Of a stretch of DNA of 64,000 nucleotides, positions 1 to 64,000 are shown piece after piece. Within the stretch, counting starts at the first letter, position 1, and the number at the start of each line of letters is the position of its first letter. This DNA is from Tritonibacter multivorans (GTDB lineage Bacteria > Pseudomonadota > Alphaproteobacteria > Rhodobacterales > Rhodobacteraceae). Below the pieces are notes generated by a model. That model had not been told where the DNA came from. It saw only the letters and a program-made list of their open reading frames with translations, and did no database searches. The stretch lies in the NCBI RefSeq assembly GCF_001458415.1, contig NZ_CYSD01000031.1, forward strand, positions 62,001 to 126,000, written 5' to 3'. The position numbers and the translations under genes were made by a program.

Positions 1-2
1 TG

Positions 3-227
3 GATCGCAGTTTTTCCGGCAATCCGATGATGACCCACCTAAACAACAGCGATGTGGTGCCAGAGCAGTTTCCTGTCTGGCTGTCATTGTTTCGTGAAAC
101 TGCTGATGACATACTGCCCCCACAAGCAGCCCAGGGCATCTCGGAACTGGCGGAACGTATCGGCAAAAGCCTGGCCATGGGTCTCATGCAGTTCCGCGCT
201 CCTGAAGACCCGCCGCCGCTCCTTTGA
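3..227 (+). CDS. Group III truncated haemoglobin, C-terminal part (cut by window edge)
   Basis: The frame is open to the left edge, so the start lies outside the window. The visible 74 residues contain a G-N-P-x-x-x-H segment, then an F-x-x-W-L-x-L-F-R-E-T helix and an A-x-R-I-x-x-S-L-x-x-G-L helix. This is the pattern of the C-terminal half of group III truncated haemoglobins, which bind O2 or NO. A 21-base gap separates it from the DUF2189 gene, and all following genes up to ccoS run the same way, so a link to the oxidase operon is plausible. The haem-ligand region is not visible, so binding ability cannot be judged. Confidence 0.7.
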   Translation, partial: DRSFSGNPMMTHLNNSDVVPEQFPVWLSLFRETADDILPPQAAQGISELAERIGKSLAMGLMQFRAPEDPPPLL

Positions 228-248
228 GGTGCGGCGCAGATTGTCCCA

Positions 249-1013
249 ATGGGTGATGCTATGGATGCAACAGCAGATCTTCGAAAACCTGCACGCGTGC
301 TGCGCGGCGATGCGGTGCCAACCATTGGCCAGTGGCTGCAGCGCGGTTGGGGTGATTTAAAATCCAACCTTGGTGTGTCGCTTGCCTATGGCGGGTTTCT
401 GGCCGTGATCGGGTGGGCCGTTCTTTATGTGCTGACCGCAACCGGGCAGGGGTGGATGATCCTGCCAGCCCTTGCGGGGGCTATGTTGTTGGGGCCGGTT
501 GCAACGGTTGGCCTGTACCGCATTTCCCGACGCAGAATGGGGCTGGGCGGGGGCGGCGTGGCGGCACCGGGGCAGATTTTTCTGGTGTCTGTTGTGCTGA
601 TGGTTCTGGCCCTGACCTGGATCCGGGCGGCGACGCTCCTTTTTGCGGTTTTCTTTGGCCTGCGCCCTTTTGCAGGCTTTGCTGAGACCTTGCAGACCTT
701 GTTTGCCACGCCGGAAGGCATCGCCCTCTTTGTGGTTGGATCATGTGTGGGGGGGCTGTTTGCCGCATTGGGCTTTGCGATCGCAGCGTTTTCGCTGCCT
801 ATGCTGGTGCACCGCGACATTGATGGGTTTTCAGCCATGGGGCTGAGTTTCAGCGCCACGACCCGAAATTTCCGGCTTGCCCTTTTGTGGGGGGCAACTG
901 TGACGGTGATGATTGGTCTGTCTGTCCTGTCTGGTTTGATCCTGCTGATCCCACTTTTCCCGCTTCTTGGCTATGCCACATGGCACGCCTATGCCGATCT
1001 GTTCGAAGGATAA
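249..1013 (+). CDS. DUF2189 integral membrane protein
   Basis: This 254-residue protein is mostly hydrophobic, with about six predicted membrane segments (near residues 48-65, 72-90, 115-140, 155-180 and 210-245). The L-K-x-N-L-G-V-S-L-A-Y-G-G start of the membrane region and the length fit the DUF2189 family, whose function is unknown. These proteins often sit beside terminal oxidase genes in alphaproteobacteria. It lies between the haemoglobin and the DUF1971 gene. The start is uncertain: ATG at 249 is given, but ATG at 261 is equally possible and neither has a strong ribosome-binding site. Confidence 0.7.
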   Translation: MGDAMDATADLRKPARVLRGDAVPTIGQWLQRGWGDLKSNLGVSLAYGGFLAVIGWAVLYVLTATGQGWMILPALAGAMLLGPVATVGLYRISRRRMGLGGGGVAAPGQIFLVSVVLMVLALTWIRAATLLFAVFFGLRPFAGFAETLQTLFATPEGIALFVVGSCVGGLFAALGFAIAAFSLPMLVHRDIDGFSAMGLSFSATTRNFRLALLWGATVTVMIGLSVLSGLILLIPLFPLLGYATWHAYADLFEG

Positions 1014-1018
1014 CCCTT

Positions 1019-1315
1019 ATGCGTCCAGCCGTCCCAAGCACGCTGCAGAAATACTCTGAATCCCCGCTGTTCGACCAGGATACGGTCCCAGACGCGCTGT
1101 TGCGCGACCACAATACCAAAGCGGGCGTCTGGGGGCTGATTGTGGTCAGCGAAGGCGCGCTGACCTATCTGCGCGACGCGCATCCGGCACAGATTGTGAC
1201 CGCAGACGCACCGGCGGTGATCTACCCGGAAGAACCGCACAGCGTTCACCCCAAAGGCAAGGTGAGGTTCAAAGTGGAATTTTACCGGCTTCCAAAAGAA
1301 GGAGAGGCAGAATGA
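1019..1315 (+). CDS. DUF1971 (TehB-like, cupin-type) small protein
   Basis: A 98-residue protein with the H-N-T-K-A-G-V-W-G and Y-P-E-E-P-H-x-V motifs of DUF1971, a small beta-rich domain also found fused to TehB-like tellurite-resistance proteins. Its biochemical role is not established. Here it sits directly in front of ccoN, and its TGA overlaps the ccoN ATG in an ATGA junction, so the two are probably translationally coupled. The ATG at 1019 is chosen because it follows the previous stop by a few bases and gives the full family length. Confidence 0.72.
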   Translation: MRPAVPSTLQKYSESPLFDQDTVPDALLRDHNTKAGVWGLIVVSEGALTYLRDAHPAQIVTADAPAVIYPEEPHSVHPKGKVRFKVEFYRLPKEGEAE

Positions 1316-2919
1316 CCCGCGAGGTTGAATACACGAGCCTGATCCTCAGCACGGGTGCATTATTTGTCTTGGGGGCGGCGATTTTGGGCTGGGGCAGCGG
1401 CGCCTATGCGCTGCATGGCTGGTTGATTGCGCTTGTCACGGGCTGGGGCCTGTTCTGGCTGATCAATCGGGCAACCGATCCTGAACCGGAAATCCCGTTG
1501 GAGTACAAAGACGACGTGATCAAATGGGGTGTTCTGGCCTGTTTCTTTTGGGGCGTGGTTGGTTTCACCGTCGGAGACATCCTGGCCTGGCAATTGGCGA
1601 TCCCCAGCCTGAATGGCGATATGTTCTGGTCGAATTTTGGCCGGATCCGTCCCATTCACACGACTGCGGTCATTTTTGGCTTTGGCGGCAATGCGCTGAT
1701 TGCGACCTCGTTCTACGTGGTGCAGCGCACGTCGCGGGCGCGACTGGCGTCTGAGACACTGCCCTGGCTGGTGTTGGGCGGCTACAATCTGTTCGTCGTG
1801 CTGGCGGTGACCGGCTATCCGTTCGGGATCACCCAGTCCAAAGAATATGCCGAGCCCGAATGGTATGCGGATCTTGTGCTGTTGGTCACTTGGGTTGGCT
1901 ACCTGTTCCTTTATTTGAAAACCCTCGCCCGGCGGGCAGAGCCGCATATCTATGTCGCGAACTGGTATTACCTCGCCTTTATCGTGGTGATTGCGATGCT
2001 GCACGTGGTGAACAACCTTGCCGTGCCGGTGTCGATCACGGGGCCCAAGTCCTATCCGCTGTTCGCAGGCGTGCAGGATGCGATGACGCAGTGGTGGTAT
2101 GGGCACAATGCGGTTGGTTTTCTGCTGACCGCAGGGTTCCTCGGCATGATGTATTACTTCCTGCCCAAGGCAGCCGGGCGGCCGATCTACAGCTACCGCA
2201 TGTCCATCCTTGGGTTCTGGGGTATCACCTTTCTCTACCTCTGGGCGGGCTCGCACCATCTGCACTATACCGCATTGCCGGATTGGGTGCAGTATCTGGG
2301 CATGACCATGTCGATCATCCTGCTGGTGCCCAGCTGGGGGTCCGTGTTCAACGGGTTGCTGACCCTGAATGGGGCATGGGACAAGGTGCGCACCGACCCG
2401 GCGATCCGCTTTATGATGGTGGCGATCCTGTTTTATGGGCTGTCGACCTTTGAAGGGTCTTTCATGGCGATCCGGCCCGTGAACACGCTCAGCCATTATA
2501 CCGACTGGACGGTGGGGCATGTGCATGCCGGTGCCTTGGGGTGGGTGGCCTTCATCACCTTTGGGGCGATGTACAAAATGGTGCCCTGGGTCTGGAAACG
2601 CGAGGGCGTCTATTCCCTGCGACTGGAGGCGCTGCATTTCTGGCTCGCCCTTGGCGGGACGCTGATCTACGTCGGCGCGATGTGGAACTCGGGCATCACC
2701 CAGTCGCTGATGTGGCAGACCTACGAGCCTTCCGGCGCCTTCACCTATGCCTTTATGGATACGGTGGATGCAATGATCCCCTACTACTGGATGCGTGCGA
2801 TCGGCGGGTTGCTTTACCTGCTGGGGGCGCTGATCGGATCCTACAATATCTATATGACCGTGCGCGGCGCGCCGCGGCCTGAAACAGGGGGCGAGGCACG
2901 CCCTCTCCCAGCGGAGTAA
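1312..2919 (+). CDS. ccoN: Cytochrome cbb3 oxidase subunit I
   Basis: Catalytic haem-copper subunit of the C-type (cbb3) terminal oxidase, 535 residues with about 12-14 membrane helices. It reduces O2 to water with high affinity. The ligand motifs are all visible: R-P-I-H-T-T-A near residue 108 (haem b), Y-G-H-N-A-V near 263 and G-S-H-H-L-H-Y near 312 (CuB site), and S-H-Y-T-D-W-T-V-G-H-V-H near 396 (haems b3 and b). It starts inside the stop of the DUF1971 gene and is followed after 6 bases by ccoO. The length is normal for CcoN. Confidence 0.97.
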   Translation: MTREVEYTSLILSTGALFVLGAAILGWGSGAYALHGWLIALVTGWGLFWLINRATDPEPEIPLEYKDDVIKWGVLACFFWGVVGFTVGDILAWQLAIPSLNGDMFWSNFGRIRPIHTTAVIFGFGGNALIATSFYVVQRTSRARLASETLPWLVLGGYNLFVVLAVTGYPFGITQSKEYAEPEWYADLVLLVTWVGYLFLYLKTLARRAEPHIYVANWYYLAFIVVIAMLHVVNNLAVPVSITGPKSYPLFAGVQDAMTQWWYGHNAVGFLLTAGFLGMMYYFLPKAAGRPIYSYRMSILGFWGITFLYLWAGSHHLHYTALPDWVQYLGMTMSIILLVPSWGSVFNGLLTLNGAWDKVRTDPAIRFMMVAILFYGLSTFEGSFMAIRPVNTLSHYTDWTVGHVHAGALGWVAFITFGAMYKMVPWVWKREGVYSLRLEALHFWLALGGTLIYVGAMWNSGITQSLMWQTYEPSGAFTYAFMDTVDAMIPYYWMRAIGGLLYLLGALIGSYNIYMTVRGAPRPETGGEARPLPAE

Positions 2920-2925
2920 GCGCAG

Positions 2926-3651
2926 ATGGATCACGCAAAACTCGAACGCAATGGGATCGTTTTTGCAATGGCGATCCTCGGCGTGGCCTCGATTGGTGGT
3001 ATTGTCGAAATCGCGCCATTGTTCACCATTGAAAACACCGTAGAAAAGGTCGACGGCATGCGGCCCTATACGCCGCTGGAACTGGCTGGGCGCGATATCT
3101 ATGTGCGCGAGGGCTGCTATGCCTGCCACAGCCAGATGATCCGCACGCTGCGGTCGGATGTGGACCGCTATGGCCATTACAGCCTTGCCGCCGAAAGCAT
3201 GTATGACCACCCCCATCAATGGGGATCCAAACGTACCGGCCCGGATCTGGCTCGGATTGGCAATAAATATTCGGACGACTGGCATGTGGCCCATCTGAAG
3301 GCCCCGCGCGATGTGGTCGAAGGCTCGGTCATGCCGGGCTATCCGTTCCTGTCTGAGACCCGCCTCGCAACACAACATTTGCCGGCCGCCCTGGCCGCAC
3401 TCGCGCGCGCTGGCGTGCCCTATTCACAGACGCAGATCGAACAGGCCGAAAACGATGCCATCTGGCAGGCCGATATCGATGCGGATTTCGAGGACGACCT
3501 GATTGCACGCTACGGCGAAAACGTGCAGATCCGCGATTTTGATGGCAACCCGGACAAACTGACCGAGATGGATGCGCTGGTGGCCTATCTGCAGATGCTG
3601 GGTACGCTAGTTGATTTTTCGACCCTTAACCCAGAGGAGGCCGCGCGATGA
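2926..3651 (+). CDS. ccoO: Cytochrome cbb3 oxidase subunit II (monohaem cytochrome c)
   Basis: A 241-residue membrane-anchored cytochrome c. One N-terminal membrane helix (about residues 9-30) is followed by the haem-binding C-Y-A-C-H motif near residue 65 and the CcoO signature Y-G-H-Y-S-L-A-A-E-S-M-Y-D-H-P. The axial Met is probably in V-M-P-G-Y-P. It passes electrons from CcoP to the CcoN haems. Its stop overlaps the ATG of ccoQ (ATGA), as expected for a coupled ccoNOQP operon. Confidence 0.96.
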   Translation: MDHAKLERNGIVFAMAILGVASIGGIVEIAPLFTIENTVEKVDGMRPYTPLELAGRDIYVREGCYACHSQMIRTLRSDVDRYGHYSLAAESMYDHPHQWGSKRTGPDLARIGNKYSDDWHVAHLKAPRDVVEGSVMPGYPFLSETRLATQHLPAALAALARAGVPYSQTQIEQAENDAIWQADIDADFEDDLIARYGENVQIRDFDGNPDKLTEMDALVAYLQMLGTLVDFSTLNPEEAAR

Positions 3652-3818
3652 ACCCGGAAATCCATGATTTTGTCCTCTATGTCTCTAAAACCTGGGGCGC
3701 AGCCTACCTGCTGGTTGTTTTCATCCTTGCCGCTGTCTGGACGTATTGGCCGTCGCGCAAAGGGATCTATGACGCGGCCCGCCAAAGCCCGCTTGGCGCG
3801 GAGGAAATCCAGCGATGA
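3648..3818 (+). CDS. ccoQ: Cytochrome cbb3 oxidase small subunit
   Basis: A 56-residue single-span membrane protein with a membrane segment at about residues 18-34, followed by a short cytoplasmic tail with W-P-S-R-K. Size, topology and position between ccoO and ccoP identify it as CcoQ (FixQ), which stabilises the assembled oxidase. It overlaps ccoO by 4 bases at its start and ccoP by 4 bases at its end. Confidence 0.9.
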   Translation: MNPEIHDFVLYVSKTWGAAYLLVVFILAAVWTYWPSRKGIYDAARQSPLGAEEIQR

Positions 3819-4687
3819 AACCGGAAATTGATCCCGTCAGCGGCCGCGAAACCACGGGGCACGAATGGAATGGCATCAAAGAGCTGAACTCCCCGATGCC
3901 TAAGGCCTTTAACATCTGGCTATGGGCGTCAATTGCAGTGTCGGTTCTTATGTGGGTGCTCTACCCCTCGTTTCCGACAGTCCATAGCTTTCTGGGCGGA
4001 TCTTTGGGCTATTCCTCGCGCTCCGCAGTGAATGAGGCTGTGGCCGACGGTTTGCGCACCCGCGCCGAAGCCTTTTCCGTGTTTGAACATGAAGACATTG
4101 CAGAATTGGCTGCAGATCAGACACTGCGCCCTCAGTTCGAAGATCAGATCGGCGTTCTGTTCCGCGACAATTGCGCCGCCTGTCACGGGCGCGATGCAGC
4201 GGGGCAAAAGGGGTTTCCCAATTTGTCTGACAATCATTGGCTCTGGTCTGGCACGCCCGCAGACATCGAATACACGCTGCAAGTGGGGATCAATTCCAGC
4301 AATGAGGACACCCGCTATGCCGAGATGCCCGCTTTTGGTCGGGAAGAGATGCTGGAAAAGACCGAGATCAGCGACGTGATCGATTTTGTCCTGAGCCTGA
4401 CGGAGGCTGCCCACGACACGGGGGCGGCACAACGCGGGCAGGTGGTCTTTGCAGACAACTGCGCGTCCTGCCATGGAGAGGACGCGGCCGGCGGGCTTGA
4501 GAACGGCGCGCCAAACCTGACCGATGACACATGGATCTATGGCGGCACCCGATCAGATCTGGAGAAAACGCTGAAACAGGGCCGCGCGGGGGTGATGCCA
4601 GCTTGGGCCGGGCGTTTGTCGGATGCGGAAATTCGGCAGCTGACACTTTACGTATTGTGGCAGGGACAACCCGATGGCGACAGCTGA
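3815..4687 (+). CDS. ccoP: Cytochrome cbb3 oxidase subunit III (dihaem cytochrome c)
   Basis: A 290-residue protein with the CcoP N-terminal signature H-E-W-N-G-I-K-E-L-N-S-P-M-P near residues 17-30, one membrane helix (about 34-52), and two cytochrome c domains with C-A-A-C-H near residue 118 and C-A-S-C-H near 217. It accepts electrons from soluble cytochrome c and passes them to CcoO. The length is normal. The end overlaps the start of a 54-residue membrane protein gene at 4674. Confidence 0.96.
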   Translation: MKPEIDPVSGRETTGHEWNGIKELNSPMPKAFNIWLWASIAVSVLMWVLYPSFPTVHSFLGGSLGYSSRSAVNEAVADGLRTRAEAFSVFEHEDIAELAADQTLRPQFEDQIGVLFRDNCAACHGRDAAGQKGFPNLSDNHWLWSGTPADIEYTLQVGINSSNEDTRYAEMPAFGREEMLEKTEISDVIDFVLSLTEAAHDTGAAQRGQVVFADNCASCHGEDAAGGLENGAPNLTDDTWIYGGTRSDLEKTLKQGRAGVMPAWAGRLSDAEIRQLTLYVLWQGQPDGDS

Positions 4688-4838
4688 ACGTGAACGCAAA
4701 AGCCAGCGTCTGTTCTGGGCGCTGATCAGCGCGCTGATCCTTGGCTATGCGGTGATCAAGGCCCGCCATATTGCCGTCGCGCTCGAGGCCTATGACAGCC
4801 AGCCGTTGACAGGCGACACCACAGGGGCCGCCAAATGA
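4674..4838 (+). CDS. Unidentified 54-residue single-span membrane protein in the cbb3 operon
   Basis: ATG at 4674 lies inside the end of ccoP and the stop overlaps the ATG of ccoS (ATGA), so the frame is tightly embedded in the operon. The peptide has a basic N-terminus (residues 4-12), one hydrophobic segment (about 14-30, L-F-W-A-L-I-S-A-L-I-L-G-Y-A-V-I) and a short polar tail. It occupies the place where ccoG, ccoH and ccoI usually lie, but it is far shorter than CcoH (about 150 residues) and has no recognised motif. I do not recognise it. It may be an accessory oxidase subunit. Confidence 0.62.
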   Translation: MATAERERKSQRLFWALISALILGYAVIKARHIAVALEAYDSQPLTGDTTGAAK

Positions 4839-5008
4839 ACGCGTTGTTTTACTTGATCCCTGTGTCCCTGGTATTGGGGATCATCGCCTTGGTCGCGTTT
4901 TACTGGACCTTGAAAACCGCGCAATATGACGACCCGGAAGGGGATCGTTTCAGGGTTCTTGGCGAAGACGACAAGCCCCTTCTGCGGCACACAGACACGT
5001 CACGATAA
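4835..5008 (+). CDS. ccoS: cbb3 oxidase maturation protein CcoS
   Basis: A 57-residue protein with an N-terminal membrane helix (residues 5-25) followed by W-x-x-x-x-x-Q-Y-D-D-P-E-G-D, the CcoS signature. CcoS is needed for cofactor insertion into cbb3 oxidase. It is normally the last gene of ccoGHIS. Here it directly follows the structural genes and no ccoG, H or I is visible downstream, because the next gene (ending at 5013) is on the opposite strand. Confidence 0.9.
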   Translation: MNALFYLIPVSLVLGIIALVAFYWTLKTAQYDDPEGDRFRVLGEDDKPLLRHTDTSR

Positions 5009-5012
5009 CACT

Positions 5013-5924
5013 CTAACCGGTTCCAATTTGCATCGCAATTGCAACCCAGATCGGCAGGGACACACAGCCCAGCAAAGTGGATTGCGCAATCATGCTTGCG
5101 ACCTGGGCACGGTCCGCCCCGAAGGCAGAGGCAAGAACATGGGCCGCCGACGCGGTGGGGACTGCTGCAAAGATGATCAATACGGCAGCGGGGGCGGATG
5201 GCATGTTCAAGGCATGGGCAATTCCCACGGCAGAGATCGGCATCAGCAAGAGCTTTACCGCATTCAGCCCCGTCTGGAACCACGTCAGGCGCGCCAGCGC
5301 ATGGAAATCCAGCGAGGCACCAATGGACAAAAGCGCCAGGGGAACCGCCGCATAGCCAAGCTTTGAGATCGCCAAAGTCAGCGCGTCGGGAAGCTCTGTG
5401 CCGGTTACCGCGCAGGTGATCCCAAACAGGCTGGCCAAAAGAAAAGGGTTGGTTGCCACGGATCGGATCGTGGCTGTTGCAGACATATTTGTGCCTCGCG
5501 ACAGCGCGCCGACCGCAAGCACATTGGCAAGCGGCACAGCGCAGCCGATAGCAACGGACATCAGGGCCGCCGTCTCATCCGGCAGTGCCTGCACCGCGAC
5601 AACGGCTATTGCCGCATTGAACCGCCATGCTGTCTGCCACTGCCCGGCGAAATCCAAAAACCGACCGGGTCCCAAGGGGCGCAGAGCGAATGCAAAACAA
5701 AACCCCAAGAGGACGACGCACCACACGCCGACCCCCATAATCGCCAGATCCGACAGAGACGTTGCGCGACTGGAAGCCGCATGAAAAATCAGTGCAGGGA
5801 ACAGCACCTGAAAATTCAACTTGTCCAGCGGACCCCAAGCCGTGGCCGGGACGATCCGCCGAAGGGAAGCGCCAAGGGCGATTAGCAAACCGTCAGGCAA
5901 CAAGGCGACCAAAACCGGGCTCAT
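5013..5924 (-). CDS. AEC-family (auxin efflux carrier type) transporter
   Basis: A 303-residue hydrophobic protein with about ten membrane segments and the family's N-terminal layout (L-I-A-L-G-A-S-L-R-R followed by L-x-F-Q-V-L-F-P-A-L-I-F). AEC members export or import small organic anions, and the substrate cannot be predicted from sequence. Its ATG overlaps the stop of the aminotransferase gene (ATGA), so they form a two-gene operon, which suggests that it moves an amino acid or keto acid related to that enzyme. Its end converges with ccoS with a 4-base gap. Confidence 0.85.
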   Translation of the reverse strand: MSPVLVALLPDGLLIALGASLRRIVPATAWGPLDKLNFQVLFPALIFHAASSRATSLSDLAIMGVGVWCVVLLGFCFAFALRPLGPGRFLDFAGQWQTAWRFNAAIAVVAVQALPDETAALMSVAIGCAVPLANVLAVGALSRGTNMSATATIRSVATNPFLLASLFGITCAVTGTELPDALTLAISKLGYAAVPLALLSIGASLDFHALARLTWFQTGLNAVKLLLMPISAVGIAHALNMPSAPAAVLIIFAAVPTASAAHVLASAFGADRAQVASMIAQSTLLGCVSLPIWVAIAMQIGTG

Positions 5925-7087
5925 CTCCAGGCCTCCACTGCCGCGACCAGGGTTTCGCCAGCGCGGTGCAGATCAGCAGGAGGCAGGGCCGCAAAACACA
6001 GGCGCAACCGATTGGAGGGGCGGGATTTATCAATGGAAAACGCATCCCCAGGGGCCACCAACAGCTCATGGCTTCGCAGATGCTCGGCCAATCCCGCGAC
6101 AGATATTCCGGACGGCAGCTCTGGCATAACAAACATGCCGCCGTGAACCTTCAGGCGGCTGAACCCCGCAGCCCGGAGGGGGGCTGTCAACGTTGCATGT
6201 GCCGATGCGTATTGGGGGCGCAGATGGTTCAGGTGTCGCTCCAGCGCCCCTGATTGCAAATAGTGACAGGCCACGCGTTGTGCCAGTGCGTTGGGCTGCA
6301 GGTCCATTGCTTGGCGCGCGGCGGTCATTGCCGCAATGAGGTCGGGATTGCCCTGGATCCAGCCGATCCGAAGCCCCGGAGCCACAATTTTCGACAGGCT
6401 GCCAAGGCTCAGAACCTCTGTGGTCAAACCCAGTGACGCTGCGCGTTCGATCAAACGTTCCGGCGGTTTGGCGTCGAACCAGAGCTCTCGATACGGGTCA
6501 TCTTCGATGACGGCGACCTTGGACTGCGCACAGAGTTCCAAAAGCGCGTCCCGGTCTTCGGACCTCCAGGTTTCACCGGTGGGGTTGCTGAAGGTCGGCA
6601 GCACATAGACCGCGCAAATATCATCGTGACCCTGCATCAAACGCGCCAGATCCTGCAACGCGGTCGCTGGGCTTTCGCCGCAATAGGTGCGGACCTTCAC
6701 CCCAAGAAGCACAGCAACCGACAGAACCGCGGGATAGACCGGATCCGGCACCAAGATGGTCTGCCCCGGCGCACCAAGGCACTGACACGCGAGGAAAATA
6801 CCCTGTTGCGCGCCAGAGGTGACAAGCGTTGAAGCACCGCCCACAGGTGCCTGCCAGGGGGGCAAGGCGTCAATGAGTTCCGCATCGCCTGCGCTGGCGC
6901 CATACCGCCAAGACCTTTGTTCCTTTGCCGCCAATGCCGTCGCGACCTCAAGGCCCCTGTGGTCACAGTAGACGGGGTTTGGATGCCCGCTTGCCAGATT
7001 GGTCATGCCGGGTTTGGCCTGTTCAAAGATGCGGCGCAGCGGGTTTGTGGGCAGGTTGGCAACCTGTGTGTTTCGAAGAAAAGTCAT
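5921..7087 (-). CDS. PLP-dependent aminotransferase, class I/II fold
   Basis: A 388-residue fold-type I aminotransferase. Recognisable elements are V-T-S-G-A-Q-Q-G (cofactor phosphate loop), P-T-F-S-N-P-T-G-E-T, the V-I-E-D-D-P-Y-R-E-L-W segment and the Schiff-base lysine in S-L-G-S-L-S-K-I-V-A-P-G-L-R-I-G-W. It resembles the catalytic half of MocR/2-aminoadipate-type enzymes but carries no GntR helix-turn-helix. ATG 7087 gives the natural family start. Upstream in-frame ATGs (for example 7147) would extend into the divergent LysR promoter. The reaction cannot be named. Confidence 0.88.
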   Translation of the reverse strand: MTFLRNTQVANLPTNPLRRIFEQAKPGMTNLASGHPNPVYCDHRGLEVATALAAKEQRSWRYGASAGDAELIDALPPWQAPVGGASTLVTSGAQQGIFLACQCLGAPGQTILVPDPVYPAVLSVAVLLGVKVRTYCGESPATALQDLARLMQGHDDICAVYVLPTFSNPTGETWRSEDRDALLELCAQSKVAVIEDDPYRELWFDAKPPERLIERAASLGLTTEVLSLGSLSKIVAPGLRIGWIQGNPDLIAAMTAARQAMDLQPNALAQRVACHYLQSGALERHLNHLRPQYASAHATLTAPLRAAGFSRLKVHGGMFVMPELPSGISVAGLAEHLRSHELLVAPGDAFSIDKSRPSNRLRLCFAALPPADLHRAGETLVAAVEAWR

Positions 7088-7119
7088 GAGCGGCCTCTTG
7101 ATGTTCGGGGCGTTCTCAC

Positions 7120-7137
7120 GGAATGGTGAGGAATGGT
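7120..7137. repeat. Tandem GGAATGGT repeats in a divergent LysR intergenic region
   Basis: GGAATGGT occurs at 7120-7127 and 7130-7137, spaced ten bases apart, and the second copy runs into AAAATTCC. The region lies between a divergent aminotransferase (start 7087) and a LysR gene (start 7161), where a LysR-type regulator normally binds. It is a candidate regulator site only; no consensus is known for this protein. Confidence 0.35.
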
Positions 7138-7160
7138 AAAATTCCATAAGGTTATGATTG

Positions 7161-8045
7161 ATGCCAGATTTGAACAATCTGCCCGCGTTGCTTTGGCGTC
7201 TTTTGCCCGAGGTCAGAGCAACCGGAAATTTGACCCAAGTTGCCGCGCGGATTGGCGTGTCGCAGCCCGCGATCAGTAAAACGCTGGCCAAATGTGAAAC
7301 TCAGCTGGGCGTCGATCTGGTCCGCCGTGACCAGCGGCCAGTAAAACTGACCCAGGAAGGCGAGGTGCTGGCCGATTACGCGCAACAGCGGCTGGGGATG
7401 GAAGCCTTGCTGGAACGGCGCTTAAAGGTCATTCGCCAGCAGGGGGCCGGTCTGGTGCGCATCGCGTCTTTCGGGGCCTCGTCTTCGACACGTATCCTGC
7501 CACCCGTTCTGAAACACCTGCGCGCGCGGTTTCCGCAGGTGGACATTGAGTTGGTGGAACTGACAGACCAAGAAGCCAGACGCGCGCTGAAGGACGGGCT
7601 GGTCGATTTCGCAACCCTTGCCGGATCCGGGGACCTTGATTTTGACTATGTGCCCCTGGCCGAGGACCGCTTGGTCTGTCTGCTGCCAGAGGGCCACCGG
7701 CTGGCCGGGAAAGGCCCGGTTTCGCCACAGGATCTGATGGCGGAAGACTTCATCATGACCAAGGGCGGTAGTGAACCTTTGGTCCGGGATTGGTTTCGAC
7801 AGTCAGGCGGAGAACCCAATGTGCGCCACACTGCGCTTCAGCTGACTTCGATCCTCGCTTTGGTGCGAGCCGGCTTTGGGGTCTCAGTGATTGCGGAAAT
7901 GGCGGTGCCCGAAAGTCACCCCGAGGTCCAGGTTGCCCAGTTGGCTCCGCTCAAACAACGCGAGATCTTTTTGTGCCGCCGTGACGGCAGCTTTGCGTCC
8001 CATGCGGCGGCAAGCGTCTGGGACGCCCTGTCGCACATCCACTAG
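7161..8045 (+). CDS. LysR-family transcriptional regulator
   Basis: A 294-residue protein with an N-terminal winged helix-turn-helix (G-N-L-T-Q-V-A-A-R-I-G-V-S-Q-P-A-I-S-K, about residues 20-40) and a type 2 periplasmic-binding-like effector domain from about residue 90. It is divergent from the aminotransferase/AEC operon and probably regulates it, the usual LysR arrangement. The ATG at 7161 is used; a TTG one codon upstream (7158) is possible. It ends 112 bases before the CoA-binding protein gene and could also control that unit. Confidence 0.92.
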   Translation: MPDLNNLPALLWRLLPEVRATGNLTQVAARIGVSQPAISKTLAKCETQLGVDLVRRDQRPVKLTQEGEVLADYAQQRLGMEALLERRLKVIRQQGAGLVRIASFGASSSTRILPPVLKHLRARFPQVDIELVELTDQEARRALKDGLVDFATLAGSGDLDFDYVPLAEDRLVCLLPEGHRLAGKGPVSPQDLMAEDFIMTKGGSEPLVRDWFRQSGGEPNVRHTALQLTSILALVRAGFGVSVIAEMAVPESHPEVQVAQLAPLKQREIFLCRRDGSFASHAAASVWDALSHIH

Positions 8046-8157
8046 GTAGAACTACGGACAGGGGTTGGATTTCCGTTGACACAAACGCCCTGCCCAAAGG
8101 ACGCTCTGGAGACAAGCGGGTCGATCCACAGCCCGCAGCCACACGGAGGCGGGCCGC

Positions 8158-8613
8158 ATGTCTGAACTGGATATCACGAGTCAGCTTGACGATGTCCCTG
8201 GCTTCATTGCGGATATTCTTGGTTCAGTGAAGACCATTGCCATGGTTGGCGCTAGCGCGGACAGCCGCAAACCCAGCTATCAGGTCCTGCGGGTTCTGCT
8301 GGATGCAGGCTATGATGTGATCCCAGTCAATCCGCGCCCCGGCCTGACCGAGATCTGCGGCCAAAAGGTCTATGCAACGCTGTTATCTATCGACCGCCCG
8401 GTCGATATGGTCGACGTGTTTCGCCCGTCCGCTGACCTGTATGGCGTGGCTGAGGAGGCCATTGCCATCGGTGCAAAGGTTCTGTGGGCCCAAATTGGGG
8501 TGACAGATGAACGCGCCGCCAAACACGCCCGGGCCGCAGGGCTGAAGGTTGTTATGGACCGCTGTCCGAAAATTGAACTGAGGCTGCTGCAAGAGGGCAG
8601 TTCGCCGACATAG
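8158..8613 (+). CDS. CoA-binding domain protein (succinyl-CoA synthetase alpha-like Rossmann fold)
   Basis: A 151-residue single-domain protein with the V-G-A-S-A-D-S-R-K-P-S-Y-Q-V nucleotide/CoA-binding loop near residue 31, V-I-P-V-N-P-R near 58, and a conserved late Cys in M-D-R-C-P-K. The family (CoA_binding_2) is widespread and binds CoA; its exact role is unknown. It is followed 43 bases later by the enoyl-CoA hydratase homologue and heads a same-strand run of CoA-related genes ending at 11954. Confidence 0.85.
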   Translation: MSELDITSQLDDVPGFIADILGSVKTIAMVGASADSRKPSYQVLRVLLDAGYDVIPVNPRPGLTEICGQKVYATLLSIDRPVDMVDVFRPSADLYGVAEEAIAIGAKVLWAQIGVTDERAAKHARAAGLKVVMDRCPKIELRLLQEGSSPT

Positions 8614-8656
8614 GAGGTCGGCACACGCGAGGGAAACGGCCAGGGGAGGAGTTGCC

Positions 8657-9463
8657 GTGAAAGACCAAGAAAACGCACCCGTTCTATTGGACATCGACGA
8701 CGGGGTTGCGACCGTCACGCTCAATCGGCCGCAATCGATCAATGCCCTGTCCGAGGACATGCTTGCTGCGCTGCAATCCGTTTGGGATCAACTGGCAGAG
8801 GACAGAGCCGTGAAGGCCGTGGTTCTGCGCAGTGCAGGGGATCATTTCTGTGCGGGGCATAATCTCAAGGAGATGACGGCGCGGCGGACAGACGCGGACG
8901 GTGGGCAAGCCTATTTCAACGCGCTTTTTGCAACCTGTTCCAAGATGATGATGTCGATTGTGAATTTACCGCAACCCGTCATCGCGGAGGTAAAGGGGAT
9001 TGCAACAGCGGCTGGCTGCCAGCTGGTTGCGACCTGTGATCTGGCGGTGGCGTCCGACGATGCGCGGTTTGCCACATCCGGGGTGAACATCGGCCTGTTC
9101 TGTTCCACACCCATGGTGGCGCTTAGTCGGAACCTGTCGCGCAAACACGCAATGGAGCTGCTGCTGACGGGCGACTTCCTGCCCGCGAACCGCGCGGCGG
9201 AAATGGGGTTGGTCAATCGCGTTGTAGCGGGCACCGAGCTCCAATCCACAGCGCAGAACCTGGCCCGTGCCATCGCAAAAAAGTCTGCGGCAGCCGTCAA
9301 AATCGGCAAACGTGCGTTCTACGAGCAAGCGGAAATGGGGCTTGTTGATGCTTACGCATTTGCCGGGCGCACCATGGCAGAAAACATGATGACCCGCGAT
9401 GCGGAGGCAGGCATTGGCGCTTTTGTCACCAAACAGCCGTTGCCGGAATGGGAAGGGGAGTAG
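8657..9463 (+). CDS. Enoyl-CoA hydratase/isomerase homologue (ECHDC3-like)
   Basis: A 268-residue crotonase-fold protein starting at GTG 8657 behind a clear AGGGGAGGA site at 8642-8650. The CoA-binding and oxyanion-hole segments are present (F-C-A-G-H-N-L-K-E-M and A-A-G-C-Q-L-V-A). In the second catalytic region the sequence is N-I-G-L-F-C-S-T-P, the pattern of the ECHDC3 subgroup, in place of the usual Glu-containing loop, so classical hydratase activity is doubtful. It probably acts on the product of the acyl-CoA ligase that follows 6 bases later. Confidence 0.88.
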   Translation: MKDQENAPVLLDIDDGVATVTLNRPQSINALSEDMLAALQSVWDQLAEDRAVKAVVLRSAGDHFCAGHNLKEMTARRTDADGGQAYFNALFATCSKMMMSIVNLPQPVIAEVKGIATAAGCQLVATCDLAVASDDARFATSGVNIGLFCSTPMVALSRNLSRKHAMELLLTGDFLPANRAAEMGLVNRVVAGTELQSTAQNLARAIAKKSAAAVKIGKRAFYEQAEMGLVDAYAFAGRTMAENMMTRDAEAGIGAFVTKQPLPEWEGE

Positions 9464-9469
9464 GACCGC

Positions 9470-11116
9470 ATGTCGATTTATGATGGGCCAGAGCTCGCCC
9501 GAAACGCAGCCAACCATGTCGCATTGTCACCGGTGTCGATCTTAACACGCACAGCCCGCGTTTACCCTGAACGCCCCGCTGTGATCTATGGCGACCTGCG
9601 GCGCACCTGGGCAGAGGTCGCGACCCGCTGCAGCCAGCTTGCCTCTGCTTTGTCACGGCGTGGCATTGGGCGCGGGGACACGGTTGCGCTGCTCGCCCCC
9701 AATGTGCCCGAAGCCCTGGAATGCGCGCTGGCGGTGCCGATGACGGGTGCGGTGATCAATGCCAACAACACCCGGCTTGATGCAAATACGATCGCCTACA
9801 TTCTGGACCATGGCGAAGCCAAAGTTCTGCTGGTCGACACGGAATTTTCAGCCCTTGCCCAGGCCGCAGTGGCAGAGCTTGCATCCCCGCCACTGATTAT
9901 TGACATCTGCGACCCTGCGGCACCGGGAGACCGCATTGGAGAAATGGACTATGAGGCCTTCTTGGCAACCGGTGACCCGGCGTTTGTGCCACGCCCGCCA
10001 TCGGACGAATGGGATGCTTTGGCGCTGAACTACACCTCTGGCACCACGGGGCGGCCCAAGGGCGTGGTCTATTCCCATCGCGGCGCCTACCTCAATGCGG
10101 TCAACAATACGATCACATGGGCGATGCCGCATTTTCCGGTCTACCTGTGGACCGTGCCAATGTTTCATTGCAACGGCTGGTGTTTCCCTTGGACCATTAC
10201 ATTGCTGGCAGGCACGCATGTGTTTATGCGCGCGCCCCGTGCGGGCCCTGTTTTTGATGCTATTGCCGATCATGGCGTGACTCATCTGGGCGGTGCGCCG
10301 ATCATTATGTCGCTGATTGCCGATGCGCCGCCAGAGGTCATCCGCAGCTTTGACCACACGGTCGAGATGATGACAGCGGCCTCGCCCCCGCCAGCATCCG
10401 TTATTGCAGCTATTGAGGCCCTCGGCTTCAATATCACCCATGTTTACGGCCTGACCGAAGTCTATGGCCCGGCTGTGGTCTGCGCGTGGAAACCGGAATG
10501 GGACGCGCTGCCCGCCGCTGACAAAGCCCGCAAGAAAGCCCGTCAAGGGGTGGGCTGCGCCCTGGAAGAAGAGGTCTGCGTCGTTGATGCTGAAACAGCT
10601 GCGCCGGTGCCATGGGATGGTCAAACCCAGGGCGAGATCGTCTTTCGCGGCAATATCTGCATGAAAGGCTATCTCAAAGCGCCAGCGCCCACGGCAGAGG
10701 CCTTCAAAGATGGGTGGTTCTGGTCGGGCGACATCGCGGTGCAGCATCCGGATGGCTATGTGGAGATCCGCGACCGGGCCAAGGACATTATCATTTCGGG
10801 CGGGGAAAACATTTCGTCTATCGAGGTGGAAAATGCGATCAACAATCATCCAGCCGTGGCCTTTGTCGCCGTTGTGGCGCGCCCGGACGACAAATGGGGC
10901 GAGGTGCCCTGCGCCTTTGTCGAAACGAAACCGGGCCATTCGATCACGAACGACGAACTCATGTCCCATGCGCGCAAAGGTCTGGCCGGGTTCCAACGCC
11001 CCAAGATGGTTGTGCAGGGTGTTCTGCCAAAAAACGCAACCGGCAAAATCCTGAAACACCAGTTACGCGACATTGCAAAAGCCGACGCTCCGACGTTGGA
11101 ACAAGAAGGAGAGTGA
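9470..11116 (+). CDS. Acyl-CoA ligase (AMP-forming), DmdB-like
   Basis: A 548-residue ANL-superfamily ligase that activates a carboxylic acid to its CoA thioester. Core motifs are visible: Y-T-S-G-T-T-G-R-P-K-G (phosphate loop, about residue 186), Y-G-L-T-E-V-Y-G-P (about 326), W-S-G-D-I-A (about 422), R-D-R-A-K-D-I-I-I-S-G-G-E-N-I-S-S, and the C-terminal catalytic Lys in N-A-T-G-K-I-L-K. Its overall look resembles medium-chain/methylmercaptopropionate-CoA ligases of roseobacters, but substrate assignment by eye is weak. It is co-oriented and nearly contiguous with the enoyl-CoA hydratase homologue and the FAH hydrolase. Confidence 0.9.
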   Translation: MSIYDGPELARNAANHVALSPVSILTRTARVYPERPAVIYGDLRRTWAEVATRCSQLASALSRRGIGRGDTVALLAPNVPEALECALAVPMTGAVINANNTRLDANTIAYILDHGEAKVLLVDTEFSALAQAAVAELASPPLIIDICDPAAPGDRIGEMDYEAFLATGDPAFVPRPPSDEWDALALNYTSGTTGRPKGVVYSHRGAYLNAVNNTITWAMPHFPVYLWTVPMFHCNGWCFPWTITLLAGTHVFMRAPRAGPVFDAIADHGVTHLGGAPIIMSLIADAPPEVIRSFDHTVEMMTAASPPPASVIAAIEALGFNITHVYGLTEVYGPAVVCAWKPEWDALPAADKARKKARQGVGCALEEEVCVVDAETAAPVPWDGQTQGEIVFRGNICMKGYLKAPAPTAEAFKDGWFWSGDIAVQHPDGYVEIRDRAKDIIISGGENISSIEVENAINNHPAVAFVAVVARPDDKWGEVPCAFVETKPGHSITNDELMSHARKGLAGFQRPKMVVQGVLPKNATGKILKHQLRDIAKADAPTLEQEGE

Positions 11117-11117
11117 T

Positions 11118-11954
11118 GTGCAGATCTGCCATCTCAGACAGGGCGCAACGATCATTCCGGCCATCCGCGACGGAGATAACCACCGGGATGCGCGCGCCCT
11201 GACCCCGGCTTTTGATGCCGCATTTTTTGCTGCCGGTGGTCTCGCGCAGCTGCGGGCCGCGGATGTGTCGTCCCTGCCTGCGGTTGACAGGTTCGACAGC
11301 TTTGGGCCTTGCGTCTTGCGCCCTTCGAAAATTGTCTGTGTCGGGTTGAACTACCACGATCATGCAAAAGAAGCCGGGATGGAGCCCCCCGCTGAACCGG
11401 TGATTTTCTTCAAGTCGCCATCAGCGCTGTCGGGGCCCAACGACCCGATCCTGCTGCCGCCGGGCTGTGACATGCTGGATTGGGAGGTCGAGCTGGCCTT
11501 TGTTATCGGGCACCGTGCCAAACGGGTGAGCCAAGCTGAGGCGCTGGCCCATGTGGCGGGGTTTGCGATTATGAACGACGTCTCGGACCGCAATGCACAG
11601 ATGATGCGGGGCGGCCAATGGGCGAAGGGGAAAAGTTATGACAGCTTCGCGCCGCTGGGGCCCTATCTGGATCTGGATGTTGCGGATCCGCATGCGTTGT
11701 CTCTGACCCTCGCGGTGAACGGCCAGCAAATGCAAAATGGCTCAACCTCGGACCTGATCTTTGACCTGCCCACGGTGATTGAACATATATCTGAATTCAT
11801 GACGCTGGAGCCCGGCGACATTATAACAACGGGCACCCCGGCCGGGGTTGGCTATGGTATGACCCCCAAACAGTTCCTGAAAGCCGGCGACAGAGTGGAA
11901 ACCGCAATCACCGGACTGGGCACGCAGTCGCAGGAGGTGGTGCCTGACGACTGA
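11118..11954 (+). CDS. Fumarylacetoacetate hydrolase (FAH) family protein
   Basis: A 278-residue FAH-fold protein. The metal site is visible as W-E-V-E-L-A (Glu-x-Glu) and N-D-V-S-D-R, followed by K-G-K-S-Y-D-S-F-A-P-L-G-P and T-G-T-P-A-G-V-G-Y-G near the C-terminus. Members hydrolyse or decarboxylate diketo or oxo acids. The start is GTG 11118, two bases after the acyl-CoA ligase stop and six bases behind AAGGAG; a longer ATG-initiated frame would lie inside the ligase gene. It ends next to the convergent ammonia-lyase homologue. Confidence 0.9.
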   Translation: MQICHLRQGATIIPAIRDGDNHRDARALTPAFDAAFFAAGGLAQLRAADVSSLPAVDRFDSFGPCVLRPSKIVCVGLNYHDHAKEAGMEPPAEPVIFFKSPSALSGPNDPILLPPGCDMLDWEVELAFVIGHRAKRVSQAEALAHVAGFAIMNDVSDRNAQMMRGGQWAKGKSYDSFAPLGPYLDLDVADPHALSLTLAVNGQQMQNGSTSDLIFDLPTVIEHISEFMTLEPGDIITTGTPAGVGYGMTPKQFLKAGDRVETAITGLGTQSQEVVPDD

Positions 11955-13454
11955 TCACGCAAGTTCAAAGGGCGGCTTCTGGCCTGAGATTTCATCGAAC
12001 ATACGCTCAATATCAGCGTTCAGCGGGCGGTCGTCCTTGTAGATCGGAACGGCGGCGCGAAGCATGCGATGAAGCTGTTGCAGGCGGCTGCCGCGTTGCA
12101 GATCTTCTGTGATCAGATCCTGTGCTTGCGCGCCACACAACAGTTCGATCGACAGGATTAGCCCGACGTTTCGCACAACGCGCAGGGCTTTTTCGGCGGC
12201 CGGCGTGGCGTGGGTCAGAATGTCCTCCTGCAGGCCCGATGTGATGCCGTTCCCCAAGGAGGCAGGGGTGCCCAACATACGGTTTTCATTGACCAAAGAG
12301 GTCGCGGTATACTGCGCAATCATAAAACCGGACCCGGTGCCTGCCTCGGTTGTCAGAAATGCTGGCAGATCGCTGACCAGCGGATTCACCAAACGGTCCA
12401 CGCGGCGTTCCGAAATCGCGCCCAACTGTGCTGCGACGATGGAAATCCGGTCGGCTGCAAACGCCACTGCCGCGCCAACCGCATTGGCTTGGCTGAACAC
12501 CTTTGGCTCTGACGGGGTGCCGCCGACGGTTGGGTTGTCAGACACGCCACAAAGTTCGGTGGCCAGCACATCGTGGATCTGTGAAAGTTCGTCACGGATG
12601 GCGCCATGGACCTGCGGGATGGCACGCAGACTGAGGGGGTCTTGCGTGCTGCGCTTAGCCTCGGGGGCGCGTGCAACGCCGTCGAGCCAGCCAAGGAGAT
12701 TTTCGGTCGTTACCTGAACCCCGGCAGAGCGGCGCAGCATTACCGTACTGCCGGTGAAAGTCTCGCTCTGGCGGGCCAGAACACTGTAGCTCAGCGCCGA
12801 GGCCGCATCTGCCCAATTCGCAAGCTCACTGATCCGGGCATGTGCCAAGATCGCAAGACCGGTCGCGCAAGGGGTGCCGTTTACGAGGCTCAGCCCTTCT
12901 TTTGCCTGCAAAACACGCGGGGTGCGGCCGATCTTGGTGAGGGCTTCGTTGGCCGAGATGAGTTTGCCATCGAGCGTTGCCTGTCCGGCTCCGACCACCA
13001 GCAAACCGATGGAAGCGGTCTGGGTCAGGTATCCAACAGACCCGCGCGAGGGCACAACCGGCGTGATCCCCGCATTCAGCAGCAAAAGCAGCACTTCAAC
13101 GCAATCCCAGGAAAGCCCGGATTTCCCGAGGGCATAATTGTTGATCTGCGTCGCCATTATGGCGCGCACGGCTTCAATCTCCAGCGGCTCTCCCATGCCG
13201 CAGGCATGGCTGAACAGAATGTTGTGAGACAGCGCAGACTGGTTTTCCGCGCTGATAACAATATCGCAGAGTGCCCCGACGCCGGTATTGATGCCATAGC
13301 CCCTTGCGCCGCTGTCGACAAAGGCCTCCACGATGTCGCGCGCCATTTTGATACGGGCAATCGCCTGATCGGACAGCGCCAGCTGCGCGCCCCTTGCAAC
13401 AGCGAGGATTTGTTGCGGCGTCAAAGGATCATCAATGAGAACCGTCTGGGTCAT
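11955..13454 (-). CDS. Histidine/phenylalanine ammonia-lyase family protein lacking the MIO tripeptide
   Basis: A 499-residue protein clearly in the HAL/PAL/TAL fold: Y-G-I-N-T-G-V-G, N-I-L-F-S-H-A-C-G, E-G-L-S-L-V-N-G-T, Q-D-P-L-S-L-R-A-I-P-Q-V-H-G, S-D-N-P-T-V and L-Q-E-D are all recognisable. At residues 138-143 it reads G-S-V-G-Y-L where active lyases have G-S-V-G-A-S-G-D-L, so the Ala-Ser-Gly that cyclises to the MIO electrophile is missing. The catalytic Tyr of the D-x-Y-S-L-R motif is Leu274. A normal lyase reaction is therefore unlikely; an aminomutase, hydratase or binding role is open. ATG 13454 gives the family start. It converges with the FAH/CoA-ligase unit. Confidence 0.85.
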   Translation of the reverse strand: MTQTVLIDDPLTPQQILAVARGAQLALSDQAIARIKMARDIVEAFVDSGARGYGINTGVGALCDIVISAENQSALSHNILFSHACGMGEPLEIEAVRAIMATQINNYALGKSGLSWDCVEVLLLLLNAGITPVVPSRGSVGYLTQTASIGLLVVGAGQATLDGKLISANEALTKIGRTPRVLQAKEGLSLVNGTPCATGLAILAHARISELANWADAASALSYSVLARQSETFTGSTVMLRRSAGVQVTTENLLGWLDGVARAPEAKRSTQDPLSLRAIPQVHGAIRDELSQIHDVLATELCGVSDNPTVGGTPSEPKVFSQANAVGAAVAFAADRISIVAAQLGAISERRVDRLVNPLVSDLPAFLTTEAGTGSGFMIAQYTATSLVNENRMLGTPASLGNGITSGLQEDILTHATPAAEKALRVVRNVGLILSIELLCGAQAQDLITEDLQRGSRLQQLHRMLRAAVPIYKDDRPLNADIERMFDEISGQKPPFELA

Positions 13455-13558
13455 GGCGTTCGGGTCCGGGATTGGCAGGCAAACCGGATCCTCCGGTGGC
13501 CTTGCGGGCAAAATTTTGAGACGAAGTGAAAGCGCGCCTTATTGGGTGCTTTTAATCC

Positions 13559-13578
13559 TTTTATGTATGCACATAAAA
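13559..13578. promoter_or_regulatory. Inverted repeat TTTTATGT-ATGC-ACATAAAA upstream of the lyase homologue
   Basis: Two perfect 8-base arms are separated by four bases, 105 bases in front of the lyase homologue's ATG. On the minus strand a TTGACT hexamer (13585-13580) directly precedes the repeat, so a bound protein would cover the promoter spacer. The T-x-T-G-T/A-C-A-x-A layout resembles GntR-type operators. No GntR gene is in the window, so the regulator is unknown. Confidence 0.45.
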
Positions 13579-13711
13579 AAGTCAACGCAGGAGGTGGAGC
13601 AGCACGCGGAAAACAGGCTGCGCAGCCCAAACCGTGCCCTTGCACAGGACGCAGGACGCTGGACACAGTTAGATTTTCTGAAAGACGGCCGAAGCTGCGA
13701 CGGGGCTGTGG

Positions 13712-14443
13712 TTAACCTTCAAAATCGGGCAGCTGTTCCAATGCGGATTTCAGGGCGTCGCCCCAACCTTCGGAAATCTGCTTGAAATAAGGATCATCTG
13801 CTTCCACGCGCTCTATCCGGCCAGAGGTCAGGCTGTCTTCGGTATAAAGCTGAAGATCCAGGGGCAGACCGACGCCAAGATTGGCCTTTATGGTGGAGTC
13901 AAAGCTGACCAGAAGCAGCTTTACAGCCTCGGCAAAAGACATATCCGCATCAAAGGCGCGGACGAGGATCGGGCGCCCGTATTTGGTTTCCCCAATCTGG
14001 AAGAAAGGCGTTTCGGCCCCGGCCTCGATGAAATTGCCCTCGGGGTAGATCAGAAACAGGCGGGATTGACCGCCTTCGATCTGACCCCCAAGGATCAAGG
14101 TTGCATGAAAGGCACTGTCGGCTTGTTGGCCGCCGCGGGCGTGCCCCTCGATCACTTCTTTCAACGCCGCCGAGACAATCCGCGCGACCTGAAACATGGT
14201 CGGGGCTTCAAGGATCGATGGCGCGCGGTCTTCGGGCGCTTTGGTGCGTTCTTCCAGCAGGCTCACCACCGCCTGCGTCGTTGCCAGATTGCCCGCCGTC
14301 AACAGCGTTATGGTCCGGTCCCCGGGCACATTCCACGAGAACATCTTTTTGAATTTGGAGATATTGTCGACACCCGCATTGGTACGCGTGTCCGACATGA
14401 ACACCAAGCCTTGGCTCAAGCGCAGCCCCACAGCATAGGTCAT
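13712..14443 (-). CDS. Anbu-type proteasome-like peptidase
   Basis: A 243-residue Ntn-hydrolase of the bacterial Anbu (ancestral beta subunit) family. After Met removal the nucleophile Thr1 is exposed (M-T-Y-A-V-G-L); Asp17 lies in S-D-T-R and a Lys cluster around positions 29-32 supplies the active-site lysine. No propeptide is present, as is typical. It is the last gene of the operon ATP-grasp, alpha-E, transglutaminase, Anbu, a known association whose substrate is not established. ATG 14443 is chosen because it exposes Thr1; the frame is open further upstream into the transglutaminase gene. Confidence 0.9.
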   Translation of the reverse strand: MTYAVGLRLSQGLVFMSDTRTNAGVDNISKFKKMFSWNVPGDRTITLLTAGNLATTQAVVSLLEERTKAPEDRAPSILEAPTMFQVARIVSAALKEVIEGHARGGQQADSAFHATLILGGQIEGGQSRLFLIYPEGNFIEAGAETPFFQIGETKYGRPILVRAFDADMSFAEAVKLLLVSFDSTIKANLGVGLPLDLQLYTEDSLTSGRIERVEADDPYFKQISEGWGDALKSALEQLPDFEG

Positions 14444-14454
14444 GATGGTCTCCG

Positions 14455-15252
14455 TTATTGCTGGGCGACTTCCAGCTGAACCTTCAGAGCCTCGCCTGCC
14501 GCACCTATCCGGCTGCCTCTTACCGGAGCGGCCTCGCCATAGTCCAGCCCTGTGGCGACGCGGACGTACCGTCCGTCTGAGCAAATTCCATTGGAAACAT
14601 CAAAACCAACCCAGCCCAGCCCTTCAACATGGGCTTCCGCCCAAGCATGGGTGGCATCCTGCTGTTCGCGATCATCCATCAAAAGATACCCCGAAACATA
14701 GCGCGCCGGAATATCAAGCGCGCGGGCACAAGCAATGAAAACATGGCTGTGATCCTGGCAGACCCCGCGCCCGGCCACGATCGCATCCTCGGCTGTCCAG
14801 TCGGGCTGGGAGACACCTGTTTCATATTCAATCTGGGTTTTGATCACCGAAGACAGGGCATGCAGCCGTTCCAACGTTGCCCCGGATGGCACATCGCGCA
14901 GCAGCTGCCGGACCCCTTTGCCGGGTTTCGTCCGCTCTGTTGGGCGCGCGAACAGAGCCAGCGGAACGGGCCCACGATGGGGGCCGACCACGCCGCTCTG
15001 ATCCTCGACCTCTATGGCGCCTTCGGAAATCAGCTCTATGCTTTGGGTGTTCGGTTCAAAACTGATCAGTTCGACCGTATTGCGGTGAAAATCCTCAAAC
15101 TGCAGTTCTTTCTGGCCGCCGACCACTGTTGTGCGCCACGACAAGACCTTTTGGTTCCCCTCTGACTTTGGTGTTTTGCGCAGTTGTTGCAGGCCATAGG
15201 GCACCGGCGCGTCAAAGTCGTATCGGGTTGTATGTTTGATCCTCAGCTGCAT
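14455..15252 (-). CDS. Transglutaminase-like cysteine protease
   Basis: A 265-residue protein with an N-terminal beta domain (residues 1-110) and a transglutaminase core. The catalytic Cys is in G-R-G-V-C-Q-D-H-S-H-V-F (about residue 163), His in D-A-T-H-A-W-A-E (about 198) and Asp in G-F-D-V-S-N (about 215). It belongs to the family that accompanies Anbu and circularly permuted ATP-grasp proteins. It starts 3 bases after the alpha-E gene and ends 11 bases before Anbu. It may process or cross-link a peptide made by the ATP-grasp partner; this is inference. Confidence 0.9.
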   Translation of the reverse strand: MQLRIKHTTRYDFDAPVPYGLQQLRKTPKSEGNQKVLSWRTTVVGGQKELQFEDFHRNTVELISFEPNTQSIELISEGAIEVEDQSGVVGPHRGPVPLALFARPTERTKPGKGVRQLLRDVPSGATLERLHALSSVIKTQIEYETGVSQPDWTAEDAIVAGRGVCQDHSHVFIACARALDIPARYVSGYLLMDDREQQDATHAWAEAHVEGLGWVGFDVSNGICSDGRYVRVATGLDYGEAAPVRGSRIGAAGEALKVQLEVAQQ

Positions 15253-15255
15253 GGC

Positions 15256-16197
15256 CTACTCGTTGAAGCGATAGTCGATTTCGATCTGGGCACTGATCTT
15301 TCCCAGTTCAGTCAGAACGTCTTGAATGTATTCGTGCAAACCTTGCTCAAAGATCTCTGAAATCTCGCGCCCATCGAATTTTTGATAGAGCGCTGTGGCC
15401 AGAGCGGCGGATGGCATTTCGGTGCCATAGTCCTTGGCCAGATAGCCGAGGTTTTCCACCAGCTTGCGACTACAAAAGCTGAGGCTTCGCGGCATGCGTT
15501 CATCCAGAATGAGGAAATCCGCGATGTCTGACGCGCCGCTCTTCTGGCCACGGGTCATCCGGTACCCACCACCCGCCCCGATGGAGCGAAGAATGATTTC
15601 CCACTGCACATTGTCCAGCGATGAGCCAACCGAAAACGCGGTGGGCAGAAGAACGAAATACTTCACATCCAAGATCCGACCCACGTTGTCGGCGCGTTCA
15701 ATGAAGGTGCCCAAACGCAGGAAATCATAGATGTCATTGCGCATCATACTGCCGAGGATTGCGCCGCGGACCAAAGTGGTGCGTTCGCGAACCAATTCCA
15801 GCACATTGGGCAGGTCGCGTTCGCCCACGCGTCGCTTCAGCTGGTCTTCAAGGCGCATCCACGCGCCGTTCACCGCACTCCAGACCTCATAGGTTAGCGC
15901 GGTGCGCACCAGCCGCGCATTGTCCCGCGCCTGTTTGATAACCGAGCGGATGGACGAGGGGTTTTCAGTATCCCGCAACAGCCAGTCGATGGCGTTGTCT
16001 TTGGTGACCTCGTCATATTTGCTTTGATACCCCTGCAGAACACCCGCAGTTTGCAGAACGGGGCCCCATTCCTCATCCGCGCCATTGGACCGCGTCAGGG
16101 CCATACGTTGGCCAGTTTCGAGCAGACGGGCCGTGTTTTCCGCGCGCTCAAGATAGCGCGCCATCCAGAACAGCCCTCCGGCAGTTTTTCCCAGCAT
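15256..16197 (-). CDS. Alpha-E domain protein
   Basis: A 313-residue, mainly helical protein starting M-L-G-K-T-A-G-G-L-F-W-M-A-R-Y-L-E-R-A-E-N, the signature of the alpha-E (DUF403) family. Its function is unknown, but it nearly always sits next to the circularly permuted ATP-grasp protein and transglutaminase, as here, with 3-base gaps on both sides. It is probably a partner in one complex or pathway with them. Confidence 0.9.
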   Translation of the reverse strand: MLGKTAGGLFWMARYLERAENTARLLETGQRMALTRSNGADEEWGPVLQTAGVLQGYQSKYDEVTKDNAIDWLLRDTENPSSIRSVIKQARDNARLVRTALTYEVWSAVNGAWMRLEDQLKRRVGERDLPNVLELVRERTTLVRGAILGSMMRNDIYDFLRLGTFIERADNVGRILDVKYFVLLPTAFSVGSSLDNVQWEIILRSIGAGGGYRMTRGQKSGASDIADFLILDERMPRSLSFCSRKLVENLGYLAKDYGTEMPSAALATALYQKFDGREISEIFEQGLHEYIQDVLTELGKISAQIEIDYRFNE

Positions 16198-16200
16198 CGC

Positions 16201-17619
16201 TTAGTCCTCCAGTACCCATGTGTCTTTGGTGCCGCCGCCCTGACTCGAGTTCACCACAAGGGATCCCTTCTTCAGCGCAACACGGGTCAGGCCGCCCGGG
16301 GTGATATTGATCCCTTCAGGCGAGACGAGGACAAAGGGGCGCAGGTCCACATGGCGTGGCGCCAGGCCCGAACGTGCAAAAATCGGAACCGTGGACAGAG
16401 ACAGCGTTGGCTGTGCGATGTAGTTTCCGGGTTTTGCTTTCAGCTTGGCCCGGAAGGCTGCAAGCTCTCGCTTGCTGGCGGCGGGGCCAATAAGCATGCC
16501 ATAGCCGCCCGATCCGTGAACCTCTTTGACGACCAGTTCATGCAAATTATCAAGCACATAGGCCAAAGCCTCGGGTTCAGAACAACGCCAGGTCGGCACG
16601 TTCTGCAAGATGGCCTTTTCGCCGGTGTAGAACTCTACAATATCAGGCATGAAGGAATAGATGGCTTTGTCGTCCGCAATCCCGGTGCCGGGCGCATTGG
16701 CAATGGTAATGCCACCCGCACGATAGACGTCCATAATGCCGGGCACACCCAGAGCGCTGTCGGGGTTGAAGTTCAGCGGGTCGAGGTATTCGTCATCCAC
16801 GCGCCGGTACAGCACATCAATGGCCTTGTAGCCCTGGGTCGTGCGCATACAGACACGCCCGTCTCGCACCCGCAGATCATGGCCCTCGACCAGTTCCACG
16901 CCCATCTGATCCGCGAGGAAGGCGTGTTCATAATAGGCCGAATTATAAATCCCCGGGGTGAGCACCGCGACGGTTGGGTCGCCTGAAGTTGCGCTGGGGG
17001 CGCAGGCAGCCAGCGATCGACGCAGGTTGGTGGGGTAATCTGACACCCGCTGAACGCGGGTCTTGCTGAACAGTTCTGGGAACATCTTCAGCATGGTTTC
17101 GCGGTTTTCCAGCATGTAGCTGACGCCGGAGGGCGTGCGGGCATTGTCTTCAAGAACGTAAAATTCGTCCGGCCCGGTGCGCACCAAATCGATGCCGACA
17201 ATATGCGTATAGACCCGGCCCGGCGGCGAAACCCCCAACATCTGAGGCAGAAAGGCTTCGTTGCCGATCACCATTTCGGCGGGCAGGCGACCCGCACGCA
17301 CAATCTCCTGACGATGATAGATGTCGTGCAAAAACGCATTGATGGCCCGGACGCGCTGTTCAATGCCGCGCGACAGTTTTTGCCACTCACTGCTGGATAT
17401 CACTCGGGGAATGATATCGAAGGGGATCAGCCGCTCTTCGGCGTCTGCTTGACCATAGACGTTGAATGTTATGCCCGTCAGGCGAAAGACTTCTTCAGCT
17501 TCGCGTTGTTTCGCCCGTAATCGGGCCACGTCTTCTTCGCCGATCCACTGTCCTATTTCGCTATAGGCGGTTCTGAAAGAACCGTCCGGATTATGCATTT
17601 CGTCAAAAAAGTCTGTCAT
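16201..17619 (-). CDS. Circularly permuted ATP-grasp protein (type 2)
   Basis: A 472-residue protein of the permuted ATP-grasp family (CP_ATPgrasp). Typical segments are the F-N-V-Y-G-Q start, P-F-D-I-I-P-R, V-L-E-D-N-A-R-T-P-S-G-V-S-Y, G-I-Y-N-S-A-Y-Y-E-H, and V-K-E-V-H-G-S-G-G-Y-G-M-L-I-G-P near the C-terminus. ATP-grasp enzymes join an amine to an ATP-activated carboxylate, so a peptide-ligase role is likely. It is the first gene of the Anbu operon. ATG 17619 matches the family start; the frame is open upstream to about 17847 but that stretch looks non-coding. Confidence 0.9.
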   Translation of the reverse strand: MTDFFDEMHNPDGSFRTAYSEIGQWIGEEDVARLRAKQREAEEVFRLTGITFNVYGQADAEERLIPFDIIPRVISSSEWQKLSRGIEQRVRAINAFLHDIYHRQEIVRAGRLPAEMVIGNEAFLPQMLGVSPPGRVYTHIVGIDLVRTGPDEFYVLEDNARTPSGVSYMLENRETMLKMFPELFSKTRVQRVSDYPTNLRRSLAACAPSATSGDPTVAVLTPGIYNSAYYEHAFLADQMGVELVEGHDLRVRDGRVCMRTTQGYKAIDVLYRRVDDEYLDPLNFNPDSALGVPGIMDVYRAGGITIANAPGTGIADDKAIYSFMPDIVEFYTGEKAILQNVPTWRCSEPEALAYVLDNLHELVVKEVHGSGGYGMLIGPAASKRELAAFRAKLKAKPGNYIAQPTLSLSTVPIFARSGLAPRHVDLRPFVLVSPEGINITPGGLTRVALKKGSLVVNSSQGGGTKDTWVLED

Positions 17620-17770
17620 GGGTCCAGACTGGCAAAAAACAATCGAGTTACAAGGCGTTGACAGTTTTAAGCTGTTCCAACAATATCGCGCGCTGCATGC
17701 AGGCAAGGGTGTTCTCTTTGGTAAAGGTACAAAGGCACCACGAAAATCAGCATCCTCTCTTCCTGCTGGG

Positions 17771-17789
17771 AAAAATGGTGACCATTTTT
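17771..17789. promoter_or_regulatory. 19-bp perfect palindrome AAAAATGGTGACCATTTTT
   Basis: Two 9-base arms flank a single central G, so it cannot form a useful RNA hairpin but is a good dimer-binding DNA site. It lies about 150 bases upstream of the ATP-grasp/Anbu operon start and about 205 bases upstream of lacI. The regulator is unknown. Confidence 0.5.
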
Positions 17790-17952
17790 TGGGCAGGGGA
17801 TGTGCCGAGCGGGTCCACAATCGCGAGACCAGGAGAGAATCAATCATCTCTTAACGCTGCCAGCCCGTTCGCACTTGGGCGCATCTGCATTCAATTTCCC
17901 GTTGCCCCCTTCATTTCTTGTCGCGCGTAAAATAATATCAAAGCGAAAGATG

Positions 17953-17968
17953 CCTCAACCGATTGAGG
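17953..17968. promoter_or_regulatory. Possible LacI-type operator CCTCAACCGATTGAGG
   Basis: A 16-base near-palindrome (one mismatched pair) centred on CG, the usual centre of LacI-family operators, 25 bases upstream of the LacI gene ATG. It may be an autoregulatory site. Its sequence differs from the larger palindrome at 19052-19075. Confidence 0.35.
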
Positions 17969-17993
17969 TAGAAGACCACTGGAGGCTGCACCA

Positions 17994-19025
17994 ATGTCCA
18001 ATTCCAAAATTCGGAACATGGAGGAATTTGCGGCTGTCAGTGGGATCTCGCGGCCGACGGTCTCAAAGTACTTCAATGACCCCGACAGTGTGCGCAAATC
18101 GACTCGCAGCAAGATCGAGGCGGCACTGGAGGAATATGATTACCGTCCGAACTTCTATGCCATCAACCAGAACCGCCGCCAGACCAAGACGATCGGCCTT
18201 GTCGTGCCGAACCTAGCGGATCCATTTTTTGCGGCGATCACCCGGATTATGGAGGGGCTGATAGTAGAGGCGGGGTTTAACCCGCTGCTGCTCAGCTCTC
18301 ATGGTGGACCCGAACAAGAACTTGCCAACCTGGAGAGCCTGCGGGCGATTAAACCCGCGGGCGTATTGCTTGCGCCACTGGGACGGGTTTCTGCCATCGA
18401 ACAGATTGCGGCTTTTGCGGAGCAGATCCCAACGGTTCTGTTTGACGCAAATCTGGAAGGTGTGGGAGCTGCTTTTTTCGGGTCCGACAACCAGCGTAGC
18501 ATTGGCCAAATCGTTGAATATCTTTGCAGATCCGGAGAACCGCCGGTATTTTTCGAAATGAAACACCCGGTGAACGCAAATGCCTATCGTCGGCAAAGCG
18601 CCTATGTCGAAGCGATGGAGCGACTGTCTCATGACCCGATCATCCTGCAGGCCGATGGCGTGGGCTGGGACTTTGAAAAGATTGGCTATGACGAAGGGCG
18701 CAGGGTGATTGCCCAGCAATCGTTGCAAAGCAATACGGTGCTTTGCTCGAACGACCGACTGGCGATTGGCCTCTTGGCGGCGGCTTATGAAAGCGGGCTG
18801 CAAGTTGGCCTTGGCGACAAGAGCAGTCTGCGCGTCGCAGGTCACGACGACCATCCTTTTGCGCGCTACACATGCCCGAGCTTGACGACTATGTCTCAGG
18901 ACTATGAGGCCATCTGCCGTCACAGCGTGCAGACGATTCTGGAGCTGATCGACCACGGAGAGCCGCTTTCTCAACGGCAGGAAACCCTTTTTTCGGCGCA
19001 GCTTGTCATGCGAAACTCGGCATAA
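17994..19025 (+). CDS. LacI-family transcriptional regulator of the polyol operon
   Basis: A 343-residue LacI/GalR protein. The N-terminal helix-turn-helix reads F-A-A-V-S-G-I-S-R-P-T-V-S-K-Y-F-N-D-P (about residues 9-27), followed by the hinge region and a periplasmic-binding-like sugar domain from about residue 62 (T-I-G-L-V-V-P-N-L-A-D-P-F-F). It is transcribed in the same direction as the downstream polyol ABC operon, with a 24-base palindrome between them. It probably represses that operon until a sugar alcohol binds. Confidence 0.93.
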   Translation: MSNSKIRNMEEFAAVSGISRPTVSKYFNDPDSVRKSTRSKIEAALEEYDYRPNFYAINQNRRQTKTIGLVVPNLADPFFAAITRIMEGLIVEAGFNPLLLSSHGGPEQELANLESLRAIKPAGVLLAPLGRVSAIEQIAAFAEQIPTVLFDANLEGVGAAFFGSDNQRSIGQIVEYLCRSGEPPVFFEMKHPVNANAYRRQSAYVEAMERLSHDPIILQADGVGWDFEKIGYDEGRRVIAQQSLQSNTVLCSNDRLAIGLLAAAYESGLQVGLGDKSSLRVAGHDDHPFARYTCPSLTTMSQDYEAICRHSVQTILELIDHGEPLSQRQETLFSAQLVMRNSA

Positions 19026-19051
19026 ACGCTCACATCTAATTAATAATTCGC

Positions 19052-19075
19052 AAAACTTTCCGCGCGGAAAGTTTT
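19052..19075. promoter_or_regulatory. 24-bp perfect palindrome, probable LacI-type operator of the polyol operon
   Basis: The half site AAAACTTTCCGC is followed immediately by its exact reverse complement; the centre is CG. It lies between the lacI gene and the transporter operon, two bases in front of a TTGACG -35 hexamer (19078-19083). A bound repressor would block RNA polymerase. LacI-family operators are CG-centred palindromes, which fits the adjacent regulator gene. Confidence 0.7.
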
Positions 19076-19077
19076 TA

Positions 19078-19107
19078 TTGACGTCGCGATCATATTTCGC
19101 CTAGCCT
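19078..19107 (+). promoter_or_regulatory. Candidate sigma-70 promoter of the polyol operon
   Basis: TTGACG at 19078-19083 is followed after 18 bases by TAGCCT at 19102-19107, about 26 bases before the coding start, with a GGGAGGAAG ribosome-binding site at 19125-19133. The -10 match is weak, so position is inferred mainly from the -35 and the overlapping operator. Confidence 0.45.
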
Positions 19108-19133
19108 AAGCGCATCATCGTTTAGGGAGGAAG

Positions 19134-20435
19134 ATGATGTCTGGTAAGAGTGCACTGCTTGGCGCAACAGCGCTGGTATGCATGGCAGCGAGCGGCGCAA
19201 TCGCCGACGGCCATGGGAAAGAACTGACCATCGCGATTGTGAACAATGGTCACATGATCAACATGCAAAAAGTTGCCGAAGCCTATACCGAGGCCACCGG
19301 CACAAAACTGAACTGGGTCGCCTTGGAGGAAGGCGTGCTGAGGGAACAGGTGACCTCGGACACTGCTACCGGAGGTGGTCAGTATGACGTCATCAATATC
19401 GGCATGCAGGAAGCGCCGATCTGGGGCGCTGCGGGCTGGATTGAGCCGCTCAACTTTTCTGACGCTTATGATGTCGAAGACATCCTGCCCGCGATGCGCG
19501 CCGGACTTAGCCATGAAGGCACGCTTTATGCTGCGCCGTTTTATGGCGAAAGCTCCATGGTGATGTATCGCAAGGACCTAGCCGATGCGGCGGGCGTAAC
19601 AATTGGCGACAATGACAGCTGGGACAATGTCAAAGCTGCGGCCGCTGCCATGCATGACCCGGACAATGGTGTCTATGGTGCCTGCCTGCGTGGCAAGCCC
19701 GGTTGGGGGGACAACGCAGCCTTTATCACGACCGTTGCCAATTCCTTTGGTGCTGCCTGGTTCGACGCAGATATGAAACCGCAGCTCGACTCTCCAGAGT
19801 GGAACGCGGCGATCAACTTCTATGTGGATCTGCTGTCCAACTACGGACCGCCGGGATCCGAGGGCAATTCCTTCAACGAAATCCTTGCTCTGTATAACGA
19901 AGACAAATGCGGACTGTGGATTGATGCAACGATCGCGGCCTCGTTCCTAGAGAACCCGAATGTCGCTTATGCGCAATCGCCGAATGCCGGCAACCCGGTT
20001 GGGGCAAACTGGCTTTGGGCCTGGGCGTTTGCGGTCCCCGCAGGATCCCCCAACGCTGACGCGGCGCAGGACTTTATCGAATGGGCCACCTCTAAGGAAT
20101 ATGTGCAGGCGGTGGGCAACCACCCAGAGTTTGGCTGGGGCTCTGTACCCACCGGTCAGCGGGCCTCCACCTATGACCTGCCAGAGTTTCAGGCAGCTGC
20201 CAAATTCGCCGCCGCCGAGATGGCTGCGATCAATTCGGCAGCGCCTGAGCCAACGGATCTGAAACCCTATGTGGGCGTGCAGTTTGTTGCGATCCCGGAG
20301 TTCCCGCAGATCGGTGTGGTTTTTGGGCAGGAAATGGCTGCTGCACTGACCGGTGCCAAATCCGTCGAAGATGCCCTGGCGGACAGCCAGAAAGCAGCTG
20401 ACGGCATCATGCGCGAAGCGGGCTACTACGAATAA
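19134..20435 (+). CDS. smoE: Polyol (sorbitol/mannitol) ABC transporter substrate-binding protein
   Basis: A 433-residue periplasmic sugar-binding protein with an N-terminal signal peptide (K-S-A-L-L-G-A-T-A-L-V-C-M-A-A-S-G-A-I-A, cleavage near residue 24) and a family 1 solute-binding fold. Gene order (binding protein, two permeases, ATPase, short-chain dehydrogenase, mannitol dehydrogenase) matches the Rhodobacter smo polyol operon, which is the main ground for the substrate. ATG occurs at both 19134 and 19137. A hairpin follows its stop, which may raise its message level over the downstream genes. Confidence 0.85.
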   Translation: MMSGKSALLGATALVCMAASGAIADGHGKELTIAIVNNGHMINMQKVAEAYTEATGTKLNWVALEEGVLREQVTSDTATGGGQYDVINIGMQEAPIWGAAGWIEPLNFSDAYDVEDILPAMRAGLSHEGTLYAAPFYGESSMVMYRKDLADAAGVTIGDNDSWDNVKAAAAAMHDPDNGVYGACLRGKPGWGDNAAFITTVANSFGAAWFDADMKPQLDSPEWNAAINFYVDLLSNYGPPGSEGNSFNEILALYNEDKCGLWIDATIAASFLENPNVAYAQSPNAGNPVGANWLWAWAFAVPAGSPNADAAQDFIEWATSKEYVQAVGNHPEFGWGSVPTGQRASTYDLPEFQAAAKFAAAEMAAINSAAPEPTDLKPYVGVQFVAIPEFPQIGVVFGQEMAAALTGAKSVEDALADSQKAADGIMREAGYYE

Positions 20436-20449
20436 GCCTCTGCTCTTTT

Positions 20450-20477
20450 GCTGAGAGCCACGCTTTTGGCTCTCAGC
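20450..20477 (+). promoter_or_regulatory. Intercistronic hairpin after the binding-protein gene
   Basis: GCTGAGAGCC and its exact complement form a 10-base stem with an 8-base loop, 15 bases after the smoE stop and 73 bases before smoF. Only three T residues follow, so it is more likely an mRNA-stabilising or partial-termination element, as common after ABC binding-protein genes, than a full terminator. Confidence 0.6.
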
Positions 20478-20549
20478 TTTGACCGATCCCCTTTTATCAT
20501 TCACGCGCCAACCGGCGTTCCAATCAACCCGTGAAGGGACAGATAAGCT

Positions 20550-21488
20550 ATGTCTGACCGAAGGCTTCCAAGATTACTGCAAACACCGGCGGTGGTGCTG
20601 CTGCTGATCTGGATGATTGTACCCCTCAGCATGACCTTGTTCTTCTCGTTCATCCGTTACGTGCTGAACAGTTTGCGCCGCCCCGAGTGGACAGAACCAA
20701 GCCTGAGCAATTGGCGGGGGTTTGGAAACTACAACTATGTCTTGAACAACAATGATTTTTTGCTGGCAGTTCAAAATAGCCTGCTCATTGTCTGTTCGAT
20801 CGTTTTGCTCACGGTCATTCTGGGCGTGCTGATTGCCGTGCTGATCAACAAGGCCTTTCCGGGCCGCAGTATCGTCCGGGTTCTGCTGATCTCGCCGTTC
20901 TTCGTGATGCCGGCCGTGAACGCAGTCCTGTGGATCAATATGATCCTGGATCCGGTGCTGGGCTTGCAGGGGCTTGCGGTGGAGGGTCTGAATGGGACGC
21001 TTCAGAACCTACGCGCCGCGCCCGGTATCGGCTGGTTCTTCTCGCTCTGGCCAGAGCTTCAGCCGATCTCTTTCCGGGCAACGCAGACCTCGGCCTATGC
21101 GGTGATCATCATGGTCACATGGCAGTGGACCCCCTTTGCGGTGCTGATCTTCATGACCTCGCTGCAGTCCGAGGACCAGCAGCAGAAAGAAGCGGCTGTT
21201 CTTGATGGGGCAGGGGTCTGGTCACAGTTCAGATTTCTCACCTTGCCGCATCTGTCCCGCCCGATTGCCATTGTGGTGATGATCCAGGCGATCTTCCACC
21301 TGTCGCTCTATGCCGAGATCGAAATCGTCAGCCGCGGCAATGGCAACAAAAACCTGCCCTATCTGATCGGCGAATTCGCCAACAACAACATCGGCGCGGC
21401 CAGCGCCACCGGCATCTTTGCCGTCATCCTTGCCAATATTATTGCCATCTTCCTGCTGCGAATGATTGGCAAAACACTGATGGAGTGA
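20550..21488 (+). CDS. smoF: Polyol ABC transporter permease (MalF type)
   Basis: A 312-residue membrane protein with six predicted helices. The EAA loop that contacts the ATPase is visible as K-E-A-A-V-L-D-G-A-G-V-W-S-Q-F-R-F-L-T-L-P (about residues 214-234). It belongs to the MalF-like sugar permease family and forms a heterodimer with the next gene product. A 3-base gap separates it from that gene. Confidence 0.9.
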   Translation: MSDRRLPRLLQTPAVVLLLIWMIVPLSMTLFFSFIRYVLNSLRRPEWTEPSLSNWRGFGNYNYVLNNNDFLLAVQNSLLIVCSIVLLTVILGVLIAVLINKAFPGRSIVRVLLISPFFVMPAVNAVLWINMILDPVLGLQGLAVEGLNGTLQNLRAAPGIGWFFSLWPELQPISFRATQTSAYAVIIMVTWQWTPFAVLIFMTSLQSEDQQQKEAAVLDGAGVWSQFRFLTLPHLSRPIAIVVMIQAIFHLSLYAEIEIVSRGNGNKNLPYLIGEFANNNIGAASATGIFAVILANIIAIFLLRMIGKTLME

Positions 21489-21491
21489 CCT

Positions 21492-22325
21492 ATGGGGATT
21501 GTCTCAGAGACGTCGACCTTCACCAAAATCCTCCGACCTGTCCTGGCCTGGAGCGTGGGGATCCTGTTCTTCTTCCCGATCTTCTGGATGGTTCTGACCA
21601 GTTTCAAAACCGACGCAGATGCGGTGAAACCAGAGTTCCTGTTCTTCTTTACGCCGACGCTCGAGAACTATCTGAACATGACCGAAAACTACGACTATTG
21701 GCGCTTTGCGCAGAACTCGGTCATTACATCGGTCTTTGCCACTGCAGGCGCGTTGGCGGTTGCCATTCCCTGCGCCTATGCGATGGCTTTCAACCCCAGC
21801 CGCGCGACCAAGGATGTGCTGATGTGGATGCTGTCCACCAAGATGCTCCCGGCGGCGGCGGTGCTGTATCCGATGACTTTCCTCACCAAAAGCCTCGGGC
21901 TATTTGACACCCATTTTATGGTGATCATCGTCCTGATGCTGATCAATCTGCCGATCGTGGTCTGGATGCTGTTCACCTACTTCAAGGAAATCCCCCGCGA
22001 AATCATCGAGGCAGGCCAGATGGACGGGGTGACCACTTGGGGCGAGATCCGCGAAATCCTGATCCCGCTCGCGTGGGGCGGCATCGCATCAACCGCGCTC
22101 CTGTGCTTCATCTTCTGCTGGAACGAGGCCTATTGGACCGTCCGGCTGACCACCACCGATGCTGCAACACTGTCCAAACTGATCGAGGGCAACCGCGCCC
22201 CGGAAGGGCTGTTCTTTGGTCGGCTTTCGGCCGTCTCAGCCGCCGCCGTGGGGCCGATCGTGGTCCTGGGATGGTTTTGCCAGAAACAACTTGTCCAAGG
22301 CTTGACCTTTGGGGCCGTGAAATAG
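21492..22325 (+). CDS. smoG: Polyol ABC transporter permease (MalG type)
   Basis: A 277-residue membrane protein with six predicted helices and the EAA loop I-E-A-G-Q-M-D-G-V-T-T-W-G-E-I-R-E-I-L-I-P (about residues 174-194). It is the MalG-like partner of the upstream permease. It is followed after 9 bases by the ATPase gene. Confidence 0.9.
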   Translation: MGIVSETSTFTKILRPVLAWSVGILFFFPIFWMVLTSFKTDADAVKPEFLFFFTPTLENYLNMTENYDYWRFAQNSVITSVFATAGALAVAIPCAYAMAFNPSRATKDVLMWMLSTKMLPAAAVLYPMTFLTKSLGLFDTHFMVIIVLMLINLPIVVWMLFTYFKEIPREIIEAGQMDGVTTWGEIREILIPLAWGGIASTALLCFIFCWNEAYWTVRLTTTDAATLSKLIEGNRAPEGLFFGRLSAVSAAAVGPIVVLGWFCQKQLVQGLTFGAVK

Positions 22326-22334
22326 GGAACTAAA

Positions 22335-23339
22335 ATGGCACGCATCGTTCTTGAAAAAGTGACCAAGACTTTTGGGACCGCGGAGGTTATCCCACCGCTG
22401 GATCTGACCATCGAAGATGGAGAGTTCACGGTCTTTGTCGGCCCTTCGGGCTGCGGCAAGTCCACGCTTCTGCGCCTGATTGCCGGCTTGGAAGAAACCA
22501 CATCGGGGCGCGTCCTGATCGACGGCGGGGATGTGACAGAAGTGTCGCCCTCCAAACGGGGGCTGGCCATGGTGTTTCAGACCTATGCGCTTTATCCGCA
22601 TATGACCGTGCGTAAAAACATCGCATTCCCCATGCGTATGGCCGGGCTCAGCCAGGCAGAGCAGGACCAGCGCGTCGAGGTCGCCGCAGAAAGCCTGAAC
22701 CTGACGGACTACCTAGACCGGAAACCCGCGCAGCTGTCTGGTGGTCAGCGCCAGCGTGTTGCCATTGGCCGTGCGATTGTGCGTGACCCGTCCGCCTTCT
22801 TGTTTGACGAACCGCTTTCGAACCTGGATGCGGCACTGCGCGTGGGGATGCGGGTCGAGATCACCGAAATGCACGCCCGCATGAAGACCACAATGATCTA
22901 CGTTACCCATGATCAGGTCGAGGCCATGACCATGGCGGACCGGATTGTGGTTCTGCGTGCCGGGGTTATTGAACAGGTGGGCACTCCGCTAGAACTCTAT
23001 CGGACCCCGCGAAATACCTTTGTCGCTGGGTTCATCGGTTCACCGAAGATGAATCTTCTCGAAGGCTCCGAGGCACGCAAACACGGTGCACACACGCTTG
23101 GCATTCGCCCGGAACATATTGACGTCGTCGACAGCGGCGGGCTCTGGAGTGGAACTGTTGGGGTGGCAGAGCACCTTGGATCGGACACGTTTTTCCACGT
23201 GCATGACACCGGGCTGACCGAAAAGCTGATGGTGCGGGCCGTTGGGGACGTGGCCTTGCGCCATGGGGACAAAATCCATCTGAACCCGCGTACGCATGAA
23301 TTGCACCGGTTCGACGCGGCGGGGCTTCGGATGCCATGA
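22335..23339 (+). CDS. smoK: Polyol ABC transporter ATP-binding protein
   Basis: A 334-residue ATPase of the MalK/UgpC family. Walker A is G-P-S-G-C-G-K-S-T (about residues 36-44), the signature is L-S-G-G-Q-R-Q-R (about 135), Walker B is [12 protein letters not shown], and the switch His is in Y-V-T-H-D-Q. A C-terminal TOBE-like regulatory domain follows from about residue 240. Its stop overlaps the SmoS ATG by four bases. Confidence 0.92.
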
Positions 23340-24103
23340 AGCGGCTTGCGGGGAAAAAAGCCCTTATTACAGGGGCCGCGCGTGGCATTGGGTTTGCCTT
23401 TGCCAAGGCCTATGCGGCGGAAGGGGCGGATGTGGCGATTGCCGATATCGACCTCGCCCGTGCACAGGCCGCTGCCGCCGACATCGGAGCGCTGGCTGTG
23501 CATATGGATGTGACCGATCAGGACAGCATCGATGCAGGCGTTGCCGCCACGGTCGATGGGTTGGGACAAATCGACATACTTATCAATAACGCGGCCGTGT
23601 TCACGGCAGCGCCCATTGCAGACATCACCCGGACAGATTTTACCCGTGTCTTTGACGTCAATGTCGCCGGCACCCTGTTTCCAATGCAAGCCGTTGCCCA
23701 ACACATGATGGAACGTGGCATTCGGGGTAAAATCATCAATATGGCCTCCCAAGCCGGGCGTCGCGGCGAGCCTTTGGTTGCGGTCTACTGCGCCTCCAAG
23801 GCCGCCGTGATTAGCCTTACCCAAAGCGCGGGGCTGAACCTGATAGAACACGGTATCAATGTGAATGCCATTGCACCCGGTGTCGTCGATGGCGACCACT
23901 GGGATGGGGTGGATGCCTTCTTTGCCAAACTGGAGCACAAAGCACCGGGCCAGAAAAAAGCCGAAGTGAGCGCCAGCGTGCCTTATGGCCGCATGGGACG
24001 TGCTGAGGATCTGACGGGCATGGCAGTGTTCCTCGCGAGCGAAGAGGCCAACTATATCGTTGCACAAACCTACAATGTCGATGGCGGCCAATGGATGAGC
24101 TGA
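23336..24103 (+). CDS. smoS: Short-chain polyol dehydrogenase (sorbitol dehydrogenase type)
   Basis: A 255-residue classical SDR. The cofactor motif is T-G-A-A-R-G-I-G (about residues 12-19), followed by N-N-A-A-V, and the catalytic Tyr and Lys lie in Y-C-A-S-K (about 153-157). Size and operon position match R. sphaeroides SmoS, which oxidises D-glucitol to D-fructose with NAD. It overlaps smoK by four bases and precedes the mannitol dehydrogenase by 28 bases. Confidence 0.88.
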
Positions 24104-24131
24104 TCCACATCAAACGTCGGGAGGACATCGC

Positions 24132-25625
24132 ATGACGCACCCTTCACCTCTTTCGGCGCAGACCCTTGGCGATTTGCCGCAGCAGGTACAGCGCCCCACC
24201 TACGACCGGTCCTCTGTCACGCCCGGAATTGTCCACATTGGCGTCGGCAATTTCCACCGCGCTCATCAGGCTTGGTATCTCCATCGTTTGATGCAAAACG
24301 GTCTGGCCCTCGATTGGGGGATCATCGGCGCCGGCGTTTGTAACTTTGACGAAGAGCAGCGGGCGCGGTTGGCGCGACAGGACTACCTCTACAGCCTGGT
24401 AGAGCTTGCCCCCGCGGGCACTTCAGCCGAGGTGATCGGCACTTTGATCGGGTTCTGCCCGGTGGAGGCGGATAACAAAAGCCTGATCCGCCAAATGTCA
24501 GACCCTCAGATCCGGATCGTGTCGATGACCGTGACGGAAGGGGGGTATTTCCTCGATCCTGCCACGAAGCGGTTTGCCCCTGATGCGGTGGATATCCAAC
24601 ATGATGTGCAGGCCCCCGACCGGCCGCGCACCGCCTTCGGAGCCATTATCGCTGCGTTGCGGGCACGGCGAGACGCGGGGATTGCGCCGTTCACCTGCCT
24701 AAGTTGCGACAACCTGCCGGGCAATGGGGACATTATGAAGGATGTGGTGACAGGCTTCGCCCGGCTGATCGATCCTGATCTGGGCCACTGGATTGAACAG
24801 AACGTCAGCTTTCCAAATTCCATGGTCGATTGCATCGTCCCGGCAACCGGTCCACGTGAACGGGCGCTGGCCCACGACTGTGGCATCGATGACGCAGCTC
24901 CGGTCACGCATGAAAGTTTCCGGCAATGGGTCTTGGAAGACCGGTTTTGTGCCGGTCGCCCGCCTTGGGAACAGGCCGGAGCGGTTTTTTCAGACCGGGT
25001 GCATGACTACGAGGCGATGAAACTGCGGATCCTGAACGGCGGGCACCAGATCATTGCCGCACCGGCCGAGATTTTGGCGCTCGAGACAATCGCCGATGCA
25101 ATGCGCCACCCTTTGATCCACGCGTTCTTCCGTAAGATCGCCCTAGACGAGCTTGTCCCTCATGTGGCCGGAGCGACGGACATGGCGCCGCGCGACTACG
25201 TTGATCTCATTGATAAGCGCTTCTCGAACCCGGCCATGTGCGACACGGTGCGGCGTGTCGCCTTTGACGGATCGTCGCGTCACACAGGTGCCGTGTTGCC
25301 GGTGATCCGAGAGGCGATTTCTACAGGTCACCCGTTCGAAGGTCTTGCCCTGAGCCAGGCGCTGTGGGCGCGGATGTGCCAGGGAACCCGCGAAGATGGC
25401 AGCGAAATCGCGCCAAATGATCCTCTTTGGGACGATCTGACGGCGCGGGCGACTGTCGCGCGACAGACGCCGCAGGTCTGGCTGGACCACCGCCAGTTCT
25501 ACGGTTCGATCGCCGATGATGCGGGGTTTCGCAGCGCGTTTTCACGCTGGCTTATCCGGCTGTACGACGATGGGGTCGCGGCGACCTTGGACGCCTATGT
25601 CCGGGCGCCCTCGGCCAAAACCTGA
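24132..25625 (+). CDS. mtlK: Mannitol dehydrogenase family protein
   Basis: A 497-residue long-chain polyol dehydrogenase. The N-terminal NAD-binding region H-I-G-V-G-N-F-H-R-A-H-Q (about residues 36-47) and the catalytic-domain segment K-L-R-I-L-N-G-G-H (about 297-305, with the catalytic Lys) are typical. It converts D-mannitol (and possibly D-arabinitol or D-sorbitol) to the ketose. It is the last gene of the operon in view and ends 9 bases before the convergent slyX. Confidence 0.9.
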   Translation: MTHPSPLSAQTLGDLPQQVQRPTYDRSSVTPGIVHIGVGNFHRAHQAWYLHRLMQNGLALDWGIIGAGVCNFDEEQRARLARQDYLYSLVELAPAGTSAEVIGTLIGFCPVEADNKSLIRQMSDPQIRIVSMTVTEGGYFLDPATKRFAPDAVDIQHDVQAPDRPRTAFGAIIAALRARRDAGIAPFTCLSCDNLPGNGDIMKDVVTGFARLIDPDLGHWIEQNVSFPNSMVDCIVPATGPRERALAHDCGIDDAAPVTHESFRQWVLEDRFCAGRPPWEQAGAVFSDRVHDYEAMKLRILNGGHQIIAAPAEILALETIADAMRHPLIHAFFRKIALDELVPHVAGATDMAPRDYVDLIDKRFSNPAMCDTVRRVAFDGSSRHTGAVLPVIREAISTGHPFEGLALSQALWARMCQGTREDGSEIAPNDPLWDDLTARATVARQTPQVWLDHRQFYGSIADDAGFRSAFSRWLIRLYDDGVAATLDAYVRAPSAKT

Positions 25626-25633
25626 AACCGGGA

Positions 25634-25828
25634 TCAATAGTGCGGCGGGCGTTCGTCCCCAAGGATAAACCCTCCGCCGCCTTCTGCCTCTCTGGCGGCT
25701 TCACGTTCCATCAGCAATTGCACATGCCGCTTGAGGCGGTCCACGTCCGTCTGCTGCGCAGTCACAACGTCATTCAATTCCTCAACCGTGCGGGTAAGGT
25801 GCGCAATCTGTTCTTCGAGGTGCTGCAT
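25634..25828 (-). CDS. slyX: SlyX family protein
   Basis: A 64-residue, strongly charged coiled-coil protein (L-E-E-Q-I-A-H-L-T-R-T-V-E-E-L-N-D-V-V) ending in R-P-P-H-Y, the hallmark of SlyX. Its function is unknown. The ATG at 25828 gives the normal family length; the frame is open upstream to about 25960 but that extension has no family character. It converges with mtlK. Confidence 0.85.
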   Translation of the reverse strand: MQHLEEQIAHLTRTVEELNDVVTAQQTDVDRLKRHVQLLMEREAAREAEGGGGFILGDERPPHY

Positions 25829-26403
25829 GGTGAGCCTCCTGTAACCTGATGCCCCCGATCTACGTCGCCGCAGCCCAATGGTCCATGGGCAGATTGGCTG
25901 TTTGACGCAAGAAGCACCCCAGGTCAGTGACAGTCCATCCATGGAGTTCCACACATCCAAAGCGCCCAGAACATTTTGTTTAGCGCCCTATTGTATTGTT
26001 AAATTCCACAAGCACCGCCAAATTTGCTTATTTACTCCCAAAACGGAAACAGCCTCAAAGACAAATGATTCCGCATTGATTTCAGACCTCTATTGGCGAA
26101 CCCTCAGAAAGGATTAACCTTTTACGAGAAACCGGCGCAAAAATAAATACTTACCTGCCAAAGCAATTTCAGCCAGCCAAAGTGACAAATTAAATAAAAT
26201 ACGATACGCTTAACGGGTTAGTGAGTGTTATGTGATCGAGGGGAGCGCTTTGGGCGGCGCAAGCGCAAATTCTGCGGCCGCAAATTCCATATTTCTTGAC
26301 GGTCCTTTTGGGGGCCTATCGGCGGTTTGTTTCGCCGAAATTGCGGCGCGTGTTTGCGGCGTAAGTATCTGTGTTTGTTACCAGTACGAGGGGACTGTAA
26401 CCA
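25829..26403. other. AT-rich non-coding region upstream of the surface-protein gene
   Basis: No convincing gene is seen. From about 25965 to 26225 the base composition shifts to clearly AT-rich, unlike the flanking genes, with runs such as AAATTAAATAAAAT. A short frame at 26232-26423 has no ribosome-binding site and an unlikely composition. A GAGGGGA ribosome-binding site at 26388-26394 serves the gene at 26404. The length suggests a long 5' leader or complex promoter. Confidence 0.6.
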
Positions 26404-29400
26404 ATGACCTACAAAACCTATGAGTTTACCGCCTTTAGCGAGGCAGGCCTGCAGGAAAGCGGTGCACTGAGTGGAAATCTGGGCTGCGGCTCTACGTTCA
26501 CCATGCCGCAATATGCAGATGTCTGCATTTCAGTAACCGATAATGACCCTTATCTGTCAGGGGATTCCTGTCACAATGAAAATGCCGATGACCATTCCGG
26601 CCAGCACGCCAGCATCGAGGGGCCCGGCGGCGAACAAGGAAATGGCGGCCAGATTTATGCAGAGCAGTATTTCTGGGTGCAGGACCAATATGGCAATTGG
26701 TTCCTTCTGATCGAGATCGAGCAGGAAGGCGGAAGTGGCGATTACTTCACCTTCCATCAGTCTTACGGCATGCCGTCTGCTGGGGCAGAACTGACCGTCA
26801 AAAGCGCCTGCAATGTGAACAGCAACTGGATCGACTACAAATGCCTGGATGGTGGCGAAAAGCCGCCAGCGACGGGGTCGATCTCTGGCACCGTTTGGTG
26901 CGACGTTGACTGTGACGGCCTTCAGGATGCTTGCGTTCTGGAAACCAAGGGCGAGAACCTGATCAAAAACGGCGATTTTGAGCACAACCCGCTTTATTCG
27001 CATCAGGGCTGGGGCACTTTTGGCAGCATCGAAGGCTGGTACGCCACAAGTGGCCACATTGAAATCATGGAAGGCCATCACTGGGGCATCAATAACAACT
27101 ATGGCAATGCGGTTCTGGAACTGGATGCCAATTACAACTCGACTGTCTGCCAGCAAGTGCATGTCGAAACAGCGGGCACCTACTGTCTGACGCTGGACTA
27201 CCAGATGCGCGGGCATGATGCCTCGACCAATGGGTTCGAAGTCTATGTGAATGGCGTCCTGGTTGAGACCGTCCACCCGACCAAAGAGGGCGTGTTCGAA
27301 GAGCTGGAGCTGAGCTTTGACCTGCCCGCAGGCACCGCCCGCATCGACCTCAAAGCCATCGGCAAGAGCGATTGCATTGGCACCGTCATCGATAATGTCG
27401 AACTGCGTCAGGTGATCGAACAGCCCGTAGGCGAAGCGCTGGACATCAACGTCAGCGACTTCAAAGCGACCTGGGATTCCTCTAGCAAGCATGTCGCGGT
27501 CGACATCTGCAACAACAGCGAAAAAACGCTTGAACTGGCCTGGATCGACTACCACGGAAATCTGGTGACCTACGCCACGATCGAGCCGGGCGAGGCAAAG
27601 CATCAGGGCACTTATACGACCCACAATTGGGTGCTGATCGACAACGACAGCGGTGACATCATTGCGCTGCTTGAGGACCCGTTTAATGGCCAGAAAGTCA
27701 CCATCGGCGGGGATTCTGAACCAGTAAAAGAAGGCGTTACAGTCAAGCTGATCGACGGTGACACCGGCGCGGTTCTGGACACCACCACCACCGATGAAAA
27801 CGGCAACTACGAATTCGACGATCTTCCGGCAGGCAACTACAAGATCATGGGTGTTGCGCCCAATGGTCAGGAATTCACGCTGCAGGATGTTGGCAATGAC
27901 GACAGCATCGACAGCGATGTGAACGGCAATGGCATGTCCGGAATGATCACGCTGGGCGCCGGCGACGAGGTGGATATCGACCTTGGCCTGAAAGAGAAGA
28001 AGCTGGGCGAAATCGGCGGCCGGTACTTCTGTGACGAAAACGACAATGACCGCGATGATGGCGAGCCCGGCGTTGCAGGAAAGACCGTCTGGCTGCTGAA
28101 AGACGGCGTTCAGATTGCCTCCACCACCACTGACAGCAATGGCGATTACTGCTTCGAAGATCTCGAAGAAGGTAACTACTCTGTTGTGTTCGAAGCCGAC
28201 GACAAACCCTTTGTTGGTGCCAATGTGGGCGATGATGAAGACGACAGCGATGTTGTGAACACCGATGGCGATGGCAATGGCGTCACATCCGACATCTCTC
28301 TGGCAGTGGGCGAAAGCAAAAAGAACGTTGATGCCGGGGTTGAACCGCTTGGGTCCCTGTCTGGCCGCTACTTCTGCGACACCGACGGGGATGCCCAGGA
28401 CAACAACAATGGCGATGAGCCTGGTGTTGCGGGCATTCAGGTCATGCTGCTGGACGCCAATGGCAGCCCAACCGGCCGCACAACAATGACCGATGCGCAG
28501 GGCAACTATGCCTTCCTCGGTCTGATTGCCGGCACCTATGGGGTGAAGTTCACCGACCCGGACAATGTGACGGACGGCAAAGTCCTGATCCAGGCCAATG
28601 TCGGGGATGATGCATCCGACAGCGACGCAATTGGCAATGCAACTGAATCTGTGATCGAAGGCATCGTTGTCGTCTCTGGCGCAGACACGCCCGACAATGA
28701 CGCAGGGATTGAGGATGGCAACCAGCCACCGACCCCGGCCGATGACACCGCAATGGGCTGTGCCGATACGGTGATCATGGCCGATGTGTTGACCAATGAC
28801 AGCGACCCGGATGGCGATACGTTTGAGATCACCATGGTGGACGGTCAGGACATTGCCGAGGGTGAAACCATCACCACGTCCGAGGGCACCAATGTCACCC
28901 TCGACGGTGGCGTGCTGAAAATCGATGGCGAAGATGCTTACGCGGACCTCGACATCGGCGACAGCGATGTGGAGAACATCTCCTACAAGATCACCGACAG
29001 CGCCGGGAATTCCGCCAGTGCCAATCTCGAAGTGACCTTTAAGGGCGATGCCAATTCGCTCGAAAGCCTTGTGGCCAGCCTGCCCAGCACAACCAAGTAT
29101 CAGGTTGCCGCCGGCAATGAGCTCGACCCGATCGAGGACTTTGGCTACGACGTGCTGCTGAGCGAAAGCGGCGATGCGCGTCTGGACGGGGTTGTTTTTG
29201 ATCAGGCCTATTGCCTCAGCTTTGAAGAAGCCGTGGCAACAGATGGGTCGTTCCTGACCGCACCGACACTGATGGGCGACATTCTGGATGGCAAGGATGG
29301 CTCTGCCTTCCTCGACACGCAGGTCGGTCTCAAGAACGGCCTGGCTGCGGCTGAGAACCTGGATCTGATCAACTGGATCATCAACGAAGAGTTCCATGTA

Positions 29401-29718
29401 AATTCTGCGGGCTCTACCGATGGGCAGTTCTCGGATTGGGAAATTCAGCTGGCGATCTGGGAGCTGACCGACACGCTGGATCCCCAGTTCTGGGGCACCG
29501 ACAGTGCAGCGGATTTTGTCCTAGGGCTCGACCCGGCATATGGCCAGCGCGAGGATGTAGACTACATCCTGACCGAAGCCATGAACAATGGCGAAGGGTT
29601 CTGCGCAGGTGATGGCGATATCGCGACCTTTATTGTCGACCCGAACCCGCCGACCGCCGAGAACTCTCAGCCGTTCATCATGGGTTTCAAATACGACGAT
29701 TTCGACTGCATCTGCTGA
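26404..29718 (+). CDS. Large multidomain surface-type protein (SdrD_B, VHL-beta-like, thioester-like domains)
   Basis: 1104 residues, acidic and Cys-containing, with no visible signal peptide, sorting signal or RTX repeats. In order: an N-terminal beta domain (1-155); the first strand of an SdrD_B domain (159-178); a carbohydrate-binding/DUF642-like domain (about 185-337); a VHL-beta-like domain (about 349-425, with W-I-D-Y-H-G-N and H-N-W-V-L); the rest of the first SdrD_B domain (about 441-530); two further SdrD_B repeats starting G-R-Y-F-C-D at about 538 and 653; a cadherin-like segment (about 773-880); and a C-terminal region with Y-C-L-S-F (Cys937) and I-Q-L-A-I-W (Gln1015), the pattern of Cys-Gln thioester domains. 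It is probably an adhesin-like exported protein; the export route is unknown. It is followed by a VPEID-CTERM protein and exosortase E. Confidence 0.8.
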   Translation: MTYKTYEFTAFSEAGLQESGALSGNLGCGSTFTMPQYADVCISVTDNDPYLSGDSCHNENADDHSGQHASIEGPGGEQGNGGQIYAEQYFWVQDQYGNWFLLIEIEQEGGSGDYFTFHQSYGMPSAGAELTVKSACNVNSNWIDYKCLDGGEKPPATGSISGTVWCDVDCDGLQDACVLETKGENLIKNGDFEHNPLYSHQGWGTFGSIEGWYATSGHIEIMEGHHWGINNNYGNAVLELDANYNSTVCQQVHVETAGTYCLTLDYQMRGHDASTNGFEVYVNGVLVETVHPTKEGVFEELELSFDLPAGTARIDLKAIGKSDCIGTVIDNVELRQVIEQPVGEALDINVSDFKATWDSSSKHVAVDICNNSEKTLELAWIDYHGNLVTYATIEPGEAKHQGTYTTHNWVLIDNDSGDIIALLEDPFNGQKVTIGGDSEPVKEGVTVKLIDGDTGAVLDTTTTDENGNYEFDDLPAGNYKIMGVAPNGQEFTLQDVGNDDSIDSDVNGNGMSGMITLGAGDEVDIDLGLKEKKLGEIGGRYFCDENDNDRDDGEPGVAGKTVWLLKDGVQIASTTTDSNGDYCFEDLEEGNYSVVFEADDKPFVGANVGDDEDDSDVVNTDGDGNGVTSDISLAVGESKKNVDAGVEPLGSLSGRYFCDTDGDAQDNNNGDEPGVAGIQVMLLDANGSPTGRTTMTDAQGNYAFLGLIAGTYGVKFTDPDNVTDGKVLIQANVGDDASDSDAIGNATESVIEGIVVVSGADTPDNDAGIEDGNQPPTPADDTAMGCADTVIMADVLTNDSDPDGDTFEITMVDGQDIAEGETITTSEGTNVTLDGGVLKIDGEDAYADLDIGDSDVENISYKITDSAGNSASANLEVTFKGDANSLESLVASLPSTTKYQVAAGNELDPIEDFGYDVLLSESGDARLDGVVFDQAYCLSFEEAVATDGSFLTAPTLMGDILDGKDGSAFLDTQVGLKNGLAAAENLDLINWIINEEFHVNSAGSTDGQFSDWEIQLAIWELTDTLDPQFWGTDSAADFVLGLDPAYGQREDVDYILTEAMNNGEGFCAGDGDIATFIVDPNPPTAENSQPFIMGFKYDDFDCIC

Positions 29719-29734
29719 TGCCGTCGCGGAACGA

Positions 29735-29757
29735 GCGAGGGGCACACAGCCCCTCGT
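29735..29757 (+). promoter_or_regulatory. Intercistronic hairpin after the surface-protein gene
   Basis: CGAGGGGC (29736-29743) and GCCCCTCG (29749-29756) form an 8-base GC-rich stem with an ACACA loop, 17 bases after the stop. There is no T tract, so full termination is doubtful. Confidence 0.5.
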
Positions 29758-29841
29758 CTCGGGGCAGGAGAACCTGCCACCCCGTGGTCCAGCTGCTGAC
29801 CTGTTCCGCATCTGGGCCTGTTGTTAACTAGGAGAGTCCTC

Positions 29842-30012
29842 ATGAAAACAATCCTGACTGCCATTCCGGCTGTACTGCTTGCGTCTACTGCCATGGCGTC
29901 CAACTTCGGACCTGCGCCGATCCCCGAGATCAGCGCCTTGGAAGGCGGCGCCGCAATTGCGGCTCTGGCAGCTGGCGTGCTGTTCCTCTGGGAGCGTCGC
30001 CGCAAGGCGTAA
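29842..30012 (+). CDS. 56-residue VPEID-CTERM sorting-signal protein
   Basis: The peptide consists of a signal peptide (M-K-T-I-L-T-A-I-P-A-V-L-L-A-S-T-A-M-A, cleavage after residue 19), a seven-residue linker, the sorting motif P-I-P-E-I-S (26-31), a membrane helix (about 34-50) and a basic tail E-R-R-R-K-A. This is the tripartite C-terminal signal recognised by exosortase E, with P-I-P-E-I-S as a variant of V-P-E-I-D. Almost no mature region remains between the two signals. A ribosome-binding site TAGGAGAG lies at about 29829-29836. The exosortase gene follows after 77 bases. Confidence 0.85.
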   Translation: MKTILTAIPAVLLASTAMASNFGPAPIPEISALEGGAAIAALAAGVLFLWERRRKA

Positions 30013-30029
30013 TCACGTTGACAACATTG

Positions 30030-30053
30030 CGCCCCCGCCGCTTGGCGGGGGCG
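30030..30053 (+). promoter_or_regulatory. GC-rich hairpin between the VPEID-CTERM gene and exosortase
   Basis: A 10-base stem (30030-30039 with 30044-30053) closed by a GCTT tetraloop, starting 17 bases after the small gene's stop and followed by GTGCTGTGTTTC. It probably reduces read-through so that the small substrate is made in excess over the enzyme. Confidence 0.6.
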
Positions 30054-30089
30054 TGCTGTGTTTCAAAGACGCGATGAGGACAAGCATTG

Positions 30090-31721
30090 ATGAAACCCAT
30101 TTCACGATCCTCGACCGTTTTGCCGACCGGGGCCAGACGGCAGAGCGCCTTCTGGGCCATAGTGATCGCTTGCGGCCTTCTGGTTCTGGAGCTGGCTGCG
30201 ATTGGGGCGGTATTCAAACACGCAATAGACTTCACTTGCCGCGAGAACTGGCCGTTTCTGGTCTGCCGCGCATTGGATCGCGGCCTGATTGCCACCTATG
30301 GAATGCTCGGCGCGCTCACTTGTCTTCTGGCATTGGCGCCGCGGACCTTGGACGGCATCGGTTCGGAAGGGCTGCGCGGGTTTGCGCCCCTGCGGATCAA
30401 CCTGTTGGGGGTTGCGCTGGCGTTTGTCCCCATGGCGCTGATGCGCCAAAACAGCGGTTTGGCAGGGCTTTTGCCCTCGCTCGTAATTTGGGGGATCGCA
30501 CTTACACTCATCCTGCGTGGCCTTGGCCTTTGGCTTGCGCCGGGGGCCGTCTGGCGCCGTTTCGCGCGCGAGCATGGGCTGACCCTGCTAGTTTGTGCGC
30601 TGGTAGGAGCTCTGCTGCCCTGGGCGACCACCTATCTGCGTCCGCTCTGGCGACTTGATCTGACCACCGATATTACGTTCTCGGCCGTCACCTTTGTCAT
30701 CCAAAGTCTCGGCTATGATCTGATGACCGAGGTTGAGACCAAAGTGATGGGAAGCGGCGGCTTCTTTGTCGAGGTGGGCGCTCCCTGTGCAGGGCTTGAA
30801 GGCATCGCGCTGACCACAGGGTTTGTCACGCTGTATCTCTGGCTGTTTCGCGACAGTCTGCGGTTTCCGCGGGCCCTGTTGCTGTATCCTTTTGGCATCT
30901 GTGTCAGCTTCATGCTGAACATCTTGCGCATTTCGATCCTGTTGGTGATCGGTTTTGAAGGCAATCCAGAGTTCGCAATTGGTGGGTTTCATTCCCATGC
31001 GGGCTGGTTGATGTTCACCTTTGTTGCGCTTGGCGTTGTGTTGGTGAGTTCGACGTTCGCCTGGCTCCGCAAGCCCACTCAGACCGAGGTTGCGACACGC
31101 GGCCAGAGCCTGCCAGTGTCCCGCGATCCGGTTGCGGCCAAAATACTTCCGTTTGCGATTTTTATGTTCTCGGCCTTGCTGGCCAATAATCTGTCACCGA
31201 CGCCGGGGGTCTTGTACCCGCTGCGCATGCTGATGATGGCAGCGGCCCTTTGGCTGTTCTGGCCGGTTCTGCGGCAGCTGCCTTGGCGGCTTGATCCAAT
31301 AGCAATCGGACTTGGCGCTGCGATTGGTTTGGGCTGGGTCCTGATCCCGGTTACGCCAGCCGAGACCCCGCCCTATGCTGCACTGACGGGGGCTGCGTTG
31401 CTGCTGTGGTTCGTGGCGCGCGGGATTGGCACCGTACTGCTGGTGCCTGTGATCGAAGAGCTGTTTTTTCGGGACTATCTGGAAAGCAAACTGCAAGTTC
31501 TGGAGGGGCGCGCGGGCAAGTGCCTCGCGGCGGCGGTCACCGCTGGCCTGTTTGCCGTATTGCACGACCGCTGGATGGAAGCGCTGATCGCAGGGCTGTT
31601 GTTTTCCTATCTGGTGCAACGCGCAGGCGGGCGCGTCACGGATGCTATTGTCGCCCATGGGGTTGCAAACCTTTTGGTGTTCGCCGTGGCGGTTGCCATT
31701 GGCAACCTCGCCCTGATCTAG
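30090..31721 (+). CDS. Exosortase E fused to a CPBP-type membrane protease
   Basis: A 543-residue polytopic protein. The exosortase half carries the catalytic triad: Cys233 in A-P-C-A-G-L-E-G, Arg280 in N-I-L-R-I-S and His301/His303 in F-H-S-H-A-G-W. The C-terminal half carries CPBP/CAAX-protease motifs: E-E-L-F-F-R (Glu456, Glu457), F-A-V-L-H, and A-H-G-V-A-N. This fusion defines the exosortase E/VPEID-CTERM system of Rhodobacterales, and the cognate small substrate is encoded just upstream. It should cleave at P-I-P-E-I-S and process the released membrane tail. The ATG at 30090 is used; it converges with the AEC gene, overlapping by four bases. Confidence 0.93.
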   Translation: MKPISRSSTVLPTGARRQSAFWAIVIACGLLVLELAAIGAVFKHAIDFTCRENWPFLVCRALDRGLIATYGMLGALTCLLALAPRTLDGIGSEGLRGFAPLRINLLGVALAFVPMALMRQNSGLAGLLPSLVIWGIALTLILRGLGLWLAPGAVWRRFAREHGLTLLVCALVGALLPWATTYLRPLWRLDLTTDITFSAVTFVIQSLGYDLMTEVETKVMGSGGFFVEVGAPCAGLEGIALTTGFVTLYLWLFRDSLRFPRALLLYPFGICVSFMLNILRISILLVIGFEGNPEFAIGGFHSHAGWLMFTFVALGVVLVSSTFAWLRKPTQTEVATRGQSLPVSRDPVAAKILPFAIFMFSALLANNLSPTPGVLYPLRMLMMAAALWLFWPVLRQLPWRLDPIAIGLGAAIGLGWVLIPVTPAETPPYAALTGAALLLWFVARGIGTVLLVPVIEELFFRDYLESKLQVLEGRAGKCLAAAVTAGLFAVLHDRWMEALIAGLLFSYLVQRAGGRVTDAIVAHGVANLLVFAVAVAIGNLALI

Positions 31722-32650
31722 GGCAGCAGCGTCAACCAGAACAGAGCCGTGACAATGCAGGCCCCCGTGGCCAACAGCACCGAAGACGCAGCAACCCGCT
31801 TTGCCCGCCCATAGAGGTTGGCAAAAATATAGCCGTTGATCCCCGGCGCCATGGCTGCCGTAATCACGGCGGAGCGGAACAGATCCGTTTGCACCCCGAA
31901 CCCTTTGCCGAGCCCCCAGACAATTGCCGGGTGCAGCAACAGAGAGAAGACGCAGACCATGGCAATGGTGCGCAGATCCCCTTCGGGCTTGTATTGCACC
32001 ATCACCCCACCAAGCGCAAAGAGCGCCGTGGGAAGACCGGCGCGCGCCAAAAGCTCCAGCGCGTCATCGACCGGGCCCGGAATGGCAAACCCACTGAGGT
32101 TCAGGGCAAACCCCGCCAGAATGGCTAGGATCAGATTGTTCTTGAACATGCCCTTCAGGACCGCAAACACAATGAGGAATCCACGCTGCCCCCGGCTGCG
32201 CAGGACTTCCATTGCGGTCACGCCAAGCCCGTAACAAATGGGCGAATGAAGCGCGATAATAGCGTAGTTTCCCAACAGGCTCTCCGCCCCGTAGGCGCGT
32301 TCTGTAATCGGCAGGCCCAGCAGCAGAGAGTTTGAAAACAAACAACAAAACCCAATGACAACCGCATCTTCCCATTCGCGTTTGAAGATAAAGCGCGCGC
32401 CGAGAATCCCGAGGACAAAGCAAGTCACTGCGCCGCCGTAAAAGCTGATCATCAAGGCGGGCTCGAACCCCGCGCGCAAGTCCAGGGTCGCCATTGCGCG
32501 AAACAGAAGGCAGGGGATTGCAACGCCTTGGGCGAACTTCATCAACCCATCAATCTGGCTGTGCTCCAGCAGCCCGCGGCGGGTCAGAACATAGCCAAAA
32601 CCGATCACCACAAAGACCGGCAGGACCACATTGATCAGCTCAAAGATCAC
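31718..32650 (-). CDS. AEC-family transporter
   Basis: A 310-residue protein with about ten membrane helices and the AEC N-terminal pattern V-L-P-V-F-V-V-I-G-F-G-Y-V-L. It is a second, clearly different member from the one at 5013-5924. Substrate unknown. Its ATG overlaps the stop of the MBL hydrolase gene, so it may be co-transcribed at the end of the tmk-holB-tatD run. Confidence 0.85.
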   Translation of the reverse strand: MIFELINVVLPVFVVIGFGYVLTRRGLLEHSQIDGLMKFAQGVAIPCLLFRAMATLDLRAGFEPALMISFYGGAVTCFVLGILGARFIFKREWEDAVVIGFCCLFSNSLLLGLPITERAYGAESLLGNYAIIALHSPICYGLGVTAMEVLRSRGQRGFLIVFAVLKGMFKNNLILAILAGFALNLSGFAIPGPVDDALELLARAGLPTALFALGGVMVQYKPEGDLRTIAMVCVFSLLLHPAIVWGLGKGFGVQTDLFRSAVITAAMAPGINGYIFANLYGRAKRVAASSVLLATGACIVTALFWLTLLP

Positions 32651-33450
32651 GACAGCGTGCTGGTGATGACCATGCCATCAAAGGCCGGAGTGATATGTTC
32701 CGGGGTCTCGGCCTCGACAGTGGCATAGTCCATGTCAATGTGCATGTTTGTCAGAACCGCGCGTTTAGGTGCCATCCGTTCGATCCAGGACAGGGCCGTG
32801 GCATAGTCAAAATGGGTCGGGTGCGGCGTGCGACGCAGCGCGTCCAAGATCCAGACATCAAGCCCCTCAAGACAGGGCAGGGCCGCATCCGGGATCTCAA
32901 TCACATCCGGCAAATAAGCGAGGTCCCCAATGCGGAACCCCAAGGCATCAATCGCGCCGTGTTCAACAAGGAACGGCTGAAACGGGATCGCGCCGCCGGG
33001 CCCATCGATTTCAAACGGGCCTTCGATGTCATGCAAATCGAGGATCGGCGGATAAGACGAGCCTTCGGGTTGCACAAAGGCATAGGAAAACCGGTCCAGC
33101 AGATCCGCTTTGGTCGGCGCATCGGCATAAACCGGAATGCGTTCGCGCATATTGAACACGATCATCCGCAGATCATCGATCCCATGCAGGTGGTCCGCAT
33201 GGGGGTGGGTGTAGACAACGGCATCAAGACGGCCAACCTCGGCCGCCAAAAGCTGGTGACGCATGTCGGGGCTGGTGTCGATCAGAACGGTTGTCGTGCC
33301 CTCGGGGCCGGTGCGCTCCACCAGCATCGAACACCGGCTGCGGCGGTTTTTGGGGTTTTGCGGGTCACAATCGCCCCAATGACCGCCAAGGCGGGGGACG
33401 CCCCCGGAAGAGCCACATCCCAGAATGGTGAACCGCAGCTCTGCGCTCAT
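32647..33450 (-). CDS. MBL-fold metallo-hydrolase (PhnP-like)
   Basis: A 267-residue metallo-beta-lactamase fold protein. The metal motif T-H-P-H-A-D-H (about residues 80-86) and the N-terminal G-C-G-S-S-G-G-V-P loop are typical of the PhnP-like subgroup of phosphodiesterases. The substrate is unknown. It overlaps the TatD gene upstream and the AEC gene downstream by four bases each. Conserved linkage to TatD, HolB and Tmk is common in alphaproteobacteria. Confidence 0.88.
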   Translation of the reverse strand: MSAELRFTILGCGSSGGVPRLGGHWGDCDPQNPKNRRSRCSMLVERTGPEGTTTVLIDTSPDMRHQLLAAEVGRLDAVVYTHPHADHLHGIDDLRMIVFNMRERIPVYADAPTKADLLDRFSYAFVQPEGSSYPPILDLHDIEGPFEIDGPGGAIPFQPFLVEHGAIDALGFRIGDLAYLPDVIEIPDAALPCLEGLDVWILDALRRTPHPTHFDYATALSWIERMAPKRAVLTNMHIDMDYATVEAETPEHITPAFDGMVITSTLS

Positions 33451-34256
33451 GCAGCGGCCTCGAACGCTGCGGCCTTCCAGAACAGGCGGTCAAAGTTCGC
33501 TTGCGTCTGTGCGGCAAAATCGGCGTAGTCCAGACCAAAGACATCGGCCCCAACTTTTGCAGTCAGGGCACTATAGGCCGGCTCATTGCGCTTGCCACGG
33601 TAAGGCGGCGGCGCAAGGTAGGGGCTGTCGGTTTCCACCAAAATCCGGTCGATCGGCGCCGTTGCGAAAATATCGCGCAATTCCTGTGACTTGGGGAAGG
33701 CGGCAATGCCGGACATCGACAGATAAAATCCAAGATCCAGCGCAGCTTTACCCAGTTCGGCGGAAGACGAGAAGCAGTGCATGACGCAGGAATAGGGTTT
33801 CGCGGCAAAACCTTCGCGCAGGATCGCCGCCATATCGTCATCTGCCGCGCGGGCATGAATGATCAGCGGCAGACCAGTTTCCTGAGCGGCTTGAATGTGG
33901 ATCTTCAAGCTTTCTTTTTGAATGTCGGCGCTGTCGCCGGTGTAGTGATAATCCAGACCGGTTTCGCCAATGCCGACGAATTTCGGATGCTGCGCCAGAG
34001 CCACCAGCTGGTCGACGGTCGCCATCGGTTCTTCGGCCACGGACATCGGGTGGGTGCCCGCCGCATAGAACACCGGGGCATGGGCTTCGGCAATGGCGCG
34101 CACCTGGGGTTCGTTCTTCAGGCGGGTGCAAATCGTGACCATACGTGTCACGCCAGCTTCAGCCGCGCGGGCGATTACATCCGGCAGTTCACCATTGAAA
34201 TCGGGGAAATCCAGATGGCAGTGGCTGTCGGTAATCTGGGGAACCGTCTCGGTCAT
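33447..34256 (-). CDS. TatD-family metal-dependent hydrolase (DNase)
   Basis: A 269-residue TIM-barrel hydrolase with D-S-H-C-H-L-D at the N-terminus (metal site), G-E-T-G-L-D-Y-H-Y, H-A-R-A-A, and E-T-D-S-P-Y-L-A-P. The family acts as a 3'-5' DNase or amidohydrolase. ATG 34256 is preferred over 34268 because a GAGG element lies at proper distance. It lies between holB and the MBL hydrolase in one co-oriented run. Confidence 0.9.
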   Translation of the reverse strand: MTETVPQITDSHCHLDFPDFNGELPDVIARAAEAGVTRMVTICTRLKNEPQVRAIAEAHAPVFYAAGTHPMSVAEEPMATVDQLVALAQHPKFVGIGETGLDYHYTGDSADIQKESLKIHIQAAQETGLPLIIHARAADDDMAAILREGFAAKPYSCVMHCFSSSAELGKAALDLGFYLSMSGIAAFPKSQELRDIFATAPIDRILVETDSPYLAPPPYRGKRNEPAYSALTAKVGADVFGLDYADFAAQTQANFDRLFWKAAAFEAAA

Positions 34257-34280
34257 CTTTGGCCTCATCTGGCCACCCGT

Positions 34281-35399
34281 TCAGCGGGCGGCGGTCTCTT
34301 GCATCTTGAACACCGTATCTAGGACCAAGGCGGCAGGGTCAAGGTTCACGGCCTGTCCATGACGTGTGCGGTCGGTGACAAGGGTCGCAAGATCCGCCCA
34401 TGCCCGTCCTTTGCGCGGATCAGGTGCAAGTCGTTGCAAAATGGCGCCTTCGCCGGGAGAGGCTTCGGGGAAGGGGGGCTGGCCCGTTGCCCCGGTTCGC
34501 GCCAACCGCGCGAGCAGAATGTCAGTGAGCGTCAGCATCAATTCAAACCGGTCCGCAGCTTTGGCACCCACAGCGGATTCCGCCAGCGCCATGGCCTTCA
34601 TTCGGTCCAGCCGCGGCATGCTGTCGGCAAGGGCTGTCAAATCCCGGTAAAGTTCCAGACCCTTGAGGCTCACTAGACGCAGAGCGTCACCAACAGACCC
34701 CGCCGCCAGTGCCGCCAAATGGTCGCTCCCTTCCGGGAGTTCCACACCGGCCTGCGCCAATGCCGCCTGCATGTCCTCGGCCCCCAAGGGGGCAAGCCGC
34801 AGCGTCCGGCAGCGCGACCGGATCGTTGGCAACAGGCGCGAGGGCTGGTGCGAAATAAGCAGCAAAATCGTGCGCGCGGGAGGTTCTTCCAGCATTTTCA
34901 GCAGCGCGTTTGCCGCGCTGACGTTCATTTCATCAGCCGCATCAATAATCACCACACGGCGTCCGCCGTCGGTTGCTGAAAGCCCAAAGAAAGCGTTCAG
35001 CTTGCGCACATCATCAACGACGATTTCACCACGCAGGCGGCCCCGGTCATTGTAGCTGCGGGTAATCGCGGCAAGGCCGGGTTCCGCGAAGGCCTGAATG
35101 CGGTGACTGACTGGATGGTCCGGGTCGACATTCAGGCTTTCAGGCGGCGGCGGCGCGCCAAAAAGACCACCGTCATCGGCGTCTGGTGTTGCCAACAGGA
35201 ACCGCGCGATGCGCCACGCAAGCGTGGCCTTGCCCACGCCGCGAGGTCCGGTAATCAACCACCCATGGTGCAAACGGCCTGAATTGAACGCATCCAGAAA
35301 GGCCGCTTCCGCCGCGTCATGCCCAAAAAGCTGGAGCGTTTCGCGCGGGTGCGGCGCACCTTCAGCCTGATCGGCGCGGGGCAGGTCGTCGTCACTCAT
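34281..35399 (-). CDS. holB: DNA polymerase III subunit delta'
   Basis: A 372-residue AAA+ clamp-loader subunit. The P-loop is G-P-R-G-V-G-K-A-T (about residues 50-58), followed by V-V-I-I-D-A-A-D-E-M-N (Walker B region) and L-L-K-M-L-E-E-P-P, and the sensor segment L-I-S-H-Q-P-S-R-L-L-P-T-I-R-S-R-C. It loads the beta clamp together with other clamp-loader subunits. It overlaps tmk by four bases at its start. Confidence 0.92.
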   Translation of the reverse strand: MSDDDLPRADQAEGAPHPRETLQLFGHDAAEAAFLDAFNSGRLHHGWLITGPRGVGKATLAWRIARFLLATPDADDGGLFGAPPPPESLNVDPDHPVSHRIQAFAEPGLAAITRSYNDRGRLRGEIVVDDVRKLNAFFGLSATDGGRRVVIIDAADEMNVSAANALLKMLEEPPARTILLLISHQPSRLLPTIRSRCRTLRLAPLGAEDMQAALAQAGVELPEGSDHLAALAAGSVGDALRLVSLKGLELYRDLTALADSMPRLDRMKAMALAESAVGAKAADRFELMLTLTDILLARLARTGATGQPPFPEASPGEGAILQRLAPDPRKGRAWADLATLVTDRTRHGQAVNLDPAALVLDTVFKMQETAAR

Positions 35400-36040
35400 C
35401 CGCGTGTCGCCAGAAAATCTGTGACCAAAGCTGTGATCTCTTGTGCCACGGCGGCCATGTCGCGCGCGCCGTTCACCACGCGAAAGCGGCCTTCAAACTC
35501 TTGCGCCAGCGACAAAAATCCGGCGCGCATTTTCTGCTGCAGCTCAAGGCCGAAGTCCTCGAACCGCTCTTCTGCGGTTTGGCGACCTTTGGCGCGCGCA
35601 AGCCCGACTTCGGGATCCATGTCGATCAGCAGCGTGAGATCGGGCTCACGGCCAATCATCAGCGCATGCAGTTGATCCACAGCACCGCGTAGGTCACCGC
35701 GCGACAGGCCCTGATACATGCGTGTGGAATCGGCAAACCGGTCACAAATCACCACTTTTCCAGCGCGCAGGGCCGGCAGGATTGTACGCTCCATATGATC
35801 GCGGCGGGCTGCTGTGAATAGCAAAAGTTCGGTTTCGGCCGACCAGCGGTCCGGGTCGCCTTCCAGAACAAGGCGGCGGATTTCTTCCGCCCCAGCAGAA
35901 CCGCCGGGTTCGCGGGTCAGAACGACCTCGTGCCCATGGGATTTCAGGGTCTCTGCCAATGTCCGGCATTGCGTGGATTTCCCTGATCCATCAATACCTT
36001 CAAAGGTCAGAAAGACCCCCGGAAATTTTTCTTGCGTCAC
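35396..36040 (-). CDS. tmk: Thymidylate kinase
   Basis: A 214-residue kinase that makes dTDP from dTMP. The P-loop is F-E-G-I-D-G-S-G-K-S-T-Q (about residues 13-24), followed by L-T-R-E-P-G-G (dTMP site), C-D-R-F-A-D-S-T, and a LID-region with the R-x-x-x-Q-x-A-E-E-R pattern. Length is normal. Its ATG overlaps the stop of the carboxypeptidase gene and its stop overlaps holB. Confidence 0.95.
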   Translation of the reverse strand: MTQEKFPGVFLTFEGIDGSGKSTQCRTLAETLKSHGHEVVLTREPGGSAGAEEIRRLVLEGDPDRWSAETELLLFTAARRDHMERTILPALRAGKVVICDRFADSTRMYQGLSRGDLRGAVDQLHALMIGREPDLTLLIDMDPEVGLARAKGRQTAEERFEDFGLELQQKMRAGFLSLAQEFEGRFRVVNGARDMAAVAQEITALVTDFLATRG

Positions 36041-37230
36041 AATGTGCCCTCGGGCCCGCTGAGGAAGCGGGTGATCAAAATACGTGCGGCCGTCATCACG
36101 CGGACCGGGAAACCACCGGTTGCAACATCCTGTTGCGCGACCAGTGGAATGCGCATTTCGGGCAGGTCTGTCGGATGCACGACCAGCTCGGCCAGTTGCT
36201 GGCCTGCCTGGATCGGCGCGGTGATCGGGCCGGTATAGACGACCTCTGCTTTGACTTCATCCCCCGAAAGGGCGGGCAAAAGGATCTCTATGTCCTCATT
36301 TGGGACCAGGCCCACCGTGGGAGCATTGCCCATCCAGACTTCGGCCTGTTCGACCGCCTGACCTTTGCGTGCGATGGTCTTTTTGGCGAATTGGCGGAAG
36401 GACCAATTCACAATGGACTCGGCTTCTTCGGCGCGGGTTCGGGTGGTGTCGAGCCCGGACAGCACAAAGACCACGCGTCGATCGCCCTGTTTGGCTGACC
36501 CAACCAGCCCATAGCCTGCCTCTTCGGTGTGACCCGTTTTTAGGCCATCGGCGCCAATATCCAGCCGCAGAAGCGGGTTGCGATTGCGTACATTTGACGG
36601 CGCGCGGCCGTCAAATTCAAACTCGCGTTCCGCAAACATCGGATAGAACTCGGGAAAGTCCTCGATCAGACGGTTGGCAAGAATGGCAAGATCGCGCGCC
36701 GACATACGATGTCCCGGATCGGGCCAGCCGTTGGAGTTGGTGAATGTGCTGTCCATCATGCCCATTTCGCGGGCGCGGCGGGTCATGAGGCGCGCAAACC
36801 CCGCCTCGGTGCCATCACTGGACAGCGCCTCTGCAATCACAACACAGGCGTCATTTCCCGACAGAACAATAATGCCGCGCAACAGGTCCGCGACCTTTAC
36901 GCGATCCTGTGTATCAAGAAACATGGTCGAGCCCTTGTAGCTCATCGCATGCTGGCTGACGGGCAGCCGTTCTTCCATCGACAAAAGCCCATCGCGCACC
37001 GCCTCAAACGCCACATAGAGCGTCATGAGTTTCGACATGGAGGCCGGCGGCAATGGCGTTTCTGCGTTCTTGGACAGGAGCACCGTATTGGTGCCCTGAT
37101 CAATCACATAGGCGGCGCGGGCGCGGGTGTCGAAAGCCAGCACCGCGCTCGACAAGACAGGGACCAGCACGCTTGCCAACAGCGCGGTCCGCAAGGTCGA
37201 CCGACCAGATTTCATTACGTTCAAGTGCAT
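36037..37230 (-). CDS. D-alanyl-D-alanine carboxypeptidase (PBP5/6 type)
   Basis: A 397-residue periplasmic penicillin-binding protein with a signal peptide (about residues 6-32). The active-site motifs are S-M-S-K (about residues 62-65), S-G-N (about 120) and K-T-G-H (about 225). A C-terminal beta domain follows. It trims the terminal D-Ala from peptidoglycan stem peptides. ATG 37230 lies 12 bases behind an AAAGGAG site; a GTG one codon earlier is also possible. It is followed directly by tmk. Confidence 0.92.
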   Translation of the reverse strand: MHLNVMKSGRSTLRTALLASVLVPVLSSAVLAFDTRARAAYVIDQGTNTVLLSKNAETPLPPASMSKLMTLYVAFEAVRDGLLSMEERLPVSQHAMSYKGSTMFLDTQDRVKVADLLRGIIVLSGNDACVVIAEALSSDGTEAGFARLMTRRAREMGMMDSTFTNSNGWPDPGHRMSARDLAILANRLIEDFPEFYPMFAEREFEFDGRAPSNVRNRNPLLRLDIGADGLKTGHTEEAGYGLVGSAKQGDRRVVFVLSGLDTTRTRAEEAESIVNWSFRQFAKKTIARKGQAVEQAEVWMGNAPTVGLVPNEDIEILLPALSGDEVKAEVVYTGPITAPIQAGQQLAELVVHPTDLPEMRIPLVAQQDVATGGFPVRVMTAARILITRFLSGPEGTL

Positions 37231-37259
37231 CACGACAGGGGGCTCCTTTCGTGCGAGGC

Positions 37260-38189
37260 TCAGTTTGTTACCGCATAAGCATCAGAAAAACCCGCATTTT
37301 TCACGGTTTTCAAAAGCTGGGAACGTTCGGATTTCGACTGCGCGGGGCCGACCACAACGCGCCAGAACGGCTTCCCGCTGGAGGATTGTTCATAGACGGT
37401 TGGAATGATGCCGGTATTGCGCATCTGGTCGGCGGTGCGTTTCGCATTGGCTTCGACGCTGAAAATACCGATCTGGATATAGGGTTTGTTGAGCGCGGTT
37501 GCACGCGTCGTCGGCGCAGGAGCCGCCGCCGGTCGTGCGGCGGGTGTCGGGCTGGATACCGGCGCTGTCGGTTTCGCCGCTGCTGGCGCACTGGCCTCAA
37601 TCGCGGCGGCGGCTTCGGCAATCGGATCAGCTGCGGGCGCATCAAGCGACGCGGTTTCGACAGCGTCCGGGTCGGTCAGCCCCTCGACCGCAGGCACCTC
37701 TTCGACGGCGGGTTCAGGATCTACGGTTTCTTTGCGCAAGGCTGTCACATTCAGCTCCACCGGCGCACCGGCCAGCATGCCGAGCGCTTCCGCCGCATCA
37801 GAGGACGCCTGAATACGGGGGCCTGGAATCGCGCGTTCGCGCCGGAACAGCGCCCCGATCACAAACTTCCCATTGGCATTGTTGCGAATAATAACCCGTT
37901 CCGGGTCGGTTACGTCAGGATGGGCAACCCAGACACCGCCGATCGAAGGGCGGCCATCCCACAGGCCCGCTTCTGTGACTTGGAAGACATCGGGGGCCTC
38001 CACATCGCGCTCCACCAGCTTGGTACTTTTGGCGCGTGCGGGTGCATCTTCGCCTTTTGGCTGCAGGAAGGACAAATTCGCCCCTTCCTCACATGCTGCC
38101 AATCCAAGGGCTGCCGTCACAACCAGTCCGAACTTCAAGGCTCTGCCGCCTTTGGCCAGAGGGTTGCCGATAACCTGTCTTCTGCTCAT
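37260..38189 (-). CDS. SPOR-domain lipoprotein
   Basis: A 309-residue exported protein. The signal ends in the lipobox L-A-A-C (Cys33). A beta-rich N-terminal half is followed by an Ala/Pro-rich linker (about residues 165-225) and a C-terminal SPOR domain (about 230-308, Y-I-Q-I-G-I-F-S-V-E-A-N-A to the end) that binds denuded septal peptidoglycan. It lies 29 bases upstream of the D-Ala-D-Ala carboxypeptidase gene, a frequent pairing. ATG 38189 is used. Confidence 0.88.
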   Translation of the reverse strand: MSRRQVIGNPLAKGGRALKFGLVVTAALGLAACEEGANLSFLQPKGEDAPARAKSTKLVERDVEAPDVFQVTEAGLWDGRPSIGGVWVAHPDVTDPERVIIRNNANGKFVIGALFRRERAIPGPRIQASSDAAEALGMLAGAPVELNVTALRKETVDPEPAVEEVPAVEGLTDPDAVETASLDAPAADPIAEAAAAIEASAPAAAKPTAPVSSPTPAARPAAAPAPTTRATALNKPYIQIGIFSVEANAKRTADQMRNTGIIPTVYEQSSSGKPFWRVVVGPAQSKSERSQLLKTVKNAGFSDAYAVTN

Positions 38190-38482
38190 GGACGTGTCCT
38201 GCCTGAATTCCCTGTCCGGCCATTCCAAAAGGCAGCTGCCTGATCTTTGCGTCTGCCAAGGCCCGTGTTTTCGTTACCGGAAGCATAGCCAATGGACACG
38301 CGCAAGGAAAGCCTGAGGTCAAGGCGCAAACACCGAATTAGCAAACGTTTGCCAAACCCTTGTGTCACATCCTCGTGTGAGCCTGATGGCGTCAAAGTTA
38401 CAAAAGAATGAGACTTTTGTCGGTTTGGCCTTGCAAGGGCGCGGCCTGCATCCTAAACCGCACCTCACATCGATCAGCGACC
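38190..38482. other. Intergenic region between the SPOR lipoprotein and tRNA-Ser
   Basis: No gene is seen. It should contain the promoter of the minus-strand SPOR/dac/tmk/holB run and of the plus-strand tRNA. A 12-base perfect palindrome GCAAACGTTTGC lies at 38341-38352; its AACGTT centre resembles LacI/PurR-type operator cores. Confidence 0.5.
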
Positions 38483-38572
38483 GGGGAGGTGGCAGAGTGG
38501 TCGAATGCGGCGGTCTTGAAAACCGTTGACCGTTAACGCGGTCCCAGGGTTCGAATCCCTGTCTCCCCGCCA
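38483..38572 (+). tRNA. tRNA-Ser (anticodon UGA)
   Basis: The acceptor arms GGGGAGG (38483-38489) and TCTCCCC (38562-38568) pair fully with one G-T, followed by discriminator G and an encoded CCA (38570-38572). The anticodon TGA is at 38517-38519, the long variable arm typical of class II tRNAs lies between the anticodon and T arms, and the GGTTCGAATCC T arm is intact. Confidence 0.97.
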
Positions 38573-39109
38573 TCTCTTCTTATTGGCAGAGTTCCCGGCC
38601 GTGGCTGACATGACGTGGCCCTTGGCAATGGTCTGTAAGGCGGCGTGTGCAAACGGACCCCGTGGCTTCCGGTGACCCAACTCGCGATCAGCCACACGAG
38701 GTCGCGCGATAGCGGAATACATACCTTCGTATTAGAATCAATCGCCCCAAGGGTTGGGCGCGGCTCCTCGCGGTGGCAACATTCAGCCTATTCGATTTAG
38801 ACAAAATAATAGGCAACCTGCCTTAAAAAGGACCTACACTTTCGGCTTACAACCAGCCGGAAGATCGAAATTTGAGATATTCTTACTACAAAACAGATAC
38901 TTAAAACCACTCAACGCGCTGACACATGTATGGCGCCATCGAGACCAGAAGTGGTGCCTGCCTCATTCTTGTTAACTAATCGTCTAAAAAGTAGTAAAAA
39001 CTATACTTAAGTTCATTGCAAAACACGGGTAGACAGCGGCGTGCTTGGCACGAAGGGCAAGAGTGCCCCTCGCTTGACGCCGGTTATTGGATTTATGGGG
39101 TATCTTAAG
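38573..39109. other. Non-coding, partly AT-rich region between tRNA-Ser and the sugar transferase gene
   Basis: No convincing gene is seen; short frames here have no ribosome-binding sites or family features. From about 38795 to 39030 the composition is AT-rich, in contrast to the flanks. No direct repeat of the tRNA 3' end (as an integration scar would leave) was noticed. It probably holds the sugar transferase promoter. Confidence 0.55.
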
Positions 39110-39784
39110 ATGCAAGACTTTGCAGCAACCAATCAGAATGCAGACGCGCTCCCCATTCTCGGAGGAGAGCACCCGCGGGGATTTTATGCATCCTTTGGCA
39201 AGCGTGTTTTTGACATCACGGCAGTCCTCTGCGCCGCGCCTCTCGTCCTGCTGCTCGTGGTTCCGCTGATGTTGCTGATCGCAAGAGACGGTGGCAGCCC
39301 GTTTTACACACAGATGCGCATTGGCCGGAATGGCAAAGAATATCGGATGTGGAAGCTGCGCTCTATGGTTGTCGGCGCCGACGAAAAACTGGCGCAGTAT
39401 CTGGCAGAGAACCCGGATGCCAAGGCCGAGTGGGATCAGACCCAGAAGCTCAAGTCGGACCCGCGCATCACGACGGTCGGTCGTTTGATCCGCAAGACCT
39501 CGTTGGATGAGCTGCCGCAGCTGTGGAATGTCCTGATCGGCGAGATGAGCCTGGTCGGACCGCGTCCAATGATGCCGTGCCAAAAGCGCCTTTATCCTGG
39601 TCAAGACTATTATGATCTGCGCCCTGGCATCACAGGCGCGTGGCAGGTTTCGGAGAGAAACGAAAGCTTCTTCTCTGACCGCGCGTCTTACGACAGCTCT
39701 TACAAGTCGAACCTGTCGGCAAAAACGGATGCTCTGATCCTGTTCAAAACTGTGGGCGTCGTCTGCAAAGCAACGGGCCACTAA
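39110..39784 (+). CDS. Exopolysaccharide sugar transferase (polyprenyl-phosphate hexose-1-phosphate transferase)
   Basis: A 224-residue protein with one N-terminal membrane segment (about residues 31-52) and the bacterial sugar-transferase domain: R-M-W-K-L-R-S-M-V (about 82), [24 protein letters not shown] and M-S-L-V-G-P-R-P. It starts polysaccharide repeat-unit synthesis by moving a sugar phosphate onto undecaprenyl phosphate. Start uncertain: ATG 39110 fits a GGGG element nine bases upstream; 39095 is possible. No other polysaccharide genes adjoin. Confidence 0.88.
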
Positions 39785-39904
39785 TCGGCGCTGTATCGGC
39801 GACGTCTTTGTCTATCGTTGAGGCATCGTAGGTTTAACATAACTCTCATTATGAGATGATTGTTGGGCCGGACATCCCTGACAAGGCGAGCCCAGAGCAA
39901 AGAA

Positions 39905-39931
39905 AAAGGCAGGAGTAAACCTCCTGCCTTT
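39905..39931. terminator. Bidirectional intrinsic terminator
   Basis: AAAGGCAGGAG and its exact complement form an 11-base stem with a five-base TAAAC loop; T-rich sequence follows on the plus strand and an A tract (T on the minus strand) precedes it. It lies between the convergent sugar transferase and KpsF genes. Confidence 0.85.
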
Positions 39932-39969
39932 ATTGATTTTTGAGCGCCACAAATATCGATCGGCGTCTG

Positions 39970-40941
39970 TTAGGCAATGCCTGCGCGCACACAGTCGTGG
40001 ATGTGCAGCAGACCCACCACGTGATCTGCATCGTCCAGAACAAACAAAGCTGAGATTTTGTTGTTGTTCATCTCATGCAGCGCCTCGGACGCCAAAGTAC
40101 CGCTGCGGATCACGCGGGGATTTCGCGTGGCAACCTCGGCTGCGGTCTGGTTCATCAAGGTCGCCATATTGCGACGCAAGTCACCGTCAGTGATGATGCC
40201 AGCCAGTCGGCCGTCTTCCACAAGCCCGGCCAATCCAAAACCTTTGGCTGTCATAGTGATCAGTGCCTCGGGCATTGCGGTGCTTTCGGACACCAGCGGC
40301 AAGGCTTCGCCCTTGTGCATCAAGGCGTCAACACGCGTGAGCTGCGCCCCAAGCTTCCCACCTGGGTGAAACACTTGAAAGTCAGCGCGTTCAAACCCAC
40401 GCCGCTCCATCAGCGCCACAGCCAAAGCATCACCAATGGCCAAAGTCGCTGTTGTAGAGGTGGTTGGCGCCATGCCAATACCGCAGGCTTCGGGGGCTTG
40501 TGGCAGCAACAAGGTGACATCCGCCTGCGTCGCCAGAGTGCTTTCCGCATTGCGTGTGATGGCGATCAGCGGGATGGCGAAGCGGCGGCTGTAGGTAATA
40601 ATGTCAGCAAGTTCCGTGGTCTCACCGGAATTTGAGATCACAAGACATACGTCGCGCGCAGTGACCATCCCAAGGTCGCCATGGCTTGCCTCGGTCGCAT
40701 GAACAAACTGCGCAGGTGTGCCCGTCGAAGCCAGAGTTGCCGCGATTTTATTGCCAATATGGCCAGATTTCCCAACGCCAGAGACAATCAAGCGACCTTC
40801 CATTGCCTCGATCAAAGACACTGCTTTGAGGTGCGCCGCACCGAGCGTTGAAGCCATCAGGTCAAGCGCTTCGGCCTCTGTTCGCAGGACATTTGCCATA
40901 CGATCAAGGGTTTCGGTGTCAGTCAGTTTGCGGGAATGCAT
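39970..40941 (-). CDS. KpsF/GutQ-type sugar-phosphate isomerase (arabinose-5-phosphate isomerase)
   Basis: A 323-residue protein with an N-terminal SIS domain (about residues 40-175: S-G-V-G-K-S-G-H-I-G-N-K, E-A-S-H-G-D-L-G, I-S-N-S-G-E-T) and two C-terminal CBS domains (about 205-320). It interconverts ribulose-5-phosphate and arabinose-5-phosphate, the first step towards KDO for lipopolysaccharide or capsule. Other KDO genes are not in the window. Confidence 0.9.
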   Translation of the reverse strand: MHSRKLTDTETLDRMANVLRTEAEALDLMASTLGAAHLKAVSLIEAMEGRLIVSGVGKSGHIGNKIAATLASTGTPAQFVHATEASHGDLGMVTARDVCLVISNSGETTELADIITYSRRFAIPLIAITRNAESTLATQADVTLLLPQAPEACGIGMAPTTSTTATLAIGDALAVALMERRGFERADFQVFHPGGKLGAQLTRVDALMHKGEALPLVSESTAMPEALITMTAKGFGLAGLVEDGRLAGIITDGDLRRNMATLMNQTAAEVATRNPRVIRSGTLASEALHEMNNNKISALFVLDDADHVVGLLHIHDCVRAGIA

Positions 40942-41073
40942 CGGCCAGCTCCAGATCCGTCCAAAGGTGCGCCCTTGTAAGCCGACAAAGCCACATGCTG
41001 CCAGAGGGATTTTTCAAAGATCATCAAAGCGCGCCTGAATATTCAGGGGAAACCCCACGCAATTGCCGACCGC

Positions 41074-44000
41074 TTAGATTTCTTCGACTTCCATCACGCC
41101 CTCGAGGCTTTTCAGGGCCCCCTTGATCTGCGGATTGATCGGGAACATTTGCCCGAGGTCCATTTCAACATCCCCAGGCAGGCCAGGGTCTTGAAGATAC
41201 AGGAAAACTTCACCCGGCCGCGCGCTTTTTGCAGCACGTTTGGCGTCTTCAAGCACGGTGGCCACTGTGGTCACAGCCGAGGCGTCCTCCAGATAGATGC
41301 GCAGTGATGAGCGGCCCGCATCCGCAATGGCACTGTCGATCGGCCCGGCCGAGCGCATCAAAAGCTTCAGCTGGTCACTTTCCATTGTCGCCTCGGCAGT
41401 GATGACCACCTTGGCGCCAGTTTCCAGAAATTCGCGGGATTTTTCCAACACTTCAGAGAAGATCGTGACCTCGTAAGCCCCGGTGGTGTCCGACAGCTGC
41501 GCAAAGGCAAAGCGATTGCCCCGCGCGGATTTGCGTTCCTGACGTCCTGCAACCACGCCGGCCATTTTCGCCATGAACGGCCCGCGTTCCGCCTTCAGGG
41601 TGACCTCGTCCAAGGTCATCACATCCTTGCGTTTGAGCGCCGGCATATAATCGTCCAGCGGGTGGCCGGTCAGATAAAATCCGATGGCTTTAAACTCTTC
41701 GCTCAGGCGTTCAGCCGGCAGCCAATCCGGCACCTGGGCCATTTTGGGTTCCGGCAGATCGTCGCCGGCTTCGCCAAACAGCGACACCTGGCTCGAGTTC
41801 TTCTGTTCCTGGATTGCCGCAGAGTAGGCGACAAGCTTCTCGAGGCTTTCGAACACACGGCGCCGGTTTTTGTCGAGCCCATCAAAGGCCCCTGCCCGCG
41901 CCAGCATTTCCAGTGGGCGTTTGCCCACCTTCTTCAGATCAACCCGGCGCGCCAGATCGTAGACCGTGACAAAGGGCTGATCGCCGCGGGCGTCCACAAT
42001 CAGGTTCATCGCCTCGAGGCCGACGTTTTTCAACGCCCCCAGCGCATAGACCAGCGCGCCGTCCACCACATCAAAGGTCGCAAGGGACCGATTGATGCAG
42101 GGCGCCACATAGGGCAGTTTGAGGCCCTTTTTGACCTCTTCGAAGTAAACAGCGAGCTTTTCCGTTAGATGGATATCGCAGTTCATGACGCCGGCCATGA
42201 ACTCCACCGCGTGGTTCGCCTTCAGCCAGCCGGTCTGATAGGACACCACCGCATAGGCCGCCGCGTGGGATTTGTTGAAGCCGTAGTTGGCGAATTTTTC
42301 GAGAAGGTCGAAAACCTCTGAGGCTTTTTTCGCAGGCACGCCGTTTTCAGCCGCACCTTTTTCGAATTTCGGACGCTCAGCGTCCATCGCCTCTTTGATC
42401 TTTTTACCCATCGCGCGGCGCAGAAGGTCCGCGCCCCCCAGCGAGTAACCCGCCATCACCTGAGCGATCTGCATCACCTGTTCCTGATAGACGATAATCC
42501 CTTGCGTTTCCTCAAGGATATGGTCGATCAGCGGGTGTACGCTTTCGATCTCGCGCAGGCCGTTTTTGACCTCGCAATAGACCGGGATGTTCTCCATCGG
42601 GCCCGGACGATACAGCGCAACCAGCGCAACGATATCTTCGATACAGTTCGGCTTCATGCGCTTCAGCGCATCCATCATACCGGTGGATTCCACCTGGAAC
42701 ACCGCCACGGTTTTCGCCGCTGAATAAAGGTCATAGGTGACCTTGTCGTCCAGCGGGATCGCGTTGATTTCGTTCACCGCGCCTTCGGGCGGCTCGTATA
42801 GCGAGGTTCCATCAGCAGCCACATGCAGATCACGCCCCGATTTGCGGATCAGGTTTACGGCGTTCTGAATGACGGTCAGGGTCTTCAGGCCCAGAAAGTC
42901 GAATTTGACCAGACCGGCCTGTTCGACCCATTTCATATTGAACTGAGTGGCAGGCATATCCGATCGCGGATCCTGATAGAGCGGCACCAGCGCGTCCAGT
43001 GGCCGGTCGCCGATCACCACACCCGCCGCGTGGGTCGAGGCATTGCGCAACAGCCCCTCGACCTGCTGGCCATAGGTCAGCAGACGGTCCACCACAGGTT
43101 CATTGCGGGCCTCTTCGGCCAGGCGCGGTTCGTCCTTCAGCGCTTTCTCGATCGAGACGGGTTTAACGCCTTCAACCGGGATCATCTTGGACAGGCGGTC
43201 CACCTGACCAAAGGGCATCTGAAGCACACGACCAATATCGCGCACAGCGGCCTTGGACAGCAGCGCACCAAAGGTGATGATCTGCCCCACCTTGTCGCGG
43301 CCATACTTCTGCTGCACGTATTTGATCACCTCCTCGCGGCGATCCATGCAGAAGTCGATGTCGAAGTCGGGCATGGACACCCGTTCCGGGTTCAAGAAAC
43401 GTTCGAACAGCAGGCTGTACCGCAGCGGGTCCAAATCGGTCACGGTCAGCGCATAGGCCACCAAGGAGCCCGCACCAGAGCCCCGACCCGGCCCCACCGG
43501 GATGCCCTGTTCTTTGCCCCATTTGATAAAGTCGGCAACAATCAGGAAATAGCCGGGGAACCCCATGCTCTCAATAATACCCAGCTCGAAGTCTAGCCGC
43601 TCCTGATATTCCTCCACACTGACCGCATGGGGGATCACGGCCAGACGCTGTTGCAGACCTTCATTGGCCTGGCGGCGCAGTTCTTCGACCTCGTCATCAG
43701 CGAACTTCGGCAGGATGGGGTCGCGGCGATAGGCCATAAAGGCACAGCGGCGCGCGATTTCCACCGTATTTTCAATTGCCTCTGGCAGATCGGCGAACAG
43801 CGCGACCATTTCTTCCTGGCTTTTGAAATAATGCTGCGCGGTCAGACGGCGGCGCGGCTCTACCTGATCGACATAGGCCCCTTCGGCAATACAGATCAGC
43901 GCATCATGCGCCTCGTACATGTCTGTTTTTGGGAAATACACATCATTGGTCGCGACCAGCGGAAGATCCATGGCATAGGCCATTTCCACATGCCCGCGTT

Positions 44001-44574
44001 CGGTCAGACGTTCGACTTCGGGCTGGCCATCTTCGCCGGGATGGCGTTGCAGCTCGACGTAAAGGCGGTCGGGGAACATCCCCTTGAGCCGCGTCATCAA
44101 GGCTTCGGCAGCCGGTCGCTGCCCCTGTTGCAGCAGCATGCCCACCGGCCCCATGGGGCCGCCCGTCAGACAAATCAGCCCTTCGCTGCGGGCCTCCAAC
44201 TCGTCCAGCGAGACCTGCGGCAACTGACCTCCGTTGTCGACGTAGAGGCACGACGACAGCTCCATCAGGTTCTCATAGCCCTTTTCGCTTTGGGCCAGCA
44301 GAACCACCGGCGCGGGCATTTTCGGCTTTTCGCCCGGTGCTGCGACTTGATAGGTCAGATCGACCTGACATCCCAAAATCGGCTGGATGCCAGCCCCCGA
44401 AAGACTGACCGAAAACTCAAGCGCGGCGAACAGAGAGTTGGTGTCCGTGACCGCAATTGCAGGCATATTGTTGGCCTTGCACAGGTCCGGCAGTTTCTTC
44501 AGCCGCACCGCCCCCTCAAGCAGAGAGTATTCGGTGTGGGTGCGCAGGTGAATGAATCGAGGAGAGGCAGTCAT
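41074..44574 (-). CDS. dnaE: DNA polymerase III subunit alpha
   Basis: The replicative polymerase, 1166 residues. The N-terminal PHP domain begins F-I-H-L-R-T-H-T-E-Y-S-L-L-E-G; the catalytic aspartates lie in P-D-F-D-I-D-F (about residue 395-401); G-P-G-R-G-S-G-A-G-S precedes it; and an OB-fold domain lies near 970-1060. Length matches DnaE1 of alphaproteobacteria. It is monocistronic as far as seen. Confidence 0.97.
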   Translation of the reverse strand: MTASPRFIHLRTHTEYSLLEGAVRLKKLPDLCKANNMPAIAVTDTNSLFAALEFSVSLSGAGIQPILGCQVDLTYQVAAPGEKPKMPAPVVLLAQSEKGYENLMELSSCLYVDNGGQLPQVSLDELEARSEGLICLTGGPMGPVGMLLQQGQRPAAEALMTRLKGMFPDRLYVELQRHPGEDGQPEVERLTERGHVEMAYAMDLPLVATNDVYFPKTDMYEAHDALICIAEGAYVDQVEPRRRLTAQHYFKSQEEMVALFADLPEAIENTVEIARRCAFMAYRRDPILPKFADDEVEELRRQANEGLQQRLAVIPHAVSVEEYQERLDFELGIIESMGFPGYFLIVADFIKWGKEQGIPVGPGRGSGAGSLVAYALTVTDLDPLRYSLLFERFLNPERVSMPDFDIDFCMDRREEVIKYVQQKYGRDKVGQIITFGALLSKAAVRDIGRVLQMPFGQVDRLSKMIPVEGVKPVSIEKALKDEPRLAEEARNEPVVDRLLTYGQQVEGLLRNASTHAAGVVIGDRPLDALVPLYQDPRSDMPATQFNMKWVEQAGLVKFDFLGLKTLTVIQNAVNLIRKSGRDLHVAADGTSLYEPPEGAVNEINAIPLDDKVTYDLYSAAKTVAVFQVESTGMMDALKRMKPNCIEDIVALVALYRPGPMENIPVYCEVKNGLREIESVHPLIDHILEETQGIIVYQEQVMQIAQVMAGYSLGGADLLRRAMGKKIKEAMDAERPKFEKGAAENGVPAKKASEVFDLLEKFANYGFNKSHAAAYAVVSYQTGWLKANHAVEFMAGVMNCDIHLTEKLAVYFEEVKKGLKLPYVAPCINRSLATFDVVDGALVYALGALKNVGLEAMNLIVDARGDQPFVTVYDLARRVDLKKVGKRPLEMLARAGAFDGLDKNRRRVFESLEKLVAYSAAIQEQKNSSQVSLFGEAGDDLPEPKMAQVPDWLPAERLSEEFKAIGFYLTGHPLDDYMPALKRKDVMTLDEVTLKAERGPFMAKMAGVVAGRQERKSARGNRFAFAQLSDTTGAYEVTIFSEVLEKSREFLETGAKVVITAEATMESDQLKLLMRSAGPIDSAIADAGRSSLRIYLEDASAVTTVATVLEDAKRAAKSARPGEVFLYLQDPGLPGDVEMDLGQMFPINPQIKGALKSLEGVMEVEEI

Positions 44575-44777
44575 GAGGACACCCTACCCCTCTGATGAAC
44601 TACGAAAAAGAGGCGAAAGTGTTCTGACGGCAGTTTGCAGCGCGGCCGCATCTTGGCCTTTGAGTTTTGCCCGCCCTTTCGCCGTTGGATTTCTGACACC
44701 CGGTTGTCGATCCTATCACCCTATAAACGCAGCACGATTCATGGCTTTTGTTGACAAGCCCGGCGCTTGCAGGCCAT

Positions 44778-44796
44778 CGTTTCATTTATTGAAAGT
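44778..44796. promoter_or_regulatory. Operator-like box 1 upstream of the orphan sugar-binding protein
   Basis: CGTTTCATTTATTGAAAGT contains TTTCA and TGAAA arms around a five-base centre. It matches the second box (44798-44816) at 14 of 19 positions, with starts 20 bases apart, so two protein dimers could bind on the same face of the helix. Confidence 0.45.
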
Positions 44797-44797
44797 T

Positions 44798-44816
44798 GGT
44801 TCCAATTATTGAAACC
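44798..44816. promoter_or_regulatory. Operator-like box 2 upstream of the orphan sugar-binding protein
   Basis: GGTTCCAATTATTGAAACC is a near-perfect palindrome: eight of nine base pairs match around a central T. It lies 31 bases before the coding start at 44848. The regulator is unknown; no regulator gene adjoins. Confidence 0.5.
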
Positions 44817-44847
44817 AATGAGCAAGTATTTCAAATGGGAGGAAACC

Positions 44848-46104
44848 ATGAATTTTCTGAAAGGTACGGCCGCGGGTCTGGCTTTGATGACTGGCCTTTG
44901 TGCGTCTGCGCAGGCTGCTGATTTAACCGGAACACTCAAGATTTTTTCGGACATGTCGAACCCCGCCCCTCGCGCGGTGATGGAGAAAATGGCGTCTGAT
45001 TTTGACGCGCTACACCCGGAGCTGAATGTTGAACTGACCATTATCGACCGCGAAGCCTATAAAACCCAGATCAGAAACTTCCTCACGGCCAACGCACCGG
45101 ATGTCGCCACCTGGTATGCGGCGAACCGGATGCGTCCCTATGTAAATGCGGGCCTGTTTGAGGATGTCTCGGACCTTTGGGCCGAGCCAGAGATTGCCGA
45201 AAACCTAGCATCGACCAAAAGTGCGGTGACCATCGAGGGCAAGCAGTTTGGTGTGCCGTACACCTATTATCAGGTTGGCCTGTACTACCGCGAAGATATC
45301 CACAGGGAATTGGGGCTCGAAGAGCCCGCAGATTGGGCCACGTTCAAAGACAACTGCCAGAAAATCATCGGCTCGGGCCGGAAGTGTTTCACCATCGGCA
45401 CAAAATACCTTTGGACCACTGCTGCCTGGTTTGACTACCTGAACCTGCGCCTCAATGGTTATGACTTCCACATGGCACTGACCAACGGCGAAATCGCCTG
45501 GACCGACGACCGGGTCAAAGCCACCTTTGCCCATTGGCGTGAACTGATCGATATGGGTGCGTTTATCGACAACCACCAGTCTTACAGCTGGCAGGAAGCG
45601 CTTCCGTTCATGGTCAATGGCGATGCGACCGCCTATCTGATGGGGAACTTTGCCGTGGCACCGCTGCGGGAAGCGGGTCTGGATGACAGCAAGCTGGATT
45701 ACTACCGCTTCCCAATCCTGGATGCCGACGTACCGCTGGCCGAAGATGCGCCCACGGACACGTTCCATATTCCAGCGGGTGCGCAGAACAAGGACGCTGC
45801 GCGGGCCTTCCTGCGCTATGTGGTTTCCACCGATGTACAGACCGACATCAACTCTGGAGATGCCTTGGGCCAGTTGCCAGTCAATGCAAAGTCTTCGGTT
45901 GATGACGACGAAATGCTGAACCAAGGCTTTGAGATGCTGTCATCGCAAACGCCCGGTGGCATTGCGCAGTACTTCGACCGAGACACCCCTGCCGAAATGG
46001 CCGCGATTGCGATGGAAGGATTTCAAGAGTTCATGGTCTTCCCGGACAATCTGGATGACATCCTGAACCGACTCGAAAAAGCGCGTGGCAACGTCTACAA
46101 CTAA
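44848..46104 (+). CDS. Orphan ABC sugar-type substrate-binding protein
   Basis: A 418-residue family 1 solute-binding protein with a signal peptide (A-G-L-A-L-M-T-G-L-C-A-S-A-Q-A, cleavage after about residue 23). The mature part has the usual start T-L-K-I-F-S-D-M-S-N and the W-Y-A-A-N-R-M-R-P-Y ligand-region pattern. A GGGAGG site at 44837-44842 sets ATG 44848. No permease or ATPase gene is adjacent; a terminator-like hairpin follows, and the next gene is on the opposite strand. It must use a transporter encoded elsewhere, or act as a sensor. Confidence 0.88.
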   Translation: MNFLKGTAAGLALMTGLCASAQAADLTGTLKIFSDMSNPAPRAVMEKMASDFDALHPELNVELTIIDREAYKTQIRNFLTANAPDVATWYAANRMRPYVNAGLFEDVSDLWAEPEIAENLASTKSAVTIEGKQFGVPYTYYQVGLYYREDIHRELGLEEPADWATFKDNCQKIIGSGRKCFTIGTKYLWTTAAWFDYLNLRLNGYDFHMALTNGEIAWTDDRVKATFAHWRELIDMGAFIDNHQSYSWQEALPFMVNGDATAYLMGNFAVAPLREAGLDDSKLDYYRFPILDADVPLAEDAPTDTFHIPAGAQNKDAARAFLRYVVSTDVQTDINSGDALGQLPVNAKSSVDDDEMLNQGFEMLSSQTPGGIAQYFDRDTPAEMAAIAMEGFQEFMVFPDNLDDILNRLEKARGNVYN

Positions 46105-46111
46105 GCCACTT

Positions 46112-46143
46112 TGGCCCGGAGGACAGCGTCGTCGCCCGGGCCA
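46112..46143. terminator. Terminator-like hairpin after the orphan binding-protein gene
   Basis: TGGCCCGG (46112-46119) pairs with CCGGGCCA (46136-46143), an 8-base stem with a 16-base loop followed by TTTC. It sits between convergent genes. Confidence 0.55.
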
Positions 46144-46152
46144 TTTCAATGC

Positions 46153-46827
46153 TCAATCTGCGTTGGAAACCCTGTCCAAAATGCCCCGTACCTTTGTGGC
46201 CACAGCAACGCCAAGATCACGGTTGTTCGCTTCGTCAAAGTGAATTCCGTCAATCCCATCTGTGCTGATGTGGTCACCGGCATTCATAAAGTGTACCTTC
46301 AAAAAATCCGCGAGGTTCCCATAAAGCCCGCCCAGTTCGGCAGATTTTTCATAGCCGCCTTCGAACTGTGCCTGAAAATGCGGATGGCGGATCGTCCCGA
46401 GCGGCGGCGGGGCCATCACCAGAACCTCTGGCGCGGGATAGGTCGTGCCCACGCCGCCCGCACAACCGCGCGCCTGCCCAATCAGTTTGGACATACCCAT
46501 GGCAATTTCAAAGGCCGTGCGCTTGTAATGTACCTTGGTGTCATTGGTGCCCAGCATAATGACCACAAGGTCCAACGGCATGTGACTTGCCAAGGCGGAC
46601 GGCAGATAGGCGCTGCCATTCAAGCGCGGGTCCGCGGGATCATCGATTGTGGTCGTTCGGGCACTTTGCCCTTCCTCGATCACCACAAAATCATCGCCCA
46701 ACTGCGCCTGCAGAACACCCGTCCAGCGGACATCCGGCGCGTAACGCGTTGTGGGCACAGCTTCTTCTACGGGAATCCACCCCCATGTGAGCGAGTCGCC
46801 AAAACACATAATGCGCTTGTGAGACAT
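46153..46827 (-). CDS. SGNH/GDSL-family esterase
   Basis: A 224-residue hydrolase with the three main SGNH blocks: C-F-G-D-S-L-T-W-G (nucleophile Ser, about residue 10), M-L-G-T-N-D (about 93), and D-G-I-H-F-D near the C-terminus with the catalytic Asp and His. It resembles arylesterases. There is no signal peptide, so a cytoplasmic location is likely. ATG 46827 is preferred over 46833 because AAGGAAA sits six bases upstream. Substrate unknown. Confidence 0.87.
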   Translation of the reverse strand: MSHKRIMCFGDSLTWGWIPVEEAVPTTRYAPDVRWTGVLQAQLGDDFVVIEEGQSARTTTIDDPADPRLNGSAYLPSALASHMPLDLVVIMLGTNDTKVHYKRTAFEIAMGMSKLIGQARGCAGGVGTTYPAPEVLVMAPPPLGTIRHPHFQAQFEGGYEKSAELGGLYGNLADFLKVHFMNAGDHISTDGIDGIHFDEANNRDLGVAVATKVRGILDRVSNAD

Positions 46828-46916
46828 AATCATTTTCCTTGTGAATTGCGTGGAGGTCGCGTGACCTAAGACCTAATTGTCGCCGCGCACAAACGCGCCG
46901 ACCGTCTGACACAGTG

Positions 46917-47849
46917 TTAATCCTGCACTGCACTGAAAGCGTCAAGGATGCGTTCGACCTCTTCCTTCCAGGCTGATTTCAACCGTTCGGCCAGGGCTGA
47001 TGTCGGACGATAACGTGGGGATATCATAGCGTAGCGATAGAGCAATGGTTCGCTGAGCGGGCGAATGGCTACATCCTTGCCTATTTCAGGTGACAATTGA
47101 ACATGCGCCACGGTCAGCGGGTCGACGATGGCGAAACAGCGCCCGCAGCCAATGAACTGCAGGATCGGATGAAAGGTCTGGCATTCGACGGAAACCTTCT
47201 GGCTGAGCTTTTGCAGCGCAAAGGCTGCGGTGACCTCTTTTTGATGCTGATGCGCCTGAGGCAGCGTGCCCATGGGCAAACCCGCAAGATCCCTGAGGCT
47301 GACCGCCTCCACCTGCGCCAAACGATGGGTTCTTGGAACCGCGACGAAACAGGCCCCGGTCAGCAATTCAGCCTCGAACAATGTCTCCGACTCAGCGTGC
47401 TCTGGATAGTCAGCAAAGCCAAAATCAATGTTCTGGGCGCGGGCAAGTTCGGCGATCTGGGCCGAGGTTCGCGCCGCCAAAGACACATTTACGTCCGCAT
47501 CGGGGTCCAGAAACTCTGCGATAAACCGTGGAAACAGCGCAGAAACGGGCCCCGGCATCGCTGCAACGGTCAGATTGCCTGTCTTTTCATCAACCAATCC
47601 GCGAATTGTGAGCCGCACGCGCTCTAGTCGGGACAAAATTTCCTCGGCTTCTGCAAGCAGATATTGGGCCTCTGGAACGGGCACCATTCGGCGTCCCACG
47701 CGGTCAAAAAGTTTCAGGCCAAGCTGTTCTTCCAGCGTTTTTATTGCTGCACTTACAGCAGGTTGCGTCCGGCCAAGCTTGTTGGCGGCCTCGGACAGAT
47801 TGGCCGAGGTCATGACGGCGCGAAAACTACTGAGCAACGTAAAGTTCAT
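46917..47849 (-). CDS. LysR-family transcriptional regulator
   Basis: A 310-residue LysR protein with the helix-turn-helix A-N-L-S-E-A-A-N-K-L-G-R-T-Q-P-A-V-S-A-A (about residues 16-35) and an effector domain from about residue 90. It is divergent from the TAXI-TRAP/D-amino-acid-dehydrogenase genes across a 111-base gap and very likely controls them. Confidence 0.92.
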   Translation of the reverse strand: MNFTLLSSFRAVMTSANLSEAANKLGRTQPAVSAAIKTLEEQLGLKLFDRVGRRMVPVPEAQYLLAEAEEILSRLERVRLTIRGLVDEKTGNLTVAAMPGPVSALFPRFIAEFLDPDADVNVSLAARTSAQIAELARAQNIDFGFADYPEHAESETLFEAELLTGACFVAVPRTHRLAQVEAVSLRDLAGLPMGTLPQAHQHQKEVTAAFALQKLSQKVSVECQTFHPILQFIGCGRCFAIVDPLTVAHVQLSPEIGKDVAIRPLSEPLLYRYAMISPRYRPTSALAERLKSAWKEEVERILDAFSAVQD

Positions 47850-47960
47850 GCGACAATCATAAGCGAAACTTTGAAAAACAAAAGATATTCAAGTTTGTTT
47901 CTATGAAATCTCCTTCCTAAGCTCGGCCTCAATAAAAATTGACCACACAGGGAGTATCAA

Positions 47961-48968
47961 ATGACCATTTTTTCCAAACTCTGCACAACCGCTGCGGCGA
48001 CCCTTCTCGCCGGCGCTGCGTTTGCACAGGACCCCACCTTCTTCCGCATTGGCACCGGCGGTGCGGGCGGTACTTATTTTCCCATCGGCGGCACAATCGC
48101 CAATGGCATCTCTTCCCCGCCCGGCGCGCGGGCCTGCGATCAGGGCGGCCAATGTGGCGTCCCAGGCCTGATCGCAATCGCGCAGTCGACCACCGCATCC
48201 GTCTTTAACAACGCAGCCGTCGAAAACGGCGAGCTGGAAGCAGGCCTAGCTGCCGCCGACGTGACCCGTTCGATGTATCTGGGTGAAGGCAAGTTTGAAG
48301 GCAAACCGCACCCGAAACTGCGTGTGGTTGCAAACCTGTTCCCGGAAGATCTGCACCTGGTTCTGCCCAAAGGCTCATCAATTGGTGATCTCGGCGATCT
48401 GGCCGAAAAACGCGTTGGCATCGCGCAGGCGGGGTCGGGTACCCAAGTTGCCGTGCTGCAGATGCTCGAAGCCTGGGGCGTGACCAGGGACAACATGAGC
48501 GAAGCCGAGCTGAACAACAGCCAGTCAGCCGAACGGCTCGCTGATGGTCAGCTGGATGGCTATTTCTATGCGGCCGGTTGGCCGGTCTCTGCCATGGTGC
48601 AGCTGGCCTCTACCAAGGGTATGGAACTGCACAGCTTCTCAGACGAAGACATGGCCAAGATCAACGAAATTATCCCGGCCTACATCCCATCAATGATCCC
48701 CGGCGGTGTCTATGACGGCATTGACTACGACGTGAAGACCCCAGCGGTTTCGGCCCTGCTGAACGTGTCTTCCGACCTCTCGGAAGAGCTGGTCTATGGC
48801 ATCACCAAAGCCCTGTGGAACGACAACACCCGCAAGCTTCTGGACAATGGTCACGCCAAGGGCAAGCAGATCACGCTCGACACCGCATTGGATGGCATCC
48901 TGGCGCTTGGCGTGCCCCTGCATCCGGGCGCTGAGAAGTTCTATCGCGAGGTTGGTGCGCTCAAATAA
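47961..48968 (+). CDS. TAXI-family TRAP transporter substrate-binding protein
   Basis: A 335-residue periplasmic protein with a signal peptide (about residues 1-22, A-A-T-L-L-A-G-A-A-F-A) and the TAXI hallmark I-G-T-G-G-A-G-G-T-Y-F-P-I-G-G-T-I-A-N. Many members bind amino acids or dicarboxylates such as glutamate; the exact ligand is unknown. The adjacent D-amino-acid dehydrogenase suggests an amino acid. A strong hairpin separates it from the fused permease gene. Confidence 0.92.
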   Translation: MTIFSKLCTTAAATLLAGAAFAQDPTFFRIGTGGAGGTYFPIGGTIANGISSPPGARACDQGGQCGVPGLIAIAQSTTASVFNNAAVENGELEAGLAAADVTRSMYLGEGKFEGKPHPKLRVVANLFPEDLHLVLPKGSSIGDLGDLAEKRVGIAQAGSGTQVAVLQMLEAWGVTRDNMSEAELNNSQSAERLADGQLDGYFYAAGWPVSAMVQLASTKGMELHSFSDEDMAKINEIIPAYIPSMIPGGVYDGIDYDVKTPAVSALLNVSSDLSEELVYGITKALWNDNTRKLLDNGHAKGKQITLDTALDGILALGVPLHPGAEKFYREVGALK

Positions 48969-48991
48969 TTCTCCCCATTTGAGTGAACCAA

Positions 48992-49033
48992 GAAACGGGC
49001 GGCAAAAATCTTCCTCCTTTGCCGCCCGATTTC
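48992..49033 (+). promoter_or_regulatory. Intercistronic hairpin between TRAP binding protein and permease genes
   Basis: CGGGCGGCAAA (48996-49006) pairs with TTTGCCGCCCG (49018-49028), an 11-base stem, extended by GAAA/TTTC across a one-base bulge. It probably gives more binding-protein mRNA than permease mRNA. Confidence 0.7.
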
Positions 49034-49056
49034 TCAGAAGAAGAAAAGAGTACAAA

Positions 49057-51258
49057 ATGTCTGGGATCGACCACACGCCTTCTGCGGAAGAGCTTGCCGA
49101 AATTGAACAGAAATATGATGAAGGCATGGCGACACGGCGGGTCGGCCCCAAAGCGGGGCATGCGCTGCGCGCGGTCGCGCTGGTGTTTGCCTTCTATCAC
49201 TATATGACCGCAGGCTTCGCCCTGCCGCCGGATCACTGGCATATGGGCTGGCACCTGTCTGGCCTGTTCATCCTTGTCTACGCCCTGTTTCCTGCGATCC
49301 GCACCAAGTCATCTCTGACCTATCAGCCCGGTCCCCGAAGCCCTGGCGGTATCCCAATTTACGATATCATTCTGATGGGTCTTGGTGTGTGTGCGGCATT
49401 GTATCTTGGCTTTGCCTGGCACGGCGTGTCGTGGCTCGGCATCGAGGAACAGACCTACCGCATGGGCAATCCCAATAACTATGACATGGTTTTTGGCTGT
49501 ATTATCATCCTTTTGGTGCTTGATATTGCCCGACGGACGCTTGGGTGGGTGCTGCCGCTGATTATCTGTGTGTTCATGAGCTATGCGCTGTTTGGCCCAA
49601 TCTTTCCCGGCGTCCTGCAGCATCCCGGTGTGAAGTTCCGAACCTTTGTAAGCTCTATGTATTTCCCGCAGGAAGGCATCTATGGCGTCACCCTGTGGGT
49701 GGTTTCAACCATCGTGTTCCACTTCGTGCTGTTTGGTGTGATTGCGCAACGCACAGGGCTTGGGCAGCTGTTCATTGACAATGCCACCATCCTTGCTGGC
49801 CGCTATACCGGTGGCCCTGCCAAGGTTTCGGTCGTGTCCTCGGCGTTTTTCGGCACCATCAGCGGATCGTCGGTTGCAAACACCGTTTCAACCGGCGCGC
49901 TGACCATCCCGAACATGAAACGCTTGGGCTACCCCGGCCATTTCGCAGGCGGCGTCGAAGCTGCCGCCAGTGCGGGCGGACAGATCACCCCGCCGATCAT
50001 GGGCGCTGCCGCCTTCATCATGGCCGAGTTCCTCGAGGTCTCTTACACCACGATTGTCATCGCCGCGATCTTCCCTGCATTGTTGCACTATGTTGGCGTG
50101 TTCACAGTGGTGCACCTGATGGCGCGTCGCCTGAACCTACAAGGCATGTCCCGCGAGATGCTGCCAAAGCTGGGCGCGGTCTGGGCAGATGGCTGGGCGA
50201 ACTTGATCCCCATCGTCGGCCTTCTTTGGGTGCTGTTTTCTGGATACACGCCCTATATGTCGGCCTTCTGTGGCATTTCGCTGGCGATCATTGCAGGTAT
50301 GGCAAGATACAAACTGCCGCTCACCTGGATCTATCCGGCGGCTTTCATTGCCTTTGTCCTCTGGAAATACTCCAATGGTGGGTTTGATCTGACCATGACG
50401 TTGATCCTTACGTTTGGTTCCGTGCTGGCGGTGTTCAACCCGCAAGCCCGTACGACCCTGCCGCAAATGAGTGAAACCTTTGAAACCGGTGTGAAATATG
50501 CGCTGGCAGTGGGCGCGGCCTCGGCTGCGGTGGGCATTGTTATCGGCGTCATCAACACTACCGGCGTCGGCTTCCGGATCGGCTTTATGGTGACCCAAGC
50601 TGCCAGCAACCTTGGTACCGATCTGCACGGCCTGTTCAGCATAGGCAGTTTCGAGATGTTCTCGATCGAGGATCTGACCCTGTTCATCAGCCTGGTTTTT
50701 ATTGCGCTGGCCTGTATCCTGATGGGCGCAGGGGTTCCGACCACAGCGCTTTACATCATGCTGGTGAGCGTGGCGCAGCCTGCGCTGGCACAGCTGGGCA
50801 TCCCGCCAATCGCGAGCCATATGTTCGTGCTCTACTACGGTGTTGTGGCCGAAATCACGCCACCGGTCTGCACCTCGGCCTATGCGGCGGCGGCCATCGC
50901 TGGTTCCAACCCGTTCCGCACCGGCATCAGCGCCTTTACCCTGGGCCTCGGCAAGGTTGTGGCCCCCATGGCCTTTGTCTATGCACCGGTGCTGCTGTTT
51001 GTCTCTTCGGCCGGGTTCAACTGGGTTGAGTTCAGCTATACCGCCACCAGCGCTGTGGCGGGTGTGATCGCATTGTCGGCGGCTGTTGTCGGATACTGGC
51101 TCGCGCCGATGGGTATGGTCTTCCGCGTCCTTGCGGGAGTTGCTGGCCTAGTGTTCATTGCACCATCTTGGCAGGCCGATCTGCTGGCGCTTGCGATCTG
51201 TTCGCCTGCAATCATCAGTCAAATCCTGCTGCGGGGGCGCGTTCATGCAGCGGCCTGA
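49057..51258 (+). CDS. TRAP transporter fused permease (4TM/12TM)
   Basis: A 733-residue membrane protein joining the small (DctQ-like, residues about 40-160) and large (DctM-like, from about 170) TRAP permease subunits, the usual form for TAXI systems. The large-subunit signatures V-S-S-A-F-F-G-T-I-S-G-S-S-V-A-N-T and A-G-G-Q-I-T-P-P-I-M-G-A-A are clear. ATG 49057 follows the intercistronic hairpin. Its last 14 bases overlap the next gene. Confidence 0.93.
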   Translation: MSGIDHTPSAEELAEIEQKYDEGMATRRVGPKAGHALRAVALVFAFYHYMTAGFALPPDHWHMGWHLSGLFILVYALFPAIRTKSSLTYQPGPRSPGGIPIYDIILMGLGVCAALYLGFAWHGVSWLGIEEQTYRMGNPNNYDMVFGCIIILLVLDIARRTLGWVLPLIICVFMSYALFGPIFPGVLQHPGVKFRTFVSSMYFPQEGIYGVTLWVVSTIVFHFVLFGVIAQRTGLGQLFIDNATILAGRYTGGPAKVSVVSSAFFGTISGSSVANTVSTGALTIPNMKRLGYPGHFAGGVEAAASAGGQITPPIMGAAAFIMAEFLEVSYTTIVIAAIFPALLHYVGVFTVVHLMARRLNLQGMSREMLPKLGAVWADGWANLIPIVGLLWVLFSGYTPYMSAFCGISLAIIAGMARYKLPLTWIYPAAFIAFVLWKYSNGGFDLTMTLILTFGSVLAVFNPQARTTLPQMSETFETGVKYALAVGAASAAVGIVIGVINTTGVGFRIGFMVTQAASNLGTDLHGLFSIGSFEMFSIEDLTLFISLVFIALACILMGAGVPTTALYIMLVSVAQPALAQLGIPPIASHMFVLYYGVVAEITPPVCTSAYAAAAIAGSNPFRTGISAFTLGLGKVVAPMAFVYAPVLLFVSSAGFNWVEFSYTATSAVAGVIALSAAVVGYWLAPMGMVFRVLAGVAGLVFIAPSWQADLLALAICSPAIISQILLRGRVHAAA

Positions 51259-52495
51259 TGCCAAAGGCCCTGTTACGGTTCTCGGCGCTGGGATTGTCGG
51301 GCTTTGCACCGCGCTGTCGCTCTTGGAGCGCGGTGTCAAAGTCCGCATCATCGAGCGCGGAGCGCCCGGCCAAGAAACGTCTTACGGAAATGCGGGCGTC
51401 ATCTCGCCCTGGTCGATCATTCCGCAAATCAGCCCCGGTCTTTGGAAAAACATTCCAAAGCTCATGGTTGGCCCGACCCGCCCGCTGGCCATCCATTGGT
51501 CCAGCTGGCCTGCGATGGTGCCATGGGGGCTGCGTTTTCTGAGTCTCGGTACCGAAGCACAGGTCCGGGCGATCTCGGCAGGGATGTTCACGCTGTGCGG
51601 CCCCTCTGTCGACCTTTATCGCAAGCTTCTGCAGGGCACGGGCCACGAGTACCTGATGCAAGACAGCATGTATGTTCATGCCTTTCGCGATGGCAGCCGT
51701 GCCACGCTCAACGGGCTCGACAACCAATTGCGAGCCGCGGCCGGCGCTGACATCGAACTGGTGGGCGCGGACCAGCTCCGGGCCATTGAACCGGACCTGT
51801 CGCCCGAGTTTCAGGCCGCCATCCTGATCCACAATCAGGCCCGTGCTTTGGCACCGGGTCAGATCGCCACGGTCCTTGCTGAAAAAGCCAAGTCCCTTGG
51901 GGCCGAGTTCATATCTGACGACATTCAATCCCTAAGACGCAAAGACACCGAATGGGAAATCACCTGCGCGCAGCAGAGCTTTCACGCTGAAAAGGTCGCG
52001 TTGTGCATGGGAGTTTGGAGCAAACCCCTGCTGGAACAGCTTGGGATCTCAGTGCCTCTCATGGCCGAGCGTGGCTATCATGTGCAATTTGGCCAATCCG
52101 GCCTGCAGGTTCAAAACTCTGTGCTTGATGTGGATTGCAAAGTCGTGGCGAGCCAAATGGCGGGGGGATTACGGGTCGCGGGCCAGGCCGAGTTTGGCCC
52201 TATCGGCGCTCCCCCAAATCCGCGCACGCTGGACCGGATGGAGCGCATCGCCCGCAAAATGTTCCCAGCCTTGCCTCCCGGCGCGCCCGACACCTGGATG
52301 GGGCATCGCCCATCTTTTCCGGACAGTCTTCCGGTATTGGGCGAGATGCCGAAACATACCGGGCTGTTCCTGAATTTCGGGCATTCCCATTATGGTCTGA
52401 TGATGGCTCCAAAATCCGGTGACCTGACCGCGCGGTCGATCCTGGGTGAAACACCCAACGAAGACCTCTCGGCCTTCGGCATTTCGCGGTTCTGA
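51245..52495 (+). CDS. FAD-dependent D-amino-acid dehydrogenase (DadA-like)
   Basis: A 416-residue flavoprotein of the DAO/DadA family. The dinucleotide fold is V-L-G-A-G-I-V-G-L-C-T-A-L (about residues 11-23), followed by the family's S-Y-G-N-A-G-V-I-S-P segment, and near the C-terminus G-H-R-P-S-F-P-D-S-L-P-V and F-G-H-S-H-Y-G-L. It oxidises D-amino acids to oxo acids and passes electrons to the respiratory chain. The start inside the TRAP permease gene makes translational coupling likely. Confidence 0.88.
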   Translation: MQRPDAKGPVTVLGAGIVGLCTALSLLERGVKVRIIERGAPGQETSYGNAGVISPWSIIPQISPGLWKNIPKLMVGPTRPLAIHWSSWPAMVPWGLRFLSLGTEAQVRAISAGMFTLCGPSVDLYRKLLQGTGHEYLMQDSMYVHAFRDGSRATLNGLDNQLRAAAGADIELVGADQLRAIEPDLSPEFQAAILIHNQARALAPGQIATVLAEKAKSLGAEFISDDIQSLRRKDTEWEITCAQQSFHAEKVALCMGVWSKPLLEQLGISVPLMAERGYHVQFGQSGLQVQNSVLDVDCKVVASQMAGGLRVAGQAEFGPIGAPPNPRTLDRMERIARKMFPALPPGAPDTWMGHRPSFPDSLPVLGEMPKHTGLFLNFGHSHYGLMMAPKSGDLTARSILGETPNEDLSAFGISRF

Positions 52496-52572
52496 CCGCA
52501 CAGGTTCCATCAAGCCTCAGGACTGATGCCGAGCAGCTGAGGGGGTCGCAGAAACTTTGGCCCGTCGTTAAC

Positions 52573-53140
52573 ATGGATCGCATGAGGCAAGACGTGATCC
52601 AAATGAAGAAACCAAAGACCCCTTCGCTTGCGTTCAAAGCCAAGGTTGCACGTTGAGCGAACCACGGGGAAAGTGAAGAGGGACCGTCGCCCCAGTGGGG
52701 CGGCGAAAGCCCGATGACCGCCTACTGAACTGTCGAAGACATACTGTGTCCATCCGCCCCAGATCGGGCCCAGGAAACGCGCCGCGATAGAGAATGCGGC
52801 GACGCCCCTCTCGTGACATTGGCATTTGCCAATTCACTGCCGATTACAGACGGGAGAGACGCATGGCGGGACAACCGCATGATCTAACGGTTGTGGCGGC
52901 CCAAAAAAAACATGACTTCAGATACCTGAACGCCTTTGAGACGGGATCAAAAATGTGCGTCGGGATCGGCAAGGGGCTGCGCGACTATAACTTGGCACGC
53001 CCGCATTTGACACACGGTGTATTGAGCCCTCATGAGGCCTATGCCAACAATACAAAGACAATGAAAAGCAGCTTAAATGACCCCATGATCCAGCTTAAAA
53101 CGGCTGAAAACTGGTCTACATTCCAGGACCACCTCTGCCG
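52573..53140 (+). mobile_element. Decayed, internally deleted IS3-family element
   Basis: Two separate pieces of an IS3-type transposase are readable. At 52573-52656 a 27-codon frame ends F-K-A-K-V-A-R-stop and contains K-T-P-S-L-A-F-K-A-K-V-A, the start of OrfA. From about 52920, Y-L-N-A-F-E-T-G-S followed by I-G-K-G-L-R-D-Y-N-L-A-R-P-H-L-T and L-S-P-H-E-A-Y-A-N is the C-terminal end of OrfB (DDE transposase). The middle of both frames is absent. Exact ends and terminal repeats could not be fixed. It lies between the D-amino-acid dehydrogenase gene and hglS. Confidence 0.65.
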
Positions 53141-53181
53141 GCGCGGCACTGACATATTTCACCGGTGCACGCCAAACGGCC

Positions 53182-53190
53182 AAAAGGAAG
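53182..53190 (+). promoter_or_regulatory. Ribosome-binding site that fixes the TTG start of hglS
   Basis: AAAAGGAAG lies eight bases before TTG 53199, in frame with the 2-oxoadipate dioxygenase family's N-terminus. Longer ATG starts in the same frame would add IS3 transposase residues, so they are rejected. Confidence 0.65.
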
Positions 53191-53198
53191 ACCGTACC

Positions 53199-54560
53199 TT
53201 GAACCGATCTCCGCATGAAATTCGCGCAAGTTTTGCCGCTGCGATGTCCGCAATGTATAAAGAAGAAGTTCCGGCCTACGGCACCCTCGTTGAAATCGTC
53301 GAAGATGTGAACGAACGGCTGCTGGCCCAAGGCAGTGATACGCTGGCTCTCACCCCAGGCGAGGACACCGCACGCATCAGCGCAGAGCGCCATGGCGCAA
53401 TCCGCCTTGGCACACCACAGGAACTGGCCATGATGGCGCGTGTCTTTGCAGTGATGGGAATGGAGCCGGTTGGGTACTATGATCTGTCCGTCGCGTCCGT
53501 GCCTGTGCACTCTACCGCGTTCCGCCCTACAGATCGCGATGCTTTGGCCGCCAACCCCTTTCGGGTCTTCACCTCGCTGTTGCGTCTTGAGTTGATCGAA
53601 GATGAAACCCTGCGCGCCAAAGCGACAGAGGTTCTGGCAGCACGTCAGATCTTCACGGACGACGCCATAAAGCTGACTGAAAAGGCCGAAGCCCAGGGCG
53701 GTCTGGACGGACAGGACGCCAAGCAGTTTGTCGCAGCGGTTCTGGAAACTTTCCGTTGGCACCCGGAGGCCTGTGTGGACGCGGAAACCTTTGATGACCT
53801 GATCAAAGCTCACCGATTGATCGCCGACGTGGTGTCTTTCAAAGGTCCACATATCAACCATTTGACGCCGCGCACGCTGGACATTGACGCCGCGCAAGAC
53901 GGGATGGTCGCAAAAGGATTGCCAGCCAAAGCGGTGGTCGAAGGCCCCCCACGCCGCCGCTGCCCGATCCTGTTGCGCCAAACCGCGTTCAAAGCCCTGA
54001 ATGAGACGATCCGTTTCCCATCGGCGGGCGGTGGGCAGGACGGCCAGCATACCGCGCGCTTTGGCGAAATCGAACACCGCGGCGCGGCACTGACACCGAA
54101 AGGGCGCGCGCTGTACGATCAGCTACTTGCAGAAGTCCGGGCCGATATCCTGCCTGCAGCCAGTGGGGAAAATGCCGATGCCTATGTCGCCAAGCTCGAG
54201 GCGGTATTTAGTGCCTTTCCTGATGACTGGCGCACGCTCCATCGCGATGGGCTGGCGTATTTCAAGTACGGTCTTGGCGCGGCACCCGCTAACAGCACAG
54301 AAATCGAAACCCTTTTGGATGCAGGTGCGCTGACGCTCAGCCCAATCATCTATGAGGATTTTCTGCCCGTTAGTGCTGCTGGTATTTTTCAGTCCAACCT
54401 CGGGGACGAAGCCCGCAGCAAGGATCAAACGGCCTCTAGCCGCGATAGTTTTGAGGCCGCATTGGGCAAACCGGTGATAGATGAATTCGCCCTCTATGAG
54501 GCGATGCAAAAAGCCTCTTTAGACACCTGTTTGAGACAGCTACAGGCCGATGCAGATTGA
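53199..54560 (+). CDS. hglS: 2-oxoadipate dioxygenase/decarboxylase (HglS, DUF1338)
   Basis: A 453-residue iron enzyme of the DUF1338/YdcJ family that converts 2-oxoadipate to D-2-hydroxyglutarate in lysine catabolism. The N-terminal I-R-A-S-F-A-A-A-M-S-A-M-Y-K-E-E-V-P-x-Y-G-T-L, V-P-V-H-S-T-A-F-R-P, and F-K-G-P-H-I-N-H-L-T-P-R-T-L-D segments (containing likely iron-ligand His) are characteristic. The frame is fused upstream to IS3 transposase remnant, so the start is taken as TTG 53199. Its neighbour 5' of the IS is a D-amino-acid dehydrogenase; a possible D-2-hydroxyglutarate dehydrogenase fragment follows. Confidence 0.87.
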   Translation: MNRSPHEIRASFAAAMSAMYKEEVPAYGTLVEIVEDVNERLLAQGSDTLALTPGEDTARISAERHGAIRLGTPQELAMMARVFAVMGMEPVGYYDLSVASVPVHSTAFRPTDRDALAANPFRVFTSLLRLELIEDETLRAKATEVLAARQIFTDDAIKLTEKAEAQGGLDGQDAKQFVAAVLETFRWHPEACVDAETFDDLIKAHRLIADVVSFKGPHINHLTPRTLDIDAAQDGMVAKGLPAKAVVEGPPRRRCPILLRQTAFKALNETIRFPSAGGGQDGQHTARFGEIEHRGAALTPKGRALYDQLLAEVRADILPAASGENADAYVAKLEAVFSAFPDDWRTLHRDGLAYFKYGLGAAPANSTEIETLLDAGALTLSPIIYEDFLPVSAAGIFQSNLGDEARSKDQTASSRDSFEAALGKPVIDEFALYEAMQKASLDTCLRQLQADAD

Positions 54561-54597
54561 GGGGTCCGTCTGGGATCAAGCCCCTGACGGACGTTTC

Positions 54598-54780
54598 AGA
54601 TTTGACTACCTTTGTGCAAGGGATACGCGCTGAAACCGGCAAAAGCCCTGCGGTGTTCATGCCAGCAACCGCCGAACAGATGGCCGATTGCGTCCGCCAT
54701 TGCGCGACTTACGAAGGGTCGTTCCGCGCAAATGCGGGTGCGCACTCTGGTGACCTGACCGCGCGCATATGCCGACGCCT
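54598..54780 (+). pseudogene. Possible remnant of an FAD-linked oxidase (D-2-hydroxyglutarate dehydrogenase type)
   Basis: Reading plus strand from 54598 gives D-L-T-T-F-V-Q-G-I-R, then A-V-F-M-P-A-T-A-E-Q-M-A-D-C-V-R-H-C and R-A-N-A-G-A-H-S-G-D-L. This resembles the start of the FAD_binding_4 domain (V-x-x-P-x-S-x-E-x-V-x-x-x-V-x-x-C). The match then breaks off and the convergent CoA-transferase gene begins at 54781. A D-2-hydroxyglutarate dehydrogenase would be the next enzyme after HglS. The fragment is short and the call is weak. Confidence 0.3.
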
Positions 54781-57291
54781 TCAACTTGGCAGGTACTCCG
54801 CCGACCACGAGGTGCTGATTTGCCCGCTGTCGATCATTTTCTCGATCGCCGCTTCGGCATAGCCCAATCCCCGCAAGACATCGCGTGTGGAGGCGCCGAA
54901 TTTTTCGGATGGGGCGACCGCAAAGACCTTTCCAGTGGTTGTCCGCACCGCGTAGGGGTCCAGCTGTGTCACCTCGTGCCCACTTGGATGATCGGCGTAG
55001 ACTGAAAAGGAATAGCTCCCATTCTCGGTGCCGGGGGTGCCATCCGCCGCGCGGGAGTTCACGGCTCGCAACGCCTCGAGGTTTTCACAAATTGTGGCAG
55101 CAATATCCGCCGCGCGCAGCCGGTCTATCCACTCTGCTGCGGGTTGGGATTGAAACACCTGGGCAAGATAGGGTGCGCGTTCTTCTTCCGGCAACGTGGG
55201 CAGCTCTTCGAGACCTTCAACCTCTGAAAACCGCGACAGATCGCTTTCATAGGCACTGAGCAGAATGTGGTTGCCAGAGGCGGTGGAGTAGAACCGCGTC
55301 AATGCATCATAGCCATTGGCCTCTGGTCCGGTGGGTTCGTCATAGAGCCCGCGCCCTTTGTAGTCATAGGCAAAAGGCGCTTGCAGCAGGCCACTGTTGG
55401 AGGACAACGACGTCCGGCCGCGCCCAATGCGGCCAAAACGGTGCTTTTGATAGAGCGCGGCTGCCACGCTTAGCGCCCCCCCAAAGCCACACATGACGTC
55501 GATCGTGCCGACATGCGCGTGTTCCTCTGGGCGGTCCATTGCCCCGCCAAAGCGCAGCATGATGCCAGTGGCTGCTTGAACCAGATCGTCGTAACCAATG
55601 TAATCCGTCCGCGTTCCACGCCGTACGCCGCTAAAGCAGTCGAGTTTGCAGAAGATCGCATCCGGGTTCAGCTTGCGCAGGCTATCTGCATCCAAGCCCA
55701 TTTTGCTGATCTGATTATCGGGTGCGTTCCAGACGATCACGTCAACGGATTTCACCAAATCCTCGAACACCTCGCGCCCGTGTCTGGAGGTTATATCTGC
55801 GAGGATCGACCGCTTGCCGCGCATCTGGGAGAGGCCGTAAATCACTGTGTTCCAGCTGTCATACATCGGCTGCGCCGGATCCAGTTTGATGACCTCTGCC
55901 CCAAAGCGCGCCAGATAGCTTGCAGAGTGCGGGCCCGCGATCACATTGCACAGATCCAGAACCTTTACCCCGGACAACCACCCCTCGCGTGGCGCGGTAG
56001 CCTGGGGGTCGGGCAATTCTGTGCGGTGTTTCCGCAGGATCTTCAGGGCTTCCTCAAAATCCACCCAACGCCGCGGTTCCGGCTTCAGGGCTTCTTCCCC
56101 GCTTTCTTCCATCCAGACAACAGGTCCGGGCTGCGTCATCTCTCCGTACATCGGATCCCAGACGTCGATCATCAGGCCAGAGGTTTCGGCGTATTCATCA
56201 TGAACCCATTCCTGCAGCCAACGCTGCGGCGCACCCGGAATCATGCCGCGCCCGAACATCTTTTTCCATTCATGAGAGGTGCGGGTCATGAACACCTCTT
56301 TCATACGCGCCGCGATTTTGTCAGCCCAGTCCTTTGGCATTGGGTAGACCCCAAGAGAGGTTGGGTGGTCCCACTCGGCCCACGGAATATAGGTGTCTTC
56401 CTGACTGGTCAGCCCGTCTTCCACCAGTTCTTCGTAGATGCCCAAAACCTCGAGACAGCGTCGGGCGTGGTTCTTGTGGCTGGGGCAGACCACGTAGAAC
56501 ATGCGCCCGTCTTTGCACATGTAACTGCGGAAAAACGGATCGAGGAGTTCTTGTAGTTCCTCATAGCTGAGGTTCATGGGCAACCCTTCCACCCGGCGCC
56601 GCTCGATCTCGATCTCGCGCTGTGTCAGATAGCGTTCGGGCATATTGGCGACATGGATCGAGTTGTAGCACAGCCCCTCCATGACAGCCGCGGCCAGCGG
56701 GACCTCGATCTGATCGCCCTGTCCCGTCACCTGCCGCGCCTGCAAAGCCAATACCGTTGCAGAGGCCGCAATCTGCGAGGCATAGGCAGATGCCAAAGGC
56801 AAAGGTGAAAAGGACGGGTTCAATCCCATAAGAACCCGGTTCAGCCCCATGTCTGTAAACACGCCCGAGCTGGCCGCGACGATGCTTTCAAAGGCGCGCA
56901 GCTCTTTGCGCGCCTCATCATTGGAGGCGAAGCCCGGAATACTGAGTGTGATCAACTCTGGCCGTTCCGCGCGCAGGGCGGCAAAATCAATGCCAAGCTT
57001 GCTCAGCTTTCCGGGGCGGAAATTTTCAACGAGGATGTCCGCTTCTTGGCAGAGTTCCAGCGCCTGTGCTTGCCCTTCTGGAGACTTGAGATCCACATTC
57101 AAGATCACCTTGTTGCGGTTCAGCATGGCATTTGCGGGATTGTCCCACATCGCGCCCCCGGGCGGGTCGATATGCACAACTGTGGCACCCAGGTCCCCAA
57201 GCAGCATCGCCACTGCAGGCCCTGCAATATACTGGCCGAAATCGACGACCTTCACGCCAGTGAGCGGCAGTTTAGAAAACGAATGGCGCAT
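54781..57291 (-). CDS. Double-length class III (CaiB/BaiF) CoA-transferase, two fused domains
   Basis: 836 residues, about twice the family length. Domain 1 (about 1-400) begins G-V-K-V-V-D-F-G-Q-Y-I-A-G-P and domain 2 (about 425-836) begins G-V-K-V-L-D-L-C-N-V-I-A-G-P. The catalytic Asp is expected near residue 169 of a domain: domain 1 has A167-S168 in P-L-A-S-A-Y-A, whereas domain 2 keeps Asp598 in V-G-T-I-D-V-M-C-G. One functional active site is therefore likely. It moves CoA between carboxylic acids; substrate unknown. It has a CCGGAGG ribosome-binding site and follows the GMC oxidoreductase gene by 35 bases. Confidence 0.9.
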   Translation of the reverse strand: MRHSFSKLPLTGVKVVDFGQYIAGPAVAMLLGDLGATVVHIDPPGGAMWDNPANAMLNRNKVILNVDLKSPEGQAQALELCQEADILVENFRPGKLSKLGIDFAALRAERPELITLSIPGFASNDEARKELRAFESIVAASSGVFTDMGLNRVLMGLNPSFSPLPLASAYASQIAASATVLALQARQVTGQGDQIEVPLAAAVMEGLCYNSIHVANMPERYLTQREIEIERRRVEGLPMNLSYEELQELLDPFFRSYMCKDGRMFYVVCPSHKNHARRCLEVLGIYEELVEDGLTSQEDTYIPWAEWDHPTSLGVYPMPKDWADKIAARMKEVFMTRTSHEWKKMFGRGMIPGAPQRWLQEWVHDEYAETSGLMIDVWDPMYGEMTQPGPVVWMEESGEEALKPEPRRWVDFEEALKILRKHRTELPDPQATAPREGWLSGVKVLDLCNVIAGPHSASYLARFGAEVIKLDPAQPMYDSWNTVIYGLSQMRGKRSILADITSRHGREVFEDLVKSVDVIVWNAPDNQISKMGLDADSLRKLNPDAIFCKLDCFSGVRRGTRTDYIGYDDLVQAATGIMLRFGGAMDRPEEHAHVGTIDVMCGFGGALSVAAALYQKHRFGRIGRGRTSLSSNSGLLQAPFAYDYKGRGLYDEPTGPEANGYDALTRFYSTASGNHILLSAYESDLSRFSEVEGLEELPTLPEEERAPYLAQVFQSQPAAEWIDRLRAADIAATICENLEALRAVNSRAADGTPGTENGSYSFSVYADHPSGHEVTQLDPYAVRTTTGKVFAVAPSEKFGASTRDVLRGLGYAEAAIEKMIDSGQISTSWSAEYLPS

Positions 57292-57326
57292 GTGTCCTCC
57301 GGGCGTTCTTATGTTCTATGATAGGG

Positions 57327-58997
57327 TCAGGCGTGGTCTTCCAGAATCCAGCGCGCGGCTTTTTCGGCAATCATCAGCGTCGGAGAATTGGTATTCCCAC
57401 TGGTGATCTCTGGCATGATCGACGCGTCCACAACGCGCAGCCCGCCAACACCGCGCACCCGCAGTTTCGGATCGAGCACGGCTGTCGGATCCTCTTTCCG
57501 ACCCATTTTAACAGTGCCAACAGGATGGAAAATCGTCGTGGCAATATCCCCGGCCAAACGGGTCAGATCGTCATCACTTTGGTATTGCGTGCCCGGTTTG
57601 AATTCTTCGGGGGCGTAGCGCTGCATTGCAGGCTGAGCCATGATTTTGCGCACCTGACGCAAACTGTCGGCAGCCACTTTGCGGTCTTCTTCGGTATCCA
57701 GATAGTTGGGCGAAATCTCGGGCGCGTCTCGGAAGTTGTTCGACGCAATCCGTACATGCCCTCGGCTGGTTGGATTAAGGTTGCAGACACTCACCGTCAT
57801 GGCTGGAAACTCATGGAGGTCTTCGCCAAAGGCCTCGAGGCTTAGAGGCTGGACATGATATTGCAGGTTCGCATGGCTCCGCGAGGGGTCGGACCGGGTA
57901 AACGCGCCCAGCTGGCTTGGCGCCATGCTCATCGGGCCGGACCGTTTGAACAGATATTCCAACCCTATCTTTGCTTTGCCAAACATAGAATTGGCCAAAG
58001 AGTTTAAAGTCTTTGCGCCGTTCAGCTTGAAGACCGCGCGAATTTGCAGATGGTCTTGCAGGTTCTGGCCCACATAGGGTTGATCCAGTTTCACCTCGAT
58101 CCCATGCGTCTTTAAAAGATCTGCCGGCCCAATCCCCGACAGTTGCAGGATCTGCGGCGTATTGATGGCGCCTGCGGACAAAATGACCTCAGTCCGCGCT
58201 GTCGCACAAACGCTTTCCCCGGCGCGGCTTATCTGAACCCCGACACACCGCTGATTGCCATCCACCCCTGTTTCAAAGACAAGCTTTTCCGCCTGCGCCT
58301 CTGTCCAGATCGTCAGGTTCGGACGATTTTTGGCGGGCCGCAGGAACGCTTTGGAGGTGTTCCATCGCCATCCTGACCGCTGATTGACGTCAAAATAGCC
58401 AACACCGGCATTGTCGCCGGTATTGAAGTCGTCTGTCTTTTGAATGCCCGTCTGCGTCGCCGCGTCCGCAAAACTGTCCAACACGTCCCAACGCAAACGC
58501 TGCTTTTCGATCCGCCATTCACCGGCAGATCCGTGAAAGTCCGAGAACCAGCCATTGTCGCCGGTCTGAGGATCCGCACCGTCATCGCGTTTGTAGTGAT
58601 CCTCATGCGCTTTGAAATCCACAAGCGCGTTTTCCCAGTTCCAGCCCCTTTCACCGGTGAGGGTCGCCCAGTTCTCGTAATCGCGTGCTTGGCCGCGCAT
58701 ATAGATCATGCCGTTGATGGATGAACAGCCCCCCAGCGTCTTGCCTCGTGGGTACAGTAGGCTGCGGCCATTCAACCCTTTGTCGGGTTGGGTTTTATAG
58801 AGCCAATCTGCGCGTGGGTTGCCGATGCAGTAAAGGTAGCCAACCGGGATATGAATCCAGTGGTAGCTGTCCGCTTTGCCCGCTTCCAACAGCAAGACGC
58901 GGTTTTTGGGATCCGCGCTGAGGCGGTTTGCCAGCAAGCACCCTGCAGACCCTGCGCCCACAACGATATAGTGAAACTGGGTGTCTGAGCTGGTCAT
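57327..58997 (-). CDS. GMC-family oxidoreductase (choline/alcohol dehydrogenase type)
   Basis: A 556-residue flavoprotein. The FAD fold is I-V-V-G-A-G-S-A-G-C-L-L-A-N-R-L-S (about residues 10-26), then G-K-T-L-G-G-C-S-S-I-N-G-M-I-Y-x-R-G, the GMC signature 2 region S-A-G-A-I-N-T-P-Q-I-L-Q-L-S-G-I-G, and the catalytic His in I-F-H-P-V-G-T-V-K-M-G. It oxidises an alcohol to an aldehyde. ATG 58997 lies seven bases behind AAGGGA. It is divergent from a LysR gene and co-oriented with the CoA-transferase. Confidence 0.93.
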   Translation of the reverse strand: MTSSDTQFHYIVVGAGSAGCLLANRLSADPKNRVLLLEAGKADSYHWIHIPVGYLYCIGNPRADWLYKTQPDKGLNGRSLLYPRGKTLGGCSSINGMIYMRGQARDYENWATLTGERGWNWENALVDFKAHEDHYKRDDGADPQTGDNGWFSDFHGSAGEWRIEKQRLRWDVLDSFADAATQTGIQKTDDFNTGDNAGVGYFDVNQRSGWRWNTSKAFLRPAKNRPNLTIWTEAQAEKLVFETGVDGNQRCVGVQISRAGESVCATARTEVILSAGAINTPQILQLSGIGPADLLKTHGIEVKLDQPYVGQNLQDHLQIRAVFKLNGAKTLNSLANSMFGKAKIGLEYLFKRSGPMSMAPSQLGAFTRSDPSRSHANLQYHVQPLSLEAFGEDLHEFPAMTVSVCNLNPTSRGHVRIASNNFRDAPEISPNYLDTEEDRKVAADSLRQVRKIMAQPAMQRYAPEEFKPGTQYQSDDDLTRLAGDIATTIFHPVGTVKMGRKEDPTAVLDPKLRVRGVGGLRVVDASIMPEITSGNTNSPTLMIAEKAARWILEDHA

Positions 58998-59193
58998 GTT
59001 ATGTCCCTTCGGCATCAAAAATTCAGCTTTCACCCTGCGGGTCGGGCGGGAAGGGTCGCGGCGATTTGGCGGGCCTTGTGGCCTGTAATCAAAAGAGCGC
59101 TCCCTCCCGAAACAGGGGCTGTTCTTGAATAATCGTCAGCCTTGCTCAGGAATCTAATGACAAATCCGAGGACGCAATATTACAGTTCTTTAT

Positions 59194-60105
59194 ATGGAGC
59201 GTTTTTCTAATTTAAACAACATCTTGGCCTTTGTGACTGTCGCGCGCGAAGGCAGTGTGTCCCGTGCCGCAGAGGTTTTGAACCTGACCCAGCCAGCGGT
59301 GAGCCATCAGATCCGGCGCCTTGCCGACGAAACCAACCTGACCCTATTTCGGCGCACGCCCGCAGGGCTTCAGATCACGCACGACGGTATGGCGGTTCTT
59401 GCCAAGGCGGAAAAAGTGCTGCACGTGATGAGTGATTTTCAGCGCAGCGCCCGGCAACGGTCTGGCCGGATTTCTGGAAAGCTGCGCTTGGGTACCATTG
59501 TCGACCCAGAATTCATCCGTCTGGGACGCCTGTTGGCCCTGCTCCGGCAAGAGCATCCTGAGATCGAGACACATCTGGCCCATGGTGTCAGTGGAACAAT
59601 CCTCAGTTGGCTCAAGCGTGGACAAATCGATGCGGGCTTTTATCTCAGCGCTCCGGATGACCTGCCCAATCCCGCCACCCATCCCGACCCTGCCATTTGT
59701 TCAATCCGGCTGGCGGACTTCAATTACCATGTCGTGGCCCCGATGGGATGGGACCACCGGGTGGAGAACGCAACATGGGCGGACCTCGCAGAGCTGCCGT
59801 GGATTGGCACCCCAGAAGCTTCAGTCCATCACCGCCTGCTGGCAAGCGTATTTGCGGCTGCGGGGACGCCACAGAACATCGTGGCGCTGGTTGATCAAGA
59901 AGCCTCCATGCTGGAAATGGTGCGGTCCGGAATTGGCCTGAGCCTGTGCCGGGATTCAATTGCGTTGCACCAGAAACAAAGCTTCGGACTGACAATCTGC
60001 CCGTCGGTTGCGGTCCCGGCCTGCCTGAGTTTTGTGTTTACAGAGGCAAGCAAGGACCGACCTCTTGTTGCAGAAACGCTGCGGCTGCTTGCAGAAGCCT
60101 GGTAA
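59194..60105 (+). CDS. LysR-family transcriptional regulator
   Basis: A 303-residue LysR protein with the helix-turn-helix G-S-V-S-R-A-A-E-V-L-N-L-T-Q-P-A-V-S-H-Q (about residues 20-39) and an effector domain from about residue 90. It is divergent from the GMC oxidoreductase/CoA-transferase operon across 196 bases and probably regulates it. Confidence 0.93.
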   Translation: MERFSNLNNILAFVTVAREGSVSRAAEVLNLTQPAVSHQIRRLADETNLTLFRRTPAGLQITHDGMAVLAKAEKVLHVMSDFQRSARQRSGRISGKLRLGTIVDPEFIRLGRLLALLRQEHPEIETHLAHGVSGTILSWLKRGQIDAGFYLSAPDDLPNPATHPDPAICSIRLADFNYHVVAPMGWDHRVENATWADLAELPWIGTPEASVHHRLLASVFAAAGTPQNIVALVDQEASMLEMVRSGIGLSLCRDSIALHQKQSFGLTICPSVAVPACLSFVFTEASKDRPLVAETLRLLAEAW

Positions 60106-60164
60106 AAGCGCCTGAGTGTTTCCGACAGCAAAGGGTTGAACGGCAGGAGCGCCGCGGCCATTGC

Positions 60165-60947
60165 CTAGCCGCCAAACATGAACGTAGCGACGCGCTGAGG
60201 CAATTTCCCCCTGAGGACCGCATTGATTTCACCGAGCCGATGTCCGGCTTCGCTCAAGAGCTCTTCTTCCAGAAGAGCCCCACCGCGTTTCAACTGGTCC
60301 GCAGAGTTTCGAAAAGAGGTGTAAACTGCCCTCGACGGCCCTTGACCCCGGCCGCCAGACAGCGGCACATTTCGATCCTTGCTGCCATGGATTAGCAAAA
60401 CACGTGTCCTTGCGGGCAAATCACAGCCCGGCACCATTTTGGAGCCGGATATAATGACGGCAGAAGCCACGGGAAACTGACTTTCACAGAGAAAGCGGTA
60501 CACCATCATGCCCCCATTCGAATGCCCAACCAGATTGACGGAGCTGACCAGACCTTCGCGTTGAAGTTGACGGATGACCCCTTTCATATACCGCAGATCG
60601 TTCACCCCGCGTTTTTGTGCGGGCCCGCAGCAGTCACCGGCGTTCCACGTCCGGGCCCGATCGCGGCGCGGGCCGGCGCCGATGCCTTCAAGATAGGCCA
60701 CGCGAAATCCCATTTGGGCCGCCTGCCCTTCCAACGGCAGGGACTTGCTTAAACCCTCCGCGCTACCAAAGCCACCATGGAGTGCCAGCACCAACGGCGC
60801 AGGGCCGGACACTTCTTTTGGGTCCAGCAGGATATATCTGCGCTGACCAATATCACGGGTTTGTACGTCCGCTGGGCTGGAGGTTGGGACGCAGGCCATG
60901 CTTGCCAAGGCGAGCCCCGAGAACACCCAATTCTTTACTTTCCACAT
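60165..60947 (-). CDS. Exported PHB-depolymerase/LpqC-type esterase
   Basis: A 260-residue alpha/beta hydrolase with an N-terminal export signal (about residues 5-22, ending near A-S-M-A-C; a lipoprotein site is possible but not canonical). The oxyanion segment is L-V-L-A-L-H-G-G-F-G-S-A-E-G, the nucleophile Ser is in G-H-S-N-G-G, and the family's disulfide-type Cys pairs (D-C-C-G) are present. It hydrolyses esters such as polyhydroxybutyrate or feruloyl esters. ATG 60947 is close behind the 4'-phosphopantetheinyl transferase stop on the same strand. Confidence 0.83.
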   Translation of the reverse strand: MWKVKNWVFSGLALASMACVPTSSPADVQTRDIGQRRYILLDPKEVSGPAPLVLALHGGFGSAEGLSKSLPLEGQAAQMGFRVAYLEGIGAGPRRDRARTWNAGDCCGPAQKRGVNDLRYMKGVIRQLQREGLVSSVNLVGHSNGGMMVYRFLCESQFPVASAVIISGSKMVPGCDLPARTRVLLIHGSKDRNVPLSGGRGQGPSRAVYTSFRNSADQLKRGGALLEEELLSEAGHRLGEINAVLRGKLPQRVATFMFGG

Positions 60948-60960
60948 CTTTTCGCCTTTC

Positions 60961-61698
60961 TCATTCGGCCAAGTGCGCATCATTGCACGCAAGCACCAGC
61001 AGCTTTCGGGCATCAGCCCAGGTTTTCATTTCGGGATGCGCGGGTTGTTCGTCGGGGTTCAACACTGCGAGCGCGGCTTGGTAGCCATCTGGCGCATCCA
61101 GTATCCGCAACCATATCCCTGTTGTGCCCAGAGACGGGGCTTGGCACCATTGGTCACAGGGTGGGACAGGCAAAGCCGAAACCGTCCTTGAGAGGTCGAA
61201 GACGCCTTGCCCGGTCGCCTTCAGGGCCGCTTCACGCAGGACCCAAAGGGTAAAAAACAGTCTGCGCCGCAGGTCGAGAGAACAGGCGGCAAGGGCGGCT
61301 TGCTCTTCTGGCGACAAGGCAAATTCTGCAATGCCGTCTGCATCAGTACGGTCTTGCTCGGCTTGGATATCCACACCAAGGGGAGCATGGCCGCCAATGG
61401 CCAGAAACACCCACGCCCCGGAATGAGAGATGCTAAAGGGACAATCTACGTTCCGCCAAAAAGGTTTGCCCCTCTCTTCAACCGCCAAGACCAGATTGTC
61501 TGGCCGGCGCCCCGACAACTGACTGGCCAGCAGCCGCGCCATTCCATGTCCAAAGATATACCGTCGCCGATCCGCAACCTGCCGGTATCGAAGTGCGCAT
61601 TCCTTTTCGACTGCTGACAAATGTGACCAGCAGACCGCCTCTGCATCCGTGGGCGGGGCTGTGCAATCCAGGCACCATATTTGTAATCGCGGGCTCAT
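60961..61698 (-). CDS. 4'-phosphopantetheinyl transferase (Sfp type)
   Basis: A 245-residue Sfp-type transferase that activates carrier proteins of fatty acid, polyketide or non-ribosomal peptide synthases. The metal motif is G-V-D-I-Q (about residues 105-109) and the second motif is F-F-T-L-W-V-L-R-E-A-A-L-K-A-T-G (about 148-163); the usual Lys-Glu-Ala is Arg-Glu-Ala here. Its ATG overlaps the stop of the unidentified gene upstream. Presence beside sulfotransferase and sulfatase genes suggests a secondary-metabolite cluster extending beyond the window. Confidence 0.88.
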   Translation of the reverse strand: MSPRLQIWCLDCTAPPTDAEAVCWSHLSAVEKECALRYRQVADRRRYIFGHGMARLLASQLSGRRPDNLVLAVEERGKPFWRNVDCPFSISHSGAWVFLAIGGHAPLGVDIQAEQDRTDADGIAEFALSPEEQAALAACSLDLRRRLFFTLWVLREAALKATGQGVFDLSRTVSALPVPPCDQWCQAPSLGTTGIWLRILDAPDGYQAALAVLNPDEQPAHPEMKTWADARKLLVLACNDAHLAE

Positions 61699-62462
61699 TC
61701 GTAGCGCATCATGACCAGATCCGCCGACTCGACATATTCTTGCAGCTCATAGAGGTTCGACTGCAGTTCACCGTTCAATATCTCGACCTCAGTTAAGGCA
61801 TCGAACAGAAAGCGGTAGCGCGTGTCGGGATCTTTGGCTTCGTCCGGGGCAAGCTCTTCTGGTAAATGTTCAAAAAACAGAAACTTCATAATGCTCTGCA
61901 TACGCCGGGGCATTGAAAGGTAGTAATCGCCCGTTCGATCCTGAACCGGGTTGGCGTTTCGAACTTCCTTACGGCGAATGTCACGTTTCACTTCTTGGCG
62001 GAGCAAGGCGACCAGTTTCGGAGGCAGCTCTACATCCCCGCGTCGGTCGACAGCGGAGGCCACAAAGAGCGCCTCGCGCTCTGCTTTTCGGGTCAGCAAT
62101 GCCTCTTCGCTTGCCGCACGATCCTGCAGAAACCGAACCAAATCCAGCTCCCGCAGAATTTCCTCGAGCGACCTCGCAATCGTGCTCAGCCATACCTGTT
62201 GGTAGTTCAAACGCCGATACTGCGAGACAAGGCTCTCAAGGTTCACATTAGGCGGTGGTCGTCCCTGTTTGTCATGCAATTCCTCGATCGACCGCGCCAG
62301 ACCATCTTCGCGAAGGATGCGATCCACATGTGCGCGGGCCTTACCCGCCACTTGCTTGCGTCGAAATTGCATAACCGCCAACCGGCGCGAGGCTTCTTTT
62401 TCGGGATCCTCAAACACCTGCTCGCGTCGTGGATAGCAGACCTGACCGAGTGTTTTTCGCAT
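61695..62462 (-). CDS. Unidentified 255-residue, highly charged helical protein
   Basis: I do not recognise this family. The protein is rich in Arg, Glu and Leu, predicted almost wholly helical, with no signal peptide or membrane segment. Long amphipathic stretches lie at about residues 20-60, 75-125 and 215-250 (for example Y-L-S-M-P-R-R-M-Q-S-I-M-K-F-L-F-F then F-L-F-D-A-L-T-E-V-E-I-L-N). Both ends overlap neighbours in ATGA junctions: the sulfotransferase stop upstream and the phosphopantetheinyl transferase start downstream. It should therefore act in the same pathway or regulate it. Start ATG 62462. Confidence 0.75.
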   Translation of the reverse strand: MRKTLGQVCYPRREQVFEDPEKEASRRLAVMQFRRKQVAGKARAHVDRILREDGLARSIEELHDKQGRPPPNVNLESLVSQYRRLNYQQVWLSTIARSLEEILRELDLVRFLQDRAASEEALLTRKAEREALFVASAVDRRGDVELPPKLVALLRQEVKRDIRRKEVRNANPVQDRTGDYYLSMPRRMQSIMKFLFFEHLPEELAPDEAKDPDTRYRFLFDALTEVEILNGELQSNLYELQEYVESADLVMMRYE

Positions 62463-63379
62463 CAGTACCCAAACTCTTCGGCCAAGGCGCGGACTTCTGG
62501 ATACAGCGTGGCACCATCCTTGCGCCAAGGTAACGGCCCGTCCAAGGGCGGCAACGTTCTGGCGCGTTGTTTTTTGAAATGGGGATTGCGCTGGAAATTT
62601 GGATCATTGCCAAACAGCGCTGAGATCGGCCCAAAGTTGGCAAAAGGGCTCCGCTCTGGGTGTTTCATCTGCTCGATCGCATCCTCATCATCGCGGATGC
62701 CCAACCAGCGACACAGGTTTTTCAGCTCGCCTTCTGGATCTGCAAGCAGAGCCTCCCCCATCACCCGAAGGTATTGATCCTTTGGCACATGAGTTTCCAA
62801 AAAATTCAGCACATTCACATTCATATCGTGCCAGGCAATCTGCGGATCCAAAATGGCCTGGCCATTTTCAAACGCGAAAGAATTGCAATTGAAGGGATAG
62901 GCCCCGTCATTGATACTCAGCGTGGATTTGCACTGGCCGACAGGATGGCGCGTCAGGAAGATAATCTTGCAATCAGGGCAGCTTTCAAAAAAGCGCAACA
63001 TCGCCTCAGGCTTCAGCGTGTAGTCGGGACTTTTCTCCAATAATCGCAATGGCGCAACCGCAGCCCGCAATTCCGTAAAGACGTCGCGGACGTGCCAGTC
63101 CTGTCGCCGCGCGCACCAACGCTCTGCCCCTGCAATGGCTGCATCTGTCTGCTCACCAAAGAAAATTTCTGCTACGGCCCGCAAAATGCCATGCCGCATT
63201 CTTGTGTCAGAGGATGTGTCTGCCCGCCCAAGTGTCCAAAGCTCTGACAAGGTTTCCCGGTAGAAAATGGTCAATTCCGGAACGCCATAAACATCAGGGT
63301 GCACACCCAGCATGCCACTTACCAAGGTGGTAAATGACCGCGGTGGCGCAATCAGGAAAATGGGCGGAGGCAGCGACAT
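62462..63379 (-). CDS. PAPS-dependent sulfotransferase family protein
   Basis: A 305-residue sulfotransferase. The 5'-phosphosulfate loop is A-P-P-R-S-F-T-T-L-V-S-G-M (about residues 11-23) and the 3'-phosphate motif is F-L-T-R-H-P-V-G-Q-C-K-S (about 142-153). It transfers sulfate from PAPS to a small molecule or glycan. Its stop overlaps the ATG of the next gene, and it lies 11 bases after the sulfatase-like gene. Confidence 0.87.
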   Translation of the reverse strand: MSLPPPIFLIAPPRSFTTLVSGMLGVHPDVYGVPELTIFYRETLSELWTLGRADTSSDTRMRHGILRAVAEIFFGEQTDAAIAGAERWCARRQDWHVRDVFTELRAAVAPLRLLEKSPDYTLKPEAMLRFFESCPDCKIIFLTRHPVGQCKSTLSINDGAYPFNCNSFAFENGQAILDPQIAWHDMNVNVLNFLETHVPKDQYLRVMGEALLADPEGELKNLCRWLGIRDDEDAIEQMKHPERSPFANFGPISALFGNDPNFQRNPHFKKQRARTLPPLDGPLPWRKDGATLYPEVRALAEEFGY

Positions 63380-63390
63380 CGATCAACTCC

Positions 63391-64000
63391 TCAGGTGATC
63401 AAACCTTCGATGAAGGGAACCTCGAACACTTTGGGATGCATAATTGGGCCATGGCCAAAATAGCCATCTTCGCCAAAAAGTTCGCCGTGATCCGCTGTGA
63501 CGATCAGATGCGTTCGCCCTTTTGCTGCTTTTTCGTAAATCGCGCCGATCAATTCATCGACATGTTCCACCGCCCGTATTTGGGCGTCCCGCAGTTCCTT
63601 CATACGGTCTTCGGTCATAAATTCGTCCCAGCTCATCTGGGTGATCGGGGTGTCGTCATTCTTCATGCGTTTTGCGACACCGTGCAGACCCGAGATAATT
63701 GGCAGGCTTTCGTCGCGCAGCATGTAAGGATAGTGCGTTTCACCAAGATTAAAGAAGTAGTAATAGGTTTCGTCCTCGTCCTCGGGCAGACGCATTTCAT
63801 CCACCATCTCATGGAAACCATTGTGGTTTTTCATCAGCTTAAAGTCCGAGAAACCGCGTGCGAACGGCGTGTTTGGGTTCAATACGGGCATGGATACGCG
63901 ACCGACGGTCTCGTAACCGAGGTTCTCCAGCACATTGGTCAAAGTCAGATGTGGCAGGAAGTTCTGGAAGTTGATCCCGCTCAGACCCGTCCGCATTTCC
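63391..64000 (-). CDS. Sulfatase-like (alkaline phosphatase superfamily) protein, C-terminal part (cut by window edge)
   Basis: The frame is open to the right edge, so the N-terminus with the nucleophile is outside. About 203 residues are visible: Y-Y-F-F-N-L-G-E-T-H-Y-P-Y, then the metal-binding T-A-D-H-G-E-L-F-G-E-D-G-Y-F-G-H-G typical of sulfatases and phosphoglycerol-type transferases. Whether it cleaves sulfate or transfers another group cannot be told. It heads the overlapping minus-strand run with the sulfotransferase. Confidence 0.8.
   Translation of the reverse strand, partial: EMRTGLSGINFQNFLPHLTLTNVLENLGYETVGRVSMPVLNPNTPFARGFSDFKLMKNHNGFHEMVDEMRLPEDEDETYYYFFNLGETHYPYMLRDESLPIISGLHGVAKRMKNDDTPITQMSWDEFMTEDRMKELRDAQIRAVEHVDELIGAIYEKAAKGRTHLIVTADHGELFGEDGYFGHGPIMHPKVFEVPFIEGLIT

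Follow-up and report, generated by a model that had tools for sequence, protein, structure and literature searches.

The lyase gene occupies positions 11955–13454 on the minus strand of the window, the 64-kb stretch of Tritonibacter multivorans DNA that was analysed as a whole. Translation from 13454 to 11955 gives an intact frame of 499 amino acids with a terminal stop, and in a profile search this protein matches positions 1–465 of the 466-position PF00221 profile (E = 1.5e-136) with 456.2 bits against a gathering score of 27.3, which places it in the family. The protein is described here as a MIO-less relative of histidase and a predicted trimethylamine-lyase. A predicted HutC operator, TTATGTGCATACATAA, with the palindrome TTATGT-N4-ACATAA, lies at 13561–13576, 107 bp upstream of the ATG. 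On the opposite flank, a catabolic unit on the plus strand (7158–11954) encodes a LysR regulator, a CoA-binding protein, an enoyl-CoA hydratase, an acyl-CoA synthetase and a FAH-family hydrolase, and the lyase gene and this CoA-ligase/FAH unit converge tail to tail. Upstream, the minus strand between 13712 and 17847 carries a proteasome-type protease (PF00227) followed by transglutaminase-, alpha-E- and circularly permuted ATP-grasp-like open reading frames, a gene row that we take to resemble an Anbu-type cluster.

MIO enzymes carry the sequence GSVG-ASG-DL, and the lyase reads GSVG-YL at residues 138–143 (13026–13043, minus strand, located by alignment), codons 138–148 being GGG TCT GTT GGA TAC CTG ACC CAG ACC GCT TCC. 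The other PF00221 protein of the same genome is a canonical HutH with GSVGASGDL, encoded in a hut operon on another contig, and alignment with it leaves out exactly three residues at the MIO site, confirming the observation in the earlier note that GSVGYL replaces GSVGASGDL. The further claim that Ala-Ser-Gly is the deleted tripeptide holds as to the number of residues and is left with two readings as to their identity: the Asp of GASGD is also lost, and either Ala-Ser-Gly (with Asp changed to Tyr) or Ser-Gly-Asp (with Ala changed to Tyr) fits the sequence, which does not distinguish between them. The Tyr of the QDxYSxR motif, which in histidase is catalytic and MIO-forming, is Leu274 in the lyase (codon 12633–12635, minus strand), as had been noted earlier, and is Tyr in 16/16 MIO-type rows of the set used for the tree. 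Similarly, the alignment places Ala325 (codon 12480–12482, minus strand) where all 16 MIO-type tree rows have a Phe, a residue that presumably lines the MIO in histidase. Retained in the alignment are Tyr53, His83, Asn192, Gln271, Arg277 and Glu410; we take the first to correspond to the base of histidase and the others to its imidazole and carboxylate contacts. The lyase scores 422.3 bits on TIGR01225, below the equivalog cut-off of 539.15, and it displays neither the MIO triad nor the scores above curated cut-offs by which PAL, TAL and aminomutases are recognized. An AF2 model (pLDDT 88.7, pTM 0.92; weakest stretch, residues 402–409) predicts that the HAL fold is retained, in agreement with the earlier note. 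The nine best PDB matches of this model in Foldseek are histidases and a tyrosine ammonia-lyase (TMq 0.87–0.91), and ergothionase ranks 20th.

The missing residues recur in a conserved clade. A scan of genome_contigs yielded 515 confirmed stretches, from which the best 80 loci were kept, a sample rich in Paraburkholderia. These best 80 of 515 loci belong to alpha-, beta- and gammaproteobacteria, and the motif GS[V/A]GY[L/I], at the same length, is present in 80/80 of them; the motif is thus conserved far beyond chance, and the earlier question of whether GSVGYL homologues form a conserved clade can be answered in the affirmative for this sample. Conservation was read from an alignment of 85 MIO-less rows, comprising the lyase, 79 of the 80 genome_contigs loci (L047, left out, also bears a GYL-type motif) and five plasmid loci. 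The lyase deviates at 14 of the 175 columns that are at least 95% conserved in the clade; one of these deviations is Gln145, a position at which each of the other 84 rows has His. When the MIO loop and the Tyr column were left out of the tree, the 36 clade rows grouped on a single branch (SH-aLRT 100), and all 36 retain Tyr53, His83, Asn192, Gln271, Arg277 and Glu410; the MIO-neighbouring Tyr is replaced by Leu in 34/36 and the Phe by Ala in 33/36. His283, Glu349, Arg354, Gln381, Tyr382 and Lys422, invariant in the clade and considered as clade-specific residues, were rejected as such, being present in a MIO-type Cetobacterium protein too. Another branch (SH-aLRT 99) contains the Treponema denticola ergothionase and four more proteins, of which three have the same Lys. 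AU tests rejected none of the groupings tried: the main clade together with the ergothionase-like rows (p = 0.384), a single clade of all MIO-less rows (p = 0.097) and a single clade of the GYL rows alone (p = 0.297).

Related motifs were also seen in two plasmid-borne proteins. A GSLGYL-type MIO-less lyase on a Priestia megaterium plasmid (L087:4977–6515), near hutI, groups with the MIO-type Cetobacterium histidase (SH-aLRT 97); it possibly represents a separate loss of the MIO, and the AU tests do not reject a common MIO-less clade. On a Klebsiella pneumoniae plasmid (L136:5959–7491), a divergent GSVGYL-type lyase annotated as an aromatic amino acid ammonia-lyase has an ABC transporter on one side, hutD/hutC/hutF on the other and hutU in the vicinity. 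Within the family of the host, no close copy of the lyase was found in any other of the 394 genomes; the next matches are 34–41% identical, and all 29 that were fetched contain the ASG tripeptide. The lyase is present in 3/18 genomes of the genus. The gene is thus patchily held.

Eleven window neighbours of the lyase, from cytochrome c to alpha-E, were compared with the loci of its relatives. The FAH, CoA ligase, enoyl-CoA hydratase, CoA-binding protein, LysR and aminotransferase genes were matched at 0/96 loci (E 1e-15), and the sole neighbour with any match is the transglutaminase, at 25–26% identity in 3/96 loci; an earlier comparison over 118 loci found no window neighbour above 45% identity. 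The earlier note had suggested a tie to the CoA-ligase/FAH unit. With no match for its genes at any of the 96 loci, convergent orientation and a HutC-like operator at the lyase, this link was rejected.

The Pseudomonas HutC repressor is described, in the parts of PMC12977541 that concern it, as binding TGTA-N2-TACA and being released by urocanate. The canonical Pseudomonas box TGTATATACA, with one mismatch allowed, has no match in the 64-kb window, and the hut promoters of the family itself were therefore read. In 20 other genomes belonging to the genus or the family, the hutI promoters were read by eye, after the lyase promoter had been seen, and gave the core TTATGT-N4-ACATAA, which is exact in 10 of them and has one mismatch in nine and two in one. 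The window holds one match to this core, the exact one at 13561–13576, which is also the sole exact match in the 4.17-Mb genome, where base composition predicts 0.06. Two more places in the genome carry one mismatch; the expected number of places with no more than one is about 2.6. A matrix was trained on the best core matches in the 20 promoters (17 distinct), excluding the lyase site and the hut promoter of the same genome; an earlier pattern built partly from the lyase site itself was set aside as evidence. On this matrix the lyase site scores 27.9, within the training range of 26.1–39.0, and the runner-up within the window reaches 15.1; the best score among 20 random windows is 17.7. The genome's own hut promoter scores 22.1 and 15.3, under the training range. 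Lyase promoters of relatives score 21.0 and 19.3 in the two genus mates (L134 and L133) and 15.8 and 10.4 in two further loci (Leisingera L003 and L004), the best sites at L133, L134 and L003 lying directly upstream of the lyase or its transporter operon. A HutC protein is present in the genome (TIGR02018, 254.4 bits against a cut-off of 220) and shares 35–54% identity with the HutC proteins encoded close to the training promoters. As a sequence, the site at 13561–13576 is a strong candidate for a HutC operator. Elsewhere in the genome, a one-mismatch HutC-like site, TTATGTATGCACAAAA, with the N4 of the lyase site and a matrix score of 22.3, lies at 47961–47976 of contig C32 (L222; L224:5962), upstream of a DctP-DctQ-DctM TRAP transporter that is a candidate importer of the lyase substrate.

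The neighbourhoods of the relatives point in the same direction. Among 95 loci whose lyase is at least 44% identical to the 499-residue protein, HutC lies within 8 kb in 74, a hut enzyme is present in 29, and hutU lies within 10 kb in 23; among the best 80 of 515 genome_contigs loci, HutC or a hut enzyme is near the lyase in 74. Neither was in reach at 12/95 loci, including both genus mates. The lyase stands at the head of hutU-hutD-hutI-hutF-hutG in Caballeronia; in several Rhizobium its neighbours are hutF and a HutC-like gene, with hutI-hutH-hutU running divergently from it; and in Sinorhizobium it comes after hutC, hutF and a ProX/W/V system. Curated models confirmed the hutU, hutI, hutF, hutG and HutC labels of representatives, the curated match behind the hutD label being under its cut-off; the remaining labels denote similarity to curated representatives, nine regulators labelled HutC being 31–35% identical to them. 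An ABC system adjoins the lyase in 77/95 loci (67 of amino-acid type, PAAT, and 11 of glycine-betaine type, one locus having both). The glycine-betaine type is found beside the lyase in one genus mate (L133), and no betaine transporter adjoins the lyase in T. multivorans. The commoner PAAT neighbour (67/95) does not point to a betaine.

T. multivorans has a hut operon that encodes a canonical HutH and contains hutU. Within the class, 12/387 genomes have the lyase, and hutU is found in 12/12 of these versus 110/387 overall (P = 1.8e-7) or, by genus, in 7/7 lyase genera versus 72/264 (P = 9e-5), values that count the T. multivorans genome in and are uncorrected for kinship. Regions were fetched from nine of the 11 other class genomes with the lyase. 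A separate ASG histidase is present in 14/14 tested lyase genomes (the 12 class genomes and two genus mates). The evidence points to a link of the lyase with the histidine-utilisation regulon, not with the CoA-ligase/FAH unit.

What is seen directly is the loss of the MIO residues, the conservation of the clade, a HutC-like operator sequence and an association with hut genes across genomes, and from these we infer a substrate, a product and a mode of regulation: the lyase is probably (at a probability of roughly 0.6, judged from sequence) a MIO-free enzyme of the HutC regulon that eliminates trimethylamine from hercynine (histidine betaine) and produces urocanate that then enters the hut pathway. 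The HAL fold is known to need the MIO electrophile when it removes a primary amine; a trimethylammonium group, as ergothionase demonstrates, can leave without it. The clade appears to retain the residues that hold an imidazolyl-propionate and to have lost the surroundings of the amine, namely the MIO, the Tyr (to Leu) and the Phe (to Ala). With MIO-forming residues lost throughout a conserved clade and the fold predicted to be kept, the suggestion in the earlier note of another reaction is likely to be right. Hercynine (N-alpha-trimethyl-histidine) would be bound by His83, Glu410, Arg277, Asn192 and Gln271, the imidazole and carboxylate contacts of histidase, and Tyr53 would take its beta proton, all of these catalytic roles being assigned by analogy. 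Because it leaves from a quaternary ammonium, trimethylamine would then be expelled without a MIO electrophile. The resulting urocanate would be broken down by the usual hut enzymes, whose genes lie elsewhere in the genome, and would relieve HutC repression. Conversion of hercynine to urocanate and trimethylamine is the simplest reading, given the hut-type operator, a canonical urocanase elsewhere in the genome and, in several lineages, transporters of betaine type. Against this reading stand the greater frequency of PAAT neighbours, the lack of a betaine transporter next to the lyase in T. multivorans, the 12/95 loci with neither HutC nor a hut enzyme, the low matrix scores of the host's hut promoter and of the relatives' lyase promoters, the distance of the host HutC from those of the training set, and the 14 deviating columns. 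As for the fate of trimethylamine, the genome encodes a protein resembling TMAO demethylase (1053.9 bits, slightly below the cut-off of 1100); a search of it for GmaS found none over the cut-off, and one for TMA monooxygenase found no convincing candidate, a weak FMO match resembling another flavoprotein.

The lyase might instead be an ergothionase proper, whose substrate is ergothioneine or an S-substituted form of it (S-methyl, sulfonate) and whose products are trimethylamine and a thiourocanate. We give this a small chance. Ergothionase is a known MIO-free relative (described in parts of PMC13405746), and one clade member, on an Agrobacterium tumefaciens plasmid (L083:476–11494), stands in a cassette that favours such a role. 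The cassette includes a molybdopterin S/N-oxide reductase, an amidohydrolase, a betaine-type ABC transporter and an S-methyl-thiourocanate hydratase, the last scoring 976.5 bits against a cut-off of 880. The clade member found there has Leu in place of Tyr382. The cassette may be the ergothioneine sulfonate pathway that a section of PMC13405746 cites for A. radiobacter, and because the L083 member accompanies an S-methyl-thiourocanate hydratase, the clade is not limited to plain hercynine. In T. multivorans, however, no thiourocanate hydratase was found, and the only hutU-family gene is canonical (942 bits as hutU and 682.5 bits against the thiourocanate-hydratase cut-off of 930). The T. denticola ergothionase, moreover, has a different lesion, the Lys of IQKT where the lyase has Tyr382, and a separate branch in the tree, although the AU test does not reject joining the two branches. 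Two genomes (G440 and G770) carry both types of protein. Their ergothionase-like gene, whose product reads GSIGCADIGL and has the T. denticola structure 6s7j as its best match among three queries, has within 8 kb a thiourocanate hydratase (cut-off 930), which scores 1032.1 bits in the first genome and 1052.6 in the second, as well as homologues of the amidohydrolase and Zn-hydrolase in the Agrobacterium cassette. In the same two genomes, by contrast, the GYL-type lyase has a canonical hutU (967.6 and 973.2 bits) at a distance of about 6 and 10 kb. Ergothionase-like proteins were also seen elsewhere: Leisingera sp. ANG-Vp has a second degenerate lyase (L004:904–2436; GSIGAADL, QDPLSFR) of the ergothionase-like branch about 5.5 kb from its GYL-type gene, and MIO-less proteins of that branch occur on Sinorhizobium meliloti pSymA (L139, GSVGQADM) and a Rhizobium leguminosarum plasmid (L138, GSIGAADL), the latter scoring higher against 6s7j than the other single-protein queries.

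A somewhat smaller chance goes to another N-alpha-substituted histidine as substrate, such as mono- or dimethyl-histidine, or to MIO-free deamination of histidine by a second histidase of the hut regulon. Parts of PMC5343134 treat HutC-controlled extra copies as HutH paralogues, which would accord with a second histidase. The HutC-like operator, the hut context, the retained imidazole contacts and the amino-acid-type ABC system beside 67/95 members also favour it, but an ASG histidase is already present in 14/14 genomes examined, and smaller residues have taken the place of the MIO-pocket Tyr and Phe. Nor do we know of any chemistry by which the HAL fold removes a primary amine without MIO. 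That canonical HutH accompanies the lyase in all 14 genomes could, together with the lost MIO and the deviation of the lyase at 14/175 conserved columns, suggest a non-catalytic partner or regulator, acting for example in mixed tetramers with canonical HutH or by binding urocanate. Such a role is improbable: it would not obviously need the base, carboxylate and imidazole residues that are invariant in 36/36 rows, and transporter genes recur beside the lyase (77/95 loci). Adjacency in the window speaks for an enzyme that makes an acrylate for CoA activation by the neighbouring CoA-ligase/hydratase/FAH unit, a proposal that the convergent orientation, the lack of any match to these neighbours at the 96 loci and the HutC-like operator largely refute and that we consider highly improbable.

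If the lyase is a hercynine trimethylamine-lyase, its clade may represent a widespread, unrecognised bacterial route for histidine betaine, in which a MIO-free lyase feeds urocanate into the hut pathway under HutC and in which many genes labelled as 'second histidases' or 'histidine' ABC transporters in rhizobia, relatives of Burkholderia and marine Rhodobacteraceae encode lyases and importers for hercynine or a related betaine; we put this wider proposal at about even odds. The whole clade, annotated hutH, would then be misnamed, and genes now catalogued as surplus histidases may be part of a nutrient pathway that has escaped recognition and may give rise to trimethylamine. Bacteria from soils, plants and the sea would own a dedicated means of using histidine betaine, and the clade would be a second natural test of the histidase fold without its electrophile. 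Hercynine is described in parts of PMC7653990 as the precursor of ergothioneine in fungi and actinobacteria. MIO-free lyases of the HAL fold and extra HutH-like genes under HutC are already known from sections of PMC13405746 and PMC5343134. A MIO-free clade on another branch than the T. denticola ergothionase, combined with hut control and a canonical urocanase, was not found in searches of an open-access library, and neither were reports of a hercynine lyase.

Compared with HutH (PF00221, TIGR01225, EC 4.3.1.3), the lyase has in common the fold, Tyr53, His83, Asn192, Gln271, Arg277 and Glu410, the hut neighbours and the HutC-like operator; it differs in being without Ala-Ser-Gly, in having Leu274 for Tyr and Ala325 for Phe, and in scoring below the TIGR01225 cut-off. 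In S. meliloti (L008), the gene order is hutF, a ProX/ProW/ProV-type ABC system and a MIO-less lyase, which we take to be the orthologue of HutH2. The HutH2 of the hutXWV-hutH2 operon is reportedly called a putative histidase, and the transporter is said to serve histidine, proline and betaines. HutC-controlled extra HutH-like genes, termed HutH paralogues, and ABC transporters are known from a section of PMC5343134, which treats the transporters as serving histidine uptake and, within that section, does not mention MIO loss. Ergothionase is a trimethylamine lyase of the HAL fold without MIO, according to parts of PMC13405746, which also give the accession of a Burkholderia ergothionase (BAM63550). 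The ergothionase comparison is with the T. denticola enzyme (6s7j), whose motifs are SSIGEGDI, ALQDPLSFR and IQKT. Similar to the lyase, this enzyme is a MIO-free PF00221 protein with Leu at the Tyr position. Its MIO site is only one residue shorter than that of histidase, whereas the lyase is three shorter, and it has, in IQKT, a Lys where the lyase has Tyr382. This Lys is catalytically important in ergothionase. The T. denticola enzyme also keeps the Phe that is Ala in the lyase clade, and it is 27% identical to the lyase in the structural match and falls on a separate, supported branch, although a common clade is not rejected by the AU test.
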